Source: Roseospirillum parvum (GTDB taxonomy: Bacteria > Pseudomonadota > Alphaproteobacteria > Rhodospirillales > Rhodospirillaceae). From it: a DNA stretch of 64,000 bases. This document shows positions 1-64,000 of this stretch, piece after piece. The notes under the pieces were generated by a model. That model had not been told where the DNA came from. It saw nothing but the letters and a program-made list of their open reading frames with translations, and searched no databases. Position 1 is the stretch's first letter, and every line of letters starts with the position of its first letter. The stretch lies in assembly GCF_900100455.1 (NCBI RefSeq), contig NZ_FNCV01000007.1, positions 62,001 through 126,000 of the forward strand. Reading direction: 5' to 3'. The position numbers and the translations under genes were made by a program.

Positions 1-221
1 TAGAAGTGGTGGATGCCGACCACCCCGAAGATGCCGCACAGGGCCACCGCCACGCCGAAGCTCTTGGGGCTTTCCGTCTGGGGTGGCCCGGCCGGGCCGC
101 TGGGGTTGGTGAAGCCGCACCTGGGGCAGGCGGCGGCGAGGCTCGGCATGGCGGTGCCGCAGGCCATGCAGTACTTGGTGCCCGGGCGGATGCCGGCCGG
201 ACCCTTGACGTCGATTGCCAC
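1..221 (-). CDS. Zinc-ribbon/TM2 domain membrane protein (3' part outside window)
   Basis: Only the first 73 or so codons are inside the window. The GTG at 219-221 follows a GGGAGG-like site. The product has two Cys pairs (CMAC and CPRC), a zinc-ribbon signature, then a short Pro/Ser linker and the start of a hydrophobic segment ending GIHHFY, the typical TM2-domain turn. It resembles the complete gene at 391-765, so the two look like paralogues in tandem. TM2 proteins are small two-helix inner-membrane proteins, mostly of unknown role. Truncated by the window edge. Confidence 0.7.
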   Translation of the reverse strand, partial: MAIDVKGPAGIRPGTKYCMACGTAMPSLAAACPRCGFTNPSGPAGPPQTESPKSFGVAVALCGIFGVVGIHHF

Positions 222-247
222 GGTGTGCCTCCCCGCGCCCAGCCCCT

Positions 248-307
248 AGAGCGTTTTGCGCTTGAACGGAATCACTGTCTTCAGGGGTCCGGTTCGCAAA
301 ACGCTCT
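248..307. repeat. Palindromic element 1 between the TM2 genes
   Basis: Outer arms AGAGCGTTTTGCG (248-260) and CGCAAAACGCTCT (295-307) are perfect 13-bp inverted repeats, and partial complementarity continues inward. It lies just upstream of the partial TM2 gene and 13 bp from a second palindrome. Likely a small dispersed palindromic repeat of the kind frequent in alphaproteobacterial intergenic regions. It could also act as a terminator or mRNA-stabilising hairpin. Confidence 0.7.
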
Positions 308-320
308 CGATTCAATAATT

Positions 321-393
321 TAGAGCACGGCCCCGCGTTTAAACCGTTTAAACGGGGTCACTTTGCGACCCCGTTTAAACGCGACGTGCTCTA
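321..393. repeat. Palindromic element 2 with three GTTTAAAC boxes
   Basis: Outer arms TAGAGCACG (321-329) and CGTGCTCTA (385-393). Inside are perfect 15-bp arms at 345-359 and 367-381 around a 7-nt loop. The octamer GTTTAAAC occurs at 337-344, 346-353 and 373-380. The TAG stop codon of the TM2 gene (391-393 read on minus) is supplied by the outer arm, so the element abuts or invaded the gene end. Probably a mobile or dispersed palindromic repeat. Confidence 0.7.
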
Positions 394-765
394 GCGCTTC
401 AGGGGCAGGCCGTTCTTGTCCTTGAACGAGCCGACCAGGATCATCACGAAGTCGATCAGGGTCCAGATGCCGAACGCCCCCAGGGTGAGCAGCATCAGGA
501 TGCCGGTGACGATCTTGCCGACATAGAAGCGGTGGATGCCGAACGAGCCGAGAAAGAAGCAGAGCAGCGCCGCCGGCACCATGCCCTTGTCCGACACCCC
601 CATGCTGGCCGCCGGGTTGGGCGCCCCGCAATGGGGGCAGGCGGCGGCGGTGACGGCCATCTGGCCGCCGCAGGTGGCGCAGTGGATCAGCCCGCCCGGC
701 GTCGGCGCGGCGGGGGCCCCGCTGGCAGGCTGGGCGGCGGACGACGGGGCGGCAGCATCGGCCAT
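391..765 (-). CDS. Zinc-ribbon/TM2 domain membrane protein
   Basis: 124 aa. An Ala/Pro-rich N-terminus precedes a zinc ribbon (CATC and CPHC Cys pairs, about residues 30-50). Two hydrophobic helices follow, joined by the FGIHRFYVGK turn typical of TM2 domains, and then a short basic tail. Complete and in family size. It is the paralogue of the partial gene at the window start, same strand, about 170 bp apart. A role in membrane or envelope homeostasis is only guessed for this family. Confidence 0.8.
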   Translation of the reverse strand: MADAAAPSSAAQPASGAPAAPTPGGLIHCATCGGQMAVTAAACPHCGAPNPAASMGVSDKGMVPAALLCFFLGSFGIHRFYVGKIVTGILMLLTLGAFGIWTLIDFVMILVGSFKDKNGLPLKR

Positions 766-902
766 GACGTGGGTTTCCCTCCAAGGACATGGGCTGCACC
801 GACCGGGGCCATGGGTCCCTCACCCGCCCCGGGCGGCTGGCAGAGGAGAAAGTGTAGCCGCTTTCGCCCCGCCGGACCACCACGCCGGGACCCGGCGCGG
901 GC

Positions 903-935
903 AAAAAAAAGCCGTGGGGACAAGGCCCCACGGCT
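903..935 (-). terminator. Rho-independent terminator
   Basis: On minus, a 10-bp GC-rich stem (AGCCGTGGGG pairing with CCCCACGGCT, positions 926-935 and 910-919) is followed directly by eight U residues (903-910). This is a textbook intrinsic terminator, and one of very few in the window with a full U tract. Confidence 0.85.
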
Positions 936-1045
936 CGGAGTCTAGGGAGGAAACGTCCAGAAAGCGCAACCCGGGACCCACCGGTCCGGCAGCTCCCGTG
1001 CTGCACTGCAAAAGCTATCACCGGGCCGGCGGGCCTCGCAAGCCT
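903..1045 (-). ncRNA. Candidate small RNA ending at an orphan terminator
   Basis: The strong intrinsic terminator at 903-935 has no protein gene upstream on its strand: the next gene, at 1155, is divergent. The interval read on minus can form a long hairpin pairing GGCCCGCCGGCC (about 1022-1033) with GGACCGGTGGGTCC (about 973-986). A C/U-rich CCTCCCT single strand lies just before the terminator. Length (about 140 nt) and the long-stem shape would fit a 6S-like RNA or a trans-acting sRNA, but no family signature was recognised. The 5' end is a guess. The 389-bp gap 766-1154 contains nothing else I can identify. Confidence 0.45.
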
Positions 1046-1154
1046 ATTTTTTAATCGTGCCTAAAAAACATTCATTGACCGGGATTGGGCATCCCCTGGC
1101 ACGGCGTTTGCTGATTACCCGGGGACTGAAGCCCCCCGACCCGGACTCCCCGCC

Positions 1155-1979
1155 ATGACCACCGCCCGCCCCCTGCTTCCGCCGCTCTGCCTCGCCCTGG
1201 CCCTGCTTGCCGCCCTGCTCCCGGCGGCGGCGCGGGCCGGCACGGCCGATCTGTGCCGCGCCGCGGCGGCCCGGCAGGAGGCCGCCCACGGCCTGCCGGA
1301 GCACCTTCTGTCGGCCATCGCGCTGTCGGAATCGGGGCGCTGGGACCCGGCCCGGGGGGAAAGTTATGCCTGGCCGTGGACCGTCACCAACGGCGGACCG
1401 GGCAGGTATTTCCCCACCAAGGCCGCCGCCCTGGCCGAGGTGCGCCGCCTGCAGGCGGCCGGCGAGACCAACATCGACGTCGGCTGCCTGCAGATCAACC
1501 TGGGCTACCACGGGCAGCACTTCGCCTCGCTCGACGCCGCCTTCGACCCCGACACCAACGCCGCCTACGCGGCCGACTTCCTGAGCCGCCTGTACGCCGA
1601 AAGCGGCAGTTGGCGCACCGCGGCGGCGCACTATCATTCGCGCACGCCGCATCTGGGGGCGCGCTATCAGGCCAAGGTGGTGCGCCTGTGGAACGCCGAG
1701 AAGGCGCGCGGTCCCCTCGCCCCGACCGCACCCCAGGCGACCGACGACGGCCGCGCCGTGGCCGCCGAGATCGCCGCCGCCGCCCGCGCCGAGGCCCAGG
1801 CCCGGGCCGCCGCCGTGCAGGCCGAGGCGGAACGCCGGGCCGCCGAACTGGCCCGCGAACGCACCGTGAAGCAGGCCCACCGGGTGGCCGATCTGGCCCG
1901 CGCCAAGGCGCTGGCCGAGCTGTGGCGGGAACGCCGGCTGGCCGCCTGGAAGGCGCGCCAGGAGCAGGACGATTCCTGA
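1155..1979 (+). CDS. Lytic transglycosylase-like (SLT fold) exported protein
   Basis: 274 aa. Residues 1-28 form a classical Sec signal peptide ending AARAG. Residues 30-170 match the soluble lytic transglycosylase fold: LLSAIALSESG carries the catalytic Glu context, DVGCLQINLGYH is the second SLT motif, and AAHYHSRTPHLGARYQAKV is the third. The last 90 residues are Ala/Glu/Arg-rich and helical, probably a coiled coil. Such enzymes cleave peptidoglycan in the periplasm, releasing anhydromuropeptides. Single gene, with no clear operon partner. Confidence 0.8.
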   Translation: MTTARPLLPPLCLALALLAALLPAAARAGTADLCRAAAARQEAAHGLPEHLLSAIALSESGRWDPARGESYAWPWTVTNGGPGRYFPTKAAALAEVRRLQAAGETNIDVGCLQINLGYHGQHFASLDAAFDPDTNAAYAADFLSRLYAESGSWRTAAAHYHSRTPHLGARYQAKVVRLWNAEKARGPLAPTAPQATDDGRAVAAEIAAAARAEAQARAAAVQAEAERRAAELARERTVKQAHRVADLARAKALAELWRERRLAAWKARQEQDDS

Positions 1980-2310
1980 TCCGTCCCCCGCTCCGGCGCC
2001 CCCGGACCGGGCATGATCCGGGCATGGTCCGGGCATGGTCCGGGCATGGTCACGCCCTCGTCACCCCCAGCCCCTTGCGCCTGGGGCGATCAATGTTAGT
2101 CTTTCCCAATCAGGATTTCCCGACACCACCCGGCGCGCGACACCATGACGCCGCCGTGCCGGTGGTTGCCGCCGGACCCGTCCAGGGGCCCCGGTGACCG
2201 AGCCCGCAAGCCACCCGGACCCCTCCCCGCCGACCCCTGGGTGCGCTCCCGCCATCGCCATCGCCTTCCTCCCGCCGACCCGTGTCCAGGGGGCCCAGAC
2301 GAGACAGCGT
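1980..2310. other. Intergenic region with 11-bp tandem repeat
   Basis: 331 bp between the transglycosylase and the HAD gene. It contains the 11-bp repeat at 2007-2050 and a small CCCCAG/CTGGGG dyad near 2068-2087. A TTGCGC box at 2076-2081 followed by TTAG-like bases could be a weak promoter for the trehalose unit. Frames open here look like non-coding GC shadow. Confidence 0.4.
2007..2050. repeat. 11-bp tandem repeat, four copies
   Basis: Unit CCGGGCATGGT repeated at 2007-2017 (one mismatch), 2018-2028, 2029-2039 and 2040-2050. Non-coding minisatellite, prone to copy-number change. Confidence 0.9.
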
Positions 2311-3072
2311 ATGCCCGACGCGCGCCACCCCACCGACCCACTGCCCCGCCTCGACACCCTCGGCCTGCGTGCCCTGGTGTTCGACCTGGACGGCGTCGTC
2401 ACCTCCACCGCCCGTCTCCACTTCGGGGCCTGGAAGGCGCTGTTCGACGCCTACCTGGAAACCCGTGACGGCCCCGGCTTCGCCCCCTTCACCGAGGCCG
2501 ACTACATGACCCTGGTCGATGGCCGGCCGCGCTACGAGGGGGTGGCCAAGTTCCTGGCCAGCCGGGGCATCGAGCTGCCCCACGGCAGCCCCAACGATGC
2601 ACCCGAGGCCGAGACCGTGTGTGGCCTGGGCAACCGCAAGAACATCCACTTCAACCACCTTTTGACCACCCAGGGGGCGGAGGTCTTTCCGTCCTCGGTG
2701 CGGCTGATCGAGCGCCTCAAGGCCAAGGGACTGGCGATGGCCGTCAACTCGTCGTCGCGCAACTGCCAGCGGGTGCTGGAAACCACCGGCCTTTTGCCCC
2801 TGTTCGACGCCGTCGTCGATGGCGTCTACGCCGATGAGCACGGCCTGCCCGGCAAGCCCCAGCCCGAAACCTTCCTCGCCGCCGCCCGACTGGTCGGCGC
2901 CGAACCGGCGACCGCCGCCGTTTTCGAGGACGCGGTGGCCGGGGTGCGCTCGGCCCGGGCCGGCGGCTTCCGACTGGTCGTCGGCATCGACCGGGGGGCC
3001 GGCCGCCAAGCCCTGCTCGACGGCGGCGCCGACGTGGTGGTCACCGACCTGGGAGAATTCAACCTTGACTGA
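2311..3072 (+). CDS. Beta-phosphoglucomutase-like HAD hydrolase
   Basis: 253 aa from the ATG at 2311. Upstream in-frame codons read as non-coding. HAD motif I is FDLDGVVTSTA (Asp25, Asp27) followed by HFGAWK, as in beta-phosphoglucomutases. VNSSSRNC is motif II and FEDAVAGV is motif IV. Known relatives interconvert beta-glucose-1-phosphate and glucose-6-phosphate. It overlaps the trehalose phosphatase gene by 8 bp and lies upstream of a GH65 phosphorylase that would make beta-glucose-1-phosphate, so the assignment fits the context. A phosphatase role cannot be excluded. Confidence 0.8.
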   Translation: MPDARHPTDPLPRLDTLGLRALVFDLDGVVTSTARLHFGAWKALFDAYLETRDGPGFAPFTEADYMTLVDGRPRYEGVAKFLASRGIELPHGSPNDAPEAETVCGLGNRKNIHFNHLLTTQGAEVFPSSVRLIERLKAKGLAMAVNSSSRNCQRVLETTGLLPLFDAVVDGVYADEHGLPGKPQPETFLAAARLVGAEPATAAVFEDAVAGVRSARAGGFRLVVGIDRGAGRQALLDGGADVVVTDLGEFNLD

Positions 3073-3907
3073 TCGACGCCCCACCCCGCCCCTGACCCCG
3101 GTCGCCGAGCTGCCCTCGGCGCTCGACGACTTCGCCGGCTTCACCGCCGCCCTTGAGGGCCGCACCCCGGCCATCTTCCTCGACTACGACGGTACCCTGA
3201 CCCCGATCGTGGCGCGCCCCGAGGACGCCGTGCTCGACCCGGCCGGGCGGGCCATCGTCGCCGAGCTGGCCAAGCGCCTGCCGGTGGCCGTGGTCTCCGG
3301 ACGCGACCGCCCGGACGTCGAGAAACTGGTCGGCATCGACGGGCTGATCTACGCCGGCTCGCACGGCTTCGACGTGACCATCCCCGGCCACGGCACGCTG
3401 GATCACGAGGGCATCGCCGACCTGGGCGGCCTTCTGGACAGCGTCGAGGCCCACCTCAGGCGCCATCTGGACCCCATCGCCGGGGCCCTGATCGAGCGCA
3501 AGAAGTTCTCCATCGCCGCCCACTACCGGCAGGTCGCCGAGGCCGACTACCCGGCCTTCCGGGCCGGTCTCGACCAGGTCCTGGCCAGCTTTTCCGGCAT
3601 CAAGGAGAAGCCGGGCAAGAAGGTCTTCGAGTTCCAGCCGGCCATCGACTGGGACAAGGGCAAGTGCGTGCGCCACCTGCGTCAGGCGCTGGAGTTGAAC
3701 GATCCCGCCTACTGCCCGCTGTTCTTCGGCGACGACGTCACCGACGAGGACGCCTTCAAGGCGCTGCCCGACTTCGCCGGCTTCGGCGTGCTGTGCGCCC
3801 CGGCCGACTGGGCCGAGGACGACGGCACCCCCAAGCAGAGCTACGCCCGCTTCCGGCTCGATGATCCGGCCCAGGTGCTGGCCTTCCTCGACCGTCTGGG
3901 CCGCTAG
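3065..3907 (+). CDS. otsB: Trehalose-6-phosphate phosphatase
   Basis: 280 aa. No ATG fits. The TTG at 3065 is chosen because GGGAG lies 9 bp upstream and the start overlaps the HAD stop by 8 bp. HAD motif I is FLDYDGTLTPI (Asp40, Asp42). VAVVSGRDR, the GSHGFD turn and FFGDDVTDEDAF are characteristic of OtsB. The reaction is trehalose-6-P to trehalose plus phosphate. No OtsA synthase is present in the window, so the substrate source is elsewhere or the unit salvages imported trehalose-phosphate. Confidence 0.88.
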   Translation: MTDRRPTPPLTPVAELPSALDDFAGFTAALEGRTPAIFLDYDGTLTPIVARPEDAVLDPAGRAIVAELAKRLPVAVVSGRDRPDVEKLVGIDGLIYAGSHGFDVTIPGHGTLDHEGIADLGGLLDSVEAHLRRHLDPIAGALIERKKFSIAAHYRQVAEADYPAFRAGLDQVLASFSGIKEKPGKKVFEFQPAIDWDKGKCVRHLRQALELNDPAYCPLFFGDDVTDEDAFKALPDFAGFGVLCAPADWAEDDGTPKQSYARFRLDDPAQVLAFLDRLGR

Positions 3908-3950
3908 AGCCGCCCACCCCCGTCCCCCCCACCCAGGAAACCGACCGCCG

Positions 3951-6473
3951 ATGACCGAGAGGACCGCCGCCCTTCCCCACCCTGGCGACCCCGCCTGGAC
4001 CCTGGCCTATGAAGGGTTCGCGCCGGAGCAGCAGGGCCTGCGCGAGGCTCTGACCGCGATCGGCAACGGCTACATGGTCAGCCGGGGCGCCCTGCCCTGG
4101 GAGCGCGGCGACGACACCCACTACCCGGCGACCTATCTGGCCGGCGGCTACAACCGGCTGATCACCCGCATCGCCGAGCGCGACATCGTCAACGAGGATC
4201 TGGTCCGTCTGCCCGACTGGTCGGGCCTGATGGTGCATTTCGACGGCGAGAACCCGATCGATCTGGCCGACACCACCTGGCGCGAGGTGCGCCACTGGCT
4301 GGACCTCAGGCACGGCGTGCTGCACCTCAGCCTGATCGCCACCGACCCCTCCGGCCGCGAGACGGCGCTCCATCTGGCCCGCGTGGTGTCCATGGACCAG
4401 CCCCATCTGGCCGCCCTCGAACTGACCCTGACGCCGCTCAACTGGTCGGGCCGGGTGGTCATCGACTCAGGGCTCAACGGGCACCTCATCAACGCCGGGG
4501 TCAAACGCTACCGGCAGCTTTCCAGCACCCACCTCGAGGCCACCGACGCCGCCACCTTCCAGGCCCACACCGACGGCCCCGACGGCCCCGGCGAGGAGGA
4601 AATGATCGCCCTGGTCAGCACCTTCAGCCAGGCCCGCCTGAGGGTCGGTCAGGCGGCCCGCACCCGGCTGCTGACCGCCGAGGGACGCTCCCACCCGGTG
4701 GAGCGCCGCGACGCCCTGGCCGAGGACGGCCGGGTGCGCCACACCCTGACCGTCCAGATGACCCACGGCGAGCCGGTGACCGTCGAAAAGGTGGCCGCCC
4801 TTTACACCAGCCGCGACACGGCCATTTCCGAGCCCGGTCTGGCGGCCCGCGAGGCGGTCGCCGAGGCCCCCCCGGCGAGCGCCCTGGTCGCCGCCCACGG
4901 CGCCACCTGGGAGCGCCTGTGGCAACAGGCCGACGTGGTCTTCGAGGTCGACGACCCCGAGGTCGACCCGGCCACCGTGCAGATGAACGTGCGCCTGCAC
5001 ATCTTCCACCTGTTGCAGACCCTGTCGCCCCACTCGGCCGATCTCGATGTCGGCGTGCCGGCGCGCGGCTGGCACGGCGAGGCCTATCGCGGCCACGTCT
5101 TCTGGGACGAGCTTTTCATCCTGCCCTTCCTCACCCTGCACTTCCCGGAGATCAGCGCCGCCATGCTGCGCTACCGGGCGCGGCGCCTGCCCAAGGCGCG
5201 GGCGGCGGCGCGCGCCGCCGGCCACGGCGGCGCCATGTTCCCCTGGCAGAGCGGCTCGGACGGCCGCGAGGAAAGCCAGGTGATGCACCTCAACCCGCGC
5301 TCCGGACGCTGGATTCCCGACAACACCTGGGTCCAGCGCCACGTCAGCCTGGCCATCGCGGTGAACGTGGCCAACCATCTGGCGGCGACCGGCGACCAGG
5401 GCTTCCTCGACAATTTCGGGGCCGAGCTGCTGATCGACATCACCCGCTTCTTCGCCAGCCTGGCCGAGCACGACCCGGCCACCGACCGCTATTCGATCCA
5501 TCAGGTGATGGGCCCCGACGAGTACCACGACGGCTATCCCGAGGGGCATCGGCTGGCCGGCCGCACCGCGCTGTCCAACAACGCCTACACCAACGTGCTG
5601 GTGGCCTGGCTGATGGGCACCGCCGGCGACCTGCTGGCCGGCCTGGAGGCGGCCCGGCGCGACCAGATCATGGGCCGCCTGGGAATCGCCCCCGAGGAAC
5701 CCGACCGCTGGGCCGAGATGGCCAAAAAGATGGTCGTGCCGGTGATGGACGACGGGGTGCTGGAGCAGTTCGAGGGCTACGCCGAGCTCAAGGAATTCGA
5801 CTGGGAGGGCTACCGGGCCCGCTACGGCGACATCCAGCGGCTCGACCGCATCCTCGAGGCCGAGGGTGATTCGGCCAATCGCTACAAGCTGTCCAAGCAG
5901 GCCGACGCCCTGATGCTGTGCTACCTGTTCCCGGAACCGGAACTGAGCCACCTTCTGGAGCGCCTGGGCGTGCCCTTCGGACCCGAGGCGTGGCAGCGCA
6001 CCATCAACACCTATCTGGCCCGCACCTCGCACGGCTCGACGCTGTCCTATCTGGTCCACGCCTGGGTCATGGCGCGCAGCCACCCGGAGGACGCCTGGGG
6101 CATGTTCAAGACCGCCCTGGCCAGCGACCTGACCGACGTCCAGGGCGGCACCACCGCCGAGGGCATCCACCTGGGCGCCATGGCCGGCACGGTCGATCTG
6201 GTCATGCGCGGCTTCAGCGGGCTGGCGGTGCGCCGCGCCGGCGACACCGTGGGCCTGCACTTCGATCCGGTGGCCAACCGGCGCGTCCGCCGGCTCGCCT
6301 TCCGGGTCCGCTTCCGGGGCCACTGGCTGGGCGTCGAGCAGACCCCGGACAGCCTGACCCTGACCCCCGGCCCCGACTGGGACCCGCGAACCCCGGTGCT
6401 GGTCGGCGGCCGGTCGATGCCCCTCGGCCCGGGCCGCCCCGAAACCATCCGGCTGACCGGCGCCCCGGCCTGA
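3951..6473 (+). CDS. Glycoside hydrolase family 65 (trehalose/kojibiose/maltose phosphorylase type)
   Basis: 840 aa from the ATG at 3951, preceded by AGGAAA. An N-terminal beta-sandwich (AIGNGYMVSRGA) is followed by the (alpha/alpha)6 catalytic domain with HVFWDELFILPF and the GPDEYH motif, whose Glu524 is the predicted general acid. The C-terminal region (ALASDLTDVQGGTTAEGIHL) binds phosphate in family members. The family cleaves alpha-glucosides with phosphate to beta-glucose-1-phosphate plus sugar. With the two genes upstream it forms a trehalose-P to glucose-6-P route. Exact substrate not determinable from sequence. Confidence 0.88.
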   Translation: MTERTAALPHPGDPAWTLAYEGFAPEQQGLREALTAIGNGYMVSRGALPWERGDDTHYPATYLAGGYNRLITRIAERDIVNEDLVRLPDWSGLMVHFDGENPIDLADTTWREVRHWLDLRHGVLHLSLIATDPSGRETALHLARVVSMDQPHLAALELTLTPLNWSGRVVIDSGLNGHLINAGVKRYRQLSSTHLEATDAATFQAHTDGPDGPGEEEMIALVSTFSQARLRVGQAARTRLLTAEGRSHPVERRDALAEDGRVRHTLTVQMTHGEPVTVEKVAALYTSRDTAISEPGLAAREAVAEAPPASALVAAHGATWERLWQQADVVFEVDDPEVDPATVQMNVRLHIFHLLQTLSPHSADLDVGVPARGWHGEAYRGHVFWDELFILPFLTLHFPEISAAMLRYRARRLPKARAAARAAGHGGAMFPWQSGSDGREESQVMHLNPRSGRWIPDNTWVQRHVSLAIAVNVANHLAATGDQGFLDNFGAELLIDITRFFASLAEHDPATDRYSIHQVMGPDEYHDGYPEGHRLAGRTALSNNAYTNVLVAWLMGTAGDLLAGLEAARRDQIMGRLGIAPEEPDRWAEMAKKMVVPVMDDGVLEQFEGYAELKEFDWEGYRARYGDIQRLDRILEAEGDSANRYKLSKQADALMLCYLFPEPELSHLLERLGVPFGPEAWQRTINTYLARTSHGSTLSYLVHAWVMARSHPEDAWGMFKTALASDLTDVQGGTTAEGIHLGAMAGTVDLVMRGFSGLAVRRAGDTVGLHFDPVANRRVRRLAFRVRFRGHWLGVEQTPDSLTLTPGPDWDPRTPVLVGGRSMPLGPGRPETIRLTGAPA

Positions 6474-6507
6474 CCCACCGGCGGCGCTGCCGCGCCCGGC
6501 CAGCCGC

Positions 6508-7479
6508 TCAGCGGGCGAACTGGGCCCGGTAGAGGGTCGGCGTGGTCGACAGGCGGCGGCGGAAATGGTGGCGCAGCGTCGCCGCCGAGCCGAAGCCCGA
6601 GCCGGCGGCGATCTCCTCCATGCCCAGCCGCGTCGTTTCCAGCAGATCGCAGGCGTGGGCCAGCCGCTCGGCGGTCACCCACTCGGCCGGGGTCATGCCG
6701 GTGGCCTCGGAGAAGCGGCGCAAGAAGGTGCGCGGGGCCAGTCCGGCGCGCCGGCTGAGGCGGTCCAGCGACAGGTCCTGATCGAGCGAGGCGCGCATCC
6801 AGTCGAGCAACTCGGCCAGCCGGGCGCTGCCATCGCTGGCCACCGGGCGGCGCACGAACTGCGCCTGACCGCCCCCCCGGTGCGGCGGCACCACCAGCCC
6901 GCAGGCGATGGCGTTGGCCGCCTGCGGGCCAAGGTCGCGGCGCACCAGATGCAGGCACAGGTCGATCCCGGCGGCGCTGCCGGCCGAGGTCAGGATGTCC
7001 CCCTCGTCGACATACAGCACGTTGGCCTCGAAGACGACGCCGGGATGGCGGCGGGCGAAATCGTCGGCCAGCCGCCAGTGGGTGGTGGCCCGGCGTCCGG
7101 CCAGCAACCCGGCCGCCGCCAAAACATAGGCGCCGCCGCAGATGGAGACCATGCGCGCCCCGCGCCGGTGGGCCGCCGCCAGGGCCTCGGCAAGCCGCCC
7201 CGGCACCTGGTGATGGGGCCGCCGCCAGCCCGGCACAATCACCGTCGTGGCATCCTCCAGCAGTTCCAGGCCGCCCCCGGGGGTGACCGTCAGCCCGCCC
7301 TGGGCGTGCAGCGCACCGGGCTCGCCGGCCACCGTGGCGACGGTGTAGGGGGGCGCCGGGTCGCCGGACCAGGCGGCGCCGAAAACCTCCACGGCGATGC
7401 CGTACTCGAAGGTGCACAGGCCGTCGTAGGCCAACACCGCCACCCGGTGGGGCGGCTTGCTGGTGGCGTGCTTTGTCAT
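6508..7479 (-). CDS. GlxA-type AraC transcriptional regulator with DJ-1/PfpI domain
   Basis: 323 aa from the ATG at 7479 (GAAG nearby). Residues 1-180 are a class I glutamine-amidotransferase-like/DJ-1 domain (VAVLAYDGLCTFEYG, VSICGGAYVLAAAGLL). The C-terminal 100 residues hold two AraC helix-turn-helix motifs (LSRRAGLAPRTFLRRFSEA and GSGFGSAATLRHHFRR). These regulators usually sense small metabolites and activate neighbouring transport or catabolic genes. The divergent EamA exporter 160 bp away is the natural target. It ends 34 bp from the convergent GH65 gene. Confidence 0.85.
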   Translation of the reverse strand: MTKHATSKPPHRVAVLAYDGLCTFEYGIAVEVFGAAWSGDPAPPYTVATVAGEPGALHAQGGLTVTPGGGLELLEDATTVIVPGWRRPHHQVPGRLAEALAAAHRRGARMVSICGGAYVLAAAGLLAGRRATTHWRLADDFARRHPGVVFEANVLYVDEGDILTSAGSAAGIDLCLHLVRRDLGPQAANAIACGLVVPPHRGGGQAQFVRRPVASDGSARLAELLDWMRASLDQDLSLDRLSRRAGLAPRTFLRRFSEATGMTPAEWVTAERLAHACDLLETTRLGMEEIAAGSGFGSAATLRHHFRRRLSTTPTLYRAQFAR

Positions 7480-7640
7480 GATCTTCACGATAAGTGTCAA
7501 TCGCGCCACTTGCCAGTTTTTTCCACCAACCCGAGAGTTGCCCCGACGCACCCAAAGCCACGCGCCACCGGTCCGCATCGTCTTGCGGCTCGGAGCGATC
7601 AGGCGACGCGGCGCCGGACAGGGAATGGGGAGACAGCAAG

Positions 7641-8612
7641 ATGGCAGGAACACCCGCGACGGGCGAAGGGGGCCGGCCGGCGCCGCGCGACGGGGTCAAG
7701 CCGGCGCTCCGCGACGGGGGCGGAGCGGCGTCCCTCGCCATCGGCCTGGTCCTGGCATCGAGCCTGTTCTACGTGGCCGGATACAGCCTGACCAAGGTGC
7801 TGGTGGAAACCCATGGCCTGGCCCCCTTGCAGGTCACCTTCCTGCGCTGCCTGATGGTCCTCGCCGCCGCCGGCCTGGCCACCGGGTGGCCGGCCGCCCG
7901 GCTCACCTGGCGGCGTATCCTGACCCCCCGCAAGGCCTGGCTGCAACGCGCCGCGGCGGCGGCCCTGGTCACCACCAACGTGCTGACCATCGTCGCCTAC
8001 AGCACCATGCCGGTGACCATCGCGGCGGCGCTGGGCTTCCTCACCCCACTGATGCTGACCGCCCTCAGCGGCTGGCTGCTGCGCGAGCCGGTCGCCGCCG
8101 GCCGCTGGGCGGGCACCCTGCTCGGCTTCCTCGGCATGCTGCTGATCGTCCGGCCGAGCGCCAGCCCACCGGCGCTCGGCCTGCTCGCCGCCCTGGGCGC
8201 GGCGCTGTCCTACGCCCTCTACCAGATCGCCACCCGGCGGCTGCGCGACGCCGCCCTGAGCCATGACGGGGCGATCCAGGTGGCGGTGGTCGGCAGCCTC
8301 GTGCTGCTCGTCCCGGCATTCCTGCTGTGGCAGCCGGTTCCGGCCCCGGCCTGGGGCCTCACGGTCGGCTTCGTGGTCGTGCAGACGGCCGGCCTGGTCT
8401 GCCTCAACGCCGCCCTGCATCGGGGCGAGGCGTCGCGTCTGGCGCCCTGGCAGTTCTCCGGCCTGCTGTGGGCGATGGGGATCGATCTGCTGCTGTTCTC
8501 GACCCTGCCGCCGGCACTGTCGGTGCTGGGTGGCGGGCTGATCGTCGCCGGCGGCCTGTTGGCCCAGCGCCGCGCCAGGAGGCCGACGCCCAGCGGCGAC
8601 CCCAGCCGATGA
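7641..8612 (+). CDS. EamA-family (drug/metabolite) transporter
   Basis: 323 aa from the ATG at 7641 with GGGGAGA upstream. After a 35-residue basic cytoplasmic leader come ten hydrophobic segments in two EamA repeats (first from SLAIGLVLASSLFYVAGYSL, second from LGLLAALGAALSYALYQIA), the usual DMT layout. An inner-membrane exporter of unknown substrate, divergent from the GlxA-type regulator that may control it. The stop codon lies inside a 13-bp tandem duplication shared with the convergent gene. Confidence 0.85.
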   Translation: MAGTPATGEGGRPAPRDGVKPALRDGGGAASLAIGLVLASSLFYVAGYSLTKVLVETHGLAPLQVTFLRCLMVLAAAGLATGWPAARLTWRRILTPRKAWLQRAAAAALVTTNVLTIVAYSTMPVTIAAALGFLTPLMLTALSGWLLREPVAAGRWAGTLLGFLGMLLIVRPSASPPALGLLAALGAALSYALYQIATRRLRDAALSHDGAIQVAVVGSLVLLVPAFLLWQPVPAPAWGLTVGFVVVQTAGLVCLNAALHRGEASRLAPWQFSGLLWAMGIDLLLFSTLPPALSVLGGGLIVAGGLLAQRRARRPTPSGDPSR

Positions 8613-8633
8613 CTTCAGCCGATGACTTCAGCC
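8608..8633. repeat. 13-bp tandem duplication spanning two convergent stop codons
   Basis: GATGACTTCAGCC occurs at 8608-8620 and again at 8621-8633. The first copy provides the TGA of the EamA gene (8610-8612). The second provides the stop of the convergent CheB-CheR gene (8628-8630). Confidence 0.9.
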
Positions 8634-11600
8634 GTCGAGATCGAGGAAGCGGACCAGGAAGTGTTCGGGCGGGGCGCCGGAGGCACCAACCCGGCGGATC
8701 TCGACCCGGCCCCGCCGGCTCTCCATCTCGGTCCACTCGACGCCGGCCCAGCGCTCCGGGTGGGCCAGCAGGCACCCCCCGTCCGCCGCCCCGCCCTGGG
8801 CGCAGTCCTCACACCCCAGCACCTGGGGACAGGCCATGCCGGCCGCCACCGGACCATCCATGCGCCGGGCAAAGGCCCGGTTCCATTCGACCAGCCGCGC
8901 GTCCGGGGCGAACACCGCCACCGGCACCGCGATCAGGTCGAGCAGCAGCCCCTCCAGGCGTTGGGTGCGGGCCAGGGTTTCGCGCTCCTGGTTGAGGTGG
9001 CGGCGCAGGATGGCCACCTCGGAGCGGTCGAGGCCGGTGACCACGGCGCCCACCGGCCGCCCGGAGGGGTCGAGGTAGGGGTAGAGTTGGACCATCACCT
9101 CGCGCCCGTGCAGAACCTGGGTGAACTGGTCGCGCGGCCCGCCGGCGATGACCCGGCTCAGGCGGTCGATCAACCGGCCGCCCAGATCGTCCTGCGTCGC
9201 TTGGCCCAACACCTGCCCCAACACCTGCCCGAGCGCGTCCTCGTCCAGGCCGAACAGCTCGCCCGCCTGGGCGTTGAGGCGGCGGATGCGCAGGTCGGGG
9301 TCGATCAGCAGGAAGGCCAGCCCGATGGTCGACTGGATGTTGTCGAGGTCGCTCTGCGCGGCGGCCAACTCCTCCGACTTGCCGAGCAGTTCCTCGTTGA
9401 CGGTGATCAACTCCTCGTTGGTCGACTGAAGCTCCTCGTTGGCGGTTTCCAACTCCTCGTTGGTCGAGTGAAGCTCCTCGTTGCTGGCCTGGAGTTCCTC
9501 GTTCAGGGACAGCAGTTCCTCGTTCGACGTCTCCAGCTCCGAGACCACCGCCTTGAGGTTCTCCTGCGAGGTCTCAAGGTCGGACTCAAGCTGCGCCACC
9601 TGACCGCGCAGGCTGAGCGCCTCGCCCGCCTCGCCGCCGGGAGCCAGGACAACCGGCCGGGTCTCGCCGAGAAAGCTGATGACGGCGTGCGGATGGCGGG
9701 TCGGGCCGGCCCCGATCGGCCGCATCAGGATGCGGAAGCCGTTGCCGGCGCGCCCCTTGAGGCCGCTGATCTCGACCGGGGCGCCGTCGCGGAACAGCTT
9801 GGACAGCCCGGCCCGCAAGGTGGGGCGCAGGGTCTCGCCGGCCAGCCGCACCACGTTGAGCCCGGCCGCCCCGGCATAGGGGGAAAGGAACGGCGAGACG
9901 TCGCCGAACACGTGCAACACCTCCAGGCGCTCGTCGACGATCACCGAGGGCGGCGCGAAGGTTTCGAGCAGGCTTTGCGAGAGCACGTCGCCGGGCCTTG
10001 AGCGGCGCTCCACCACCGGCTCGGACTCGCCGCTGGGCAGCCGCACGGCGGGGGGAATCTCCGGTTGCCTGCCCTGCGGCAGCACCCGGCGGCGAAAGAT
10101 GCGCAGCCGGGTGTCCACCGGCTCGAACAGGTCGTTGGCGGCGGCGACGCTTTCCGAGCGGCCGAGGAACAGCAGGCCGCCCGGGGCCAGGGCGAAGTGC
10201 AGCATTTCCAGCAACTGGCGTTGCAGGTCGGGCTCGAAGTAGACCAGGGTGTTGCGGCAACTGACCAGATCCAGCCGCAGGAACGGCGGGTCCTCGATCA
10301 GGTCGTGGCGGGCGAAGATGACGCAGTCGCGCACCGGCTTGGCGACCAGCACGTTCTCGCCCTGGCGGTGCAGGTAGTCGTCGGCCAACTCCACGGGCAG
10401 GCTGGCGGCGCTGGCCAGGGCATAGGTGGCCTGGCGGGCGATGGCGATCATGTCGGCGTTGATGTCGGTGCCGAACACCTGGACCTGGGCATCGCTGGCG
10501 CTCAGCCGGATGGCCCGATGGACCAGCATGGCAATGGCATAGGCTTCCTCGCCCGAGGCGCAGCCCGGCACCCAGGCCCGCACCCCCTGGCCGGGGTCGC
10601 GGTTCTCGACCAGCTTGCGGATCTCCACCGCCAGACCGCCGAAGGCATCGGCGTCGTGGAAGAAACCGCCGGCCGAGAGCAGCATGTCGCGGAACAGCAG
10701 ATCGGCCTCGTGCGGGGTGCTCTCGACCACATCGACGTAGGCGGGGAAGTCGAACACCTCCAGGGTCTGCATGCGCCGCCGCGCCCGGCGCAGCACCATG
10801 GCCCGTTTGTAGCGCCCGAAGTTGACCCCGGAGCGCTTGCGCAGGCACCGCACCAGCCGCTCCACGGCGGCCAACTCCTCGGGCACCATTTCCTGGCTGA
10901 CGATCTGCCGCTGGCGTTGCAGCAGGCGGGGCAACTCCCGGGCAATGCGCTCGGCGGGCAGGATCAGGTCGACCAGCCCGGTCTCGATGGCGGCCCGGGG
11001 CATGCCGTCGTACTTGGCGTTGTCCGGCGACTGGGCCAGGACCAGACCGCCGGCGGCGCGCACGGCGCGCACCCCGTGCGCCCCGTCCGAGCCGGTCCCG
11101 GAGAGGATCACGGCGATCGCCCGCCGCCCGAAGGTGCGCGCGATGGAGGCCAGCAGGGCATTGACCGAGGGCTTGGGACCCAGGCTGCGGGCCGGCTCGA
11201 CCAGCCGGATGGTGTTGCCGACCACCGAGATGTCGCGGTTGGCCGGGCAGACGAAGACGCGCCCGGCCTCCAGCACCCGATGGTCGGACGCCTCGAGCAC
11301 CGGCAGGTCGGTCTCGCGCTGCAACAGGTTGACAAGGTGGCTGTGGTGGGTCGGCGACAGGTGCTGGGCGACGATGCAGCACACCGGCAGGTCGGGCCCA
11401 AGGGCCGACAGGAACCGACTGAGGGCCTCCAGGCCGCCGGCCGAGGCCCCGATGCCAACCACATGGATCGGCGTGCCCAGATCGTCGGTGGTCTCGGCCG
11501 CCAGACGGTCGTCGTCTGGCGGGTCGGGTGGGGGGGTAGGAGAGTGATCGGGTGGGGGGGTGGGAGAGTGGTCGGGTGGGGGAGCGGAAGAGTGGTCGGG

Positions 11601-11765
11601 CGGGGGAGAGAGGGAGGAATCAGCGGCGTCCCCGGCGACCGGCGGGATCATATCCGTGCCCCCGACCGTCGCCGCGGGCCGGTCGGCCGTGCCGTTCCCC
11701 TCATCGCCCGGCGCCCTGGAAGCCGGATCCGGCCTTTCGGGCACCCCGTCCTCGCGTTCGGTCAC
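8628..11765 (-). CDS. CheB-CheR fusion with PAS domains
   Basis: 1045 aa from a GTG with GGAG upstream. Residues 54-85 are a Pro-rich tract of 8-residue repeats (PPPDHSPT type). CheB methylesterase covers about 98-280: IGASAGG with Ser108, [10 protein letters not shown] and [10 protein letters not shown] form the Ser-His-Asp triad. CheR methyltransferase covers about 290-550 ([24 protein letters not shown]). A coiled coil of SNEEL/TNEEL heptads follows, then two PAS-like domains. There is no receiver domain and no chemotaxis gene nearby, so it probably serves a signalling pathway other than flagellar taxis. Confidence 0.9.
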
Positions 11766-12053
11766 GGTTCATCTCCAGGCGGCTCGGTGATGCGCCACCC
11801 CTTCCAGGAATACGTTGGTGAGCCGGCGCTTTTTTCCAGTGGCAGGACAAAAAAAAGGACCCCGCCGGCAACCCCGCCCGGCCTCGCGGCGGCGCTTCGA
11901 CCCTTGCCCCCGGGCAACGGGCCGGGTATCACTCCGCACCATCCGCGCCCTCCGTGCCGGCCGCCGGCCCTGCCCGCCAGGGCGGCCGCGCCCCCGCCGG
12001 CCGGCCGCTCCGCCGCCGAGGCCCCCACCTTTTCGTCAACAGGCCCTGACCCC

Positions 12054-13586
<1,533 letters not shown>

Positions 13587-13647
13587 GCGCGCCCTCCCGC
13601 CCGCCTTCCGCCCTCCATCGCGTTCTTCATCGAGACAAGGCCAGACC

Positions 13648-15642
13648 ATGCCCGTGTTCGACAAGATTCTCATCGCCAACCGTGGCGAAATCGCCTGCCG
13701 GGTGATCAAGACCGCCCGCCGCATGGGCATCCGCACGGTGGCCGTCCATTCCGAGGCCGACGCCGACGCCCTGCATGTGAGCATGGCCGACGAGGCGGTG
13801 GCCATCGGCCCCGCCGCCTCGGCCGAGAGCTATCTGGTGATCGACAGGATCGTCGAGGCGTGCCGGAAGACCGGCGCCCAGGCGGTCCACCCGGGCTACG
13901 GCTTCCTGTCCGAGAACAAGGCCTTCGCCGAGGCCCTGGCGGCCGAGGGCATCGCCTTCATCGGCCCCGGCCCGTGGGCCATCGAGGCGATGGGCGACAA
14001 GATCGCCTCCAAGGAGCTGGCGGCCAAGGCCGGGGTGAGCACCGTGCCCGGCCACATCGGCATCATCCAGGACGCCGACGAGGCGGTGCGCATCGCCGAG
14101 GAGATCGGCTTCCCGGTGATGATCAAGGCCAGCGCCGGCGGGGGCGGCAAGGGGATGCGCGTCGCCCACACGGTGGAGGAAGCGCGCGAAGGCTTCGCCT
14201 CGGCGGTCAGCGAGGCGAAAAGCTCGTTCGGCGACGAGCGGGTGTTCATCGAGAAGTTCATCACCGAGCCGCGCCACATCGAGATCCAGGTGCTTTCCGA
14301 CGGCGAGACCTGCCTCTACCTGGGCGAGCGCGAATGCTCCATCCAGCGGCGCCACCAGAAGGTGATCGAGGAAGCCCCCTCGCCCTTCCTCACTCCCGAG
14401 GTGCGCCAAAAGATGGGCGAGCAGGCGGTCGCCCTGGCCAAGGCGGTGGACTACAAGAGCGCCGGCACGGTGGAGTTCATCGTCGACGCCGACCGCAACT
14501 TCTATTTCCTGGAGATGAACACCCGCCTGCAGGTGGAGCACCCGGTGACCGAGATGATCACCGGCCTTGATCTGGTCGAATGGATGATCCGCATCGCCGC
14601 CGGCGAGAAGCTGGACCTGACCCAGGATCAGGTGAGCCTGAACGGCTGGTCGATCGAGGCGCGCATCTACGCCGAGGACCCCTTCCGCAACTTCATGCCC
14701 TCGATCGGCCGGCTGGTCCGTTTCATCCCGCCCGAGGAGCAGGCCGGCCATGTGCGGGTCGATACGGGAGTCGAGGAAGGCGGCCAGATCAGCATGTACT
14801 ACGACCCCATGGTGGCCAAGCTGATCACCCACGCCGCCTCGCGCGAGATGGCCATCGCCCAGATGCGCATGGCGCTGGACGAGTTCTACATCCGGGGCAT
14901 TTCGCACAACATCCCGTTCCTGGCGTCGGTGATGAGCAAGGAGCGCTTCGTCAAGGGCCACCTGACCACCAACTTCATCGCCGAGGAATACCCGGACGGC
15001 TTCCACGTCGCCGACCTGCCGCCGGACGACCCCACGGTGCTGGTCACCGTCGCCGCCGTGGTGCATCGCATGCACATGGACCGCGACGCCCACATCTCCG
15101 GCCAGCACCCCAAGCACGAGAAGAAGACGCCGGAAGACTGGGTGGTGCGCCTGGGCGACACCAACCACCCGGTGCGCATCCGGATGCGCGACGACGGCGC
15201 CTTCCTGATCCACGTCGATGACGAGGACGTGGTCATGCAGACCGCATGGCGCTTCGGCCAGCCGCGCTTCTTCGGGCGCCTGAACGATGCCCCGGTGTGC
15301 GTGCAGATCGACCGCGAGGGGGTGGGCTACCGGCTGTTCCACGCCGGCGCCCAGGCCCGCGCCGTGGTCATGACCGCCACCGCCGCCGGCTACGCCGCCC
15401 TGATGCCCAAGAAGGCGCCGCCCGACCTGTCGCGCTTCCTGCTCTCGCCGATGCCGGGCCTGCTGGTCCGTGTCGAGGTGGAAGTGGGTCAGGAGGTGAA
15501 GGCCGGCGAGCGCCTGGCGGTGGTCGAGGCGATGAAGATGGAAAACGTGCTGAAGGCCGAGCGCGACGGCACGGTGAAGTCGATCGCCCGCGAGCCGGGG
15601 GCCAGCCTGGCCGTCGACGAGGTCATCCTCGAGTTCGAGTGA
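13648..15642 (+). CDS. pccA: Propionyl-CoA carboxylase alpha subunit
   Basis: 664 aa. The biotin carboxylase domain (ANRGEIACRV, ATP-grasp loop SAGGGGKGMR, EMNTRLQVEHPVTE) is followed by the PCC linker. The C-terminal biotinyl domain carries the EAMKME motif with biotinyl Lys630. Translated after pccB in an apparent two-gene operon. It carboxylates biotin with bicarbonate and ATP in the cytoplasm. The operon ends at a 19-bp inverted repeat. No methylmalonyl-CoA mutase gene follows in this window. Confidence 0.95.
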   Translation: MPVFDKILIANRGEIACRVIKTARRMGIRTVAVHSEADADALHVSMADEAVAIGPAASAESYLVIDRIVEACRKTGAQAVHPGYGFLSENKAFAEALAAEGIAFIGPGPWAIEAMGDKIASKELAAKAGVSTVPGHIGIIQDADEAVRIAEEIGFPVMIKASAGGGGKGMRVAHTVEEAREGFASAVSEAKSSFGDERVFIEKFITEPRHIEIQVLSDGETCLYLGERECSIQRRHQKVIEEAPSPFLTPEVRQKMGEQAVALAKAVDYKSAGTVEFIVDADRNFYFLEMNTRLQVEHPVTEMITGLDLVEWMIRIAAGEKLDLTQDQVSLNGWSIEARIYAEDPFRNFMPSIGRLVRFIPPEEQAGHVRVDTGVEEGGQISMYYDPMVAKLITHAASREMAIAQMRMALDEFYIRGISHNIPFLASVMSKERFVKGHLTTNFIAEEYPDGFHVADLPPDDPTVLVTVAAVVHRMHMDRDAHISGQHPKHEKKTPEDWVVRLGDTNHPVRIRMRDDGAFLIHVDDEDVVMQTAWRFGQPRFFGRLNDAPVCVQIDREGVGYRLFHAGAQARAVVMTATAAGYAALMPKKAPPDLSRFLLSPMPGLLVRVEVEVGQEVKAGERLAVVEAMKMENVLKAERDGTVKSIAREPGASLAVDEVILEFE

Positions 15643-15662
15643 GGGCGGGCCCGCAAGCCAGC

Positions 15663-15703
15663 GCAAATCCCGAGCGATCCGTTGCGGATCGCTCGGGATT
15701 TGC
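15663..15703. terminator. Perfect 19-bp stem between pccA and mqsA
   Basis: Arms 15663-15681 and 15685-15703 are perfectly complementary around a 3-nt loop (TTG), between convergent genes. There is no long U run, but AAAT/ATTT bases close the stem on both sides, so it may work for both strands. Confidence 0.6.
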
Positions 15704-15713
15704 TCAAACGCGA

Positions 15714-16151
15714 TCAACGCTCCCGTGGGCTCAGTTCGTCCGCCAGTTCGGGATGACGATCCAGCAGGGTCAGCAACTGGATGGTCGGGCCGCTGGGCTC
15801 GATCAGGTTGCGTTCATACTTGTCGAAGGCCTTGGGACCGACCCTGAACAGCGCCCCGGCCGCCCGCTGGCTGAGCCGCAGCTTGGCCCTGATGCGCCGG
15901 ATGGTGGCCGGCGACGGCACCCCGTCGATCCGTTCCTTCAGGGTTCGCAGCGCCGCATCGGCGACCGCCATATCGTCGCCCACATGTACCGATTCCCCCT
16001 CGCCCTCGGGGTAATAGCCGGGAAGATCGACCGTCATCTCGCGCCCCCCGTAGCGCACCGTGAACGGCCGCACATCGCGACGCAAGGTGACACCGGTCTC
16101 GGGGCACGGCATGGTCGGCGGCAGGGAGCGTTTCTTCTCGGCCACGTTCAT
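15714..16151 (-). CDS. mqsA: MqsA-family antitoxin, zinc site degenerate
   Basis: 145 aa. The C-terminal half is the MqsA Xre-type DNA-binding domain (RRIRAKLRLSQRAAGALF, VGPKAFDKYERNLIEPS, TIQLLTLLDRHPEL). The N-terminal half aligns with the toxin-binding domain of E. coli MqsA, but three of the four zinc Cys positions are changed: CPETG for CPxC, and YYPEGEGES where E. coli has YCVHCEES. The start overlaps the mqsR stop (ATGA), so the pair is translationally coupled, toxin first as in E. coli. It should neutralise MqsR and repress the promoter. Confidence 0.88.
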   Translation of the reverse strand: MNVAEKKRSLPPTMPCPETGVTLRRDVRPFTVRYGGREMTVDLPGYYPEGEGESVHVGDDMAVADAALRTLKERIDGVPSPATIRRIRAKLRLSQRAAGALFRVGPKAFDKYERNLIEPSGPTIQLLTLLDRHPELADELSPRER

Positions 16152-16453
16152 TTCTCCTTGAACGCCATCACCCTGAACTCGGTCACCACGTCGGCCTGAA
16201 ACTTGACGTACAGCAACAGATCATCGACCGGGACATGGTAGACGTCCTGCCACAGGCGATGGTCGGCGTGGGTTGTCATCGACTTGCGGAACATGGGCCG
16301 GGTGATGCCACGGATGACATCCACGATCGCCGCCCGTCCGAAACCCAATGCCAAAGCGTCGGCATAAGCCGAGCCTGTGATCGCCAAGCTGTCCGCCGAC
16401 CCAATGGCGGCCTGGATGGCCGCCAGATCGTAGGTCGGCTTGCGCTTCTCCAT
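16148..16453 (-). CDS. mqsR: MqsR-family mRNA interferase toxin
   Basis: 101 aa from the ATG at 16453, giving MEKRKPTYDL, close to the E. coli MqsR start MEKRTPHTRL. The conserved core FRKSMTTHADHRLWQDVY contains the Lys, His and Tyr-region residues of the RelE-fold ribonuclease, and the C-terminus ends FKEK as in E. coli. MqsR cleaves mRNA at GCU-type sites under stress. It follows the aminotransferase gene by 38 bp but has its own predicted promoter. Confidence 0.92.
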   Translation of the reverse strand: MEKRKPTYDLAAIQAAIGSADSLAITGSAYADALALGFGRAAIVDVIRGITRPMFRKSMTTHADHRLWQDVYHVPVDDLLLYVKFQADVVTEFRVMAFKEK

Positions 16454-16459
16454 TTCCCG

Positions 16460-16488
16460 ACTATGCCACCATGGTGGTGGCAACGCAA
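16460..16488 (-). promoter_or_regulatory. mqsRA promoter with embedded operator palindrome
   Basis: On minus, TTGCGT (16483-16488) and CATAGT (16460-16465) are spaced 17 bp apart like -35/-10 boxes. Between them lies the inverted repeat TGCCACC-N5-GGTGGCA (16464-16482), a good candidate MqsA autorepression site. The -10 box ends 6 bp from the mqsR ATG, implying a leaderless or nearly leaderless transcript. Confidence 0.55.
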
Positions 16489-16491
16489 CGG

Positions 16492-17826
16492 TCAGGGCGT
16501 TGCCTTGATCGCCGTGGCCAGGGTGTCGAACAGCTCGGCGATCTGCCCCTGGGTGATGATGAAGGGCGGCGACAGGGCGATGATGTCGCCGGTCACGCGG
16601 ATCATCAGCCCGGCCTCGTAGCAGCGCACCATCACCTCGTAGGCCCGCTTGCCGACCTCGCCGGGGCGGCTTTCCAGCTCGATGCCGGCGACCAGCCCCA
16701 GGTTGCGGATGTCCTTGACGTGGGGCAGCCCTTTAAGGGCATGGGCCGATTCCTCCCAGATCGGAGCCAGCTCGGCGACCCGCTGGAAGAGGCCCTCCTC
16801 CTGGTAGGTGTCGAGGCTGGCCAGGGCCGCCGCGGTGGCCACCGGGTGGGCCGAGTAGGTGTAGCCGTGGAACAGCTCGATCAGGTGCTCCGGCCCCTGC
16901 ATGAAGGCGTCGTGGACGCGCCCGCTGGCGAACACCGCGCCCATCGGCTGGGTGCCGTTGGTCAGCCCCTTGGCGGTGGTCACCAGATCGGGCTGGACCC
17001 CGAAACAGTCCACCGCGAAGGGCGTGCCGAGGCGCCCGAAGCCGGTGATCACCTCGTCGAAGATGAGCAGGATGCCGTGCTTCTCGGTGATCTCGCGCAG
17101 CCGCTTCAGATAGCCCTTGGGCGGCGGCAGCACGCCGGTCGAGCCGGCCATCGGCTCGACGATCACGGCGGCGATGGTCGAGGCGTCGTGCAGGGCGACG
17201 ATGCGCTCCAGATCGTCGGCCAGATGCGCCCCCCACTCGGGCTCCCCGCGCGAAAAGGCCTGATGTTCCAGGCTGTAGGTGTGGGGCAGGTGGTCGACGC
17301 CCGGCAGCAGCGGGCCGAAGGTCTTGCGGTTGCTGACGATGCCGCCCACCGAGATGCCCCCGAAGCCGACCCCGTGATAGCCCCGCTCGCGGCCGATCAG
17401 CCGGGTGCGCGCCGAGTCGCCCCGGGCCCGGTGATAGGCCAGGGCGATCTTCAGCGCCGTGTCGACCGATTCGGAGCCCGAGTTGGTGAAGAACACATGG
17501 TCCAGATCGCCGGGCATCATGTCGGCCAGCCGCGAGGCCAGCTCGAAGGCCCCCGGGTGGCCGAACTGGAAGGCCGGGGCGTAGTCCAGGGTGGCCACCG
17601 CCTTCTGCACCGCCTCGACGATGCGCGGCCGGGCGTGGCCGGCGTTGACGCACCACAGGCCGGCGGTGCCATCCATCACCTGCCGCCCGTCGTGGCTGGT
17701 GTAGTGCATGTCCTTGGCCGAAACGAGCAGGCGCGGCGCCGCCTTGAACTGGCGGTTGGCGGTGAAGGGCATCCAGTGGGCGGCCAGATTGAGCCGGTTG
17801 TCGCCGTCAAGGGTGCGCTGGGACAT
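16492..17826 (-). CDS. Class III omega-aminotransferase (beta-alanine:pyruvate type)
   Basis: 444 aa from the ATG at 17826. HWMPFTANRQFK at the N-terminus, GTAGLWCVNAGH, FTNSGSESVDTALK, FDEVITGFGRLG and the PLP-lysine region TTAKGLTNG are typical of omega-amino acid:pyruvate aminotransferases such as beta-alanine-pyruvate transaminase. PLP-dependent, cytoplasmic. It lies 26 bp after mutY and before mqsRA. Beta-alanine is the likeliest donor, by similarity only. Confidence 0.85.
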   Translation of the reverse strand: MSQRTLDGDNRLNLAAHWMPFTANRQFKAAPRLLVSAKDMHYTSHDGRQVMDGTAGLWCVNAGHARPRIVEAVQKAVATLDYAPAFQFGHPGAFELASRLADMMPGDLDHVFFTNSGSESVDTALKIALAYHRARGDSARTRLIGRERGYHGVGFGGISVGGIVSNRKTFGPLLPGVDHLPHTYSLEHQAFSRGEPEWGAHLADDLERIVALHDASTIAAVIVEPMAGSTGVLPPPKGYLKRLREITEKHGILLIFDEVITGFGRLGTPFAVDCFGVQPDLVTTAKGLTNGTQPMGAVFASGRVHDAFMQGPEHLIELFHGYTYSAHPVATAAALASLDTYQEEGLFQRVAELAPIWEESAHALKGLPHVKDIRNLGLVAGIELESRPGEVGKRAYEVMVRCYEAGLMIRVTGDIIALSPPFIITQGQIAELFDTLATAIKATP

Positions 17827-17852
17827 GGCAGGGGGCTCCGTCGCGAGGGGCG

Positions 17853-18959
17853 TCAAGAATTTCGAACACGGGAGGGTATCCGCTTCCCGCCCGGGCTGTC
17901 CAGACCGGCGGCGAGCACCTTGCGCATGACGGTGGGCAGGGGGTGCCCGGCCAGGGCCTGGGGCGGCACCCAGAGCAGACCCGCCGGGGCCGGCGTGGCG
18001 GCGGCCACGCTCGCCCGGAGCACGGTCAGTTCGAGATGGAAATGGGTGAAGGTGTGGCGCACCGTCCTGGACAGCCGCCGCCAGTCGGCCGACAGCGGCG
18101 GCCGGGGGGCGGGCGCGCCTTGCTCCGTCCAGTCGCTGCCCGGCACCTCGGCCATGCCGCCGAGCAGGCCGCTGGGCGGCCGGCGACCCAGAAGCACCGC
18201 CCCGTCGCCCGCCCGAATCGCCACATAGGCCAGCCCGAGGCGGGTCGGCTTGGCCTTTTTCGGGGCCCGGCGCGGCAACTCGGCGGCCAGGCCCAGGGCG
18301 TGCCCCCGGCAGTCGCCGACCAGGGGACAGCGCGGACAGTCGGGACGGCGCGGGGTGCAGATCAGCGCCCCCAGGTCCATCAGCGCCTGGGCATGGTCGC
18401 CGGGCCGGACGGTGGGCGTAAGCGCGGCGGCATGGCGGCGCAACAGGGGCTTGGCGGCGGGCAGCGGGGTTTCCTCGGCGAACAGGCGGGCCATCACCCG
18501 CTCGATGTTGCCGTCGAGCACCGCCGCCGGGCGGTCGAAGGCGATGGCGGCGACGGCGGCCGCCGTGTAGGGGCCGATGCCGGGCAGCTTGGCCAGCCCT
18601 GCCTCGCTGTCGGGAAAGCGCCCGCCCAGCTCCCCCGCCACCACCCGGGCGCAACGGATCAGGTTGCGCGCCCGGGCGTAGTAGCCGAGCCCCGCCCAGG
18701 CGGTGAGGATGGCCTGATCGTCCGCCCCGGCAAGGGCGTGCACATCGGGCCAGCGCCCGGTGAAGGCGTGGAAGTAGGGCCCCACCGTGGCCACCGTGGT
18801 CTGCTGGAGCATGATCTCCGACAGCCACACCCGATAGGGGTCGGGAACCTCGCCGGGGCGGGCCCGCCAGGGCAGGACGCGGGCGTTGGCGGCGTACCAC
18901 CGGGCAAGGGCCGGGGCAACACGGTCGGGGCGGGGCGGCGGCGGGCTCATCCCCGTCAT
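17853..18959 (-). CDS. mutY: A/G-specific adenine DNA glycosylase
   Basis: 368 aa from the ATG at 18959 (18950 is an alternative). The HhH-GPD fold shows SEIMLQQTTV with the catalytic Glu, LPGIGPYTAAA and the Asp in AVLDGNIERV. The 4Fe-4S ligands are spaced C-x6-C-x2-C-x5-C. The C-terminal NUDIX-like domain recognises 8-oxoG (HTFTHFHLEL). It removes A mispaired with 8-oxoG. Divergent from the DciA-like gene 44 bp away, an order common in alphaproteobacteria. Confidence 0.95.
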   Translation of the reverse strand: MTGMSPPPPRPDRVAPALARWYAANARVLPWRARPGEVPDPYRVWLSEIMLQQTTVATVGPYFHAFTGRWPDVHALAGADDQAILTAWAGLGYYARARNLIRCARVVAGELGGRFPDSEAGLAKLPGIGPYTAAAVAAIAFDRPAAVLDGNIERVMARLFAEETPLPAAKPLLRRHAAALTPTVRPGDHAQALMDLGALICTPRRPDCPRCPLVGDCRGHALGLAAELPRRAPKKAKPTRLGLAYVAIRAGDGAVLLGRRPPSGLLGGMAEVPGSDWTEQGAPAPRPPLSADWRRLSRTVRHTFTHFHLELTVLRASVAAATPAPAGLLWVPPQALAGHPLPTVMRKVLAAGLDSPGGKRIPSRVRNS

Positions 18960-19003
18960 GTAGCCTTGGCCGGGCGGTGCCACAACGGGATATACTCCGC
19001 CCC

Positions 19004-19516
19004 ATGAGCGACCCCACGACCGTCCCCCCCCGTCGCACCACCGGCACCACCCTGGCCGGACCGCGCGCCCTGTCGGCGATCAGCCAGCGCCTGACCCGGC
19101 CGCTGATGCGCAAGCGCGGCCTCTCGGTGGCCGACCTCAAGGCCGACTGGCCGGCCATGGTGGGGCCCGATCTGGCCCGCCTCTGCCTGCCCCTGCGCCT
19201 GAGCTTCCCAAGGGGCGAAAAAAGCCACGGCACCCTGACCGTGGCCGTCACCTCGGGCGCCGTGGCCACCCTGCTCGAACACCGCAACCGGCAGATCATC
19301 GAGCGCGTCAACACCTACCTGGGGCGCCCGGCACTGGCCCGCCTCGCCTTCCGCCAGGGCGGCATCACCCCGCCCCGCCCCGCCCCGCCGCCGCCCGTTC
19401 CCTCGCCGGCCGCCGAGGCCCGGCTGCGCCAGTCCCTGGCCGATCTGCCCGACGGCCCGGTGAAGGAGGCCCTGGGCCGCCTGGGGCGCACCCTGGCCGC
19501 CCGCGATCAACGCTGA
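19004..19516 (+). CDS. DUF721/DciA-like protein
   Basis: 170 aa. The region LADWP-type motif (LKADWPAMVGPDLARLCLP) and VAVTSGAVATLLEHR are hallmarks of DUF721, the DciA family that loads the replicative helicase DnaB in bacteria lacking DnaC. The Pro-rich region around residues 125-140 is a linker. Start at the ATG at 19004 directly after the divergent mutY promoter region. First of the set with the DsbA-like gene and smc on the same strand. Confidence 0.75.
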   Translation: MSDPTTVPPRRTTGTTLAGPRALSAISQRLTRPLMRKRGLSVADLKADWPAMVGPDLARLCLPLRLSFPRGEKSHGTLTVAVTSGAVATLLEHRNRQIIERVNTYLGRPALARLAFRQGGITPPRPAPPPPVPSPAAEARLRQSLADLPDGPVKEALGRLGRTLAARDQR

Positions 19517-19604
19517 CCCCCCTTGTTGGCGCCGGCCAAAAAAGGCCACAATGCGCCGCCAATGTGGGAGCCCCTTTTCCTACCCGTGATCGGAGAGTCC
19601 ACCC

Positions 19605-20219
19605 GTGTCCAGTCTGTCGCGCCTCCTGTTGCCCGCCCTGTTTTTGGTCGTTCTGGTGGCCGCCGTTCCCCGGCCGGCCGCGGCCTATGAGGAACGCGCC
19701 CTGGGCGATCCCAACGCCCCGCTGACCGTCACCGAATACTCGTCGCTGACCTGCGGCCACTGCGCCAACTTCCACACCGACGTGCTGCCGCGCCTTAAGC
19801 AAGAGTTCATCGACACCGGCAAGGTCTACTGGGTCTTCCGCGACTACCCCATCGGCCCGCTGGCCCAGGCCGGCGCGCTGATCGGCCGCTGCCTGCCCGA
19901 GCGCAGCTACTTCACCTACGTCAACGCGGTGTTCAAGAGCCAGCAGAGCTGGATGTCGGCCGCCGATCCGCTGGCCCGGCTGGCCGGCTACGCCCGCCTC
20001 TCCGGGCTGGCCCCGGAGGATCTCCAGGCCTGCATGAACAACGAGGAACTGTTCAACGAGATCGCGACAGTGTCCGAGGAGGCCTCGGCCAAGTGGGGCA
20101 TCGACGGCACCCCGGCCTTCGTCATCGACGGCACGGTGCACAACGGCAACCAGGGCTACGACTACTTCGCCCGGGTGCTCAACACCCTGCTCAAGGCCAA
20201 GGGCGGGGCGGCCGAGTAG
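19605..20219 (+). CDS. DsbA-family thiol-disulfide oxidoreductase
   Basis: 204 aa from the GTG at 19605 (GGAGAG upstream). A signal peptide ends near PAAAYEE. The thioredoxin active site is CGHC (SLTCGHCANFH), and the cis-Pro region is GTPAFVIDG. Size and DYPIGPLAQ match the DsbA/ScsC-like proteins found before smc in alphaproteobacteria. Periplasmic disulfide chemistry. Confidence 0.88.
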   Translation: MSSLSRLLLPALFLVVLVAAVPRPAAAYEERALGDPNAPLTVTEYSSLTCGHCANFHTDVLPRLKQEFIDTGKVYWVFRDYPIGPLAQAGALIGRCLPERSYFTYVNAVFKSQQSWMSAADPLARLAGYARLSGLAPEDLQACMNNEELFNEIATVSEEASAKWGIDGTPAFVIDGTVHNGNQGYDYFARVLNTLLKAKGGAAE

Positions 20220-20273
20220 CGGCTCTCCCAGGCTGGGGAGCAGGCTGGGGAACTGGCGGGGGAACTGGCGACG

Positions 20274-23200
20274 GTGGTTCACTTCACCCGCCTTCGGCTG
20301 AGCGGCTTCAAGTCCTTCGTCGAGCCGACCGAGCTTCTCATCGAGCCCGGGATGACCGGCATCGTCGGTCCCAACGGCTGCGGCAAGTCCAATCTGGTCG
20401 AGGCGCTGCGCTGGGTGATGGGCGAAAGCTCGGCCCGCCAGATGCGCGGCTCGGAGATGGACGACGTCATCTTCGGCGGCACCGACCAGCGCCCGGCGCG
20501 CAATCTGGCCGAGGTCTCGGTGTGGCTGGACAACCGCGAACGGGGGCTGAAAGGCTCCCTGGCCGACGCCGACGAGTTGCAGGTCACCCGGCGCATCGAG
20601 CGCGGCTCGGGCTCGGCCTATCGCCTGAACGGGCGCGACATCCGGGCCAAGGACGCCCAGTTGCTGTTCGCCGACGCCGCCACCGGGGCGCGCTCCACGG
20701 CGATTGTCAGCCAGGGGCGCATCGGCGCCATCATCAACGCCAAGCCGGCCCAGCGCCGCGCCCTCTTGGAAGAGGCGGCCGGCATCAGCGGCCTGCACAG
20801 CCGCCGCCACGAGGCCGAGTTGCGCCTGAAGGGGGCGGAAACCAACCTGTCGCGGCTCGATGACGTGCTCTCCACCCTGAATGGGCAACTGGGCAACCTC
20901 AAGCGCCAGGCCCGTCAGGCGGCGCGCTACCGGGAGCTTTCCGATTCCATCCGCCTGACCGAGACCCGCCTGCTCTACCTGCGCTGGCGCCAAGCCATGC
21001 AGGAGCTGGACGCCGCCCGCCGCGCCCTGGCCGAGGCCGCCACCAGGGCCGGCCATCTGGAGGCCGAGGCCGGCCGCGCCGCCACCGCCCAGGCCGAGGC
21101 GGCCGAGGCGGTCGAGCCCCTGCGCAAGGCCGAAGCCGAGGCCGGGGCACGGCGCCAAAGATTGGCCCTCGAACGCGACCGGCTGGCCGAGGACGCCCGC
21201 CGGGTGGCGGCGGCGCGGCGCGACAACGAGGGGCGCCGCGACCAGATCGCCGCCGACCTGGAGCGCGAGCGCGCCCGCGCCGCCGACGCCGCCCAGGCGC
21301 TGGAACGGCTGGCCGGCGAAAAGGCCGACCTGGAACAGGCCGAGGCGGCCGAGGCAGGCACCGCCGGGCAGGCCGCCAGCGACCTCAAAACAGCCAGTCA
21401 GACGCTCAATCAGGTGGAAGCCCGGCTGGCCGAGGCGGAGCGGCAGGTCGCCCAGCACGCCGCCCAGGTGCAGGCCGCCGAGCGACGGGTCCAGGCGGCT
21501 GGCGAGCGTCGCACGCGGCTCGAGCAGCGCCGGGCCCAGGCCGAGGCGGAGCGCGAACGGGCGGCCCTGGCCCTGGCCGAGTTGAACGAGGCGGGCGGGG
21601 CCGGCGTCGCCCAGGCGGAAGCCGCCGAGGCCACCGCCCGCGCCGCCCGGGAAGCGGCCAGCCAGCGGGCCGAGACCGCCGCCGCCACGGCCCGCGAGGC
21701 CGCCGATACGGCCCGTGCCCGGGAGACCGAGGCGGCCCGCCTCAGGGCCGAGGCCGGGGCCCTGGAAGCGCTGCTCGCCGAGCCCTTGTCCGATGCCTCG
21801 GCCGGCCCCGGGGTGATCGACCGCATGGAGGCCCGGGCCGGCTTCGAGGCGGCCCTCGGCGCCGCCCTGGGCGACGATCTGGAGGCCCCGGAGGCGGCCC
21901 CGGACGGCCCCGCCGGCTGGGTCGCCCTGCCGCCGCTGGACGATGCCCCACCGCTGCCCCCCGGCGTCACCCCGCTCGGTGAGGTGATCACCGCCCCGCC
22001 GGTCCTGGCTCGCCGGTTGGCTCAGGTCGGCATCGCCGCCGACGCGGCCCAGGCGGCGCGGCTGCAAGGGGCGCTGGCGGTCGGCCAACGGCTGGTCACC
22101 GCCGAGGGCGGGCTGTGGCGCTGGGACGGTCTGCGCCGGGCCCCCGGCGCCCCCTCGGCGGCGGCGGCCCGACTGGCCCAGAAGAACCGGCTGGCCGGCC
22201 TGAAAGCCGATCTGGCCGAGGCCGAGACCGCCCACGCCGCCGCCGCCGAAGCGGCCCGGCGGGCCGCCGACGACAGTCAGGCGGCGACCCAGGCCGACCG
22301 CGCCGCCCGCCAGACCCTGAGCACCGCCGAGCAGGCGCTGGCCGAGGCCCGGCGGGTCGAACAGAAGCATCTGGCCGCCGCCACCCAGGCCCGGGGCCGC
22401 CTGGACTCGGCGACCGAGGCGGCCAGCCGGGCCGCCGACGAGGTGGCCGAGGCCGAGGCCGAGACAAGCGCCGCCGAGCAGGCCCGCGCCGCCCTCGGCG
22501 CCGACAGCCCGGCCAGCGCCGAGCTCCCCGCCCTGCGCCAACAGGTGGCCGAGGCGCGCGGCGCCCTGGTCGAGGCGCGCAGCCGCCACGACGGTCTGGC
22601 CCGCGCCGCCGAGACCCGGCGCCGTCGTCTGTCCGCGCTGGCCGAGGAGATCGCCGCCTGGGAGAGCCGGCGCGCCCAGGCGGCCAGCCAGGAGGCCGAG
22701 TTGGCGGCCCGCGCCGCCACCGTGGCCGAGGCCCTGGCCAACCTGGAGGGACGTCCGGAGGCCATCGAGCGCGACCGGACGGCCCTGGTCGACCGCCTGG
22801 AGGAAGCCGAGGCGGCGCGGCGCGCCGCCGGCGACGCCCTGGCCCAGGGCAACGCCGCCCTGAGCCGGGCCGATCAGGCCCTGCGTCAGGCCGAAAGCAC
22901 CCTGGCGGCGGCGCGCGAGAACCGCATCCGCGCCGAGGGTCAGGTCAGCACCGCCGATGCCGCGGTGCGCGAGGTGGCCCGCGACATCGCCGAACGCCTC
23001 GACGCCACGCCCGATCAGGCGGCCGCGCGGGCGGCCCTGGAGGACCCGGACAATCCCCCGCCGGTCGACGCCCTGGCCCACCAGTTGGCCCGCCTGTCGG
23101 CCGACCGCGACGCCCTCGGCCCGGTCAACCTGAGGGCCGAGCAGGAAGCCGGGGAACTGGCCGAGCAGATCACCACCCTCAACACCGAGCGCGACGACCT

Positions 23201-23735
23201 GATCGCCGCCATCGCCCGCCTGCGCCAGGGCATCGGCGAATTGAACCGCGAGGGCCGGCAACGCCTGCTGGCCTCCTTCGAGGCGGTGGACCGCCACTTC
23301 CAGAACCTGTTCAGCCGCCTGTTCGGGGGTGGCAAGGCCCACTTGAGCCTGGTCGAGAACGACGACCCGCTGCTCGCCGGGCTGGAGATCATGGCCAGCC
23401 CGCCGGGCAAGCGGTTGCAGGTGCTGTCACTGCTGTCGGGCGGCGAGCAGGCGCTGACCGCCGTTGCCCTGCTGTTCGCCGTGTTCCTGACCAACCCGGC
23501 CCCGGTCTGCGTGCTCGACGAGGTGGACGCGCCGCTGGACGACGCCAACGTGGACCGCTTCTGCACCCTGGTCGGCGAGTTGGCGGCCGGGGCGACGCGC
23601 TTCCTGGTCATCACCCACCACCGCATGACCATGGCCCGCATGGACCGCCTGTTCGGCGTCACCATGGCCGAGCGCGGGGTTTCCAAGCTGGTCGGCGTCG
23701 ACCTGCGCACGGCCGAGCGCCTGCGCGAGCGGTAG
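20274..23735 (+). CDS. smc: Chromosome segregation protein SMC
   Basis: 1153 aa from a GTG (FTRLRLSGFKSFVEP). Walker A is GPNGCGKSN, followed by two very Ala/Glu/Arg-rich coiled-coil arms flanking a hinge near residues 490-620. The C-terminal head carries signature LLSGGEQALTA and Walker B VCVLDEVDAPLDDAN. ABC-type ATPase that organises chromosomes with ScpAB. Its composition creates a 1325-aa antisense open frame that is not a gene. Confidence 0.96.
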   Translation: MVHFTRLRLSGFKSFVEPTELLIEPGMTGIVGPNGCGKSNLVEALRWVMGESSARQMRGSEMDDVIFGGTDQRPARNLAEVSVWLDNRERGLKGSLADADELQVTRRIERGSGSAYRLNGRDIRAKDAQLLFADAATGARSTAIVSQGRIGAIINAKPAQRRALLEEAAGISGLHSRRHEAELRLKGAETNLSRLDDVLSTLNGQLGNLKRQARQAARYRELSDSIRLTETRLLYLRWRQAMQELDAARRALAEAATRAGHLEAEAGRAATAQAEAAEAVEPLRKAEAEAGARRQRLALERDRLAEDARRVAAARRDNEGRRDQIAADLERERARAADAAQALERLAGEKADLEQAEAAEAGTAGQAASDLKTASQTLNQVEARLAEAERQVAQHAAQVQAAERRVQAAGERRTRLEQRRAQAEAERERAALALAELNEAGGAGVAQAEAAEATARAAREAASQRAETAAATAREAADTARARETEAARLRAEAGALEALLAEPLSDASAGPGVIDRMEARAGFEAALGAALGDDLEAPEAAPDGPAGWVALPPLDDAPPLPPGVTPLGEVITAPPVLARRLAQVGIAADAAQAARLQGALAVGQRLVTAEGGLWRWDGLRRAPGAPSAAAARLAQKNRLAGLKADLAEAETAHAAAAEAARRAADDSQAATQADRAARQTLSTAEQALAEARRVEQKHLAAATQARGRLDSATEAASRAADEVAEAEAETSAAEQARAALGADSPASAELPALRQQVAEARGALVEARSRHDGLARAAETRRRRLSALAEEIAAWESRRAQAASQEAELAARAATVAEALANLEGRPEAIERDRTALVDRLEEAEAARRAAGDALAQGNAALSRADQALRQAESTLAAARENRIRAEGQVSTADAAVREVARDIAERLDATPDQAAARAALEDPDNPPPVDALAHQLARLSADRDALGPVNLRAEQEAGELAEQITTLNTERDDLIAAIARLRQGIGELNREGRQRLLASFEAVDRHFQNLFSRLFGGGKAHLSLVENDDPLLAGLEIMASPPGKRLQVLSLLSGGEQALTAVALLFAVFLTNPAPVCVLDEVDAPLDDANVDRFCTLVGELAAGATRFLVITHHRMTMARMDRLFGVTMAERGVSKLVGVDLRTAERLRER

Positions 23736-23850
23736 GCCAGCGCGTGAAACGCGGCGTGTCCTGGGGCGGGCCGGTGCCCGATGGCACCCTCGGCAAGGCT
23801 GCGGGGGGCAAGGCTGCGGGCGACCGACCTCGTCCGCGCCCCCTCCCCCC

Positions 23851-23888
23851 CAAACGGAAAAGGGGCGCCGGCTTGGCACCGGCGCCCC
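23851..23888 (-). terminator. Terminator downstream of the cold-shock gene
   Basis: Stem GGGGCGCCGG/CCGGCGCCCC (arms 23862-23871 and 23879-23888) with a 7-nt loop. Read on minus it is followed by TTTTCCGTTT. It sits 43 bp after the cold-shock stop codon and also lies between convergent genes, so it may stop smc readthrough too. Confidence 0.7.
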
Positions 23889-23931
23889 TCTTCGTCGGGT
23901 CGGTCCCTGGCGCGGCAATCCGCGCCTGGGC

Positions 23932-24141
23932 TCAGACCTCCTTCAGGTTCACGGCCGAGGACTTGCCGCGCTTGCGGTCCACCTCGATCTCGTAGGACAC
24001 GCGCTGACCCTCGTTGAGGGTGCCCATGCCCGAGCGCTCGACGGCGCTGATGTGGACGAAGACGTCGGCCCCGCCCTCATCCGGGCAAATGAAACCATAG
24101 CCCTTGGTGGAATTGAACCATTTGACGGCACCCGTGCTCAT
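23932..24141 (-). CDS. Cold shock protein (CspA family)
   Basis: 69 aa single cold-shock domain: [12 protein letters not shown] is RNP1 and [10 protein letters not shown] is RNP2. AGGAG lies 9 bp before the ATG. An RNA chaperone that melts mRNA structure. It follows the DEAD-box helicase gene on the same strand by 62 bp, so the two RNA-remodelling proteins may be co-expressed. The C-rich leader between them could form regulatory structure. Confidence 0.95.
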
Positions 24142-24203
24142 TGTCGTCTCTCCTGTTTGGACGTTTCGGGGGTGTGGGGGTGTTCGGATATGTAAAGGAA
24201 GGA

Positions 24204-25571
24204 TCAGGCCGCGCGGGCCTGGTCGTTGGTGGTGTTGGCGGGGCGGCGCCGGCTGCCCTGCGCGCCGCCCGGTTTGCCTTGCGGATTCTTGCCCTGGGGC
24301 TTGTTGCCCTGGGGCTTGCCCTGGAACTTGCCGCCCGGCTTGCCCTGCGGCTTGCCCTGGAACTTGCCGTTGCCGCGCGGCCCCTTGCGGGGCGCCCTGG
24401 CCGGCTCGGGCGGGACATCGCCGGTGGCCTCGATGGGCTTGCCGATGAGGCGCTCGATGTCGCGCAGCAGGCCGCGCTCCTCGGCGTCGCACAGCGACAC
24501 GGCGATGCCGTCGCGGCCGGCCCGGGCGGTGCGCCCGATGCGGTGCACGTAGGCTTCCGGCACGTTGGGCAGCTCGAAGTTGATGACGTGCGAGACGCCA
24601 TCCACATCGATGCCCCGGGCGGCGATGTCGGTCGCCACCAGGATGCCGACCCGGCCGTTGCGGAAGGCGCCCAGCGCCCGCTCGCGCTGACCCTGGCTCT
24701 TGTCGCCGTGGATGGCGGCGGCGTTGAGGCCGGCCCGCTCCAGGTGCTCGCTGACCCGGTCGGCGCCGCGCTTGGTGCGGGTGAAGACGATGGCCCGCTC
24801 CACGCCGTCGCGCAGAAGGTCGACCAGGGCGGCCCGCTTGGCGGCCCGCTCGACATGGATGACGCTTTGCGCGATGCGCTCCACCGGCCGGGCGGCGGGG
24901 GCGACCGAGGCTTCCACCGGGTCGCTCAGCACCTCGTCGGCCAGGGCGCGGATCTGCCCCGGCATGGTGGCCGACAGCAGGATGGTCTGCCGCTGGGTGG
25001 GCAGGCGGCCGATGATCTTGCGGATCGCCGGCAGGAAGCCGAGGTCGAACATCTGGTCGGCCTCGTCCAGCACCAAGCGGCCGGTGCCCGACAGGTTCAC
25101 CACGCCGCTGTTCATGTGGTCGATCAGGCGGCCCGGCGTGGCGACCAGGATATCGACGCCCCGGGCCAGGGCGCGCACCTGCGGCCCGGGCCGCGCCCCG
25201 CCGACCACCAGGGCGATCGAGGGACGCTTGTGACGGCCCAGGGTGCGGAAGGTGTCGGCGATCTGGGCGGCCAGCTCTCGGGTCGGCGCCAGGATCAGGG
25301 CCTTGGCGCTTTTGGGATTGGCCGGGCGGCTGTCCAGGTGGTGCAGCAACGGCAGGGCGAAGGCCGCCGTCTTGCCGGTACCGGTCTGGGCGATGCCGAC
25401 CAGATCGCGGCCCTCGAGCAGCGGGCCAATGGCCTGGGCCTGAATGGGCGTGGGAGTGGAAAAGCCTTCGGCGGCGAGCGCGCGAAGCAGGGGCTCGGCG
25501 AGGCCGAGACTTTCAAAGGATGTCAAGTTAGGGGGAGTCTTTCGTGGGGACGGCGGCCTCGGCACGCCCAC
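24204..25571 (-). CDS. DEAD-box RNA helicase (RhlE type)
   Basis: Up to 455 aa. The Q motif ([12 protein letters not shown]), [30 protein letters not shown] and [10 protein letters not shown] motifs are all intact. The C-terminal 60 residues are Gly/Lys/Gln-rich with repeated [11 protein letters not shown] and [12 protein letters not shown] units, probably an RNA-binding tail. The start is uncertain: the GTG at 25571 gives 15 extra residues, while the TTG at 25526 gives the family-typical TSFESLGL start but has no clear ribosome site. Likely role in cold adaptation or ribosome assembly. Confidence 0.9.
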
Positions 25572-25738
25572 AGTGGGGGGCGGCCTTTCGAGTTATGGTA
25601 ACGCTGGCGCCGTCGGGTGGTGTCCGGGACGATATCCGACTAAAAGTGTGGGCCCAAGGGGCGGCACCTGTCGGAGGCTCCCGGGCGGGTGTCCCGTGAC
25701 GGAGAGCCGCTTGTCTTTTCAGGGAAAAGCGGCCGGGA

Positions 25739-25813
25739 TGGTGGGCGCGGCTGGGATTGAACCAGCGACCCCTCGCGTGTGAAGCGAGTGCTCTCCCGCT
25801 GAGCTACGCGCCC
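25739..25813 (-). tRNA. tRNA-Val (CAC)
   Basis: A complete cloverleaf reads on minus. Acceptor arms GGGCGCG/CGCGCCC, D-loop AGCTCAGCGGGAGAGC, anticodon loop TTCACAC with anticodon CAC, and T-loop GGTTCAATCC. The 3' CCA is encoded at 25739-25741. Confidence 0.93.
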
Positions 25814-25856
25814 CCGTCGGGGAAGGCCGGACTTATACGGTCGGGCGGCGGGAGTG

Positions 25857-26537
25857 TCAAGCGGCACGGATGGCGGCCAGCGCGCCGGGCAGCTCGGCGA
25901 AGGCGTCAATCAGCCGGTCAGCCTTGAGTTCGGCCGGCGGCATATTGCAATAGCCGAAGCTGACGGCGATCACCGGCACCCCGGCGGCGCGGGCGGTGGC
26001 CACGTCGTGCGCGGAATCACCGATCAGCACGGCGTCGGCCGGATCGCCGCCGACCCGCTCGATGGCGGCCAGCAGGGGGGCCGGGTCGGGCTTCCTCACC
26101 GCCAGGGTGTCGCCGCCGACCACCGCCCCGAAATAGCCCGCCAGACCGAGCGCCTTGAGCAGGGTGTGGCTGGCCGCCTCCGGCTTGTTGGTGCACACGG
26201 CCAGCTTCACGCCCTGCCGGGCCAGGCGGTCGAGCTGGTCGATCACCCCCGGCCAGACGGTGGTCAGGCGGGCCGGGTCGGCGCCATAGATGTCGAGGAA
26301 GCGTTCGGTCCAGGCATCGAGCCCGGGTTCGGCGGGGCCGCCGGTGGCCTCCAGCGCCTGCTCGATCAGGCGGCGCGCCCCCTGGCCGACCATGCCACGG
26401 ATGGCCTCGATGGGCAGCGGTGGGCGCCCCAGCCCGCCGCCCAGCACCTGGTTGACCGCCGCGTGCAGGTCGGGGGCGCTGTCGACCAGGGTACCGTCCA
26501 GGTCGAAGACCACGGTCGAAATGGGAAAGTCGGGCAT
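25857..26537 (-). CDS. gph: Phosphoglycolate phosphatase
   Basis: 226 aa from the ATG at 26537. A HAD enzyme of Gph type: FDLDGTLVDSAPDLHAAVN, MVGQGARRLIEQAL, CTNKPEAASHTLL, GGDTLAVRKPDPAPL and IGDSAHDV. It removes phosphate from 2-phosphoglycolate, made by DNA repair or by Rubisco oxygenation. Divergent from glmU across about 200 bp. Confidence 0.9.
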   Translation of the reverse strand: MPDFPISTVVFDLDGTLVDSAPDLHAAVNQVLGGGLGRPPLPIEAIRGMVGQGARRLIEQALEATGGPAEPGLDAWTERFLDIYGADPARLTTVWPGVIDQLDRLARQGVKLAVCTNKPEAASHTLLKALGLAGYFGAVVGGDTLAVRKPDPAPLLAAIERVGGDPADAVLIGDSAHDVATARAAGVPVIAVSFGYCNMPPAELKADRLIDAFAELPGALAAIRAA

Positions 26538-26736
26538 CAGTGGCGGATCCGTGACAGAAAGATGAAGGTGCCCAGACTGTAAAACCCGGTTCTGTAACCT
26601 GGAGAAACACAAAGTGACTTGGGCCAGGGGCCCGGCCTGTGGCAGGTTCCGCATCGCCGGGTGGGCGTGGGGTCGATCTCCCTTGCCCGCTCCCGGCCAA
26701 CCCGTCAAGCCCTCGAACCCGGGGAGCCCCGCTTCC

Positions 26737-28098
26737 GTGCCCACCACCGCCACCCCTGCCAGCCCCACCGCCGCAATCGTGCTCGCCGCCGGCCTGGGAA
26801 CGCGCATGAAGTCGCGCCGCCCCAAGGTGATGCATGCGGTCGGCCACCGCCCGCTGGTCGGCCATGTGCTGGCGGCCCTGGCGGCCCTGCCGGCCGGCCA
26901 GCGCCCCGACCCGGCGGTGGTGGTCATCGGCCCCGACATGGACGAGTTGGCGCGCACCGTCGCCCCTCACCCGACGGTCATCCAGGCCGAGCGCCTGGGC
27001 ACCGGGCACGCCGCCCGCCAGGCCCTGCCGGCCCTGCCCGAGAGCCCAGGTGACGTCTTCATCCTGTTCGGCGACACCCCGCTGATCCGCCCACAGACCC
27101 TGTCGGCCATGCTTGAAGCCCGCCGGGCCGGGCCGGCGGTGGTGGTGCTGGGCTTCAGGCCCCAGGAGCCCGGGGCCTATGGCCGCCTGATCACCGGCAG
27201 CCACGGCCTGGAGCGCATCGTCGAGGCGCGCGACGCCAGCCCCGAGGAATTGGCCGTGCCGCTGTGCAACTCCGGCGTCATGTGCCTCGACGGGGCGCGG
27301 TTGGCCGGCTGGCTGGAGGGACTCGGCAACGACAACGCCAAGGGCGAGTACTACCTGACCGACATCGTCGCCCTGGCCCGCGCCGAGGGCCTGCCCTGCG
27401 CGGTGGTCGAGGGCGACGAGGAAGAGCTGCTGGGGGTCAACGACCGGGCCGACCTGGCGCTGGCCGAATCCGCTTTCCAGGCCCGGGCCCGCAACCTCGC
27501 CCTGGCCGGCGGGGTGACCCTGACCGACCCCATGAGCGTGCATTTCAGCGCCGACACCCGGCTCGGCCAGGACGTCACGGTGGGGCCGTTCACCGTCTTC
27601 GGCCCCGGAGTGACGGTGGAGGCCGGGGTGACCATCAAGGGCTTCTGCCACCTGGAGGGCTGTACCGTCGAGGCCGGGGCCACCGTCGGCCCCTATGCCC
27701 GCCTGCGTCCCGGCGCCGAAATCGGCCCCGGGGCCCATATCGGCAACTTCGTCGAGGTGAAGAAGGCCAGCGTGGAGGCCGGGGCCAAGGTCAACCACCT
27801 GACCTACATCGGCGACGCCCGGGTGGGCGCCGGGGCCAACGTGGGCGCCGGCACCATCACCTGCAACTACGACGGCTTTGCCAAGCACCACACCGACATC
27901 GGCGCCGGCGCCTTCATCGGCTCCAACAGCGCCCTGGTCGCCCCGGTGAAAATCGGCGACGGCGCCATGGTCGGAGCCGGCAGCACCATCACCGAGGACG
28001 TGCCGGCCGACGCCCTGGGCCTGGCCCGGGGCCGCCAGCAGGTGCGCCCGGGCTGGGCGTCCCGCTTCCGCGCCGCCATGCGCCGGCTGCGCCACTGA
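26737..28098 (+). CDS. glmU: Bifunctional GlmU (GlcN-1-P acetyltransferase / UDP-GlcNAc pyrophosphorylase)
   Basis: 453 aa from the GTG at 26737, which has GGGAG 11 bp upstream and gives the usual family length. The N-terminal uridyltransferase starts LAAGLGTRMKS. The C-terminal half is a left-handed beta helix of hexapeptides (VTVGPFTVFGPGVTVEAG and similar), ending in the acetyltransferase site GAGTITCNYDG. It makes UDP-GlcNAc for peptidoglycan and LPS. glmS follows at 46 bp. Confidence 0.95.
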   Translation: MPTTATPASPTAAIVLAAGLGTRMKSRRPKVMHAVGHRPLVGHVLAALAALPAGQRPDPAVVVIGPDMDELARTVAPHPTVIQAERLGTGHAARQALPALPESPGDVFILFGDTPLIRPQTLSAMLEARRAGPAVVVLGFRPQEPGAYGRLITGSHGLERIVEARDASPEELAVPLCNSGVMCLDGARLAGWLEGLGNDNAKGEYYLTDIVALARAEGLPCAVVEGDEEELLGVNDRADLALAESAFQARARNLALAGGVTLTDPMSVHFSADTRLGQDVTVGPFTVFGPGVTVEAGVTIKGFCHLEGCTVEAGATVGPYARLRPGAEIGPGAHIGNFVEVKKASVEAGAKVNHLTYIGDARVGAGANVGAGTITCNYDGFAKHHTDIGAGAFIGSNSALVAPVKIGDGAMVGAGSTITEDVPADALGLARGRQQVRPGWASRFRAAMRRLRH

Positions 28099-28144
28099 CC
28101 GTTTTTCCTTATCCCGTTCTCCATTCTCAAGGATCGATCCCACC

Positions 28145-29968
<1,824 letters not shown>

Positions 29969-30027
29969 CCCCCCCACCCCGCCTTGACGGGCCCCGGAAG
30001 CCTCTCTACACCATGGAAGCCTGACCG

Positions 30028-30060
30028 GACGCCGCCCCAGGGGCGTCTTCCGGGCGTTTT
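30028..30060 (+). terminator. Possible terminator after glmS
   Basis: A 6-bp stem GACGCC/GGCGTC (30028-30033, 30042-30047) is followed by GGGCGTTTT and further Ts. Weak stem, but in the right place at the end of glmUS. Confidence 0.4.
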
Positions 30061-30083
30061 CCCTTTTGCCGGAGCCCGCCGCG

Positions 30084-31463
30084 ATGACCTTTCAGCCCAA
30101 CTCGCCGCACGCCCGCGACGTTCGCTATCACCTGCACCCGTACACCAACCTCAAGGCCCACGAGGAGCAGGGCCCGCTGATCATCGAGCGCGGCGAGGGG
30201 GTCTACGTCTTCGACGATTCCGGCAAACGCTACCTGGAAGGGCTGGCCGGCCTGTGGTGCACCGGCCTCGGCTTCTCGGAAGAGCGCCTCGCCAAGGCGG
30301 CCTACGAGCAGATGCGCAAGCTGCCCTATGCCCACAGCTTCGCCCACCGCTCGCACCCGGCGGTGATCGATCTGGCCGAGAAGCTGATCTCGCTGGCCCC
30401 GGACAGCATCAGCAAGGTGTTCTTCACCAACTCGGGCAGCGAGGCCAACGACACCCAGGTCAAGATCGTGCGCTACTACAACAACGTGCGCGGCCGGCCC
30501 GAGAAGAAGAAGATCATCGCCCGCAAGGGCTCCTACCACGGCATCACCCTGGCCTCGGCCAGCCTGACCGGGCTCGCTTACGCCCACAAGTTCTTCGATC
30601 TGCCGCTGGACGGCTTCCTGCACACCGAGGCGCCCCACCCCTACCACGGCGCCGAGCCGGGGGAGAGCGAGGAAGACTACGCCAGCCGGCTGGCCCAGAT
30701 GCTGGATGACATGATCGTCGCCGAGGGCCCGGACACCGTCGCCGCCTTCATCGCCGAGCCGGTGATGGGCGCCGGCGGGGTGATGCCGCCGCCGGCCACC
30801 TATTTCGAGAAAATCCAGGCGGTGCTGAAAAAGCACGACGTGCTGTTCATCGCCGACGAGGTGATCTGCGGCTTCGGGCGCACCGGCAACATGTTCGCCT
30901 GCGAGACCTATGGCCTGAAGCCGGACATGCTGACGGTGGCCAAGCAGCTTTCCTCGGGCTACCTGCCGATCGCCGGCGCCATGGTCAGCGACGAGATCTA
31001 TCAGGTCTTGAAGGAAGGCAGCGCCGAGGCCGGCACCTTCGGCACCGGCTACACCTACACCGGCCACCCGGTGTCGGCCGCCGTCGCCCTGGAAACCCTG
31101 AACATCTACCAGGAGCGCGACATCGTCGGCCACGTGCGCGCCGTCATGGGCCGCTTCCAGGAACGCCTGATGGCCCTGGGCGAGCACCCGCTGGTCGGCG
31201 AGGCACGCGGCGTGGGCCTGATCGGCGCCGTCGAGCTGGTCGAGGACAAGGCCGGGAAGCGCAACTTCGACGCCGCCCGCAAGATCGGCGCCCGGGCCGC
31301 CCAGTTGTGCCAGGAGGAAGGCGTGCTGCTGCGCCCGCTGGCCAACGACACGGTCGCCGCCTGCCCGCCGCTGATCATCGAGCCGGCCCAGGTGGAAGAG
31401 CTGTTCGACGGCTTCACCCGCGGCCTCGACCGGCTGGCCGGCGAGCTGGGGGTGGCGGTCTGA
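30084..31463 (+). CDS. Class III aminotransferase (omega-amine:pyruvate type)
   Basis: 459 aa from the ATG at 30084. N-terminal HLHPYTNLKAHEEQGP, GLAGLWCTGLGF, FFTNSGSEANDTQVK, IADEVICGFGRTG and the PLP-lysine region TVAKQLSSGYLP match omega-amine (putrescine- or taurine-pyruvate-like) transaminases. With the putrescine genes at the window end a diamine substrate is attractive, but that is inference. The AsmA gene begins 38 bp downstream, suggesting cotranscription. Confidence 0.87.
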   Translation: MTFQPNSPHARDVRYHLHPYTNLKAHEEQGPLIIERGEGVYVFDDSGKRYLEGLAGLWCTGLGFSEERLAKAAYEQMRKLPYAHSFAHRSHPAVIDLAEKLISLAPDSISKVFFTNSGSEANDTQVKIVRYYNNVRGRPEKKKIIARKGSYHGITLASASLTGLAYAHKFFDLPLDGFLHTEAPHPYHGAEPGESEEDYASRLAQMLDDMIVAEGPDTVAAFIAEPVMGAGGVMPPPATYFEKIQAVLKKHDVLFIADEVICGFGRTGNMFACETYGLKPDMLTVAKQLSSGYLPIAGAMVSDEIYQVLKEGSAEAGTFGTGYTYTGHPVSAAVALETLNIYQERDIVGHVRAVMGRFQERLMALGEHPLVGEARGVGLIGAVELVEDKAGKRNFDAARKIGARAAQLCQEEGVLLRPLANDTVAACPPLIIEPAQVEELFDGFTRGLDRLAGELGVAV

Positions 31464-31501
31464 GGACCGGCCGGCGCCCCGAGGCGTGAAGGAATAAACC
31501 C

Positions 31502-34500
31502 GTGAGCCGCCTGCTGATCGTCCTCGGGGCCGTGCTGCTGGTGGCGCTGGCCGGGCTGCTGGCCGCCCCCTCGCTGATCGACTGGAACCGCTACAAGGAG
31601 CCGGTGGCCGAGCAGCTTGGCCGGGCCCTCGGCCAGCCGCTGGCCATCGAGGGCGAGTTGTCGGCCAGCCTGCTGCCCCGCCCCACCCTGAGCGCCGGGC
31701 AGGTGGTGCTGGCGGCGCCACCGGGCAGCCCGGCGCCCCATCTGGCGCGCATCGAGCGGGCCCGCGTCGATGTCGCCCTGGCGCCCCTGTTGCGCGGCCG
31801 CATCCAGGTCGCCTCGGTGCGAATCGAGCGGCCCGATGTCCACCTGGAGCGCCACCCCGACGGCCGCCTGAGCTGGCAGCCGGCCCCCGCTGGCGACGCG
31901 CCGGTGGCCGGCCAGGACAGCGGCCGGCGGGCCGGCGGCCTGCTGCATCCCGAGGCCGAAGAGGCGCCCGCCCTGCCCGGCGGCGACCTCGACATCCGTC
32001 TCGACCGCCTGGAGGTGGCCGACGGCACCCTGACCTACCGCGACCTGGCCAACGGGCGCCAGGTGACGGTGGGCGACATCAACGCCCGGCTTGCCGCCGG
32101 CTCGCTGAGCGGCCCCTTCGAGTTGTCCGGGCAGGCCCGCCTGGGCGACCTGCCGCTCGGCGTCGACCTGAAGACCGGGGCCCTGGGCGGCGACAACGCG
32201 GTGCCGCTGAGCCTCACCCTGTCCCTGCCCCAAGGTGGCCATCCCGATGGTGACGACACGGTGGCGGTCAGCGGCCTGCTCTCCGAGTTGTCGGCCGGGC
32301 GCACCCTGCGCGGCACCCTGAGCGCGCGCAGCGCCGATCCGGCGGCGCTGGCGGCCCGCCTCGCGCCGCTGCTCGGCGCCGCGCCGCCGAACCTGCCCTC
32401 GGCCCCGCTGGCCCTGGACGGCACCCTGGAGATCGACCCCAGGAAGGCGCGGTTGGACAGCGCCACCCTCTCGCTGGGCGAGGGCGAGTCGCGGGTCGAC
32501 GGGCGGCTGGATGGCGGCCTGGAGTGGTCGGGCGATGTCCCCCGGGGCACCCTGCGGCTGGCCTTCACCCGCCTCGACCTGGACACCCTGCTCGGCGCGA
32601 CGCCCGGCAGCGGCCACAAGACAGGCGGCACGACGGCGGCCAAGCCGGCGCCCTCGGCCAGCCCGGCAGCCGACACGGCGGCCCCCCCGGCCGACTTCTC
32701 GCTGCCGACCAACCTTGCCCTGAGCGCCGAGGTGGCGGTCGATGCCCTGCTCTGGCACGGCAAGCCGATCCGCCAGGTGCGCCTGGACGCCGCCCTGGCC
32801 GATGGCGAGATCACCCTGCACCAGGGGGCCGCCCTGCTGCCCGCCGGGGCCGATGTCACCGTGTTCGGCTTCCTGGGGGCGCGCGACGGCCAGCCCCACC
32901 TGGACGCCACCGTGGAGGCCACCGGGGCCAACCTGTCGCGCCTGCTCGATTGGCTGGGCGTGGACACCGCCCCGGTACCCGATGATCGCCTGCTCGGCTT
33001 CACCCTGAGCGCCGGGGTGGCCGGCGGGCCGCAGCGGCTGGCCGTCAACAACCTGCGCCTGAGGCTCGATTCGACCAGCCTGTCCGGGGCCATGACCCTG
33101 ATCCCCGGGCCGCGTCCGGCGCTCGGGATCAATCTGGCGGTCGACCGGCTGGACGTGGACTCCTACCTGCCGCCGAGCCAGCCGACCGCCAACGACCAGC
33201 CGACAGTCGGACCGACAACAGAACCGACCACCGATGCCGGCTCCCCCGCCCCGGGGACCCCCTCCCCCGCCGATCCGGGCATCGCCGGACCGCCCCTGCT
33301 GGCCGGGCTGGGCGTGCTCAACGACCTGGACGCCAACTTCAAGCTCAGCCTGGAGCGGCTGACCTGGCGCCACCAGGGCTTCCGCGATCTGGCCGCCGAG
33401 GGCAGTCTGGTCCAGGGGCGCCTGGACCTGAGCCAGTTGACCCTGACCAGCGAGGGCGCCGAGGCCAGCTTCCATGGCGGCCTGTCCGGCTTCGGCGCCG
33501 CGCCGCGCTTCCACGATCTGGCCTACGCCCTGCGCAGCCCGCGCCCCGAGGCACTGGTCGAGCGGCTCGGCCTCGCCCTGCCGCTGCCGGCCGAGCGGCT
33601 GGCCCCGCTGGCCCTGGCCGGCACCCTCAACGGCAGCCTCGCCGCCCTCACCGTGGACAGCCACAACGAGCTGGCCGGGGCGGTGGTCCGCCTGAACGGC
33701 AGCCTCAGCCAGTTGCACCGCAGCCCCGGCTTCGACCTCGCCGTGGAGGCCAGCCACGCCAGCCTGGAAGACCTGATCGGCCTGTTCGAGCCGGGCTACC
33801 GGGCCGCCGAGGGGCCACTCGGGGCGTTGGCCCTGAGCACCCGGGCGCACGGCCGGCCGGCCGCCTTCGATCTCGACGATCTGCGCCTGCAGGCCGGCCC
33901 GGCCCGGCTGGCCGGCAACCTTTCGGTCACCCTGGCCGACGGGGCGCGCCCCCACCTGTCGGGCCGCCTGCAAGCCCACGAGTTGGACCTCGACCGCTTC
34001 CGCGCCGCCCCGCGCGACACGGCCGACAACGACACGGCGCCGCAGGGCCTGCTCGTCCCCGCCGCCTGGAAGCGCCCGGCGCCGAAAGCCGATCAGGTGG
34101 CCCAGGCGGCCGGCGGCGGTCGCTGGTCCGAGGCCCCGATCGATCTGGCCGCCCTGGGCCGCCTCGACGCCGACCTGGAACTGGCCGCGGTCAGCCTGGG
34201 CCTGGGCGGGCTGACCCTGGGCGATGCCGAGATCACCGCCCACCTGAGCGACGCCACCCTCGACCTGACCCGCATCGCCGGCACCCTCTACGGCGGCCAA
34301 CTCAGCGCCACGGCGCGCCTCAAGGGGGCCCGTCACAGCACCCTGGGGACCGATTTCACGCTTTCCGACATGGATCTGGCCCGCGCCCTGGTCGCCACCG
34401 GGGGGCGCGCCGGGGCCGGCGGGCGGGTTGATCTGTCGGCCCGCCTGTCCACCGCCGGCGGCTCGCTGGCCGACTGGGTGGGCGGCCTGGGCGGCGACGG

Positions 34501-34978
34501 CGAGCTGGCCCTGAAGGCGCTGGAAATCCGCCAGGAGGACGAGGCCGGGGCGCTCGCCGCCCTGGGCGCCCTCAACCATCTGGCCGGCGCCCTGGGCAGC
34601 GGCGCCGGAGCCGGGCTGGCCTCGCTGAGCGGGCCGTTCACGGTGAACCAGGGGGTGGTCCGCTTCCCCGGGCTCGATCTGGCCTCCAACCTTTACACCG
34701 GCGAGCTGGCCGGCACGGCCGATCTGGTCGACTGGCGGATCGACGCCGCCGGGCAGGCCCACCTGTCGCAGAACCTGTTGACCCAACTGCTGGCCAGCCA
34801 GGTCAAGGTGCCCCGGACGGTGGGCATCGAGATCGCCGGCACCCTGGACGATCCGGAGCGCATCCGCATCGACACCGGGCAGGCGACCCGCCAGACGCCC
34901 CAGCAGCCAGCCGCCCCGGCGGCCAGCCCCGAGGAGCAGATCATCCGCGGCGTGCTCGACAACCTGCTGAACCGCTGA
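31502..34978 (+). CDS. AsmA-family envelope protein
   Basis: 1158 aa from a GTG. One N-terminal membrane anchor (LLIVLGAVLLVALAGLLAAP) is followed by the AsmA motif SLIDWNRYKEPVAEQLGRALG. A long beta-rich periplasmic body contains repeated DLDLDR-like strands, and the C-terminal AsmA domain includes TGELAGTADLVDWRIDA. AsmA-like proteins belong to the bridge-like group implicated in phospholipid transfer across the periplasm. Low-complexity Thr/Pro linkers lie near residues 375-400 and 555-600. The next gene starts 6 bp after the stop. Confidence 0.88.
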   Translation: MSRLLIVLGAVLLVALAGLLAAPSLIDWNRYKEPVAEQLGRALGQPLAIEGELSASLLPRPTLSAGQVVLAAPPGSPAPHLARIERARVDVALAPLLRGRIQVASVRIERPDVHLERHPDGRLSWQPAPAGDAPVAGQDSGRRAGGLLHPEAEEAPALPGGDLDIRLDRLEVADGTLTYRDLANGRQVTVGDINARLAAGSLSGPFELSGQARLGDLPLGVDLKTGALGGDNAVPLSLTLSLPQGGHPDGDDTVAVSGLLSELSAGRTLRGTLSARSADPAALAARLAPLLGAAPPNLPSAPLALDGTLEIDPRKARLDSATLSLGEGESRVDGRLDGGLEWSGDVPRGTLRLAFTRLDLDTLLGATPGSGHKTGGTTAAKPAPSASPAADTAAPPADFSLPTNLALSAEVAVDALLWHGKPIRQVRLDAALADGEITLHQGAALLPAGADVTVFGFLGARDGQPHLDATVEATGANLSRLLDWLGVDTAPVPDDRLLGFTLSAGVAGGPQRLAVNNLRLRLDSTSLSGAMTLIPGPRPALGINLAVDRLDVDSYLPPSQPTANDQPTVGPTTEPTTDAGSPAPGTPSPADPGIAGPPLLAGLGVLNDLDANFKLSLERLTWRHQGFRDLAAEGSLVQGRLDLSQLTLTSEGAEASFHGGLSGFGAAPRFHDLAYALRSPRPEALVERLGLALPLPAERLAPLALAGTLNGSLAALTVDSHNELAGAVVRLNGSLSQLHRSPGFDLAVEASHASLEDLIGLFEPGYRAAEGPLGALALSTRAHGRPAAFDLDDLRLQAGPARLAGNLSVTLADGARPHLSGRLQAHELDLDRFRAAPRDTADNDTAPQGLLVPAAWKRPAPKADQVAQAAGGGRWSEAPIDLAALGRLDADLELAAVSLGLGGLTLGDAEITAHLSDATLDLTRIAGTLYGGQLSATARLKGARHSTLGTDFTLSDMDLARALVATGGRAGAGGRVDLSARLSTAGGSLADWVGGLGGDGELALKALEIRQEDEAGALAALGALNHLAGALGSGAGAGLASLSGPFTVNQGVVRFPGLDLASNLYTGELAGTADLVDWRIDAAGQAHLSQNLLTQLLASQVKVPRTVGIEIAGTLDDPERIRIDTGQATRQTPQQPAAPAASPEEQIIRGVLDNLLNR

Positions 34979-34983
34979 CGGCA

Positions 34984-35901
34984 ATGGACGCCCGGCCGCC
35001 CTCCTCCCCCACCCGGCCCGAGGTCGATCCCACCGACTGGCGGCCGCGCCGCCTGCCCCTGGCCGAACTGGTGGCAACCCCGCTCGGCCTGACCCGCCCC
35101 GCCCCGCACAGCCTGCCGGCGGTTTTCGCCTCGCCCCATTCGGGCCGCCTCTACCCGGAGGAATTCCTGGCCCAGAGCCGGGTTTCGCTGGACCGCCTGC
35201 GGCACAGCGAGGATGCCTACATGGACCTGTTGATGGCCGCCGTGCCCGCCCTGGGGGCGCCGCTGCTGGCGGCCCGCTTCCCGCGCACCCTGGTCGATGT
35301 CAACCGCGAGCCCTACGAGTGGGACCCGGCGCTGTTCGAGGGGCAACTGCCCGATCAGGCCAACAGCGGCTCGCTGCGCGTGCGCCATGGCCTGGGCACC
35401 CTGGCCCGGGTGGTCGCCGGCGGCGAGCCAATCTATGACCACCGCCTGCCGGTGGCCGAGGGCGAGGCCCGGCTGGCCGACTTCTACTGGCCCTATCATC
35501 AGGCCCTGGGCGGACTGATCGGCGAGACGCGGGACCTGTTCGGGCTGTGCGTGCTGATCGACTGCCACTCCATGCCCGGCGGGGCCGGACGTGGCGGCGA
35601 GGGGCCAGACATCGTGCTGGGCGACTGCCACGGCGCCTCGGCGGCGCCGGAGCTGGTGGCGGGGCTGGAAAAGCGCCTGAAGGGGGCCGGCTTCCGGGTG
35701 GTCCGCAACCGGCCCTACGCCGGCGGCCACACCACCCAGCACTATGGCCGCCCGGGCCACAAGGTGCACGCCGTGCAGGTCGAGGTGGCCCGCCCGCTGT
35801 ACATGGACCCGATCACCCTGGCGCCACGCCCCGCCTTCGCCCACGCCGCCCCCCTGGCCGAGGCGCTGGTCGCCGGCCTGAGGGATGTGTTGGGGGCTTG
35901 A
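34984..35901 (+). CDS. N-formylglutamate amidohydrolase family protein
   Basis: 305 aa. FASPHSGRLYPEEF (metal His), RFPRTLVDVNREPYEWDP, the LIDCHSMPG metal motif and GGHTTQHYGRPG are characteristic of the FGase family, zinc enzymes that release formate from N-formylglutamate in histidine breakdown or act on related N-acyl amino acids. No hut genes are adjacent. It is coupled to the AsmA gene by 5 intervening bases. Confidence 0.87.
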   Translation: MDARPPSSPTRPEVDPTDWRPRRLPLAELVATPLGLTRPAPHSLPAVFASPHSGRLYPEEFLAQSRVSLDRLRHSEDAYMDLLMAAVPALGAPLLAARFPRTLVDVNREPYEWDPALFEGQLPDQANSGSLRVRHGLGTLARVVAGGEPIYDHRLPVAEGEARLADFYWPYHQALGGLIGETRDLFGLCVLIDCHSMPGGAGRGGEGPDIVLGDCHGASAAPELVAGLEKRLKGAGFRVVRNRPYAGGHTTQHYGRPGHKVHAVQVEVARPLYMDPITLAPRPAFAHAAPLAEALVAGLRDVLGA

Positions 35902-36176
35902 GGGAACCGGGCGGAGAGCCGCGCCGGCGTGCCCTCCCAACATAATTATCCACCGACCCTGGTCGATCCGGGACAAATCGGATATTTTTGGACGCGCTCA
36001 AACCCCTGCCGTGGGTGCGGGCCGACCGGTATCGCTCAAGGCCCAGCCGTCAATCCTGGGGCCGGGTGACACAAGACGGAATGGCCTGCCCTGTTCCCGG
36101 CCTCCTGTCGCAAGTCGTTGCCGCCAGCCATCCGAAGCACGGGCAGTTCCTGAACCCCGAAAGAGAGAACGCCGCC

Positions 36177-37049
36177 ATGGCCTGGAGTGACATCGGGCGC
36201 TGCTTCAAGAACCTGCAAAGCGCGCCCCCGACCGGCCCCGAGGCCGACGCCCTGTGGGCCGAGTTCACCCGCGCCGTCGAGGCCACGCGGCACAACCCAC
36301 CCTACCACCTCAAGCTCCTGCTGGAGCACCTGGAGCAGGCCCGTGGCCCGCGCGAGCGCTCCGAGTACCGCCTGCTGGACCACGGATGCGGGGGCGGACG
36401 CAATCTGTTCTATCTCGCCGTGCTGGGATACACCGATTTCTGGGGGGTCGACATGGGCGACCTCCCCTACCACCGCCAGCTCAATGCCATCGCGGCCGAA
36501 CGCTTCGGCCATGCCGAACCCCGCCTGCTGGGCTACGACGGAACTCACCTGCCCCTGCCCACGGGCAGCGTGGACGCGGTGTTCAGCCAGCAGGTCCTGG
36601 AGCATGTGACGGACGCCCAACTGGACGCCTATTACGCCGAGGAAGGGCGGGTTCTGGTGGCCGGAGGGATCGCCCTTCACTACGTGCCGCACCGGTTGGT
36701 GCCCTATGACTCCCACACCCGCACCTGGCTCATCCATTACCTGCCGAAGCCGCTGTACCACCGGGCTGGCCGGATCATCGGCCGGCCCGTGCCGGGACAT
36801 CTTCATCTCAGATGGCCCTGGCACCATCGCCGGCTGGCGCGTCGCCACATCGGCGCCGTGCGTGACCTCACGCTTCAGCGATTCTTTGTCCACCTGGGCG
36901 ATCAGGATGCCTACGACGGCCCCCGCGCCCTGCGCCGGCTGCTTGGCGCGGCGCTGAGGCAGCCTTGGCTCAACCGGCTGGCCGCCCCCCTGGTCGGCAA
37001 TCTTGTGATGCTGGAAACCCTGGCCACCAAGCCGCCCGAAACCGCCTGA
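36177..37049 (+). CDS. Class I SAM-dependent methyltransferase
   Basis: 290 aa from the ATG at 36177 with AGAGAG upstream; the longer in-frame extension reads as non-coding. Motif I is LDHGCGGGRNLF and the post-I acidic region is WGVDMGD. SVDAVFSQQVLEHVTD is the typical VLEH loop of ubiquinone/sugar-type methyltransferases. The basic C-terminal half (WPWHHRRLARRHIG) suggests a membrane- or nucleic-acid-associated role. Substrate unknown. The 275 bp before it holds AT-richer DNA (about 35940-35990) that may be its promoter. Confidence 0.75.
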   Translation: MAWSDIGRCFKNLQSAPPTGPEADALWAEFTRAVEATRHNPPYHLKLLLEHLEQARGPRERSEYRLLDHGCGGGRNLFYLAVLGYTDFWGVDMGDLPYHRQLNAIAAERFGHAEPRLLGYDGTHLPLPTGSVDAVFSQQVLEHVTDAQLDAYYAEEGRVLVAGGIALHYVPHRLVPYDSHTRTWLIHYLPKPLYHRAGRIIGRPVPGHLHLRWPWHHRRLARRHIGAVRDLTLQRFFVHLGDQDAYDGPRALRRLLGAALRQPWLNRLAAPLVGNLVMLETLATKPPETA

Positions 37050-37113
37050 TCAGCCTCCCGAAGAGCCGGCCGGCTCACGGGCAGGATGACGGGGCCTCGG
37101 CCCGGGTGGGGTT

Positions 37114-37201
37114 TGGTGCGGGCGGGGGGACTCGAACCCCCATGCCTTTGAAAGGCAACGGGTTTTAAGCCCGCTGCGTCTACCGATTTCGCCACGCCCG
37201 C
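37114..37201 (-). tRNA. tRNA-Leu (TAA)
   Basis: Class II tRNA on minus. Acceptor GCGGGCG/CGCCCGC, anticodon loop CTTAAAA with anticodon TAA, a long variable arm (TTGCCTTTCAAAGGCAT), T-loop GGTTCGAGTCC and encoded CCA at 37114-37116. Confidence 0.93.
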
Positions 37202-37602
37202 GTCTGGATGGCACGGCCCATGACGTGCCGCGCCCAATTCTTGATACCCCCCGAGGGGCGTTCAGGGCAACCGCGCCGACAACCCATTGGGGCAACCCAT
37301 TCTGGCAGCCGGAAGCGGGCCGGCGGGCGCCGGCTCGTTGTGCGGTGCAGCGATCAAGAGAGCCGCGCACCATACGCCAAAGCCCGAACATTTTCAAGGT
37401 TACAAAAAGCATAGTCCTGGGGTGTCATAAGTATCACCCACACACCCTGATCTAGCGCCATTCCGGACGGCAAAAACGGCCGGCGTGGTGTGCGCCCTGG
37501 AATCAGTCACAGGGCAGCAGGACAAGCGGTGCGCCGGGTCCGTTCTGGACCGACCTTGTCATTTTTCCGACGCACTGGCCATCAACAACGAAAGGGCTTC
37601 CC
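37202..37602. other. Intergenic region between tRNA-Leu and the O-methyltransferase
   Basis: 401 bp, divergent promoters expected. It is less GC-rich near 37370-37450 (TTTTCAAGGTTACAAAAAGC, then TGTCATAAGTATCAC). GTGT/ACAC half-sites flank 14 bp at 37421-37442, a weak dyad. GAAAGGG just before 37603 is the ribosome site. No gene seen. Confidence 0.4.
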
Positions 37603-38622
37603 ATGAAACCTTTGGGCGACGTTGAAAAAATCTCCGGCATTGCTTTCGGCTTCATGGCCTCGAAGGCGCTGTTCTCGGCCCTGCACCTGGGCGTCTTCGA
37701 CCGCCTGGCCGAGCAGCCGCGCACCCTGGAGGAGTTGGCCAACCTGACCGAGGCCGACGCGCCGCAGCTTGAAACCCTGCTCACCGGGCTGGTCGCCATC
37801 GATCTTCTGGAAAAGGAAGACGACACCTACCTGAACGCCTCCGAGTCAGACACCTATCTGGTGCGCGGCAAGCCCAACTATTACGGCGACTACCTGTGCT
37901 ATCAGATCGACCGCCAGATGTACCCGTTCATGGAGCATCTGGTCGACGCGCTGAAAGGCCAGACCGAGCGCATCAAGTACGAGGACTACGAGACCTGGAT
38001 GGCCGACCCGGAGCAGGCCCGCCTGTTCAGCGAAAGCCAGCATCATGGCTCGCTGGGTCCGGGGGCGGTGGTCGCCAAGCGCATCGACCTCTCGCAGGCC
38101 AAGACCCTGCTGGACGTGGGCGGCGGCACCGGGGCCTTCTCGATGATGATGGCCAAGCGCTATCCCGAGCTGACCTGCACCGTGCTCGACTTCCCCAACG
38201 TCATCAAGCTGGGCGAGAAGCTGGTTGCCGAGGCCGACCTTGCCAAGCGCATCGGCTTCATCGGCGGCAACGCGCTGAAGACCGAGTGGCCGGGCCAGCA
38301 GGACGCCATCCTGATGTCGTACCTGATGAGCGGCGTGCCCGGCGATTCCATCCCCGGCCTGCTCGACACGGCGTTCGACCGCATGGCCCCGGGTGGCACC
38401 ATCATCCTGCACGACTTCATGGTCGAGGATGATCGGGCCGGTCCGCCGCTGGCCGCCATGTGGGCCTTGCAGCACATGGTGTTCACGCCGCGCGCCGCCT
38501 CGCTGACCCCGGGCTTCCTGGCCGACCTGTTGGAGAAGAGCGGCTTCACCAGCATCCGCACCATGAGCCTGATCCCCGGCATGACCAAGGTGGTCCATGC
38601 CCGCAAGCCGAGGGCTCAATGA
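37603..38622 (+). CDS. O-methyltransferase family protein (acetylserotonin/hydroxyneurosporene OMT type)
   Basis: 339 aa. The N-terminal dimerisation winged helix (ALFSALHLGVFDRLAEQPRT) is followed by the SAM fold: motif I LDVGGGTGAFSMM, VLDFPNVIKLGEK and GGTIILHDFMVEDD. The same fold serves BchU, CrtF and acetylserotonin methyltransferases. Substrate not decidable. Its stop overlaps the thioesterase start (ATGA), so the two are coupled and probably act on one pathway. Confidence 0.82.
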   Translation: MKPLGDVEKISGIAFGFMASKALFSALHLGVFDRLAEQPRTLEELANLTEADAPQLETLLTGLVAIDLLEKEDDTYLNASESDTYLVRGKPNYYGDYLCYQIDRQMYPFMEHLVDALKGQTERIKYEDYETWMADPEQARLFSESQHHGSLGPGAVVAKRIDLSQAKTLLDVGGGTGAFSMMMAKRYPELTCTVLDFPNVIKLGEKLVAEADLAKRIGFIGGNALKTEWPGQQDAILMSYLMSGVPGDSIPGLLDTAFDRMAPGGTIILHDFMVEDDRAGPPLAAMWALQHMVFTPRAASLTPGFLADLLEKSGFTSIRTMSLIPGMTKVVHARKPRAQ

Positions 38623-39065
38623 GCACGGACACCCTGCCCACCCGGGCCGATTTCCGCTTCTTCTGGCAGACCCGGGTGCGTTACAGCGAGATCGACGGGC
38701 AGAAGGTGGTCTTCAACGCCCACTATCTGACCTACTTCGACTGCGCCATCACCGAGTTCATGCGCCACCTGCCCTATGACTACATCGGGCAGGTGGACCG
38801 CACGGGCGAGGACTTCCACACCGTGCGCAGCGTGGTCGAGTACAAGGCCCCGGCCCGCTTCGACGATGTGCTCGACATCGGGGTGCGCATCGGCCGCCTG
38901 GGGCGCAGCAGCCTGACCTTCGCCCAGGCCATCTTCCTGGCCGACAGCGACCGCCTGCTGACCACCGGCGAGGTGGTCTGGGTCAACACCGACCAGACCA
39001 CCGGCCGGCCCGTTTCCGTGCCGGCGGAGCTGGTCGAACGGCTGACGGAACGCGGCGAAGTCTGA
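38619..39065 (+). CDS. Acyl-CoA thioesterase (4HBT/YbgC hotdog fold)
   Basis: 148 aa from the ATG at 38619. VRYSEIDGQKVVFNAHYLTYFD carries the hotdog signature, in which the usual Asp-Tyr-His region is varied to EIDGQKVVFNAHY. VEYKAPARFDDVLDIGVRIGRLG is the second strand motif. It hydrolyses a thioester, CoA- or ACP-bound. Coupled to the O-methyltransferase by a 4-bp overlap. It ends just before a composite palindromic repeat. Confidence 0.85.
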   Translation: MSTDTLPTRADFRFFWQTRVRYSEIDGQKVVFNAHYLTYFDCAITEFMRHLPYDYIGQVDRTGEDFHTVRSVVEYKAPARFDDVLDIGVRIGRLGRSSLTFAQAIFLADSDRLLTTGEVVWVNTDQTTGRPVSVPAELVERLTERGEV

Positions 39066-39072
39066 GGGTCGG

Positions 39073-39250
39073 CAAAGGGGCGCCGCCCCTTTGAACCCCG
39101 CTGGGGAGGCCGGGGGCCTCCCCAGACCCCACCCTGAATCAAAACCCCACCGAGGGGGCTTGCCCCCCTCGGTGGGGTTTTAAGTCATGGCGGGGGTCCG
39201 GGGGGGCCCCCGGTCCCCCCGGCGGGGGTCAAGGGGGCAGCGCCCCCTTG
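39073..39250. repeat. Composite inverted repeat, copy 1 (half A, hairpin, half B)
   Basis: Half A (39073-39139) starts CAAAGGGGCGCCGCCCCTTTG. The central hairpin is 39141-39181. Half B lies inverted at about 39182-39250 and ends CAAGGGGGCAGCGCCCCCTTG. Both halves are G/C-run arrays of nested hairpins. The same halves recur, in swapped order, at 52429-52630. It fills the space between two convergent genes and ends 1 bp before the aspartate aminotransferase stop. Confidence 0.85.
39141..39181. terminator. Bidirectional terminator in repeat copy 1
   Basis: An 18-bp perfect stem (39141-39158 with 39164-39181) is closed by AAAA on one side and TTTT on the other, 5-nt loop, between convergent genes. 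It should terminate both strands. Confidence 0.8.
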
Positions 39251-39251
39251 C

Positions 39252-40556
<1,305 letters not shown>

Positions 40557-40579
40557 TCACCGGAGGGCGCCGGGCGCGC

Positions 40580-41800
40580 CTATTGATGATGCGCCAGTTC
40601 CAGGCGGCCGAGCTGGGCGGCGTGCATCTCGTCCGGCCCATCGGCCAGCCGCAGGGCGCGGGCCCAGGCGTAGGCGCGGGCCAGCGGGGTATCCTCGCAC
40701 AGGCCCAGGCTGCCATGGATCTGGATCGCCCGGTCGATCACCCGGCAGGCCATGGCGGGCACCGCCAGCTTGGCCATGGCGATTTCGCGGCGCGCCTCGG
40801 TGGCGCCCTGGGTGTCCAGGGTCCAGGCGGCGCGCAGGGTGAGCAGGCGGGCCTGATCGATCTCAACCCGGCTGTCGGCGAGGCGCTCCAGCACCCCACC
40901 CTGGTCGGCCAACGGCTTGCCCAGAACGGCCCGCGCGCGGGCCCGCCGGCAGGCCAGGGCGAGGGCCTGCTCGGCCATGCCGATCAGATGCATGCACTGG
41001 TGCACACGGACCGGGGCCAGACGCTCGCGAACGATCCCGAAGCCCTCGCCCGGCGCCCCGACCAGATGATCGGCCGGCACCCGCACATTCTCGAAGTGGA
41101 CCTCCATGTGGCCCTGCGGGGCGTGGTCGAAGCCGAACACCGGCAGGGCACGCCGGACGCTGACGCCAGGAGCATCCATGGGCACCAACAGGATGGCGTG
41201 CTGTCGGCGCGGCGGCGCCGCCGGATCGATCCGGCCCATCACCAGCAGCACCCGGCAACGCGGATCGCCGGCCCCGGTCACCCACCACTTGCGGGCGTTG
41301 AGGATGAGGTGATCGCCCAGCCGCTCGATCCGCCCCTCGATGTTGGTGGCGTCCGACGAGGCCACCGCCGGTTCGGTCAGCGCCAATCCGGAGCGGATCT
41401 CGCCAGCCAGCAGGGGCGTGAGCCAGCGCACCTTCTGCTCCGCCGAGCCGTGGCAACGCAGCAACTCCATGTTGCCCACATCCGGGGCGGCGCAATTGAA
41501 GACCTCCGGGGCCAGCGGCGAACGGCCCATGATCTCGGCCAACGGGGCGAATTCCAGATGGGTCAGGCCGGGGGCCTGGGCATCGTACACCCCGGGCTCG
41601 GTCAGCCACAGGTTCCACAGGCCCTCGGCCCGGGCGCGCCTTTTCAGCTCCTCGATCTGGGGCGGCGGCGCGGCCCAGCGGTCGGGCCGCGACTCCAGCC
41701 ACCGCGCCACCTCGTCCTCGGCCGGATGGACATGGGCCTCCATGAAGGCGCCGAGGCGTCGGCGCAGGTCGCTCACCCTGGGCGACGGGGCAAAATCCAT
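40580..41800 (-). CDS. Acyl-CoA dehydrogenase family protein
   Basis: 406 aa. The N-terminal helical domain is followed by the FAD-binding region (LALTEPAVASSDATNIE, KWWVTGAGDPRC). The C-terminal domain carries AMAKLAVPAMACRVIDRAIQIHG and GLCEDTPLARAYAWAR. It resembles the ACAD10/11-like branch that handles long or branched 2-methyl or hydroxylated acyl-CoAs. Isolated gene, with 390 bp of non-coding DNA upstream. Confidence 0.88.
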   Translation of the reverse strand: MDFAPSPRVSDLRRRLGAFMEAHVHPAEDEVARWLESRPDRWAAPPPQIEELKRRARAEGLWNLWLTEPGVYDAQAPGLTHLEFAPLAEIMGRSPLAPEVFNCAAPDVGNMELLRCHGSAEQKVRWLTPLLAGEIRSGLALTEPAVASSDATNIEGRIERLGDHLILNARKWWVTGAGDPRCRVLLVMGRIDPAAPPRRQHAILLVPMDAPGVSVRRALPVFGFDHAPQGHMEVHFENVRVPADHLVGAPGEGFGIVRERLAPVRVHQCMHLIGMAEQALALACRRARARAVLGKPLADQGGVLERLADSRVEIDQARLLTLRAAWTLDTQGATEARREIAMAKLAVPAMACRVIDRAIQIHGSLGLCEDTPLARAYAWARALRLADGPDEMHAAQLGRLELAHHQ

Positions 41801-42190
41801 CGGCCGGCGGTCCTCCCCCTTGCGATGCCCCCCACCGGTCAGTCGGCGGGCGGGACAGGTCGCTGTGCGTCACCGGCATCACAGCGGATCGCGGTCAAGC
41901 GCGTCAACCCTCGGCCTCCGGGCCGAGCTGATGGAACCCCGACCCGGCGCCTGGAGAACGACATCGCCCAGAACCTGCCGGGCCCAGAACCTGCCGGCGG
42001 CAACGGCGATCCGGTCACCGCCGGGCGGCGGGACCGGGCGCGGCGGTGGGATCTTTCGGGCAGGTCCGGGAGAGTGGACGCGTCTGTCCCCGGGCAATGG
42101 TCACAGTCCAGGCGCACAGTCCAGGCGCGCAGTCCGGGCGCACGGGGATGGGAGGCCAATGTTGCGTGACCAGGCCCCATCCCTGGGCTC
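41801..42190. other. Intergenic region with 13-bp tandem repeat
   Basis: 390 bp upstream of the acyl-CoA dehydrogenase. At 42103-42141 the unit ACAGTCCAGGCGC occurs three times (third copy with two changes). A shorter duplication of CCCAGAACCTGCCGG lies near 41969-41997. No gene or clear promoter seen. Confidence 0.6.
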
Positions 42191-43069
42191 TCAGTCCTCT
42201 CCCGTTCCCTGCGGCCCCGGGCTCCAATCCACCTCGTAACGGCTGGCGGCGTCGGAGGGGTTGTCCAGCGCGATGCGGTACTGGGCGGTGGCGCCCGGCT
42301 CCAGGCTGTCGGTCGGCGGCTGGGTCAGCACGTCCTGCAGGATGCGGTCCTGCTTGTCGAACATCATCAGGCGGATGAACGGCACCTCGCGCGGCACTTC
42401 CGAGAGGTTGACGATGGTCCCCGTCACCACCAGCTGCTTGCCGTTGTCCAGCGGCAGGAACTCGTGCCGCGAGCCCTGGAAGCTGAGCCCGGCGCCCAGC
42501 ACCTCGACCGGGATGCCGAGCCGGGTGTAGACCGCCTCGGTGGCCGGCCAGGTCTCGACCACGGTGGTGCGCAGGAAGTAGCCGCCCGCCGCCCCGCCGC
42601 CGCCGACCAGCAGCACGGTCAGCAGCAGCCACAGCCACCAGCGCGACTTCTTCTTCTCCGCGAAGGGCGAGGGACGGTCGCCGCCGAGGATGTTGCGCAG
42701 GGCCTCGTCATCGTCATCGCCGAGGGCCTCGAAGTCGGTCATCTCGTCGTCGCCCTCGTCGCGGCTCTGGCCGGCGGCCAACATTGCCGAGAGGGCTTCA
42801 AGGTCGGTCGGTTCGTCGTCTTCCGACTGCAACGGCACGTCGGGCCGGGGCGGGGCGGCCTCGGCGGCGGCCCAGTCGGCCGGCGGCGCCTCGACCGGCG
42901 ACGACGGGGGCGGCGCCGGGGGCTGGCGCGGCGGCGAGTCGGTCTCGGTGGTTGGGGGCTGGTGCCAGCGGTGGCCGCAACGGGCGCATTTCAGGGAGCG
43001 GCCCGCCGCTCCGAGGGCGTGATCGGGCAGCGAGAAACGGGCCTGACAGTTCGGGCACTGGATGATCAT
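42191..43069 (-). CDS. MJ0042-type zinc-ribbon and DUF3426-like membrane protein
   Basis: 292 aa from the ATG at 43069. The N-terminus MIIQCPNCQARF with LKCARCGHRW is the MJ0042 zinc ribbon. A long acidic/Pro-rich linker (35-150) is followed by one transmembrane helix (WWLWLLLTVLLVGGGGAAGG) and a periplasmic DUF3426-like domain (LVVTGTIVNLSEVPREVP). Function unknown. Divergent from ftsE, a conserved arrangement in alphaproteobacteria that hints at a cell-envelope or division role. Confidence 0.8.
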   Translation of the reverse strand: MIIQCPNCQARFSLPDHALGAAGRSLKCARCGHRWHQPPTTETDSPPRQPPAPPPSSPVEAPPADWAAAEAAPPRPDVPLQSEDDEPTDLEALSAMLAAGQSRDEGDDEMTDFEALGDDDDEALRNILGGDRPSPFAEKKKSRWWLWLLLTVLLVGGGGAAGGYFLRTTVVETWPATEAVYTRLGIPVEVLGAGLSFQGSRHEFLPLDNGKQLVVTGTIVNLSEVPREVPFIRLMMFDKQDRILQDVLTQPPTDSLEPGATAQYRIALDNPSDAASRYEVDWSPGPQGTGED

Positions 43070-43565
43070 GGCACCCCGTCGCGTGGTCCCCGCGCGCCCC
43101 CCGGCGCGGTCGGGCCCGGTGGGCTCCGCCAGTGCGCCGTGGACCTGGCATCCACGCCGTCTCTTGACCGCCGAAGAGATGTCCACTTCGGCCTGGAACG
43201 TTCCTGTCGTGGGGGGGCATGGGCACCTTCGGGCGCCCAGGTCATCCCACCCCGGCAACTATGGGCTGGCATGTCTTACCAGAGCCTTTATAGGAGGCTG
43301 TGATGGCCGACACAACCGCGACACCTTGTCCCCACCCTGTCCCCACCTTGCCCCGGCCCGCCGGCCAGGCGGGGGTCGCCCGGGTGGACGGCGGGCGGGC
43401 GCCCATGTAAACCTGCCTGACCAGGGGCCGGTCCTGCCGGCCCAGCCGCCCACCGATATCAAGAGCTGCCGCGCCGTGCGCCCCGACCCCCGCTGGGGAA
43501 ACCCCGCCACCCGCTCCGCCGCCGAGGCTTCCACCGTTCCCCCTGTCGGGGCCGGCGGCGAGGCC
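43070..43565. other. Divergent promoter region upstream of ftsE
   Basis: About 500 bp. It includes a TTTATA box (43287-43292) with AGCCT/AGGCT arms around it, then a perfect AGGAGG and a 35-codon frame (43303-43410). The rest is GC-rich without clear signals. The ftsE start is uncertain, so its 5' part may extend into this region. Confidence 0.4.
43303..43410 (+). CDS. Possible leader peptide or small ORF upstream of ftsE
   Basis: 35 codons starting MADTTATPCPHPVPT, preceded by AGGAGG with a 5-bp spacer, one of the best ribosome sites in the window. Pro-rich, no known domain, and out of frame with ftsE. It could be a leader peptide or a chance frame after a strong site. Low certainty. Confidence 0.25.
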   Translation: MADTTATPCPHPVPTLPRPAGQAGVARVDGGRAPM

Positions 43566-44486
43566 GTGGTGGCCATGGAGGGGGTTGGCCTGCGCTATGG
43601 CAACGGCCCGGAAATCCTCCAGGACGTTTCGTTCACCCTGCCCGGGCGCTCGTTCCACTTCCTGACCGGACCGTCCGGGGCCGGCAAGTCCTCGCTGCTT
43701 TCGCTGATGTATCTGGCCCGCACCCCGTCGCGCGGCCGGTTGTCCATGTTCGGGCGCGATCTGGCCCTGGTGCCGCGCCAGACCTACCCGGCCCTGAGGC
43801 GCAGCATCGGCGTGGTGTTCCAGGACTTCCGCCTGCTCGATCACCTGTCGGCGCTCGACAACGTGGCCCTGCCGCTGCGCGTCGCCGGGGTGGGCGAGGG
43901 CGAGATCCGCCGCCACGTGCCCGAACTTCTGGCCTGGGTCGGTCTGGCCGACCATCTGGACGCCAGACCCTCGGTGCTCTCCGGCGGGCAGAAGCAGCGG
44001 GTCGCCATCGCCCGGGCGGTGATCAACCGGCCGCAACTGCTGCTCGCCGACGAGCCGACCGGCAACGTCGATGACCGCATCGCCGTGCGCCTGTTGCATC
44101 TGTTTGCCGAACTGAACAAGCTGGGCACCACGGTGGTCATCGCCACCCACAACGAATCGGTGGTGCGCACCTTCCGCTTTCCCCGCCTGCACCTGGAACA
44201 GGGCCGACTGACCCGCCTGCCGCCGCTGGCCGATGCCGGACCGGCCGGTGGTGTCCCGCCGGGCGGGGCCGGTCCTGTTCCCCAAATGGCTCCGCAGGGT
44301 GGCGCCAATACGTCTCCCGACACGGCGCCGCGCAGCGGCGCCAATGTTTCTCCCGATGCGGCGCCGCGCAGCGGCGCCAATGCTTCTCCCGATGCGGCGC
44401 CGCGCGGCGGCGCCAATGCCTCTCCCGATGCGGCGCCGCGTAGCGGCGCCGCTTGGCGCCGTGCCCTGCGCCGCGACCCCACCTGA
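43566..44486 (+). CDS. ftsE: Cell division ATP-binding protein FtsE with repeat tail
   Basis: About 306 aa. The GTG at 43566 is chosen because [12 protein letters not shown] aligns with the usual FtsE start; the ATG at 43575 is the alternative. Walker [11 protein letters not shown], signature [10 protein letters not shown], Walker [10 protein letters not shown]. The ABC core is about 215 residues. The last 75 or so are unusual: four 12-residue repeats of the type [12 protein letters not shown], then a basic end. FtsEX activates septal peptidoglycan hydrolases. ftsX follows 91 bp downstream. Confidence 0.9.
44301..44456 (+). repeat. 36-bp tandem repeat in the 3' end of ftsE
   Basis: Four units of 36 bp at 44301, 44337, 44373 and 44409, plus a partial fifth from 44445, each encoding a 12-residue GANxSPDxAPRS-like unit. 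Units differ mainly at one or two codons, so expansion is recent. Confidence 0.9.
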
Positions 44487-44515
44487 CCGGATCGGCCCAG
44501 ATCGGCCAAGATCGG

Positions 44516-44559
44516 CCCAGTTTGGCAAGAACATCACCCCAGTTTGGCAAGAACATCAC
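44516..44559 (+). repeat. 22-bp direct duplication before ftsX
   Basis: CCCAGTTTGGCAAGAACATC followed by AC occurs at 44516-44537 and again at 44538-44559, between ftsE and ftsX. Just upstream (44489-44518) GATCGGCC-type decamers repeat three times. Confidence 0.9.
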
Positions 44560-44577
44560 CAAGGAAACCCGGCCCCG

Positions 44578-45477
44578 ATGCTGTTCTCGCTGCGCACCGA
44601 CCTGATGATCGCCCGCGACGCCGGCAGCCGCTTCCTGCCCTGGCTGGTCGCGGTGATGGTCTTCATGGCGGCGCTCGGGCTGTCCGCCTCGCTGGGCCTG
44701 AAGGCGCTGATCGACGGCTGGCGGGCCGAGGCGGCGGGCACCCTGACGGTCCAGGTGATGCCGGTCATCGGGGCCGACGAGGCGGCCCGCACCGCCACCG
44801 AGGTGCGCCTCGGCGAGATCCTGAAGGCCCTGGAGGCCACCCCCGGGGTGGTCCGCGCCGAGGTGCTGTCGGAAAGTGAACTGGCCCGGCTGGTCGCCCC
44901 CTGGCTGGGCAACGATCCGCTGGTCCGCGACCTGCCCCTGCCGCGGCTGATCGACGTCAGGCTCGACGACGGGACGGAACTGGACGTGGAGGCCCTGACC
45001 GGCCGCCTGCGCGCCCTCACCCCCGATGTCACGGTCGATGCCCACCAGTTGTGGCTGTCCCGCCTGACCGGGCTGGCCCAGGGCCTGCGCCTGCTGGCCC
45101 TGGCGGTGATGGCCCTGGTGGTGACCGCCACCGCCGCCACCGTGGTCCATGCCACCCATGCCAGCCTCTCGGTGCACCGCGAGCAGATCGCCGTGTTGCA
45201 TCAGGTGGGGGCGCACGATGGCTACATCGCCGGCCAGTACGCCGGGCGCTGGCTGCGCCTGGGGCTGTTTGGCGGGGTGGTCGGGCTGGCCCTGGCGGCG
45301 CCCGCCCTGATCGTCCTCGGCTGGCTGGCCGGGCGACTGGAAGGGGCGCTGATCCCCGAGCTTCACCTCGGCGTGGCCGACCTGTGGCCGGTCCTGGCGT
45401 TGCCCCTGGCCAGCGGCGTGCTGGCCATGCTGACGGCCCGCCTGACCGTGCTGCGGGTGCTCACCCGCCTGCCCTGA
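44578..45477 (+). CDS. ftsX: Cell division protein FtsX
   Basis: 299 aa from the ATG at 44578 with AAGGAAA upstream. An N-terminal cytoplasmic stretch and first transmembrane helix (WLVAVMVFMAALGLSASLGL) precede a periplasmic loop with GVVRAEVLSESELARLVAPW. Three C-terminal helices hold the FtsX core (ATAATVVHATHASLSVHREQ, LHQVGAHDGYIA). It is the membrane partner of FtsE. Confidence 0.92.
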   Translation: MLFSLRTDLMIARDAGSRFLPWLVAVMVFMAALGLSASLGLKALIDGWRAEAAGTLTVQVMPVIGADEAARTATEVRLGEILKALEATPGVVRAEVLSESELARLVAPWLGNDPLVRDLPLPRLIDVRLDDGTELDVEALTGRLRALTPDVTVDAHQLWLSRLTGLAQGLRLLALAVMALVVTATAATVVHATHASLSVHREQIAVLHQVGAHDGYIAGQYAGRWLRLGLFGGVVGLALAAPALIVLGWLAGRLEGALIPELHLGVADLWPVLALPLASGVLAMLTARLTVLRVLTRLP

Positions 45478-45488
45478 CGAGGTTGCCC

Positions 45489-46166
45489 GTGCCCCACCCT
45501 TCGCCCTTGGCCGCGCCTCCCCCGCGTCGCCCGACCGGCCCCTTGGTGGCGCTGGTCAAGGCCGGGCTGGCCGCCGCCCTGGTCATCGCCGGGGCGTGGC
45601 TGGCCGGGCTGTTCGCCTTCGTCGCCGCGCTGCCCGGCGAGGACACCTGGCACCACCGCGCGCCGCCGCCGGGCAGCGCCATCGTGGTGCTGACCGGGGG
45701 CAGCGAGCGGTTGACCGCCGGGGTCGACCTGCTGGCCGAGGATGGCCAGCGCGTGCTTTTCATCTCCGGCGTCAACCGGGCGGTCGATGCCGCCACCCTG
45801 GCCCACCAGCTTGGCCCGGCGGCCGAGGCGGCGCTGGCCGAGGGGCGCCTGGAGATCGGCCACGCCGCCCGCAACACCCCGGGCAACGCCGCCGAGGTGG
45901 CGGCCTGGGCCAGCCGGCGCGGCATCGACGGCCTGATCCTGGTCACCGCCGCCTATCACATGCCGCGCAGCCTGTTCGAGTTGCGCCGCGCCCTGCCCGG
46001 GGTGCGCATCGTGCCGCACCCGGTGTTTCCCGCCTCGGTGCGCCAGGGCGACTGGTGGCGCTGGCCGGGAACCTCGTTGCTTCTGGCCGGCGAATACACG
46101 AAATATCTGCTGACCCGGGGCCGCCACCTGCTGGGATTGACGGCGCCCCCCATCGCCAACCCGTGA
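45489..46166 (+). CDS. YdcF/ElyC-like DUF218 membrane protein
   Basis: 225 aa from the GTG at 45489, 11 bp after ftsX. One transmembrane helix (LAAALVIAGAWLAGLFAFV) is followed by a DUF218 domain: IVVLTGGSERLTAG, ARNTPGNAAEVAAWA and LVTAAYHMPRSLFELRR. Relatives such as ElyC and SanA affect envelope integrity and peptidoglycan. Position between ftsX and plsC supports an envelope job. Confidence 0.85.
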   Translation: MPHPSPLAAPPPRRPTGPLVALVKAGLAAALVIAGAWLAGLFAFVAALPGEDTWHHRAPPPGSAIVVLTGGSERLTAGVDLLAEDGQRVLFISGVNRAVDAATLAHQLGPAAEAALAEGRLEIGHAARNTPGNAAEVAAWASRRGIDGLILVTAAYHMPRSLFELRRALPGVRIVPHPVFPASVRQGDWWRWPGTSLLLAGEYTKYLLTRGRHLLGLTAPPIANP

Positions 46167-46178
46167 AGATCGCGTCCG

Positions 46179-46916
46179 ATGACCGCCTTGCGCTCCTTCG
46201 TCTACCTTGCCGCCCAATGGGCCTGGACCCTGGTCCTGGCCACCCTGTACATCCCCGGCCTGCTGCTGCCGACCCGCTGGTTCCTGCCCTTCATGCGCTT
46301 CTGGATGGCCGGCATGCGGCGCATGGCGCGCTACATCCTGGGCATCACCTGGGAGGTTCGGGGGCTGGAGAACGTGCCGCCGGGGCCGGCCATCATCGCC
46401 TCGCGCCACCAGTCGGCCTTCGACACCTTCCTGTTCCACGCCCTGCTCGATTTTCCGGTCTACATCTTCAAGAAGGAGCTGGTGTGGATTCCCTTCGTCG
46501 GGTTCTACATGCTGCGCGCCGGGATGATCCCGATCGACCGCAAGGGCGGCGCCTCGGCCATGAAGACCATGCTTCGGCACTCGGAAAAGGCGCTCGAACG
46601 CGACGCCCAGGTGGTCATCTTCCCGGAGGGCACGCGCACCCCGCCCGGCGAGCGCAAGCCCTACCATCCCGGCGTGGTGGCGCTGGCCGCGCGCTTCCCC
46701 GAGGTGCCGGTGATCCCGGTGGCGTTGAACACCGGCCACGTCTGGAAGCGCGAGGCGTGGATCAAGAAGCCGGGCCACGTGGTCATCGAGTTCCTGCCGC
46801 CCATGCCGCCGGTCGGCAAGGGGCTGGATCGGCGGGCCTACCTGACCGAGCTTCAGGATCGCATCGAGGCCACCGGGGCCAAGCTCCCCGGTCCCCGCGA
46901 GGCCCCTCATGGCTGA
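46179..46916 (+). CDS. plsC: 1-acyl-sn-glycerol-3-phosphate acyltransferase
   Basis: 245 aa. N-terminal membrane helices are followed by the acyltransferase boxes: SRHQSAFDT (HxxxxD), GMIPIDRKGG, VVIFPEGTRTPPGE and PVIPVALNTG. It makes phosphatidic acid from lysophosphatidic acid at the inner membrane. Starts 12 bp after the DUF218 gene and overlaps nrdJ by 8 bp. Confidence 0.93.
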   Translation: MTALRSFVYLAAQWAWTLVLATLYIPGLLLPTRWFLPFMRFWMAGMRRMARYILGITWEVRGLENVPPGPAIIASRHQSAFDTFLFHALLDFPVYIFKKELVWIPFVGFYMLRAGMIPIDRKGGASAMKTMLRHSEKALERDAQVVIFPEGTRTPPGERKPYHPGVVALAARFPEVPVIPVALNTGHVWKREAWIKKPGHVVIEFLPPMPPVGKGLDRRAYLTELQDRIEATGAKLPGPREAPHG

Positions 46917-48681
46917 GGCGATGTCCGCCGTGTCGCGCCGGGTGTGGGCGGAAAAGTACCGCCTGACCCACCCCGACGGCCGGGCCGAGGCGGACATCGA
47001 GGCAACCTGGGAACGCATCGCCGGCGCCCTGGCCGAGGCCGAGTCGCCCCACCGGCGGGCCGACATGGCGCAGCGCTTCAAGGCGGCGCTGGAGGATTTC
47101 CGCTTCCTGCCCGGCGGGCGCATCCAGGCCGGGGCGGGGGCCGGCCGGCGGGTCACCCTGTTCAACTGCTTCGTCATGGGAACCATCCCCGATTCCCTGG
47201 GCGGCATCTTCGATCATCTGAAAGAGGCCGCCCTGACCATGCAGCAGGGCGGCGGCATCGGCTACGACTTCTCGACCATCCGGCCCCGGGGGGCGGCGGT
47301 CGGCGGGGTGGGAGCCGAGGCCTCGGGCCCGGTCTCCTTCATGGAAATGTGGGACGCCATGTGCCGCACGGTGATGAGCGCCGGGGCCCGGCGCGGCGCC
47401 ATGATGGCCACCCTGCGCATCGACCACCCGGACATCGAGGCCTTCATCGAGGCCAAGCGCGGCGCCGGCCGGCTGACCATGTTCAACCTCTCGGTGCTGG
47501 TCCCCGACGCCTTCATGCGGGCCCTGGACGAGGACGCCGACTGGCCGCTGGTCTTCGCCGGTCGGGTGTGGCGCACCCTGCCGGCCCGCGATCTGTGGGC
47601 CCGGCTCTGCCGCGCCGCCTACGACAGCGCCGAGCCCGGGGTGATCTTCATCGACCGGGTCAACGCCGCCAACAACCTGTCCTGGGCCGAGACCATCCGG
47701 GCCACCAACCCCTGTGGCGAACAGCCCCTGCCGCCCTACGGAGCCTGCCTGCTCGGCTCGGTCAACCTGGCCCGGCTGGTGGTCGACCAGTTCACCCCAC
47801 AGGCCCACCTCGACCTCGACGCGCTGGCCCGGCTGACCGCCACCGCCGTGCGCATGCTGGACAACGCCATCGACCTGTCGCCCTTCCCGCTGCCCGCCCA
47901 GCGGGCCGAGGTCAAGGCCAAGCGGCGCATGGGCCTGGGGGTGACCGGGCTGGCCGATGCGCTGGCCCTGCTCGGGGTGCGCTATGGCAGCCCCCAGGCG
48001 GTGCGGCTGACCACCCAGTGGCTGAGCGCCCTGCGCGACGCCGCCTACCGGGCCAGCATCGAGCTGGCCCGCGAGCGCGGGCCCTTCCCGCTGTTCGACC
48101 GGGCGCGGTATCTGGCCGCCGGCACGATCCCCCACCTTTCGGCCGACATCCGGGCCGGCATCGCGGCGCACGGCATCCGCAACGCCCTTTTGACCTCGAT
48201 CGCCCCGACCGGCACCATCTCGCTGGTTGCCGACAACGTGTCGTCGGGCATCGAGCCCATCTTCAGCCTGCGCCAGCGGCGCCGCCTGCTCAATCCCGAC
48301 GGCACGGCCGACGAGGTGGAGCTGGTCGATCACGCCTACCGCCGCTTCCGCGACATGCATGGCCCCGAGGCGCCGCTGCCGGAGGCCTTCGTCACCGTCG
48401 CCGACCTCAAGCCCGAGGACCATCTGGCCATGCAGGCGGCGGCCCAGCAGGTGATCGACAGCGCCATTTCGAAAACCGTCAACGTGCCGGCCGGGATGCC
48501 CTTCGAGGCCTTCCGCGACCTCTACCGCGAGGCCTACGGACGCGGCCTCAAGGGCCTGACCGTCTACCGCCCGACGCCGGAACGCGGCCATGTGCTGGCC
48601 GATGGCGCGGGGCAGGCCGCCGACTCCGCCGTCGAACCGGCCGACCTCGGCGACGGCTGCACCCCGGCCGGCTGCGGGTAG
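46909..48681 (+). CDS. nrdJ: Adenosylcobalamin-dependent (class II) ribonucleotide reductase, short form
   Basis: 590 aa; a second start at 46921 is possible. TLFNCFVMG holds the first redox Cys. ATNPCGEQPLPPYGACLLGS holds the radical Cys and Glu (N-x-C-x-E). IAPTGTISLVADNVSSGIEP is the substrate loop. The C-terminal tail ends CTPAGCG, the Cys pair that passes electrons from thioredoxin. No ATP-cone is present, so activity regulation by that domain is lacking. Oxygen-independent dNTP synthesis. Translationally overlaps plsC. Confidence 0.92.
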   Translation: MAEAMSAVSRRVWAEKYRLTHPDGRAEADIEATWERIAGALAEAESPHRRADMAQRFKAALEDFRFLPGGRIQAGAGAGRRVTLFNCFVMGTIPDSLGGIFDHLKEAALTMQQGGGIGYDFSTIRPRGAAVGGVGAEASGPVSFMEMWDAMCRTVMSAGARRGAMMATLRIDHPDIEAFIEAKRGAGRLTMFNLSVLVPDAFMRALDEDADWPLVFAGRVWRTLPARDLWARLCRAAYDSAEPGVIFIDRVNAANNLSWAETIRATNPCGEQPLPPYGACLLGSVNLARLVVDQFTPQAHLDLDALARLTATAVRMLDNAIDLSPFPLPAQRAEVKAKRRMGLGVTGLADALALLGVRYGSPQAVRLTTQWLSALRDAAYRASIELARERGPFPLFDRARYLAAGTIPHLSADIRAGIAAHGIRNALLTSIAPTGTISLVADNVSSGIEPIFSLRQRRRLLNPDGTADEVELVDHAYRRFRDMHGPEAPLPEAFVTVADLKPEDHLAMQAAAQQVIDSAISKTVNVPAGMPFEAFRDLYREAYGRGLKGLTVYRPTPERGHVLADGAGQAADSAVEPADLGDGCTPAGCG

Positions 48682-48714
48682 ACGGACCTCCGTCGGCCCC
48701 GGACAGACACAGAA

Positions 48715-48738
48715 AAGGCCGCCCTGGCGGGCGGCCTT
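48715..48738. terminator. Hairpin between nrdJ and the two-domain cold-shock gene
   Basis: AAGGCCGCC (48715-48723) pairs with GGCGGCCTT (48730-48738), loop 6 nt, between convergent genes. There is no long U run, so strength is uncertain; AAAA precedes it, helping minus-strand termination. Confidence 0.6.
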
Positions 48739-48802
48739 CCGCAAACGCCCTCCCCGCCGCTCCGTTGCCGGGCGGTTCGGGGGGGCTGGGTCCCGAGCCT
48801 CG

Positions 48803-49330
48803 TCAGATCAGCGAGATCTGCTCGGCCATCGGGCCCTTCTTGCCCATGCGGGTAGCCAGACGCACCCGCTGGCCGGGCTCCAGGTTCTGGATGCCGGAGC
48901 GTTGCAGGGCATTGCGCCCGACAAAGACGTCCTTGCCGCCCAGATCCGGGACCACGAAGCCGAAGCCCTTCTCGGCCGAGAAGAACTTCACCTCGCCGTC
49001 GACCGTCTCCAGGTCGCCGCCGTCGGGCCGGTAGGCGCCGCCCCCCGGCGGGCCGCCGGCCGGCGCCGTGGCGGTGCTCTCGTCGATGTCGACGATGGCG
49101 CTCACCTGAGGGCCGCGCGGCCCGGGCTCGACCCGGCAGACCAGGGTGGTGCCGGGGGCGACATCGCGCACGCCGGCCCGCTCCAGAACCGAAATGTGAA
49201 GAAAGGCGTCAGCCGAGCCGTCACTCGGTGCCACGAACCCAAAGCCCTTGGTTCCATTGAACCACTTAACCTGGGCCGACACCCCCGCCCCCGCCCCGGC
49301 GGGACCCCGATCAAAATCAGACACGTTCAC
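48803..49330 (-). CDS. Two-domain cold-shock protein
   Basis: 175 aa from a GTG with GAGGG upstream. Domain 1 (about 18-85): VKWFNGTKGFGFVAP and DAFLHISVLE. A Gly/Pro-rich linker follows. Domain 2 (about 108-175): VKFFSAEKGFGFVVP, but the second RNA-contact strand reads DVFVGRNAL in place of the usual VFVHIS. Double-CSD proteins are common in alphaproteobacteria. Probably an RNA chaperone. The lost His in domain 2 suggests different RNA binding. Confidence 0.9.
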   Translation of the reverse strand: MNVSDFDRGPAGAGAGVSAQVKWFNGTKGFGFVAPSDGSADAFLHISVLERAGVRDVAPGTTLVCRVEPGPRGPQVSAIVDIDESTATAPAGGPPGGGAYRPDGGDLETVDGEVKFFSAEKGFGFVVPDLGGKDVFVGRNALQRSGIQNLEPGQRVRLATRMGKKGPMAEQISLI

Positions 49331-49530
49331 GAACCCTCAAGAAGAGACAAGATACAAAGACGCTGAATTGTACATCAGCCCGCGCCGCTGAAAAACGGAA
49401 ATGTGGGCCCGCGCCATGGACCTCGACCTCCGGCCCGGGACGGACCCGCGGCATTGCCGAATAAGCCTCAAGATGGGGTGGGGGTGGGATTACTCGCGCC
49501 TTAGATGTAGTATGGGCGAGGGCGCGGGGC

Positions 49531-51018
49531 TCACCCGGCCGGCAAGACCCGGCGGACCGCCTCGCGCCAGCCGGCCAGCAGCTCGCGGCGGCGGGTGGCC
49601 TCCATGCGGGGCTGAAAGGTCCGGGAATCGCGCCACGCCGAGGCCATGTCGGCAAGCCCGTGATACAGCCCCGCCCCCAGTCCGGCGAGCAGGGCGGCGC
49701 CCAGCGCCGTGGTCTCGATGCAGGCCGGCCGGCTGACCGGGCGCTCCAGCAGCCCGGCCAGGAAGCCGAGCATCCAGTCATTGGCCGCCATGCCGCCATC
49801 GACCCGAAGGCCCGGCGGATCGGGCAGGCCATCGTCGGCCATGGCGGCGAGCAGGTCGGCGGTCTGGAAGGCCACCGATTCGAGCGCCGCCCGGGCCAGA
49901 TGGGCCCGCCCCGAGGCGCGGCTGAGGCCGAGTATGGCGCCGCGCGCCCCGGGCTCCCACCACGGCGCGCCCAGGCCGGTGAAGGCGGGCACCATGTAGA
50001 CCCCGCCGTTGTCGGGCAGCTCGGCCGCCAGACGCGCACTTTCCGAGGCCTCGCGCAGCACCCCCAGATCGTCGCGCAGCCACTTGATGGCGGTGCCGGC
50101 GTTGAAGATGCTGCCCTCCAGGGCATAGGTCGGGGTGCCCGCCAGCCGGTAGGCCAGGGTGGTCAGCAACCGGTTGCGCGAGCTGAGCGGCGTCGCCCCG
50201 GTGTTGCCCAGGATGAAGGCGCCGGTGCCGAAGGTGCATTTCACCATCCCCGGCTCGGTGCACAACTGGCCGATCATCGCCGCGTGCTGGTCGCCGGCCA
50301 GCCCGCAGATGGGCAGTGGCCGGCCGAAGAACGTGGCCTCGGTGTCGGCGAAGCGGCCGGCGCAGTCGACCACCCGGGGCAGCACGGCGCGCGGCACCTC
50401 GAACAGGGCCAGAAGGTCGTCGTCCCAGTCCTGGGTGTGGATGTTGAACAGCATGGTGCGCGCCGCGTTGGTGGCGTCGGTGGCGTGCAGCGCGCCGCCG
50501 GTCAGGCGGAACACAAGGAAGCTTTCCACGGTGCCGAAACACAGCTCGCCCCGGGCCGCCTGCTCGCGCGCCCCGGGCAGGGTGTCGAGCAGCCAGGCCA
50601 GCTTGGTGGCCGAGAAGTAGGAATCGACCACCAGTCCGGTGCGCTGGCGGATCATCTCCTCATGCCCCTCGGCGACCAGCCGTTGGCACAGCGGCGCCCC
50701 GCGCCGGTCCTGCCAGACGATCGCCCGGTGCAGCGGCCGGCCGCTGGCGCGCTCCCACAGCACGGCGGTCTCGCGCTGGTTGGTGATGCCCACCGCCAGC
50801 ACCTTGTCCACCGCCACCTGGGCCAGGGCGCGGCGACACACCGCCAGGGTGTCCGACCAGATGTCCTCCGCCTCGTGCTCGACCAGGCCATCGCCCGGAT
50901 AATGCTGATCGAGCTCCTTCTGGGCGCTGGCGATGGGTTGGCCGAAGCCGTCGAAGATCATCGCCCGGGTGCTGGTGGTCCCCTGGTCGATGGCCAGGAT
51001 CAGGGCGTCGCGGATCAT
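49531..51018 (-). CDS. glpK: Glycerol kinase
   Basis: 495 aa, FGGY family: AIDQGTTSTRAMIFD, EAEDIWSDTL, TNQRETAVLWER, CGLAGDQHAAMIGQL, FGTGAFILGNTG and RVDGGMAANDWM. It phosphorylates glycerol to glycerol-3-phosphate in the cytoplasm. No glpF or glpD is next to it. Divergent from moeA by 113 bp. Confidence 0.95.
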   Translation of the reverse strand: MIRDALILAIDQGTTSTRAMIFDGFGQPIASAQKELDQHYPGDGLVEHEAEDIWSDTLAVCRRALAQVAVDKVLAVGITNQRETAVLWERASGRPLHRAIVWQDRRGAPLCQRLVAEGHEEMIRQRTGLVVDSYFSATKLAWLLDTLPGAREQAARGELCFGTVESFLVFRLTGGALHATDATNAARTMLFNIHTQDWDDDLLALFEVPRAVLPRVVDCAGRFADTEATFFGRPLPICGLAGDQHAAMIGQLCTEPGMVKCTFGTGAFILGNTGATPLSSRNRLLTTLAYRLAGTPTYALEGSIFNAGTAIKWLRDDLGVLREASESARLAAELPDNGGVYMVPAFTGLGAPWWEPGARGAILGLSRASGRAHLARAALESVAFQTADLLAAMADDGLPDPPGLRVDGGMAANDWMLGFLAGLLERPVSRPACIETTALGAALLAGLGAGLYHGLADMASAWRDSRTFQPRMEATRRRELLAGWREAVRRVLPAG

Positions 51019-51131
51019 GGGTCGGCTCCCGGGCGCGAAACAACAGGCCCCCCGACTGTACCCGCGCTGCTTTCAGGGGAAAAGGGCAGGAGCCTTGCCG
51101 AGGCGTCGCGACGGGGCCACACTCGGGCCCC

Positions 51132-52397
51132 ATGACCGACTCCCAGTTTCCCCACCCCCAGTTTCCCGACCCGCTTTTTCCCGACTCGCCCGAGGCACCG
51201 CCCGGTGGCTGGCCGCTGGACCATCTGCTGGCCCGTCTGGCCGACCTGCCGCCGCTGCCCGAAACCCGCCGCCTGCCGTTGGCCGAGGCAGCCGGGCAGG
51301 TGCTGGCCGACCCGCTGATCGCCCCCACCAACCAGCCGCGCTTCGACAACTCGGCCATGGACGGCTTCGCCGCCCGCGCCGCCGACGCCCCCACCGGCCC
51401 GCTGCCGGTGGTCCGCCGCATCCTGGCCGGCCAGCCCGCCGGGGCGCCGCTGGAGGCCGGCACGGCGGTGCGCATCATGACCGGGGCGCCGCTGCCAGCC
51501 GGCGCCGACGCCGTGGCCATGCAGGAGCACTGCCGGCTCGACGGCGCCCACGTCCACCTGCCGCCGACCCTGAAGGCCGGCGCCAACATCCGCCGCGCCG
51601 GCGAGGAATTCACCGCCGGCCAGACCGCCCTGCCAGCCGGGGTGCGCCTCGGCCCGGCCCAGATCGGGCTGGCCGCCGCCCTCGGGGTCGGCCAGTTGAC
51701 CGTGCGCCGGCCGGTGCGCGTCGCCGTCTTCGCCACCGGCGACGAGCTGGTCGAGCCCGGCCAGCCCTGCCCCGAAGGCGCCATCCCGGAAAGCAACCGC
51801 CTGACCCTGGCCACCCTGCTGACCGGCCTGGGCTGCACGGTAAAGGACCTCGGCATCCTGCCCGACCACCGGGAAACCATCACCGCCGCCCTGGCCGAGG
51901 CCGCGCCCGAGGTCGACCTGATCGTCACCTCGGGCGGCGTCTCGGTGGGCGAGGCCGACCACGTGCGCCAGGCCCTCACCGGCATCGGTCGCCTCGGCCT
52001 GTGGAAACTGGCCATCAAACCCGGCAAGCCGCTGGCCCTGGGCCGCATCGGCCACACCCTGTTCCTCGGCCTGCCCGGCAACCCGGTCTCGGTGATGGTC
52101 ACCGCCCTGATGATCGGCCGCCCCCTGGTCCTCGCCCTGCAAGGACGCCAGCCCCTGGAACCCCGCCGGCTGACCCTGCCCGCCGCCGCCCCCATCGCCG
52201 CCAAAGCCGGCCGCCGAACCTTCCTGCGCGCCCGACTGGACAACCAGAACAGGGTCCACGCCCTGACCAACCAAGGCTCGGCCATGCTCTCCGGCCTGGC
52301 CATGGCCGACGGCCTGATCGACCTGCCCGCCGACAGCCCCCCCATCAACACCACAACCCCCCTGACCTTCCTCCCCCTGCCCGACCTGCTCACCTGA
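51132..52397 (+). CDS. moeA: Molybdopterin molybdenumtransferase
   Basis: 421 aa. A short repetitive N-terminus (QFPHPQFPDPLFPDS) precedes the MoeA body: NSAMDGFAARAAD, GTAVRIMTGAPLPAGADAV, FATGDELVEPGQP, VTSGGVSVGEADHV and KPGKPLALG. It inserts molybdate into adenylylated molybdopterin. The convergent neighbour is separated by a composite repeat/terminator. Confidence 0.94.
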   Translation: MTDSQFPHPQFPDPLFPDSPEAPPGGWPLDHLLARLADLPPLPETRRLPLAEAAGQVLADPLIAPTNQPRFDNSAMDGFAARAADAPTGPLPVVRRILAGQPAGAPLEAGTAVRIMTGAPLPAGADAVAMQEHCRLDGAHVHLPPTLKAGANIRRAGEEFTAGQTALPAGVRLGPAQIGLAAALGVGQLTVRRPVRVAVFATGDELVEPGQPCPEGAIPESNRLTLATLLTGLGCTVKDLGILPDHRETITAALAEAAPEVDLIVTSGGVSVGEADHVRQALTGIGRLGLWKLAIKPGKPLALGRIGHTLFLGLPGNPVSVMVTALMIGRPLVLALQGRQPLEPRRLTLPAAAPIAAKAGRRTFLRARLDNQNRVHALTNQGSAMLSGLAMADGLIDLPADSPPINTTTPLTFLPLPDLLT

Positions 52398-52409
52398 CCC
52401 CCGACAGAC

Positions 52410-52650
52410 GGCGTGTGGCGACCCATGCCAAGGGGGCGCTGCCCCCTTGGAACCCCCGCCGGGGGGACCAGGGGCCCCCCCGGACCCCCGCCGCGACTTA
52501 AAGCCGTGAAGAGGGGGGTGTATCCGAGCGCGCTCGGATACACCCCCCTCTTCACGGCTTTGACTCATGGTGGGGTCTGGGGAGGCCTCCCGGCCTCCCC
52601 AGCGGGGTTCAAAGGGGCAGCGCCCCTTTGCGTGGGCCGCCACAGGCCGT
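52410..52650. repeat. Composite inverted repeat, copy 2 (half B, hairpin, half A)
   Basis: Half B runs from 52429 (CAAGGGGGCGCTGCCCCCTTG). The central palindrome is 52500-52561. Half A lies inverted and ends at 52630 (CAAAGGGGCAGCGCCCCTTTG). The halves match those of 39073-39250 closely but their order is exchanged. Imperfect outer arms (GTGTGGCGACCCATGC against GCGTGGGCCGCCACAGGC) extend the symmetry to about 52410-52650. It lies between convergent moeA and the AMP-ligase gene. Confidence 0.85.
52500..52561. terminator. 62-bp perfect palindrome acting as bidirectional terminator
   Basis: 52500-52530 and 52531-52561 are perfectly complementary 31-base arms with no spacer, closed by AAAG and CTTT. 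It is centred in the repeat between two convergent stops, so it should terminate both transcripts. Confidence 0.75.
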
Positions 52651-52660
52651 TTGCCGAGGC

Positions 52661-54076
52661 TCAGGGGAGCAGTTTGCGCAGGGTGGGGAGGTCGGGTTTG
52701 GGGGGGTGGTGTTTGTCCATGGGGATGGTGGGCAGGTGGTGGACTTCCAGGTCGCCCAGGCGTTGGGCGTTGCTGTGCCATGTTTTCAGGTGGTGGGCAT
52801 CGCCGCTGAGGGCCAGTTTGGGGCGTTGGTCGGGGTCGGCGAGCAGGGCGGCGTTGGTCACGCCGGGCCACAGGCGGGCGGCGGCTTCCACGGCCAGTGG
52901 GGCGAGGCCGTCGCGGCTGTCGTCCTTGCGGCCGAGCAGCCACAGGCGGCCCAGCGGGTCGATGCGGCCCATGTCGCCGGTGCGGTGCCAGATGGTGTTG
53001 CCCTGGCGCAGTTTGGTTTCGGCGTCGCGGGTCGGGTCGAGGTAGCCCGGATTGACGTGGTTGCCGCAGACCGTGATTTCGCCGTCGATCAGGCGCAGGC
53101 GGATGTCGGGCACCGGTCGGCCGACTGGCAGGCCGCCACCGCCGGCGGCGCGGGTCCAGGCGTCCTCGGCCAGGGTTTCGAGGGCCAGGTGGGCGATGGG
53201 GTCGGCTTCGGGCGAGCCGTAGACCACGGTCAGGCCGACCCCTGGCGCGCCGGCCAGGAAGCGTCGGGCGATGTCCGGGTAGAGGGGGGCGCCGCAGCTC
53301 AGCACGCGGCGCACGCTGTCGGGCAGAGGCTGGCCGGCCAATCGGGCGGTGACGGCTGGCGGCAGCAGCAGGCGGGTGGCGCCGACCATCTGGGCCTGCT
53401 GGCGCAGGGCGGTCGGGTCGGCCCGGTGGGGGTGTTTGAGCGGCCAGCCCGGCAGCACGGCGGTGTGGCCGTGGCCCAGGCAGGGCAGCACGAAGGCGGG
53501 GAAGGCGACCACGTCCACCTCCTGCCCGTTGCCGGCCAGCAGGGGGGTCAGCGCTCGGTGCTGGGCCATCAGCAGGGCGTGCGAGCGGGCCATCGCCCTG
53601 GGAGGGCCGCTGCTGTCGCTGGTGAAGGAGATCACCGCCGGCCGCTTCGCGTCGGTGGCTGGTGGCGGCTCGCGGCGCTGGCGTTCCGGGGCCGGCGACA
53701 GCCCCAGGGGAATGGCCCGGGTCTCCGGGAAGGCCAGGGCCAGGACGCGCAGCCAGGGGTCGGCCAGCAGGGCCTTGGGCTGGGTGGTCAAGGCGGCGTG
53801 CCGGAGGCCGGCCAGCCCCATGGCCGGCTCGGGGAACACCGCCACGGCGCCCAGGTGCCACAGGGCGGCCAGCCCGGCGTAAAGTTCGGCGCCGGGCTTG
53901 AGGGCAACCAGCACGCGGTCGCCGGCCTCGATGCCCTGCCCGGCGAAGGTGCCAGCCAGCCCGGCGGTCAGGCTGGCCAAAGCGCCATAGGAGGTGCGTT
54001 GCCCGGCGCCGTCGATCAGGGCCGGCCGCTTGGGGTGACGCTGGGCGGCGCGCAGGAAGGCGTCGGTCAGGTTCAT
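52661..54076 (-). CDS. OleC-like AMP-dependent ligase
   Basis: 471 aa from the ATG at 54076; a GTG at 54106 would add ten residues and overlap an upstream stop as GTGA. ANL fold: VISFTSDSSGPPRAMARSH is the phosphate loop (usual Gly-Ser/Thr-Thr-Gly-x-Pro-Lys changed to Asp-Ser-Ser-Gly-Pro-Pro-Arg). VVYGSPEADPIA is the adenine motif and WHRTGDMGRIDPLGRLWLLG is the hinge. IPMDKHHPPKPDLP holds the catalytic Lys. LPCLGHGHTAVLPG and YGxxEADPIA resemble OleC, the beta-lactone synthetase of olefin synthesis. No oleA, B or D is beside it. Confidence 0.75.
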   Translation of the reverse strand: MNLTDAFLRAAQRHPKRPALIDGAGQRTSYGALASLTAGLAGTFAGQGIEAGDRVLVALKPGAELYAGLAALWHLGAVAVFPEPAMGLAGLRHAALTTQPKALLADPWLRVLALAFPETRAIPLGLSPAPERQRREPPPATDAKRPAVISFTSDSSGPPRAMARSHALLMAQHRALTPLLAGNGQEVDVVAFPAFVLPCLGHGHTAVLPGWPLKHPHRADPTALRQQAQMVGATRLLLPPAVTARLAGQPLPDSVRRVLSCGAPLYPDIARRFLAGAPGVGLTVVYGSPEADPIAHLALETLAEDAWTRAAGGGGLPVGRPVPDIRLRLIDGEITVCGNHVNPGYLDPTRDAETKLRQGNTIWHRTGDMGRIDPLGRLWLLGRKDDSRDGLAPLAVEAAARLWPGVTNAALLADPDQRPKLALSGDAHHLKTWHSNAQRLGDLEVHHLPTIPMDKHHPPKPDLPTLRKLLP

Positions 54077-54518
54077 GCCTTGGCTCTCACGCGAGGGGGC
54101 TTTCACGGCAGGCGCCCCATCAGGGCATGGACGCGCTCGGCCACCGCCCGGCCGGCACCGGGAACGAAGCCAAGCGTGCTCTTTAGCACCACCACGCCGG
54201 CGCGCAAGGGTTTGGGAAAAGTCCGCGTCAGGCCGATCAACTGGCCATTCGGCTGGCGGGTGATCGGGATGACGCGCGGGTCGGTCCGGGCGTGCCCTGG
54301 GCGGTTGGCGAAAGCCCGGGGATGGCGCGGACTCGGCTGGAAAAACGAGGCGCTGGCAAGGCTCGCGGAATCATCGGGGGAGCCCGGTGAGGCGCGCCAC
54401 GGGGGCGTTTCCGTCCCGGCTTTCCAGGGTCTGCTCCGGCACCCCACCGGCGCGGCCGGGGGCGGCTCGGGCCGACAGATGGCTTTCGACGACGGCGACT
54501 CCGGGCGCAAGGTCGCTC

Positions 54519-54550
54519 GCCAGCAAGGTAGGTCGCCAGCAAGGCAGGTC
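54519..54550. repeat. 16-bp tandem duplication
   Basis: GCCAGCAAGGTAGGTC at 54519-54534 is repeated at 54535-54550 with one change, in the gap upstream of the TRAP operon. Confidence 0.85.
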
Positions 54551-54729
54551 GCCATTTGGTGGCTGGTGGCGCTTGTGCCACGATCGTCTCCCGGAACGCC
54601 CTGATCGCCTGACACATCCGCTGCCGGCCCCGGCATGCGCCCCCCTCCGGGACGTGGACGCCCGCAGCCACATCGCCGCCCCCCTTGACTCGGCGGGTGC
54701 AATCTGGCGACATCCCCCCAGCGGGTAAC

Positions 54730-54739
54730 TTGTATACAA
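54730..54739 (+). promoter_or_regulatory. Palindrome TTGTATACAA upstream of the TAXI operon
   Basis: A perfect 10-bp palindrome 106 bp before the TAXI start, in a short AT-rich patch. Its TGTATACA core is like operators bound by FadR/FCD-type GntR regulators, which often control TRAP and organic acid transport. No such regulator is in the window. It could also serve as a -10 element. Confidence 0.4.
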
Positions 54740-54844
54740 ATAACCAAACCCGCGCCCCGAACGGGAGCGCCCCGGCCGCCACGCGCCGGACCACATCCGT
54801 GGACCACGACTTAACCCGAGGTCCACAACTGGGAGACACATGCC

Positions 54845-55804
54845 ATGAAGCTTCTGCGCCACGCCCTGGCAGCCCTTGTGCTGCTTTCCACGCCGGCCCT
54901 GGCCGAGCAACAGCTTTCGGTCGCCACCGGCGGTACCGGCGGCGTCTACTACCCCTACGGCGGCGGTTTGGCCGAGCTGATCACCAAGTACGTCGACGAC
55001 GCCAGCGCGGTGGCCGAGGTGACCGGCGCCTCGGTCGAGAACATGGGGCTGGTTTCGCGCCGCGACAGCGACCTCGCCCTGGCCCTGGCCGACACCGTCT
55101 ATGCCGGGGTGATGGGCATCGGCCGCTTCGAGGACCGCAAGCTCGACAACGTGGTGGCCCTGGGCTCGGTCTATCCCAACGCCGTGCAGATCGTCACCCT
55201 GAAGGACAGCGGCATCACCTCGCTGGCCGATCTCAAGGGCAAGCGGGTGTCGGTCGGCGCCCCGGGCAGCGGCACCGAGGTCAGCGCCAAGACCCTGCTT
55301 GAGGCCAACGGCATCAGCTACGACGACTTCGAGCCCCAGCGCCTGAACTTCAACGAGACCGCCGACGCCCTGCGCGACGGCGACATCGACGCCGGGTTCT
55401 GGAGCGTCGGCCCGCCGACCAGCTCGATCATCAACCTCGCCACCACCCGCGACATCGCCCTGGTGGCGATCAGCGACGACGAGATCGCCAAGGCCAAGCA
55501 GGCCGAGCCGGTGTTCGCCGCCTATACCCTGAAGGCCGGCATCTACGAGGGGGTGGCCAACCCGGTCAACACCATCTCCACCCCCAACGTGCTGATCGCA
55601 AACGCCGAGATGGACGAGGAACTGGCCTACCGGATCACCAAGGTGCTGTTCGAGCATATCGCCGAGCTGCGCGCCATCCACCCGGCGGCCAACGACACCA
55701 CCATCGAGTTCTCGCTGGGCGCCACCCCGGTGCCGCTGCACCCCGGCGCCATCCGCTTCTACGAGGAAGCCGGGGCCACCGTGCCCGACCACCTGAAGCC
55801 GTGA
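54845..55804 (+). CDS. TAXI-family TRAP transporter substrate-binding protein
   Basis: 319 aa with GGGAG upstream. Signal peptide to about residue 20 (VLLSTPALAEQ). LSVATGGTGGVYYPYGGGLA is the TAXI-family signature, and LADLKGKRVSVGAPGSGTEVSA is the hinge region. Periplasmic binding protein that delivers an organic solute (glutamate/2-oxoglutarate-like in characterised cases) to the fused permease two genes on. Its stop overlaps the DUF1850 start as GTGA. Confidence 0.92.
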   Translation: MKLLRHALAALVLLSTPALAEQQLSVATGGTGGVYYPYGGGLAELITKYVDDASAVAEVTGASVENMGLVSRRDSDLALALADTVYAGVMGIGRFEDRKLDNVVALGSVYPNAVQIVTLKDSGITSLADLKGKRVSVGAPGSGTEVSAKTLLEANGISYDDFEPQRLNFNETADALRDGDIDAGFWSVGPPTSSIINLATTRDIALVAISDDEIAKAKQAEPVFAAYTLKAGIYEGVANPVNTISTPNVLIANAEMDEELAYRITKVLFEHIAELRAIHPAANDTTIEFSLGATPVPLHPGAIRFYEEAGATVPDHLKP

Positions 55805-56307
55805 GGCCACGGCCCCGCCCGGGGCGACGGCTGATCGCCGCCGCCCTGGGTCTGCCACTGGTCGCCTGCGCCGCCGCCCCGCCGCCGAATCGCCTGGAGG
55901 CGGTGACTCCTGACGGCCGTCTGGTCGGCGCCGTCACCGTGCCCCGGGGCAGTGGCTGGTGCCTGGACTGGAACCATTCGGTGACCGGCGACCCGGTGGC
56001 CGACTGCTACCTGAACGACGGCGGCCGGATGGTCCTGAGCCACGCCTTCCAGCCCGACTTCGCGGCCGGCCTGGGGCACTTCCCCGGGCGCGGCGTGTTC
56101 AGGCCGGGCCGCGGCGACGGCTACCTGATCGACGCCATCGACGAGCCGGTGCCCGGCAACGCCTATCGCCTGCGCGTCGGCGCGCCAGCCGTCGACCACC
56201 GCATCATCACCGACGACGGCCAGCGCCTGCCCCTGTCGGCCCGGGTGGCCGGCCAGCCGGTGATCCTGCGCCTTGTTCCCGCCCCCTCATCCCAGGACCT
56301 TCCATGA
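55801..56307 (+). CDS. DUF1850 lipoprotein-like component of the TAXI TRAP operon
   Basis: 168 aa from a GTG. A signal with a likely lipobox (LPLVAC, Cys near residue 23). The DUF1850 core is WCLDWNHSVTGDPVADCYLND, with RGDGYLIDAIDEPVPG. Such proteins are found with TAXI TRAP permeases, sometimes fused to them; function unknown. Overlaps its neighbours by 4 bp on both sides, so all three genes are translationally coupled. Confidence 0.8.
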   Translation: MRPRPRPGRRLIAAALGLPLVACAAAPPPNRLEAVTPDGRLVGAVTVPRGSGWCLDWNHSVTGDPVADCYLNDGGRMVLSHAFQPDFAAGLGHFPGRGVFRPGRGDGYLIDAIDEPVPGNAYRLRVGAPAVDHRIITDDGQRLPLSARVAGQPVILRLVPAPSSQDLP

Positions 56308-58343
56308 GCCAGGCCTCGCCCGACGCCACCGTCGACATCCTGCCCGATCCGCCGCACCATCCGCGCCCGGTGCTGTGGCTCATCTCGACGGTCGCCGTGG
56401 CGCTGTCGCTGTTCCAGATGTACGGGGCGGGGATCGAGCCGCTGGGCCTGTTCTACCAGCGCGGCATCCACCTCGCCTTCATCATGGTGCTGGCCTTTCT
56501 GGTCTTCCCGCTGCGCCGCCGGCGCGGCTGGCTGAGCTGGCTGGTCGATCTGGCCTTCCTCGGCGGGGCGGTGCTCAGTGGCTTCTATCTGACCTACTAT
56601 CTGGACGACATCTTCAACCGGGCCGGCTTCTGGACGACCACCGACGTGGTGGTCGGGGCCATTGCCGTGCTCACCCTGCTCGAGGCCAGCCGGCGCGCCA
56701 TCGGCCTGGGCATGACCCTGATCGGGGTGGCCGCCATTCTCTATGCCCTGGCCGGGCCGCGCGGCGCCCTGCCCTGGCTGGGCGAGCTGCTGCCCGGCAT
56801 CCTGGCCCACCGGGGCAACGACCTGGACCGCCTGATCGGCCAGCTCTACCTGGGGCAGGAGGGGATCTACGGCCTGCCGCTGGGCGTCGCCGCCACCTAC
56901 ATCTTCGTTTTCGTGCTGTTCGGCGCCTTCCTGGAGGTGACCGGGGCCGGGCGCTTTTTCATCGATCTGGCCTACGCCGCCACCGGCAAGCGCAAGGGCG
57001 GACCGGCCAAGGCCGCCGTGCTGGCCTCGGCCGGCATGGGCTCGATCAGCGGCTCGGCGATCGCCAACGTGGTCACCACCGGGGCCTTCACCATTCCCCT
57101 GATGAAGCGCCTGGGCTACCGCCGCGCCCAGGCCGGGGGGATCGAGGCCGCCGCCTCGACCGGCGGCCAGATCACCCCGCCGCTGATGGGCGCCGGGGCC
57201 TTTCTGATCTCGGAATACACCAACGTGCCGTATCTCGAGATCGTGCTGGTTTCCATCTTCCCGGCCATTCTGTACCTGGGCACGGTCTACCTTTTGGTCC
57301 ACATCGCCGCCCTCAAGCAGGGCATGAGCGGGCTGCCACCCGAGGAGTTGCCGAGCATCAAGAAGGTGCTGGCCGAGGGCTGGCAGTTCCTGGTCCCGCT
57401 GGGGGTGCTGGTCTACCTGCTGGTGATGAACCTGTCGCCCATGCGGGTCGGCTTCTGGGCCATCCTCTCGGTGGCCGGGGTGGCGCTGGCCCGCTGGCTG
57501 CTGTGGCGACTGTTCATCGCCCCGCGCCACCAGAAAACCGCCGACACCCCCGACCTCCCCGACTGGAGCACCGCCCTGCTGGCCGGCGGGCGACTGGTGC
57601 TGAAGGCGCTCGAGGTCGGGGCGCGCAACGCCATCGCGGTGAGCGTGGCCTGCGCGGTGGCCGGCATCATCGTCGGCGTGGTCGGGCTGACCGGGCTGGG
57701 GCTGAAGTTCTCCTCGATGATGATCGCCTTCTCCGGCGGCAACATCGTGCTGGCCCTGATCCTGGTTCTGCTGGCCAGTCTGGTGCTCGGCATGGGGCTG
57801 CCGGTGACCGCCTCCTACATCGTGCTGGTGGTGCTGGTCGGCCCCACCCTGCACGCCGACTTCGGCATCCCGCTCTTGATCGCCCATCTGGTGGTCTTCT
57901 GGTACTCGCAGGACAGCAACGTCACCCCGCCCATTGCCCTGGCCGGCTTCGCCGGTGCCGCCATCGCCGGGGCCAGCCCCATGAAGACCAGCATCGAGGC
58001 CTGGAAGTTCGCCAAGGGGCTGTACCTGATCCCGCTGTTCATGGTCTTCAACCCGGTCATCATCACCGGCGGGCCGCTGCCCCTGGTGCTATGGACCGGA
58101 GCCATCGCGATCCTCGCCCTGGTCGCCTTCGCGGCGACGCTGGAAGGCCACCTGTTCACCCGCATGGACCCGCTGTCGCGGCTGCTGGTGATTCCCGGGG
58201 TGATCGCCCTGTTCCAGCCCGACATCACCATCGAGGCGATCGGCGCCGCCGGGCTGCTCGCCGTGCTGGGGCTGAACGCCCTGCTGGCGCGGCGGGAGGC
58301 GACCGGGCGGGTGCCGGACAAGACCCGCCCGGCGGGTCGGTGA
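56304..58343 (+). CDS. TRAP transporter fused DctQ-DctM permease (TAXI type)
   Basis: 679 aa from the ATG at 56304. About five N-terminal helices form the DctQ-like part, then the DctM core: GSISGSAIANVVTTGAFTIP, AAASTGGQITPPLMGAGAFL, LVLGMGLPVTASYIVL and WYSQDSNVTPPIALAGFAGA. These are the two discontinuous-helix signatures of the TRAP-T 4TM/12TM fusion. Sodium-coupled uptake driven by the TAXI binding protein. Confidence 0.93.
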   Translation: MSQASPDATVDILPDPPHHPRPVLWLISTVAVALSLFQMYGAGIEPLGLFYQRGIHLAFIMVLAFLVFPLRRRRGWLSWLVDLAFLGGAVLSGFYLTYYLDDIFNRAGFWTTTDVVVGAIAVLTLLEASRRAIGLGMTLIGVAAILYALAGPRGALPWLGELLPGILAHRGNDLDRLIGQLYLGQEGIYGLPLGVAATYIFVFVLFGAFLEVTGAGRFFIDLAYAATGKRKGGPAKAAVLASAGMGSISGSAIANVVTTGAFTIPLMKRLGYRRAQAGGIEAAASTGGQITPPLMGAGAFLISEYTNVPYLEIVLVSIFPAILYLGTVYLLVHIAALKQGMSGLPPEELPSIKKVLAEGWQFLVPLGVLVYLLVMNLSPMRVGFWAILSVAGVALARWLLWRLFIAPRHQKTADTPDLPDWSTALLAGGRLVLKALEVGARNAIAVSVACAVAGIIVGVVGLTGLGLKFSSMMIAFSGGNIVLALILVLLASLVLGMGLPVTASYIVLVVLVGPTLHADFGIPLLIAHLVVFWYSQDSNVTPPIALAGFAGAAIAGASPMKTSIEAWKFAKGLYLIPLFMVFNPVIITGGPLPLVLWTGAIAILALVAFAATLEGHLFTRMDPLSRLLVIPGVIALFQPDITIEAIGAAGLLAVLGLNALLARREATGRVPDKTRPAGR

Positions 58344-58369
58344 GAGGTGGGGCGCCGCCAGAACCCTCG

Positions 58370-58505
58370 GAATTAGAAAATCACAGCACATCAAAGAGAA
58401 AATCGAAAAATTGCATTCATAATATTAGATACTCACAAAACATAAAATAAGAAATTGCTCTTTCTCCGGGGCAAATTTGACAGCGCGCCTCAGCATGTTA
58501 GGCTT
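58370..58505 (+). promoter_or_regulatory. AT-rich promoter region of the ATP-grasp gene
   Basis: From 58370 to 58466 the sequence is about three quarters A+T, in a genome where flanks exceed 65 percent G+C. It contains A-tracts (GAGAAAATCGAAAAATTGC, CAAAACATAAAATAAG). TTGACA at 58477-58482 with TAGGCT at 58499-58504 (spacer 16) fits a sigma-70-type promoter, and the A-tracts upstream could act as an UP element or bind a nucleoid protein. Confidence 0.55.
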
Positions 58506-58551
58506 GCGCCATCCCACGACATATTTTTCCACCACATACCGGAGGCTCTGC

Positions 58552-59778
58552 ATGACAGAGAAGAACCCCGAGAAAGGGTATGTCGCCCTGCTCGGCTGGT
58601 CGCTGGGCGCCATCGACGCCGCCGAACGCTTCGACCGCCGCTACATCGTCGTCGCCCCGGAGTGGGCCGAGGCCTACTGCCAGGAAAACGACATCCCCCA
58701 CATCCCCTGGAACTTCGAGCGCCTCAACGACCGCTCCATGGAGATCGCCGAAACCCTGAAGGAGCGCGGCGTCGATGTGGCCATCCCGCTGTTCGAGGAA
58801 ACCGTCGAGTGGGCCGGCGCCATCAACGCCGTGTTGCAGGCCAACCCGCGCCTGCACGGCCAGGCCATCCTGTTCCGCGACAAGGCGCTGATGAAGCGCC
58901 GGGCCCAGTTGGGCGGCATTCGGGTCGGCATCTTCGAGGAGGCCCACGACCGGGGCGACATCATCCGCTTCCTGAAGCGGGTCAGCCAGACCCTGCTCAA
59001 GCTGGACGGCGACCCGGCCGACCCGATCCACGTCAAGGCCTTCGACAAGGCCGGCTGCCTGGGTCACCGGGTGATCCGCGAGCCGCAGGACATCGACCTG
59101 ATCCCCGACGAGGAATTCCCGGTGCTGATGGAAAGCCACCTGGACGGCTGGGAATTCGCCTGCGAGGTGTGGATCCACGACGGCAAGATCCAGTTTCTCA
59201 ACATCTCTGAATACGTCACCCTGGGCTATTCGGTGTTCGTCCCCGCCTCGCCGGCGCTGGAGGCCTGGCGGCCCCGGGTCGAGCAGGAAATCGAGAAGCT
59301 GATCAAGACCTTCGACATCGAGCACGGGTTCATCCACCCGGAATACTTCGTGACCAGCGACGGCACCATGTACTTCGGCGAGGTCGCCTTCCGGCCGCCC
59401 GGTTTCAAGGTCTTCGAGCTTCTCGAACGGGTCTACGGCTTCAACGCCTATCAGGCGTTGATCGTCTGCTTCGACCCCAAGTCCACCGAGGAAGAGGTGC
59501 GTGCCTTCTTCCCGCGCGAGGTGGTCGATGCCGACGGGTATGCCGGCTGCTTCGGGGTCTACCCGCGCCAGCGCGTGGTCACCGACCTGGAGGTGCCCGA
59601 GGAGACCGAGAATCACCCCTACTTCGAATCCCACGAGCTGACCGCGCCCTCCGAAACCAAGGTGACCAAGCGTACCGCCTTCGGCACCCACTGGGGGCTG
59701 GTCTATTTCCAGGGCGACGACCCGGACACCCTGCACGGCCTGCTGAAGCGCCAGGAGGCGTTGGACTTCTATCGCTGA
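58552..59778 (+). CDS. ATP-grasp ligase of unknown substrate
   Basis: 408 aa from the ATG at 58552 with GGAGG upstream. An N-terminal Rossmann-like pre-domain (YVALLGWSLGAIDAAERF, IPLFEETVEWAGAINAVL) precedes the ATP-grasp fold. Lys162 (HVKAFDKAG) is the nucleotide lysine, MESHLDGWEFACEVWI follows, and IHPEYFVTSDG with FGEVAFRPPG (Glu277) supplies metal ligands, though the usual Asn of the E-x-N motif is not evident. Family members join a carboxylate to an amine using ATP. The unassigned gene downstream and the putrescine genes suggest a polyamine or peptide conjugate. Confidence 0.8.
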   Translation: MTEKNPEKGYVALLGWSLGAIDAAERFDRRYIVVAPEWAEAYCQENDIPHIPWNFERLNDRSMEIAETLKERGVDVAIPLFEETVEWAGAINAVLQANPRLHGQAILFRDKALMKRRAQLGGIRVGIFEEAHDRGDIIRFLKRVSQTLLKLDGDPADPIHVKAFDKAGCLGHRVIREPQDIDLIPDEEFPVLMESHLDGWEFACEVWIHDGKIQFLNISEYVTLGYSVFVPASPALEAWRPRVEQEIEKLIKTFDIEHGFIHPEYFVTSDGTMYFGEVAFRPPGFKVFELLERVYGFNAYQALIVCFDPKSTEEEVRAFFPREVVDADGYAGCFGVYPRQRVVTDLEVPEETENHPYFESHELTAPSETKVTKRTAFGTHWGLVYFQGDDPDTLHGLLKRQEALDFYR

Positions 59779-59886
59779 GCCTGAAATCGCGGGAGCCGGG
59801 GGGTGTTTTGCCCCCGGCCCCGCCTTCGCGCTACCATGCCCGCTGTTCCGGGGCGCCGCTGGCGCCCACAGCCTGGAAAGCCCCCG

Positions 59887-61908
59887 ATGTCGTCGACACC
59901 AACCCCACCCGGGCCAACCCCGCCCGGGAGCCCGCCGGCCCCCGCGGCCGAGGCTCCCTCGGCCGATCTCCTCGCGCTGGCCGCCAAGTTCGACCGGGCG
60001 CTGGACAAGCTGGCCCAGACCTCGGCCTTCGCCAAGCAGACCACCCGCGGCCCGGTGCTCGACATCGCCTGCCGCCTACTGGCCCGCCCCGGCGGCGCGG
60101 CCCAACTGGTCGAGCGGGCCGAACGCCTGGAAGCGGCCGGGGTCTTCCACGGCACCGACTGGGCGCAGCCGGAAATCCTCCAGCCGTCGCTGGCCACCGG
60201 CACCCTGACCCACGGCGACCGCCCCACCGCCACCCTGGAAATGCTCAGCGAGTTGCGCCTGCTGGCGGTGGCCCACCGGCACTTCTTCCACCCGCGCATT
60301 TCCTCCGAGCAGGCCCAGCACTTCCTGAGCCAGCTTCTGGCGCTCAACCTCAACCGCCTGTTCGGGGCGCCAAGCGAGGCCGAGCGCCAGCACGCCACCC
60401 AGGCCACGGCGACCCGCAACGTGTTTGCCCACATGGTGGAACGCATCGGCTTTGCCGAGGTGTTCGGCCAACTGGGCGAGGAGATCGAGCGCATCCTGGC
60501 CCAGCGGCCGATCATGGTCGACGACGTCAAGCTGATGGTGACCCGCATCGCCGCCTGCCTGAACGACCCGGAGATCGACAGCGGGGCCTCCGGCCTGGGC
60601 GCCGCCCGGCTGGTCAGCGCCCTGTTCGGGCCGACCACCGCCTGCCGCGAGGACCCGGGGCTCGAGGTCTACGCCGAGCGCCTGGACACCCTGGACGACA
60701 GCGCCCTGACGCAGGAGGCCCGCGCCTTCGCCCGGGCCATGCATGACACCGGGCTGGTGTCGCCCTACCACGCCGTCTTCCTGCGCCGCGTCAACGGACC
60801 CGGGGCCGATCTGGTGGCCCAGGCGCTGGGCCTCAGCAGCACCGGGCGCGAGGCCTTTTCCTGCTATCCGGGGCTGGTCGAAAGCCTGATCGAGGCGGCC
60901 ATCACGCCGGACACGGCGCAGGCCATCCTCGGCCTCGCCCTGTTGCTGGAGCGCGGCCTGCTGTTCGACCCGGCCATCGGCCCGTCGCTGTGGGGGCACA
61001 TCGGCCTCACGCCCTGCCCGGCCGCCGCCCAGGCCCTGGCCACCGCCTTCGGCCCGGCCCTGCCGCCGGCCACCCTGCTGCTGGCCGGCACCTTGAGCGT
61101 GCTCGGCCAGCCGCTGGGCATCGGGCAGGGCAACAACCCCACCTGTCAGGCGGCGCGGGCGCTGTCCATGTGGGCCCTGGCGGCGCCCGACTACCTGTTG
61201 CACCTGCTCGCCCGGGCGGCGCGCGACGATGACATCGTCATGGTCTTCGAGGGGCAACGGCTGTCCTCGGCCGCCCTGCGCAGCGGTCTGGCCAGCCAGC
61301 CGCCGATGGACGTGGACCCGGTGTCGGTGGTCCTGGTCCCCCATCTCGACCGCATCTACATGGAAATGGGCCGCCTGTGCGCCGGCCGCCCGGGCGACCC
61401 CCACGCCTGGGTGAACAGCGAGATGCACGGCTGGTGGGTGGGCCGCGACACCGCCCTGGCGGTGGACCTGCCGGGCGGCACCCTGGCCGGCGACTACGCC
61501 ACCTTCGTGCGCCGCTTCTTCGCCCACTACCACCCCCTGCACAACGGCAATGCCCCGGTCACCCACCCCCAACCGGCGGGCATCGCGGTGACCGACAGCC
61601 TGGGCCGCTTCATCGGCTGGCACGCGGTGACCATCCTGCGCGTCGGCCTGGGGCCGAAGGGCGACATGCGCCTGTACTTCTTCAATCCCAACTGCGACGG
61701 CGGCCAGGACTGGGGCCAGGGGGTGGTGGTTTCGACCGAGGGCAACGGCGAGTGGTTCGGCGAATCCTCGCTGCCGTTCGAATCCTTCGCCAGCCGCCTC
61801 TACCTGTACCATTGCGACGCCTGCGACGAGGGCGACCTGGCCGGCGTGGACGCCGAGACGGTGGCCGGCATCGAGGCCATGGCCCGCGCCACCTGGGCGG
61901 CACGCTGA
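59887..61908 (+). CDS. Unassigned 673-aa protein with papain-like active-site pattern
   Basis: Not recognised as a named family. From the ATG at 59887 a Pro-rich leader (1-45) precedes a mostly helical middle. The C-terminal third contains GQGNNPTCQAARALSMW with Gln414 and Cys420 exactly six residues apart as in papain, GWHAVTIL (His579) and FFNPNCDGG (Asn600). Order and spacing fit a cysteine peptidase, amidase or transglutaminase fold, by pattern only. No signal peptide, so probably cytoplasmic. It begins 108 bp after the ATP-grasp gene across a GCCGGGGG hairpin and converges on aguB. Confidence 0.6.
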   Translation: MSSTPTPPGPTPPGSPPAPAAEAPSADLLALAAKFDRALDKLAQTSAFAKQTTRGPVLDIACRLLARPGGAAQLVERAERLEAAGVFHGTDWAQPEILQPSLATGTLTHGDRPTATLEMLSELRLLAVAHRHFFHPRISSEQAQHFLSQLLALNLNRLFGAPSEAERQHATQATATRNVFAHMVERIGFAEVFGQLGEEIERILAQRPIMVDDVKLMVTRIAACLNDPEIDSGASGLGAARLVSALFGPTTACREDPGLEVYAERLDTLDDSALTQEARAFARAMHDTGLVSPYHAVFLRRVNGPGADLVAQALGLSSTGREAFSCYPGLVESLIEAAITPDTAQAILGLALLLERGLLFDPAIGPSLWGHIGLTPCPAAAQALATAFGPALPPATLLLAGTLSVLGQPLGIGQGNNPTCQAARALSMWALAAPDYLLHLLARAARDDDIVMVFEGQRLSSAALRSGLASQPPMDVDPVSVVLVPHLDRIYMEMGRLCAGRPGDPHAWVNSEMHGWWVGRDTALAVDLPGGTLAGDYATFVRRFFAHYHPLHNGNAPVTHPQPAGIAVTDSLGRFIGWHAVTILRVGLGPKGDMRLYFFNPNCDGGQDWGQGVVVSTEGNGEWFGESSLPFESFASRLYLYHCDACDEGDLAGVDAETVAGIEAMARATWAAR

Positions 61909-61939
61909 GGGGCCGAGGGGATCATCACCGGGGGGCGGA

Positions 61940-62821
61940 TCAGCCCCCCAGGGGCGTCACCCCGTCCAGGGTGCCGAGCGGGCCGTAAAGCTCCGGCCGG
62001 CGGTCGCGCAACATCCCCCAGCCGCCCCGGAAGCGGGCCACCTGGTCCAGGTCCAGGGTGGCGGTGATGACCGTCTCCTCGTCCCGTCCGGCTTCGGCCA
62101 GCAGGGCGCCGGTGTGGTCGGTGATGAACGACGAGCCGTAGAAGGTGAGCGAACAGCTCGCCCCGTCCTCGCTGCCGATACGGTTCGAGGCCACCACCGG
62201 CAGGATGTTGCTCGCCGCGTGGCCCTGCATGGCGCGCCGCCAGTGGGGCTGGCTGTCGTAGCCGGGATCGGTCGGCTCGCTGCCGATGGCGGTCGGGTAG
62301 AGCATCACCTCGGCCCCCATCAGGGCGCAGGCGCGGGCCGTTTCCGGGAACCACTGGTCCCAGCAGATGCCCACCCCGAGCCGTCCGCAGGCGGTGTCCC
62401 AGACCTTGAAGCCGGTGTCGCCGGGGCTGAAGTAGTACTTCTCCTCGTAGCCCGGGCCTTGCGGGATGTGGCTCTTGCGGTAGGTGTCGAGCACCCGGCC
62501 GTCGGCGTCGATCATGACCAGGGAGTTGTAGTAGGTGTTGTTGGCCCGCTCGAAAAAGGACAGGGGCAGGACCACCGACAGCTCGCGGGCCAGGGCGGCG
62601 AAGCGGGCGATCACCGGGTTGTCGGCCTTGGGGCGGGCCCAGGCGAAGTATTCGGGGTCCTGGTCCTTGCAGAAGTAGGGTCCCTCGAACAGTTCCTGGA
62701 GCAGGATCAGCCCGGCCCCCTTGCCGGCGGCCCGGCGAACCAGGGCCTCGGCGCGGTCCAGGTTGGCGGCGAGGTCGGGCGTGCAGGCCATCTGGGTGGC
62801 GGCAACGGTCAGCGTGCGCAT
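61940..62821 (-). CDS. aguB: N-carbamoylputrescine amidase
   Basis: 293 aa from the ATG at 62821 (AAGGA 10 bp upstream; the longer frame uses a TTG). Nitrilase fold with Glu in LLQELFEGPYF, Lys in TYRKSHIPQGPGYEEKYYF and Cys in GVGICWDQWFPE. The pattern is characteristic of AguB: it converts N-carbamoylputrescine to putrescine, CO2 and ammonia. It begins 26 bp after aguA ends. Confidence 0.93.
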   Translation of the reverse strand: MRTLTVAATQMACTPDLAANLDRAEALVRRAAGKGAGLILLQELFEGPYFCKDQDPEYFAWARPKADNPVIARFAALARELSVVLPLSFFERANNTYYNSLVMIDADGRVLDTYRKSHIPQGPGYEEKYYFSPGDTGFKVWDTACGRLGVGICWDQWFPETARACALMGAEVMLYPTAIGSEPTDPGYDSQPHWRRAMQGHAASNILPVVASNRIGSEDGASCSLTFYGSSFITDHTGALLAEAGRDEETVITATLDLDQVARFRGGWGMLRDRRPELYGPLGTLDGVTPLGG

Positions 62822-62847
62822 GGTGGTGGTGTCCTTCGAAAAGATGC

Positions 62848-63885
62848 TCAAACCCGGGGCTGCTGCTGGGTGATGCAGTGGATGTTGCCGCCGCCATGGG
62901 CGACCACCCGGCTGTCCACCTGGACCACCTGGCGGCCGGGGAAGGCGGCGCCGATCACCTCGGCGGCGGGATCGTCGTTGGGGTCGCCGAAGCGGGGCAC
63001 GATCACCCCCCCGTTGCAGATGTAGAAGTTGATGTAGCTCAGGGACATGCGCCCGCTGGCCGCGGCCCCCTCGGGATACTCGGTGCGAATCGCCGGCTGG
63101 GGCACCTCGATCACCTGGAGACGGCGTCCCCGGGCGTCGGTGGCGGCCTTCAGCAGGTCGCGGTTGTGGGCCATGCGCCGGGTGTTCTCGTCGGCCGGCG
63201 CGCCGGCCGAGCCGATCAGCACCACCCCCGGCGCGGCGAAGGCGCAGACGTTGTCGATGTGGCCGTCGGTGTCGTCGTTCTCCAGTCCCTCATCAAGCCA
63301 GATCACCGTGTCCACGGCGAGGTACTCGGCCAGGAAGCGCTCGATGTCGGCGACCTCGAGGTGCGGGTTGCGGTTGTCGTTGAGCAGGCATTCCCGGTTG
63401 GTGATCAGGGTGCCCTCGCCATCGACATGGATCGAGCCGCCCTCCAGGATCATCGGCCCGGGGAAGCGGCGCGCCCCGGCGGCGGCAATCACGGCGCGGC
63501 CGGCCCGGGCGTCGGCGCCATAGTCCTCGATGAAGTGGCCCCAGCCGTTGAAGCCCCAGTCCACCGCCGCCAGACCGCCCGGCCCGACCAGGAAGCCGGG
63601 GCCGTTGTCGCGCAGCCAACTGTCATCCAGCGGGCATTCGACAAGCTCGATGTTGTCGCTGCCCAGAAGGTCGCGCGCCCCGCCGATCAGCTCCGGCGGG
63701 ACCAGCACGCTGACCGGCTCGAAGGCGGCGATGGCCTGGGCCACCCGGGCATGGGCGGCCCGCGCCTCGGCCATCCAGCGGTCGGAGTAGGTGGCCGGAT
63801 TGCACGGCCAGCTCATCCAGGTGCGGGTGTGGGGTTCGAACTCGCCGGGCATGCGATAACCCAGGTCGCGCGGGGTCTCGATCAT
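62848..63885 (-). CDS. aguA: Agmatine deiminase
   Basis: 345 aa. Porphyromonas-type deiminase fold: RTWMSWPCNP, DDSWLRDNGPGFLV, LEGGSIHVDGEGT, DDTDGHIDNVC and the catalytic Cys in HGGGNIHCITQQ. It converts agmatine to N-carbamoylputrescine, the substrate of AguB downstream. No arginine decarboxylase is in the window. Confidence 0.95.
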   Translation of the reverse strand: MIETPRDLGYRMPGEFEPHTRTWMSWPCNPATYSDRWMAEARAAHARVAQAIAAFEPVSVLVPPELIGGARDLLGSDNIELVECPLDDSWLRDNGPGFLVGPGGLAAVDWGFNGWGHFIEDYGADARAGRAVIAAAGARRFPGPMILEGGSIHVDGEGTLITNRECLLNDNRNPHLEVADIERFLAEYLAVDTVIWLDEGLENDDTDGHIDNVCAFAAPGVVLIGSAGAPADENTRRMAHNRDLLKAATDARGRRLQVIEVPQPAIRTEYPEGAAASGRMSLSYINFYICNGGVIVPRFGDPNDDPAAEVIGAAFPGRQVVQVDSRVVAHGGGNIHCITQQQPRV

Positions 63886-63930
63886 CTTCGGGTTCCTGAA
63901 AGGGGCGGGCGGGAAACGGGTCGGATCAGG

Positions 63931-64000
63931 CTATAACCCGGACTTGACGCGCGTCCACAGCCGCGAGCGGGCCCGCAACACATCCTGGGACAGCGGCAGG
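63931..64000 (-). CDS. 3' end of a gene running in from the right edge
   Basis: The last 22 codons before a TAG at 63931-63933 read PLSQDVLRARSRLWTRVKSG then Leu. Codon use fits the genome. Too short to identify. It would lie upstream of aguA on the same strand, 45 bp away, so it may share the operon. Confidence 0.4.
   Translation of the reverse strand, partial: LPLSQDVLRARSRLWTRVKSGL

Follow-up and report, generated by a model that had tools for sequence, protein, structure and literature searches.

The stretch of DNA analyzed here (the window) comprises 64,000 nucleotides of contig NZ_FNCV01000007.1 of Roseospirillum parvum. On its plus strand, an ATP-grasp ligase gene (58552..59778, 408 aa) is preceded by the motif GGAGG (58541..58545), which was read directly from the DNA and represents a likely ribosome-binding site 6 bases upstream of the ATG at 58552. 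A gene for a large papain-like enzyme (59887..61908, 673 aa) follows on the same strand, with an ORF open from 59803 and a likely ATG at 59887. Both genes are convergent with aguB (61940-62851) and aguA (62848-63885) on the minus strand. The aguB product scores 464 bits with TIGR03381 (cut-off 410), and that of aguA scores 380 bits with PF04371 and 331 bits with TIGR03380, for which the equivalog cut-off of 382 is not reached. Thus, the layout given in the initial annotation, i.e. a ligase and a Gln-Cys-His-Asn protein that are adjacent, codirectional and facing aguB-aguA, is correct in both place and strand.

The window ligase falls just below the Pfam threshold for ATP-grasp_4 (24.7 bits versus a cut-off of 27) and matches no other Pfam family at E <= 1. 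Among 33 members of the ligase family, 31 match ATP-grasp_4 at E <= 0.01, and no other Pfam family is matched by any of them at this threshold. The best Foldseek matches of the ligase model are two L-amino acid ligases (EC 6.3.2.28), RizA (4.8e-24) and BL00235 (3.6e-21). Structure comparison aligned 369 residues with BL00235 (Z 29.0, rmsd 4.8) and 364 residues with RizA (Z 28.8, rmsd 5.0), and the ATP-grasp fold covers the whole ligase chain. A total of 12 catalytic or motif positions are invariant across all 33 ligases. The same invariance holds for the Lys, Glu, His-x-Glu, Asp, Glu and Arg residues, which we take to be the ATP/metal-binding and catalytic residues of ATP-grasp enzymes and whose later stretch (H-x-E ... 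DG ... E ... R) aligns with both RizA and BL00235. The modeled ligase thus folds like dipeptide-making L-amino acid ligases and is a predicted amide-forming enzyme. It differs from RizA and BL00235 in that it has a consistent papain-like partner, and its identity to them is just 16-17% over the structural alignment.

The last third of the partner protein carries a Gln-Cys-His-Asn tetrad in papain order. This pattern, already noted in the initial annotation, is above chance, and all four residues are invariant in the 55 aligned sequences, including that of the window. The tetrad consists of Gln413 (61126..61128, the oxyanion position by analogy with papain), the predicted catalytic Cys419 (61144..61146), which opens the helix formed by residues 419-431 in the model, the predicted catalytic His578 (61621..61623) within the strand 574-587, and the predicted catalytic Asn599 (61684..61686) directly after the strand 593-598. 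The Gln-to-Cys distance is 6 residues, and papain has the same spacing. We compared the predicted catalytic region (61027..61818, model residues 380-643) with known structures. It aligns with the calpain-3 core over 206 residues (Z 8.8, rmsd 4.4) and with staphopain over 137 residues (Z 8.1, rmsd 3.8). Even the better of these values is near chance level for such models, as the best Z without a clear match is typically 7-8. A Foldseek search with the full partner model returned nothing significant at E <= 0.001, sequence searches against the PDB gave nothing meaningful, and none of the 55 members matches papain or calpain Pfam families at E <= 0.1. In the model, the catalytic part has the tetrad, order and secondary-structure placement of calpain and staphopain, may share their fold (Z 8.1-8.8) and matches no Pfam family. 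Unlike these enzymes of the papain clan, the bacterial partner is paired with a ligase and has about 380 helical residues ahead of its catalytic part. This all-helical region (59962..61107, model residues 25-406) has no assigned fold and holds strongly conserved stretches. When searched as part of the full-protein model, it gave only weak, non-significant matches, which were to proteins built of helical repeats (beta-catenin and importins among them).

The distribution of the two genes across genomes was then examined. In the phylum sample, the papain-like gene was found in 11 of 398 genomes and the full ligase in the same 11. Both genes were also found in the same 4 of 385 genomes of the class sample and in the same 4 of 61 relatives. 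The initial annotation had named a lack of co-occurrence elsewhere as a refuting result; this was not observed, as the pair co-occurs in all three samples. Where the papain-like gene stands alone, the ligase is encoded elsewhere in all 16 genomes searched, although in one genome it is fragmented over the ends of contigs. A tandem with the ligase first is present in 51 of 76 named loci, and the intergenic gap, taken up to the earliest start that the downstream ORF allows, is at most 98 bases in 46 of these 51 tandems. Moreover, the divergence of the ligase matches that of its partner (rho 0.71 for 46 pairs, with none of 1000 permutations as high). Copy numbers are unequal in several genomes (three partners and two ligases in G500 and G593, one partner and two ligases in G482 and G727), solitary copies of both genes exist, and weak ligase-like matches without a partner were observed in G023 (3e-6) and G709 (5e-8). 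Judged from these comparisons of sequences and loci, the ligase and its partner are a conserved, tight two-gene unit.

The pair has spread horizontally among Proteobacteria, Actinobacteria and one lineage of Chloroflexota, with its catalytic residues kept. Among 72,556 plasmid records, the two genes were found side by side in one, a 1.8 Mb Halomonas replicon; 15 other records contain distant ligase-like matches only, all below 60% identity (22-28% among the matches listed). A defense or mobile-element role was considered and rejected: neither protein matches PADLOC anti-phage models at E <= 1. For the papain-like protein, a search of 50,697 phage records was negative, and a scan of viral contigs with two short peptide patterns yielded no confirmed relative. 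No third gene is common to most lineages. Neighbor clusters 2-7, 9 and 10 represent frames within the ligase and partner genes, the only exceptions being 3 of the 16 members of cluster 5, and outside such frames no family exceeds 9 of 35 lineage labels, the widest being an ABC ATPase (9/35). Genes for BCCT transporters occur in the vicinity of 4 of 76 loci and of a single stand-alone ligase copy, and a TAXI solute-binding gene accompanies the pair in the window and also in Neopusillimonas. These cases are too few to carry weight in assigning a function from the neighbors.

Ectoine synthase is present in all 16 carriers. Among genomes without the pair, it was detected in 6 of 57 at the order level and in 18 of 139 in the phylum sample, in a comparison whose controls are not genus-matched and in which carriers from the same genus do not count as independent cases. 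The 6 order-level non-carriers have ectoine synthase without the pair, and one of them (G012) belongs to the same genus as carrier G029. The named carriers Gordonia, Williamsia and Pseudonocardia are not obviously saline. The role of the pair probably lies in salt adaptation, a view whose basis is genome association only.

We tentatively favor, at somewhat below even odds, the view that the pair is an undescribed, self-contained and horizontally spread two-enzyme unit by which an amide bond is formed and then cut or transferred. On the basis of fold and motifs, the ligase would activate a carboxylate as an acyl-phosphate with ATP and couple it to an amine, as L-amino acid ligases do. The partner's Cys-His-Asn residues would then attack the amide made by the ligase. 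The outcome would be cleavage, and thus turnover, or transfer of the acyl group as a further step of synthesis. The product may be a small peptide- or amide-type metabolite of salt-adapted bacteria, as the genome association suggests. A more specific and rather speculative version is that the pair constitutes a complete, mobile two-gene pathway for an undescribed compatible solute of peptide or amide type, or for a peptide tag on proteins that are required in salt, with the partner as a new papain-fold family in charge of finishing or recycling. One candidate for the product is N-carbamoyl-glutamine amide, a solute already known, the enzymes for which were described as unexplored in 2005. Because the two genes were not found apart in the genomes searched, have spread between lineages and keep their catalytic residues, the two purified proteins should suffice to test the complete reaction. 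Should the association with salt be borne out, the pair would represent a new route of osmoadaptation in bacteria of the sea, of soda lakes and among oil degraders, and would provide a function for a papain-like family without a Pfam model.

What the partner does to the amide is where the main alternatives diverge. It is possible, though we would not bet on it, that the pair carries out a two-step synthesis, in which the ligase forms the amide and the partner completes the product as a transpeptidase, acyltransferase or ammonia-donating amidase. None of the samples searched yielded one full gene in the absence of the other, a pattern more in keeping with consecutive steps than with turnover as an option; the ligase-first order of the tandems (51/76 loci) points the same way. 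In addition, PMC2922099 mentions a papain-fold family, BtrH, that might act as a transacylase within operons for peptide synthesis. Against this view stand the unequal copy numbers (G500, G593, G482 and G727), the solitary copies and the lack of a match to any transferase family. Of similar, doubtful standing is a make/break arrangement, in which the ligase would store a solute or conjugate and the partner would hydrolyze it when unneeded, as in the operon for the osmolyte NAGGN or in glutathionylspermidine synthetase/amidase. The intact hydrolase-type tetrad (55/55) and the salt association of the pair are consistent with such a cycle. A breaking enzyme, however, would be expected to be dispensable, yet no genome with a full ligase lacks the partner in the samples searched.

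Both of these known systems differ from the window pair in their protein families. In glutathionylspermidine synthetase/amidase (E. coli, PDB 2IO7) and in trypanothione synthetase-amidase, the synthetase is of the ATP-grasp kind. It is paired with a papain-like CHAP amidase (PMC10318531). In contrast, the window pair consists of two separate genes, and its partner is calpain/staphopain-like with a large helical region. No match to the GSP synthetase family (PF03738) was found in the ligase (window protein at E <= 1, 33 members at E <= 0.01), and none to the CHAP amidase family (PF05257) in the 55 partner members at E <= 0.1. The NAGGN operon of Pseudomonas aeruginosa (asnO-ngg-aminopeptidase) is also small, serves a peptide osmolyte and includes a glutamyl aminopeptidase gene (PMC8070244). 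Its families there are asparagine synthase, GNAT acetyltransferase and glutamyl aminopeptidase, whereas neither the ligase nor the partner matches asparagine synthase-like, GNAT or aminopeptidase families of Pfam or NCBIfam at E <= 1. We found no description of the pair in the searched literature; the survey of Iyer et al. 2009 may mention it. The proposal in the initial annotation of an undescribed pair, analogous but unrelated to glutathionylspermidine synthetase/amidase, stands as to the conserved pairing, the lack of a description found and the distinct families, but so far not as to putrescine or agmatine.

A role in protein modification, with the ligase adding amino acids to a protein, the partner removing them and the helical N-terminal region serving as the protein-binding part, appears improbable. 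The conserved helical stretches, the weak resemblance to beta-catenin and importins and the presence of deconjugating enzymes within papain-like cluster I (PMC10318531) would fit it. On the other hand, the ligase is nearest to small-molecule L-amino acid ligases, no conserved third gene lies nearby, and all of the helical matches are non-significant.

Least probable is a polyamine cycle, in which the pair would form and later split a conjugate of putrescine, agmatine or spermidine. In its favor, aguBA directly adjoins the pair in the window. The two gene sets are convergent, however, the examined stretches of the other 76 loci contain no AguA/AguB-like ORF (E <= 1e-20, 60% coverage), and aguB lies about 81 kb from the pair in carrier G029 and on another contig in carrier G032. 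At the family cut-off, 4 of 16 carriers have aguB, compared with 13 of 57 non-carriers (p = 1.0); within the window's family, the figures are 3 of 4 carriers and 13 of 33 non-carriers (p = 0.30). Since the other 76 loci have no agu gene beside the pair and the occurrence of aguB, scored at its cut-off, does not follow that of the pair, the substrate link proposed in the initial annotation was not adopted as our main reading. The polyamine link is weak, and salt tracks the pair better than polyamine genes do, as an association of lineages and not of function. In all 9 carriers of other classes, the best aguB-like match (261-296 bits) is below the cut-off of 410. A laxer threshold favors carriers (13/16 versus 13/57, p = 3.4e-5), in a comparison that includes no controls from the classes of these other-class carriers. 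This result and the setting of a partner paralogue in Marinobacter are the reasons why a polyamine conjugate was kept as a rival. The latter setting is the inheritance of one genus, and the partner copies there have no adjacent ligase. The Marinobacter paralogue adjoins potFGHI-like and/or puuA/puuC-like (polyamine-uptake-like) genes, and at loci L073 and L134 its ORF opens 3 bases past the end of potI.

In the window, an ATP-grasp ligase gene of 408 residues (58552-59778, + strand), preceded by GGAGG, is directly followed by a partner gene of 673 residues (59887-61908, + strand; the ORF is open from 59803). ORF reading and family matches confirmed the initial annotation that the ligase and a Gln-Cys-His-Asn protein are adjacent and codirectional and converge on the putrescine synthesis genes aguB-aguA of the other strand. 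A TAXI-TRAP transporter set identified by family profile matches (solute-binding protein, DUF1850 protein, and fused permease; 54845-58343, + strand) lies upstream of the ligase, separated by approximately 200 bases that include an AT-rich stretch.

The two genes do co-occur in other genomes, an outcome that the initial annotation required. The partner and the full ligase were detected in the identical 4 of 61 genomes of the relatives sample, the same 4 of 385 of the class sample, and the identical 11 of 398 of the phylum sample; these samples overlap, and their union comprises 16 carrier genomes. One further relative (G023) had a weak ligase-like match (3e-6), and one further genome of the phylum sample (G709) a weak partial one (5e-8). 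A scan of genome contigs confirmed at least 76 partner loci besides the window's own, an undercount since its seeds were two short peptide motifs taken from only three sequences. The ligase precedes the partner in tandem at 51 of the 76 loci; two are divergent, two are convergent, one has a ligase fragment approximately 8 kb away, and 20 have no ligase within the sequence stretch examined. When the partner start is placed as far upstream as its ORF allows, tandem gaps are ≤98 bases in 46 of the 51 loci; among these are three short overlaps and a value of -631, which is probably an artefact of an ORF drawn too long. All 16 genomes searched among the 20 with no ligase at the partner locus (L065, L077, L083, and L084 were left out) encode it elsewhere, in G806 only as pieces at contig ends.

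The sole Pfam match of the window ligase is ATP-grasp_4, slightly under the cut-off, and this model is matched by 31 of 33 family members (E ≤ 0.01). Among PDB structures, its AlphaFold2 model (mean pLDDT 85) is most similar to L-amino acid ligases (Foldseek; RizA, 4.8e-24; BL00235, 3.6e-21), with VIA-align Z scores of 28.8 and 29.0, respectively; next come the structure of a glycinamide ribonucleotide synthetase, BacD/YwfE, and PurK-type enzymes. The ligase resembles RizA and BL00235 in fold and in the later catalytic stretch, which can be aligned with both, and all 33 sequences share the same residue at each of 12 selected catalytic or motif positions. Chemistry of the L-amino acid ligase type, in which dipeptide formation goes via an acyl phosphate (PMC9321006), would be expected.

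For the window partner, no Pfam or NCBIfam family was found at E ≤ 1, and none of the 55 partner members matched papain families at E ≤ 0.1. The partner model (mean pLDDT 92) consists of approximately 380 helical residues and then a mixed domain; Foldseek returned no significant match for it. By VIA-align, for which Z 7-8 is usual without a clear match, residues 380-643 superimpose best on calpain cores (Z 8.8, rmsd 4.4, 206 aligned) and on staphopain (Z 8.1, rmsd 3.8, 137 aligned); scores for cathepsins are lower. All 55 sequences retain the Gln, Cys, His, and Asn; in the model, Cys starts a helix, His lies in a strand, and Asn follows a strand, the same placement as in papain. Because this tetrad and its placement are independent of the fold match, they give greater confidence in the papain-like assignment.

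Ligase and partner make up a unit of two genes whose active-site residues are conserved. The ligase would form an amide bond using ATP, and the cysteine enzyme would then attack an amide, either hydrolysing it or transferring the acyl group, in a reaction on either a small molecule or a protein. Their mutual dependence suits either successive steps or a complex; a fixed complex is disfavoured by unequal copy numbers (three partners and two ligases in genomes G500 and G593; one partner and two ligases in G482 and G727). Glutathionylspermidine metabolism likewise pairs a ligase with a papain-fold enzyme, but the window proteins and their family members match neither of its sequence families, in agreement with the initial view of an analogous but unrelated system. 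No description of this combination was found among the matches listed from 5.39 million open papers, PMC10318531, PMC2922099, and PMC12568646 among them; the search did not extend to one published survey on amidoligases of the ATP-grasp type.

The proposed link to polyamines appears weak. In Marinobacter, ligase-less partner paralogues lie beside potFGHI-like genes (L069, L070, L073, L075, and L087) and/or puuA/puuC-like genes (L073, L075, L078, L087, and L095). The pot arrangement recurs at L134 and L136. This is compatible with the initial idea but confined to one group; no AguA/AguB-like ORF (E ≤ 1e-20, 60% coverage) occurs at the other 76 loci (flanking sequence of 10 kb at most and often less), and aguB above the cut-off is no more frequent in carriers (4/16) than in non-carriers (13/57; p = 1.0, p values for aguB and ectoine synthase all being too small owing to shared ancestry). 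Restriction to the window's family (3/4 vs 13/33, p = 0.30) or order (3/4 vs 13/57, p = 0.052) was also examined. In the nine carriers outside the class, the best aguB-like matches reach 261-296 bits, all below the cut-off of 410; counting such matches gives 13/16 vs 13/57 (p = 3.4e-5), which may be a clade effect alone because relatives of those nine are absent from the 57. In one or two examples checked, PotF, PotG, and PuuC were the best family matches, below equivalog cut-offs (PotG above the potA subfamily cut-off), and the PuuA-like gene was a near-tie with ordinary glutamine synthetase. A PuuB label for another Marinobacter neighbour was not confirmed by the family check. In some Marinobacter-type genomes (L073:6021-11965 and L134:3941-9870), the ligase-less partner ORF opens 3 bases past the potFGHI-like set, and this copy may therefore belong to the pot operon. 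When ORFs of the 76 loci and the window were compared all-against-all under 35 lineage labels, no gene family outside the pair's own frames occurred in more than nine labels, the widest being an ABC ATPase.

Ectoine synthase, the marker used for salt adaptation, is encoded by 16/16 carriers vs 6/57 non-carriers of the order (p = 1.4e-11) and, within the window's family, by 4/4 vs 4/33 (p = 0.001). Among 145 phylum-background genomes, 24 exceed the cut-off; these 145 probably all belong to the 398 searched for the pair, judging by the handles among the matches listed (100 rows lie outside the listing). Of the 24, six are known carriers, leaving 18/139. Many named carriers (Marinobacter, Alcanivorax, Salinisphaera, Marinospirillum, Roseinatronobacter, and Halomonas) inhabit the sea, saline sites, or soda lakes; Gordonia, Williamsia, and Pseudonocardia depart from this pattern or are doubtful. 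Rhodospira, Roseospira, and Caenispirillum are also carriers, and the direction is consistent with a published Rhodospirillaceae survey, in which these and other marine or halophilic members make ectoine and freshwater ones do not (PMC7824335). One solute whose pathway had lacked assigned enzymes is now attributed to asnO-ngg (PMC8070244), which makes it plausible that the pair serves another solute pathway without assigned genes. Outside the window, its genome has two ectoine synthase-like genes (G000:C18:393300-393674 and 166188-166550), the second scoring much lower; such lower-scoring second copies also occur in genomes G015 and G611.

Ligase and partner pairwise distances correlate (rho 0.71 over 46 loci, 0/1000 permutations as high; 0.66 over 26 with one per lineage), the ligase being more conserved (mean distance 0.19 vs 0.40). 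In the ligase tree (14 of 28 inner branches well supported), Actinomycetota appear at two places, Neopusillimonas falls among the Alphaproteobacteria, and a long-branched Dehalococcoidia MAG groups with Caenispirillum; these placements point to horizontal transfer.

BCCT-type (betaine/choline) transporter genes were observed near a stand-alone ligase copy (L130:3526-5145) and near an Alcanivorax pair (L027:12819-14870). Near the pair of a Rhodobacteraceae MAG (L053:5161-7540) are a DmdA-like gene, just below the cut-off of the DMSP demethylase model, and an enoyl-CoA hydratase gene; clustered relatives of both are present on the Natronohydrobacter locus.
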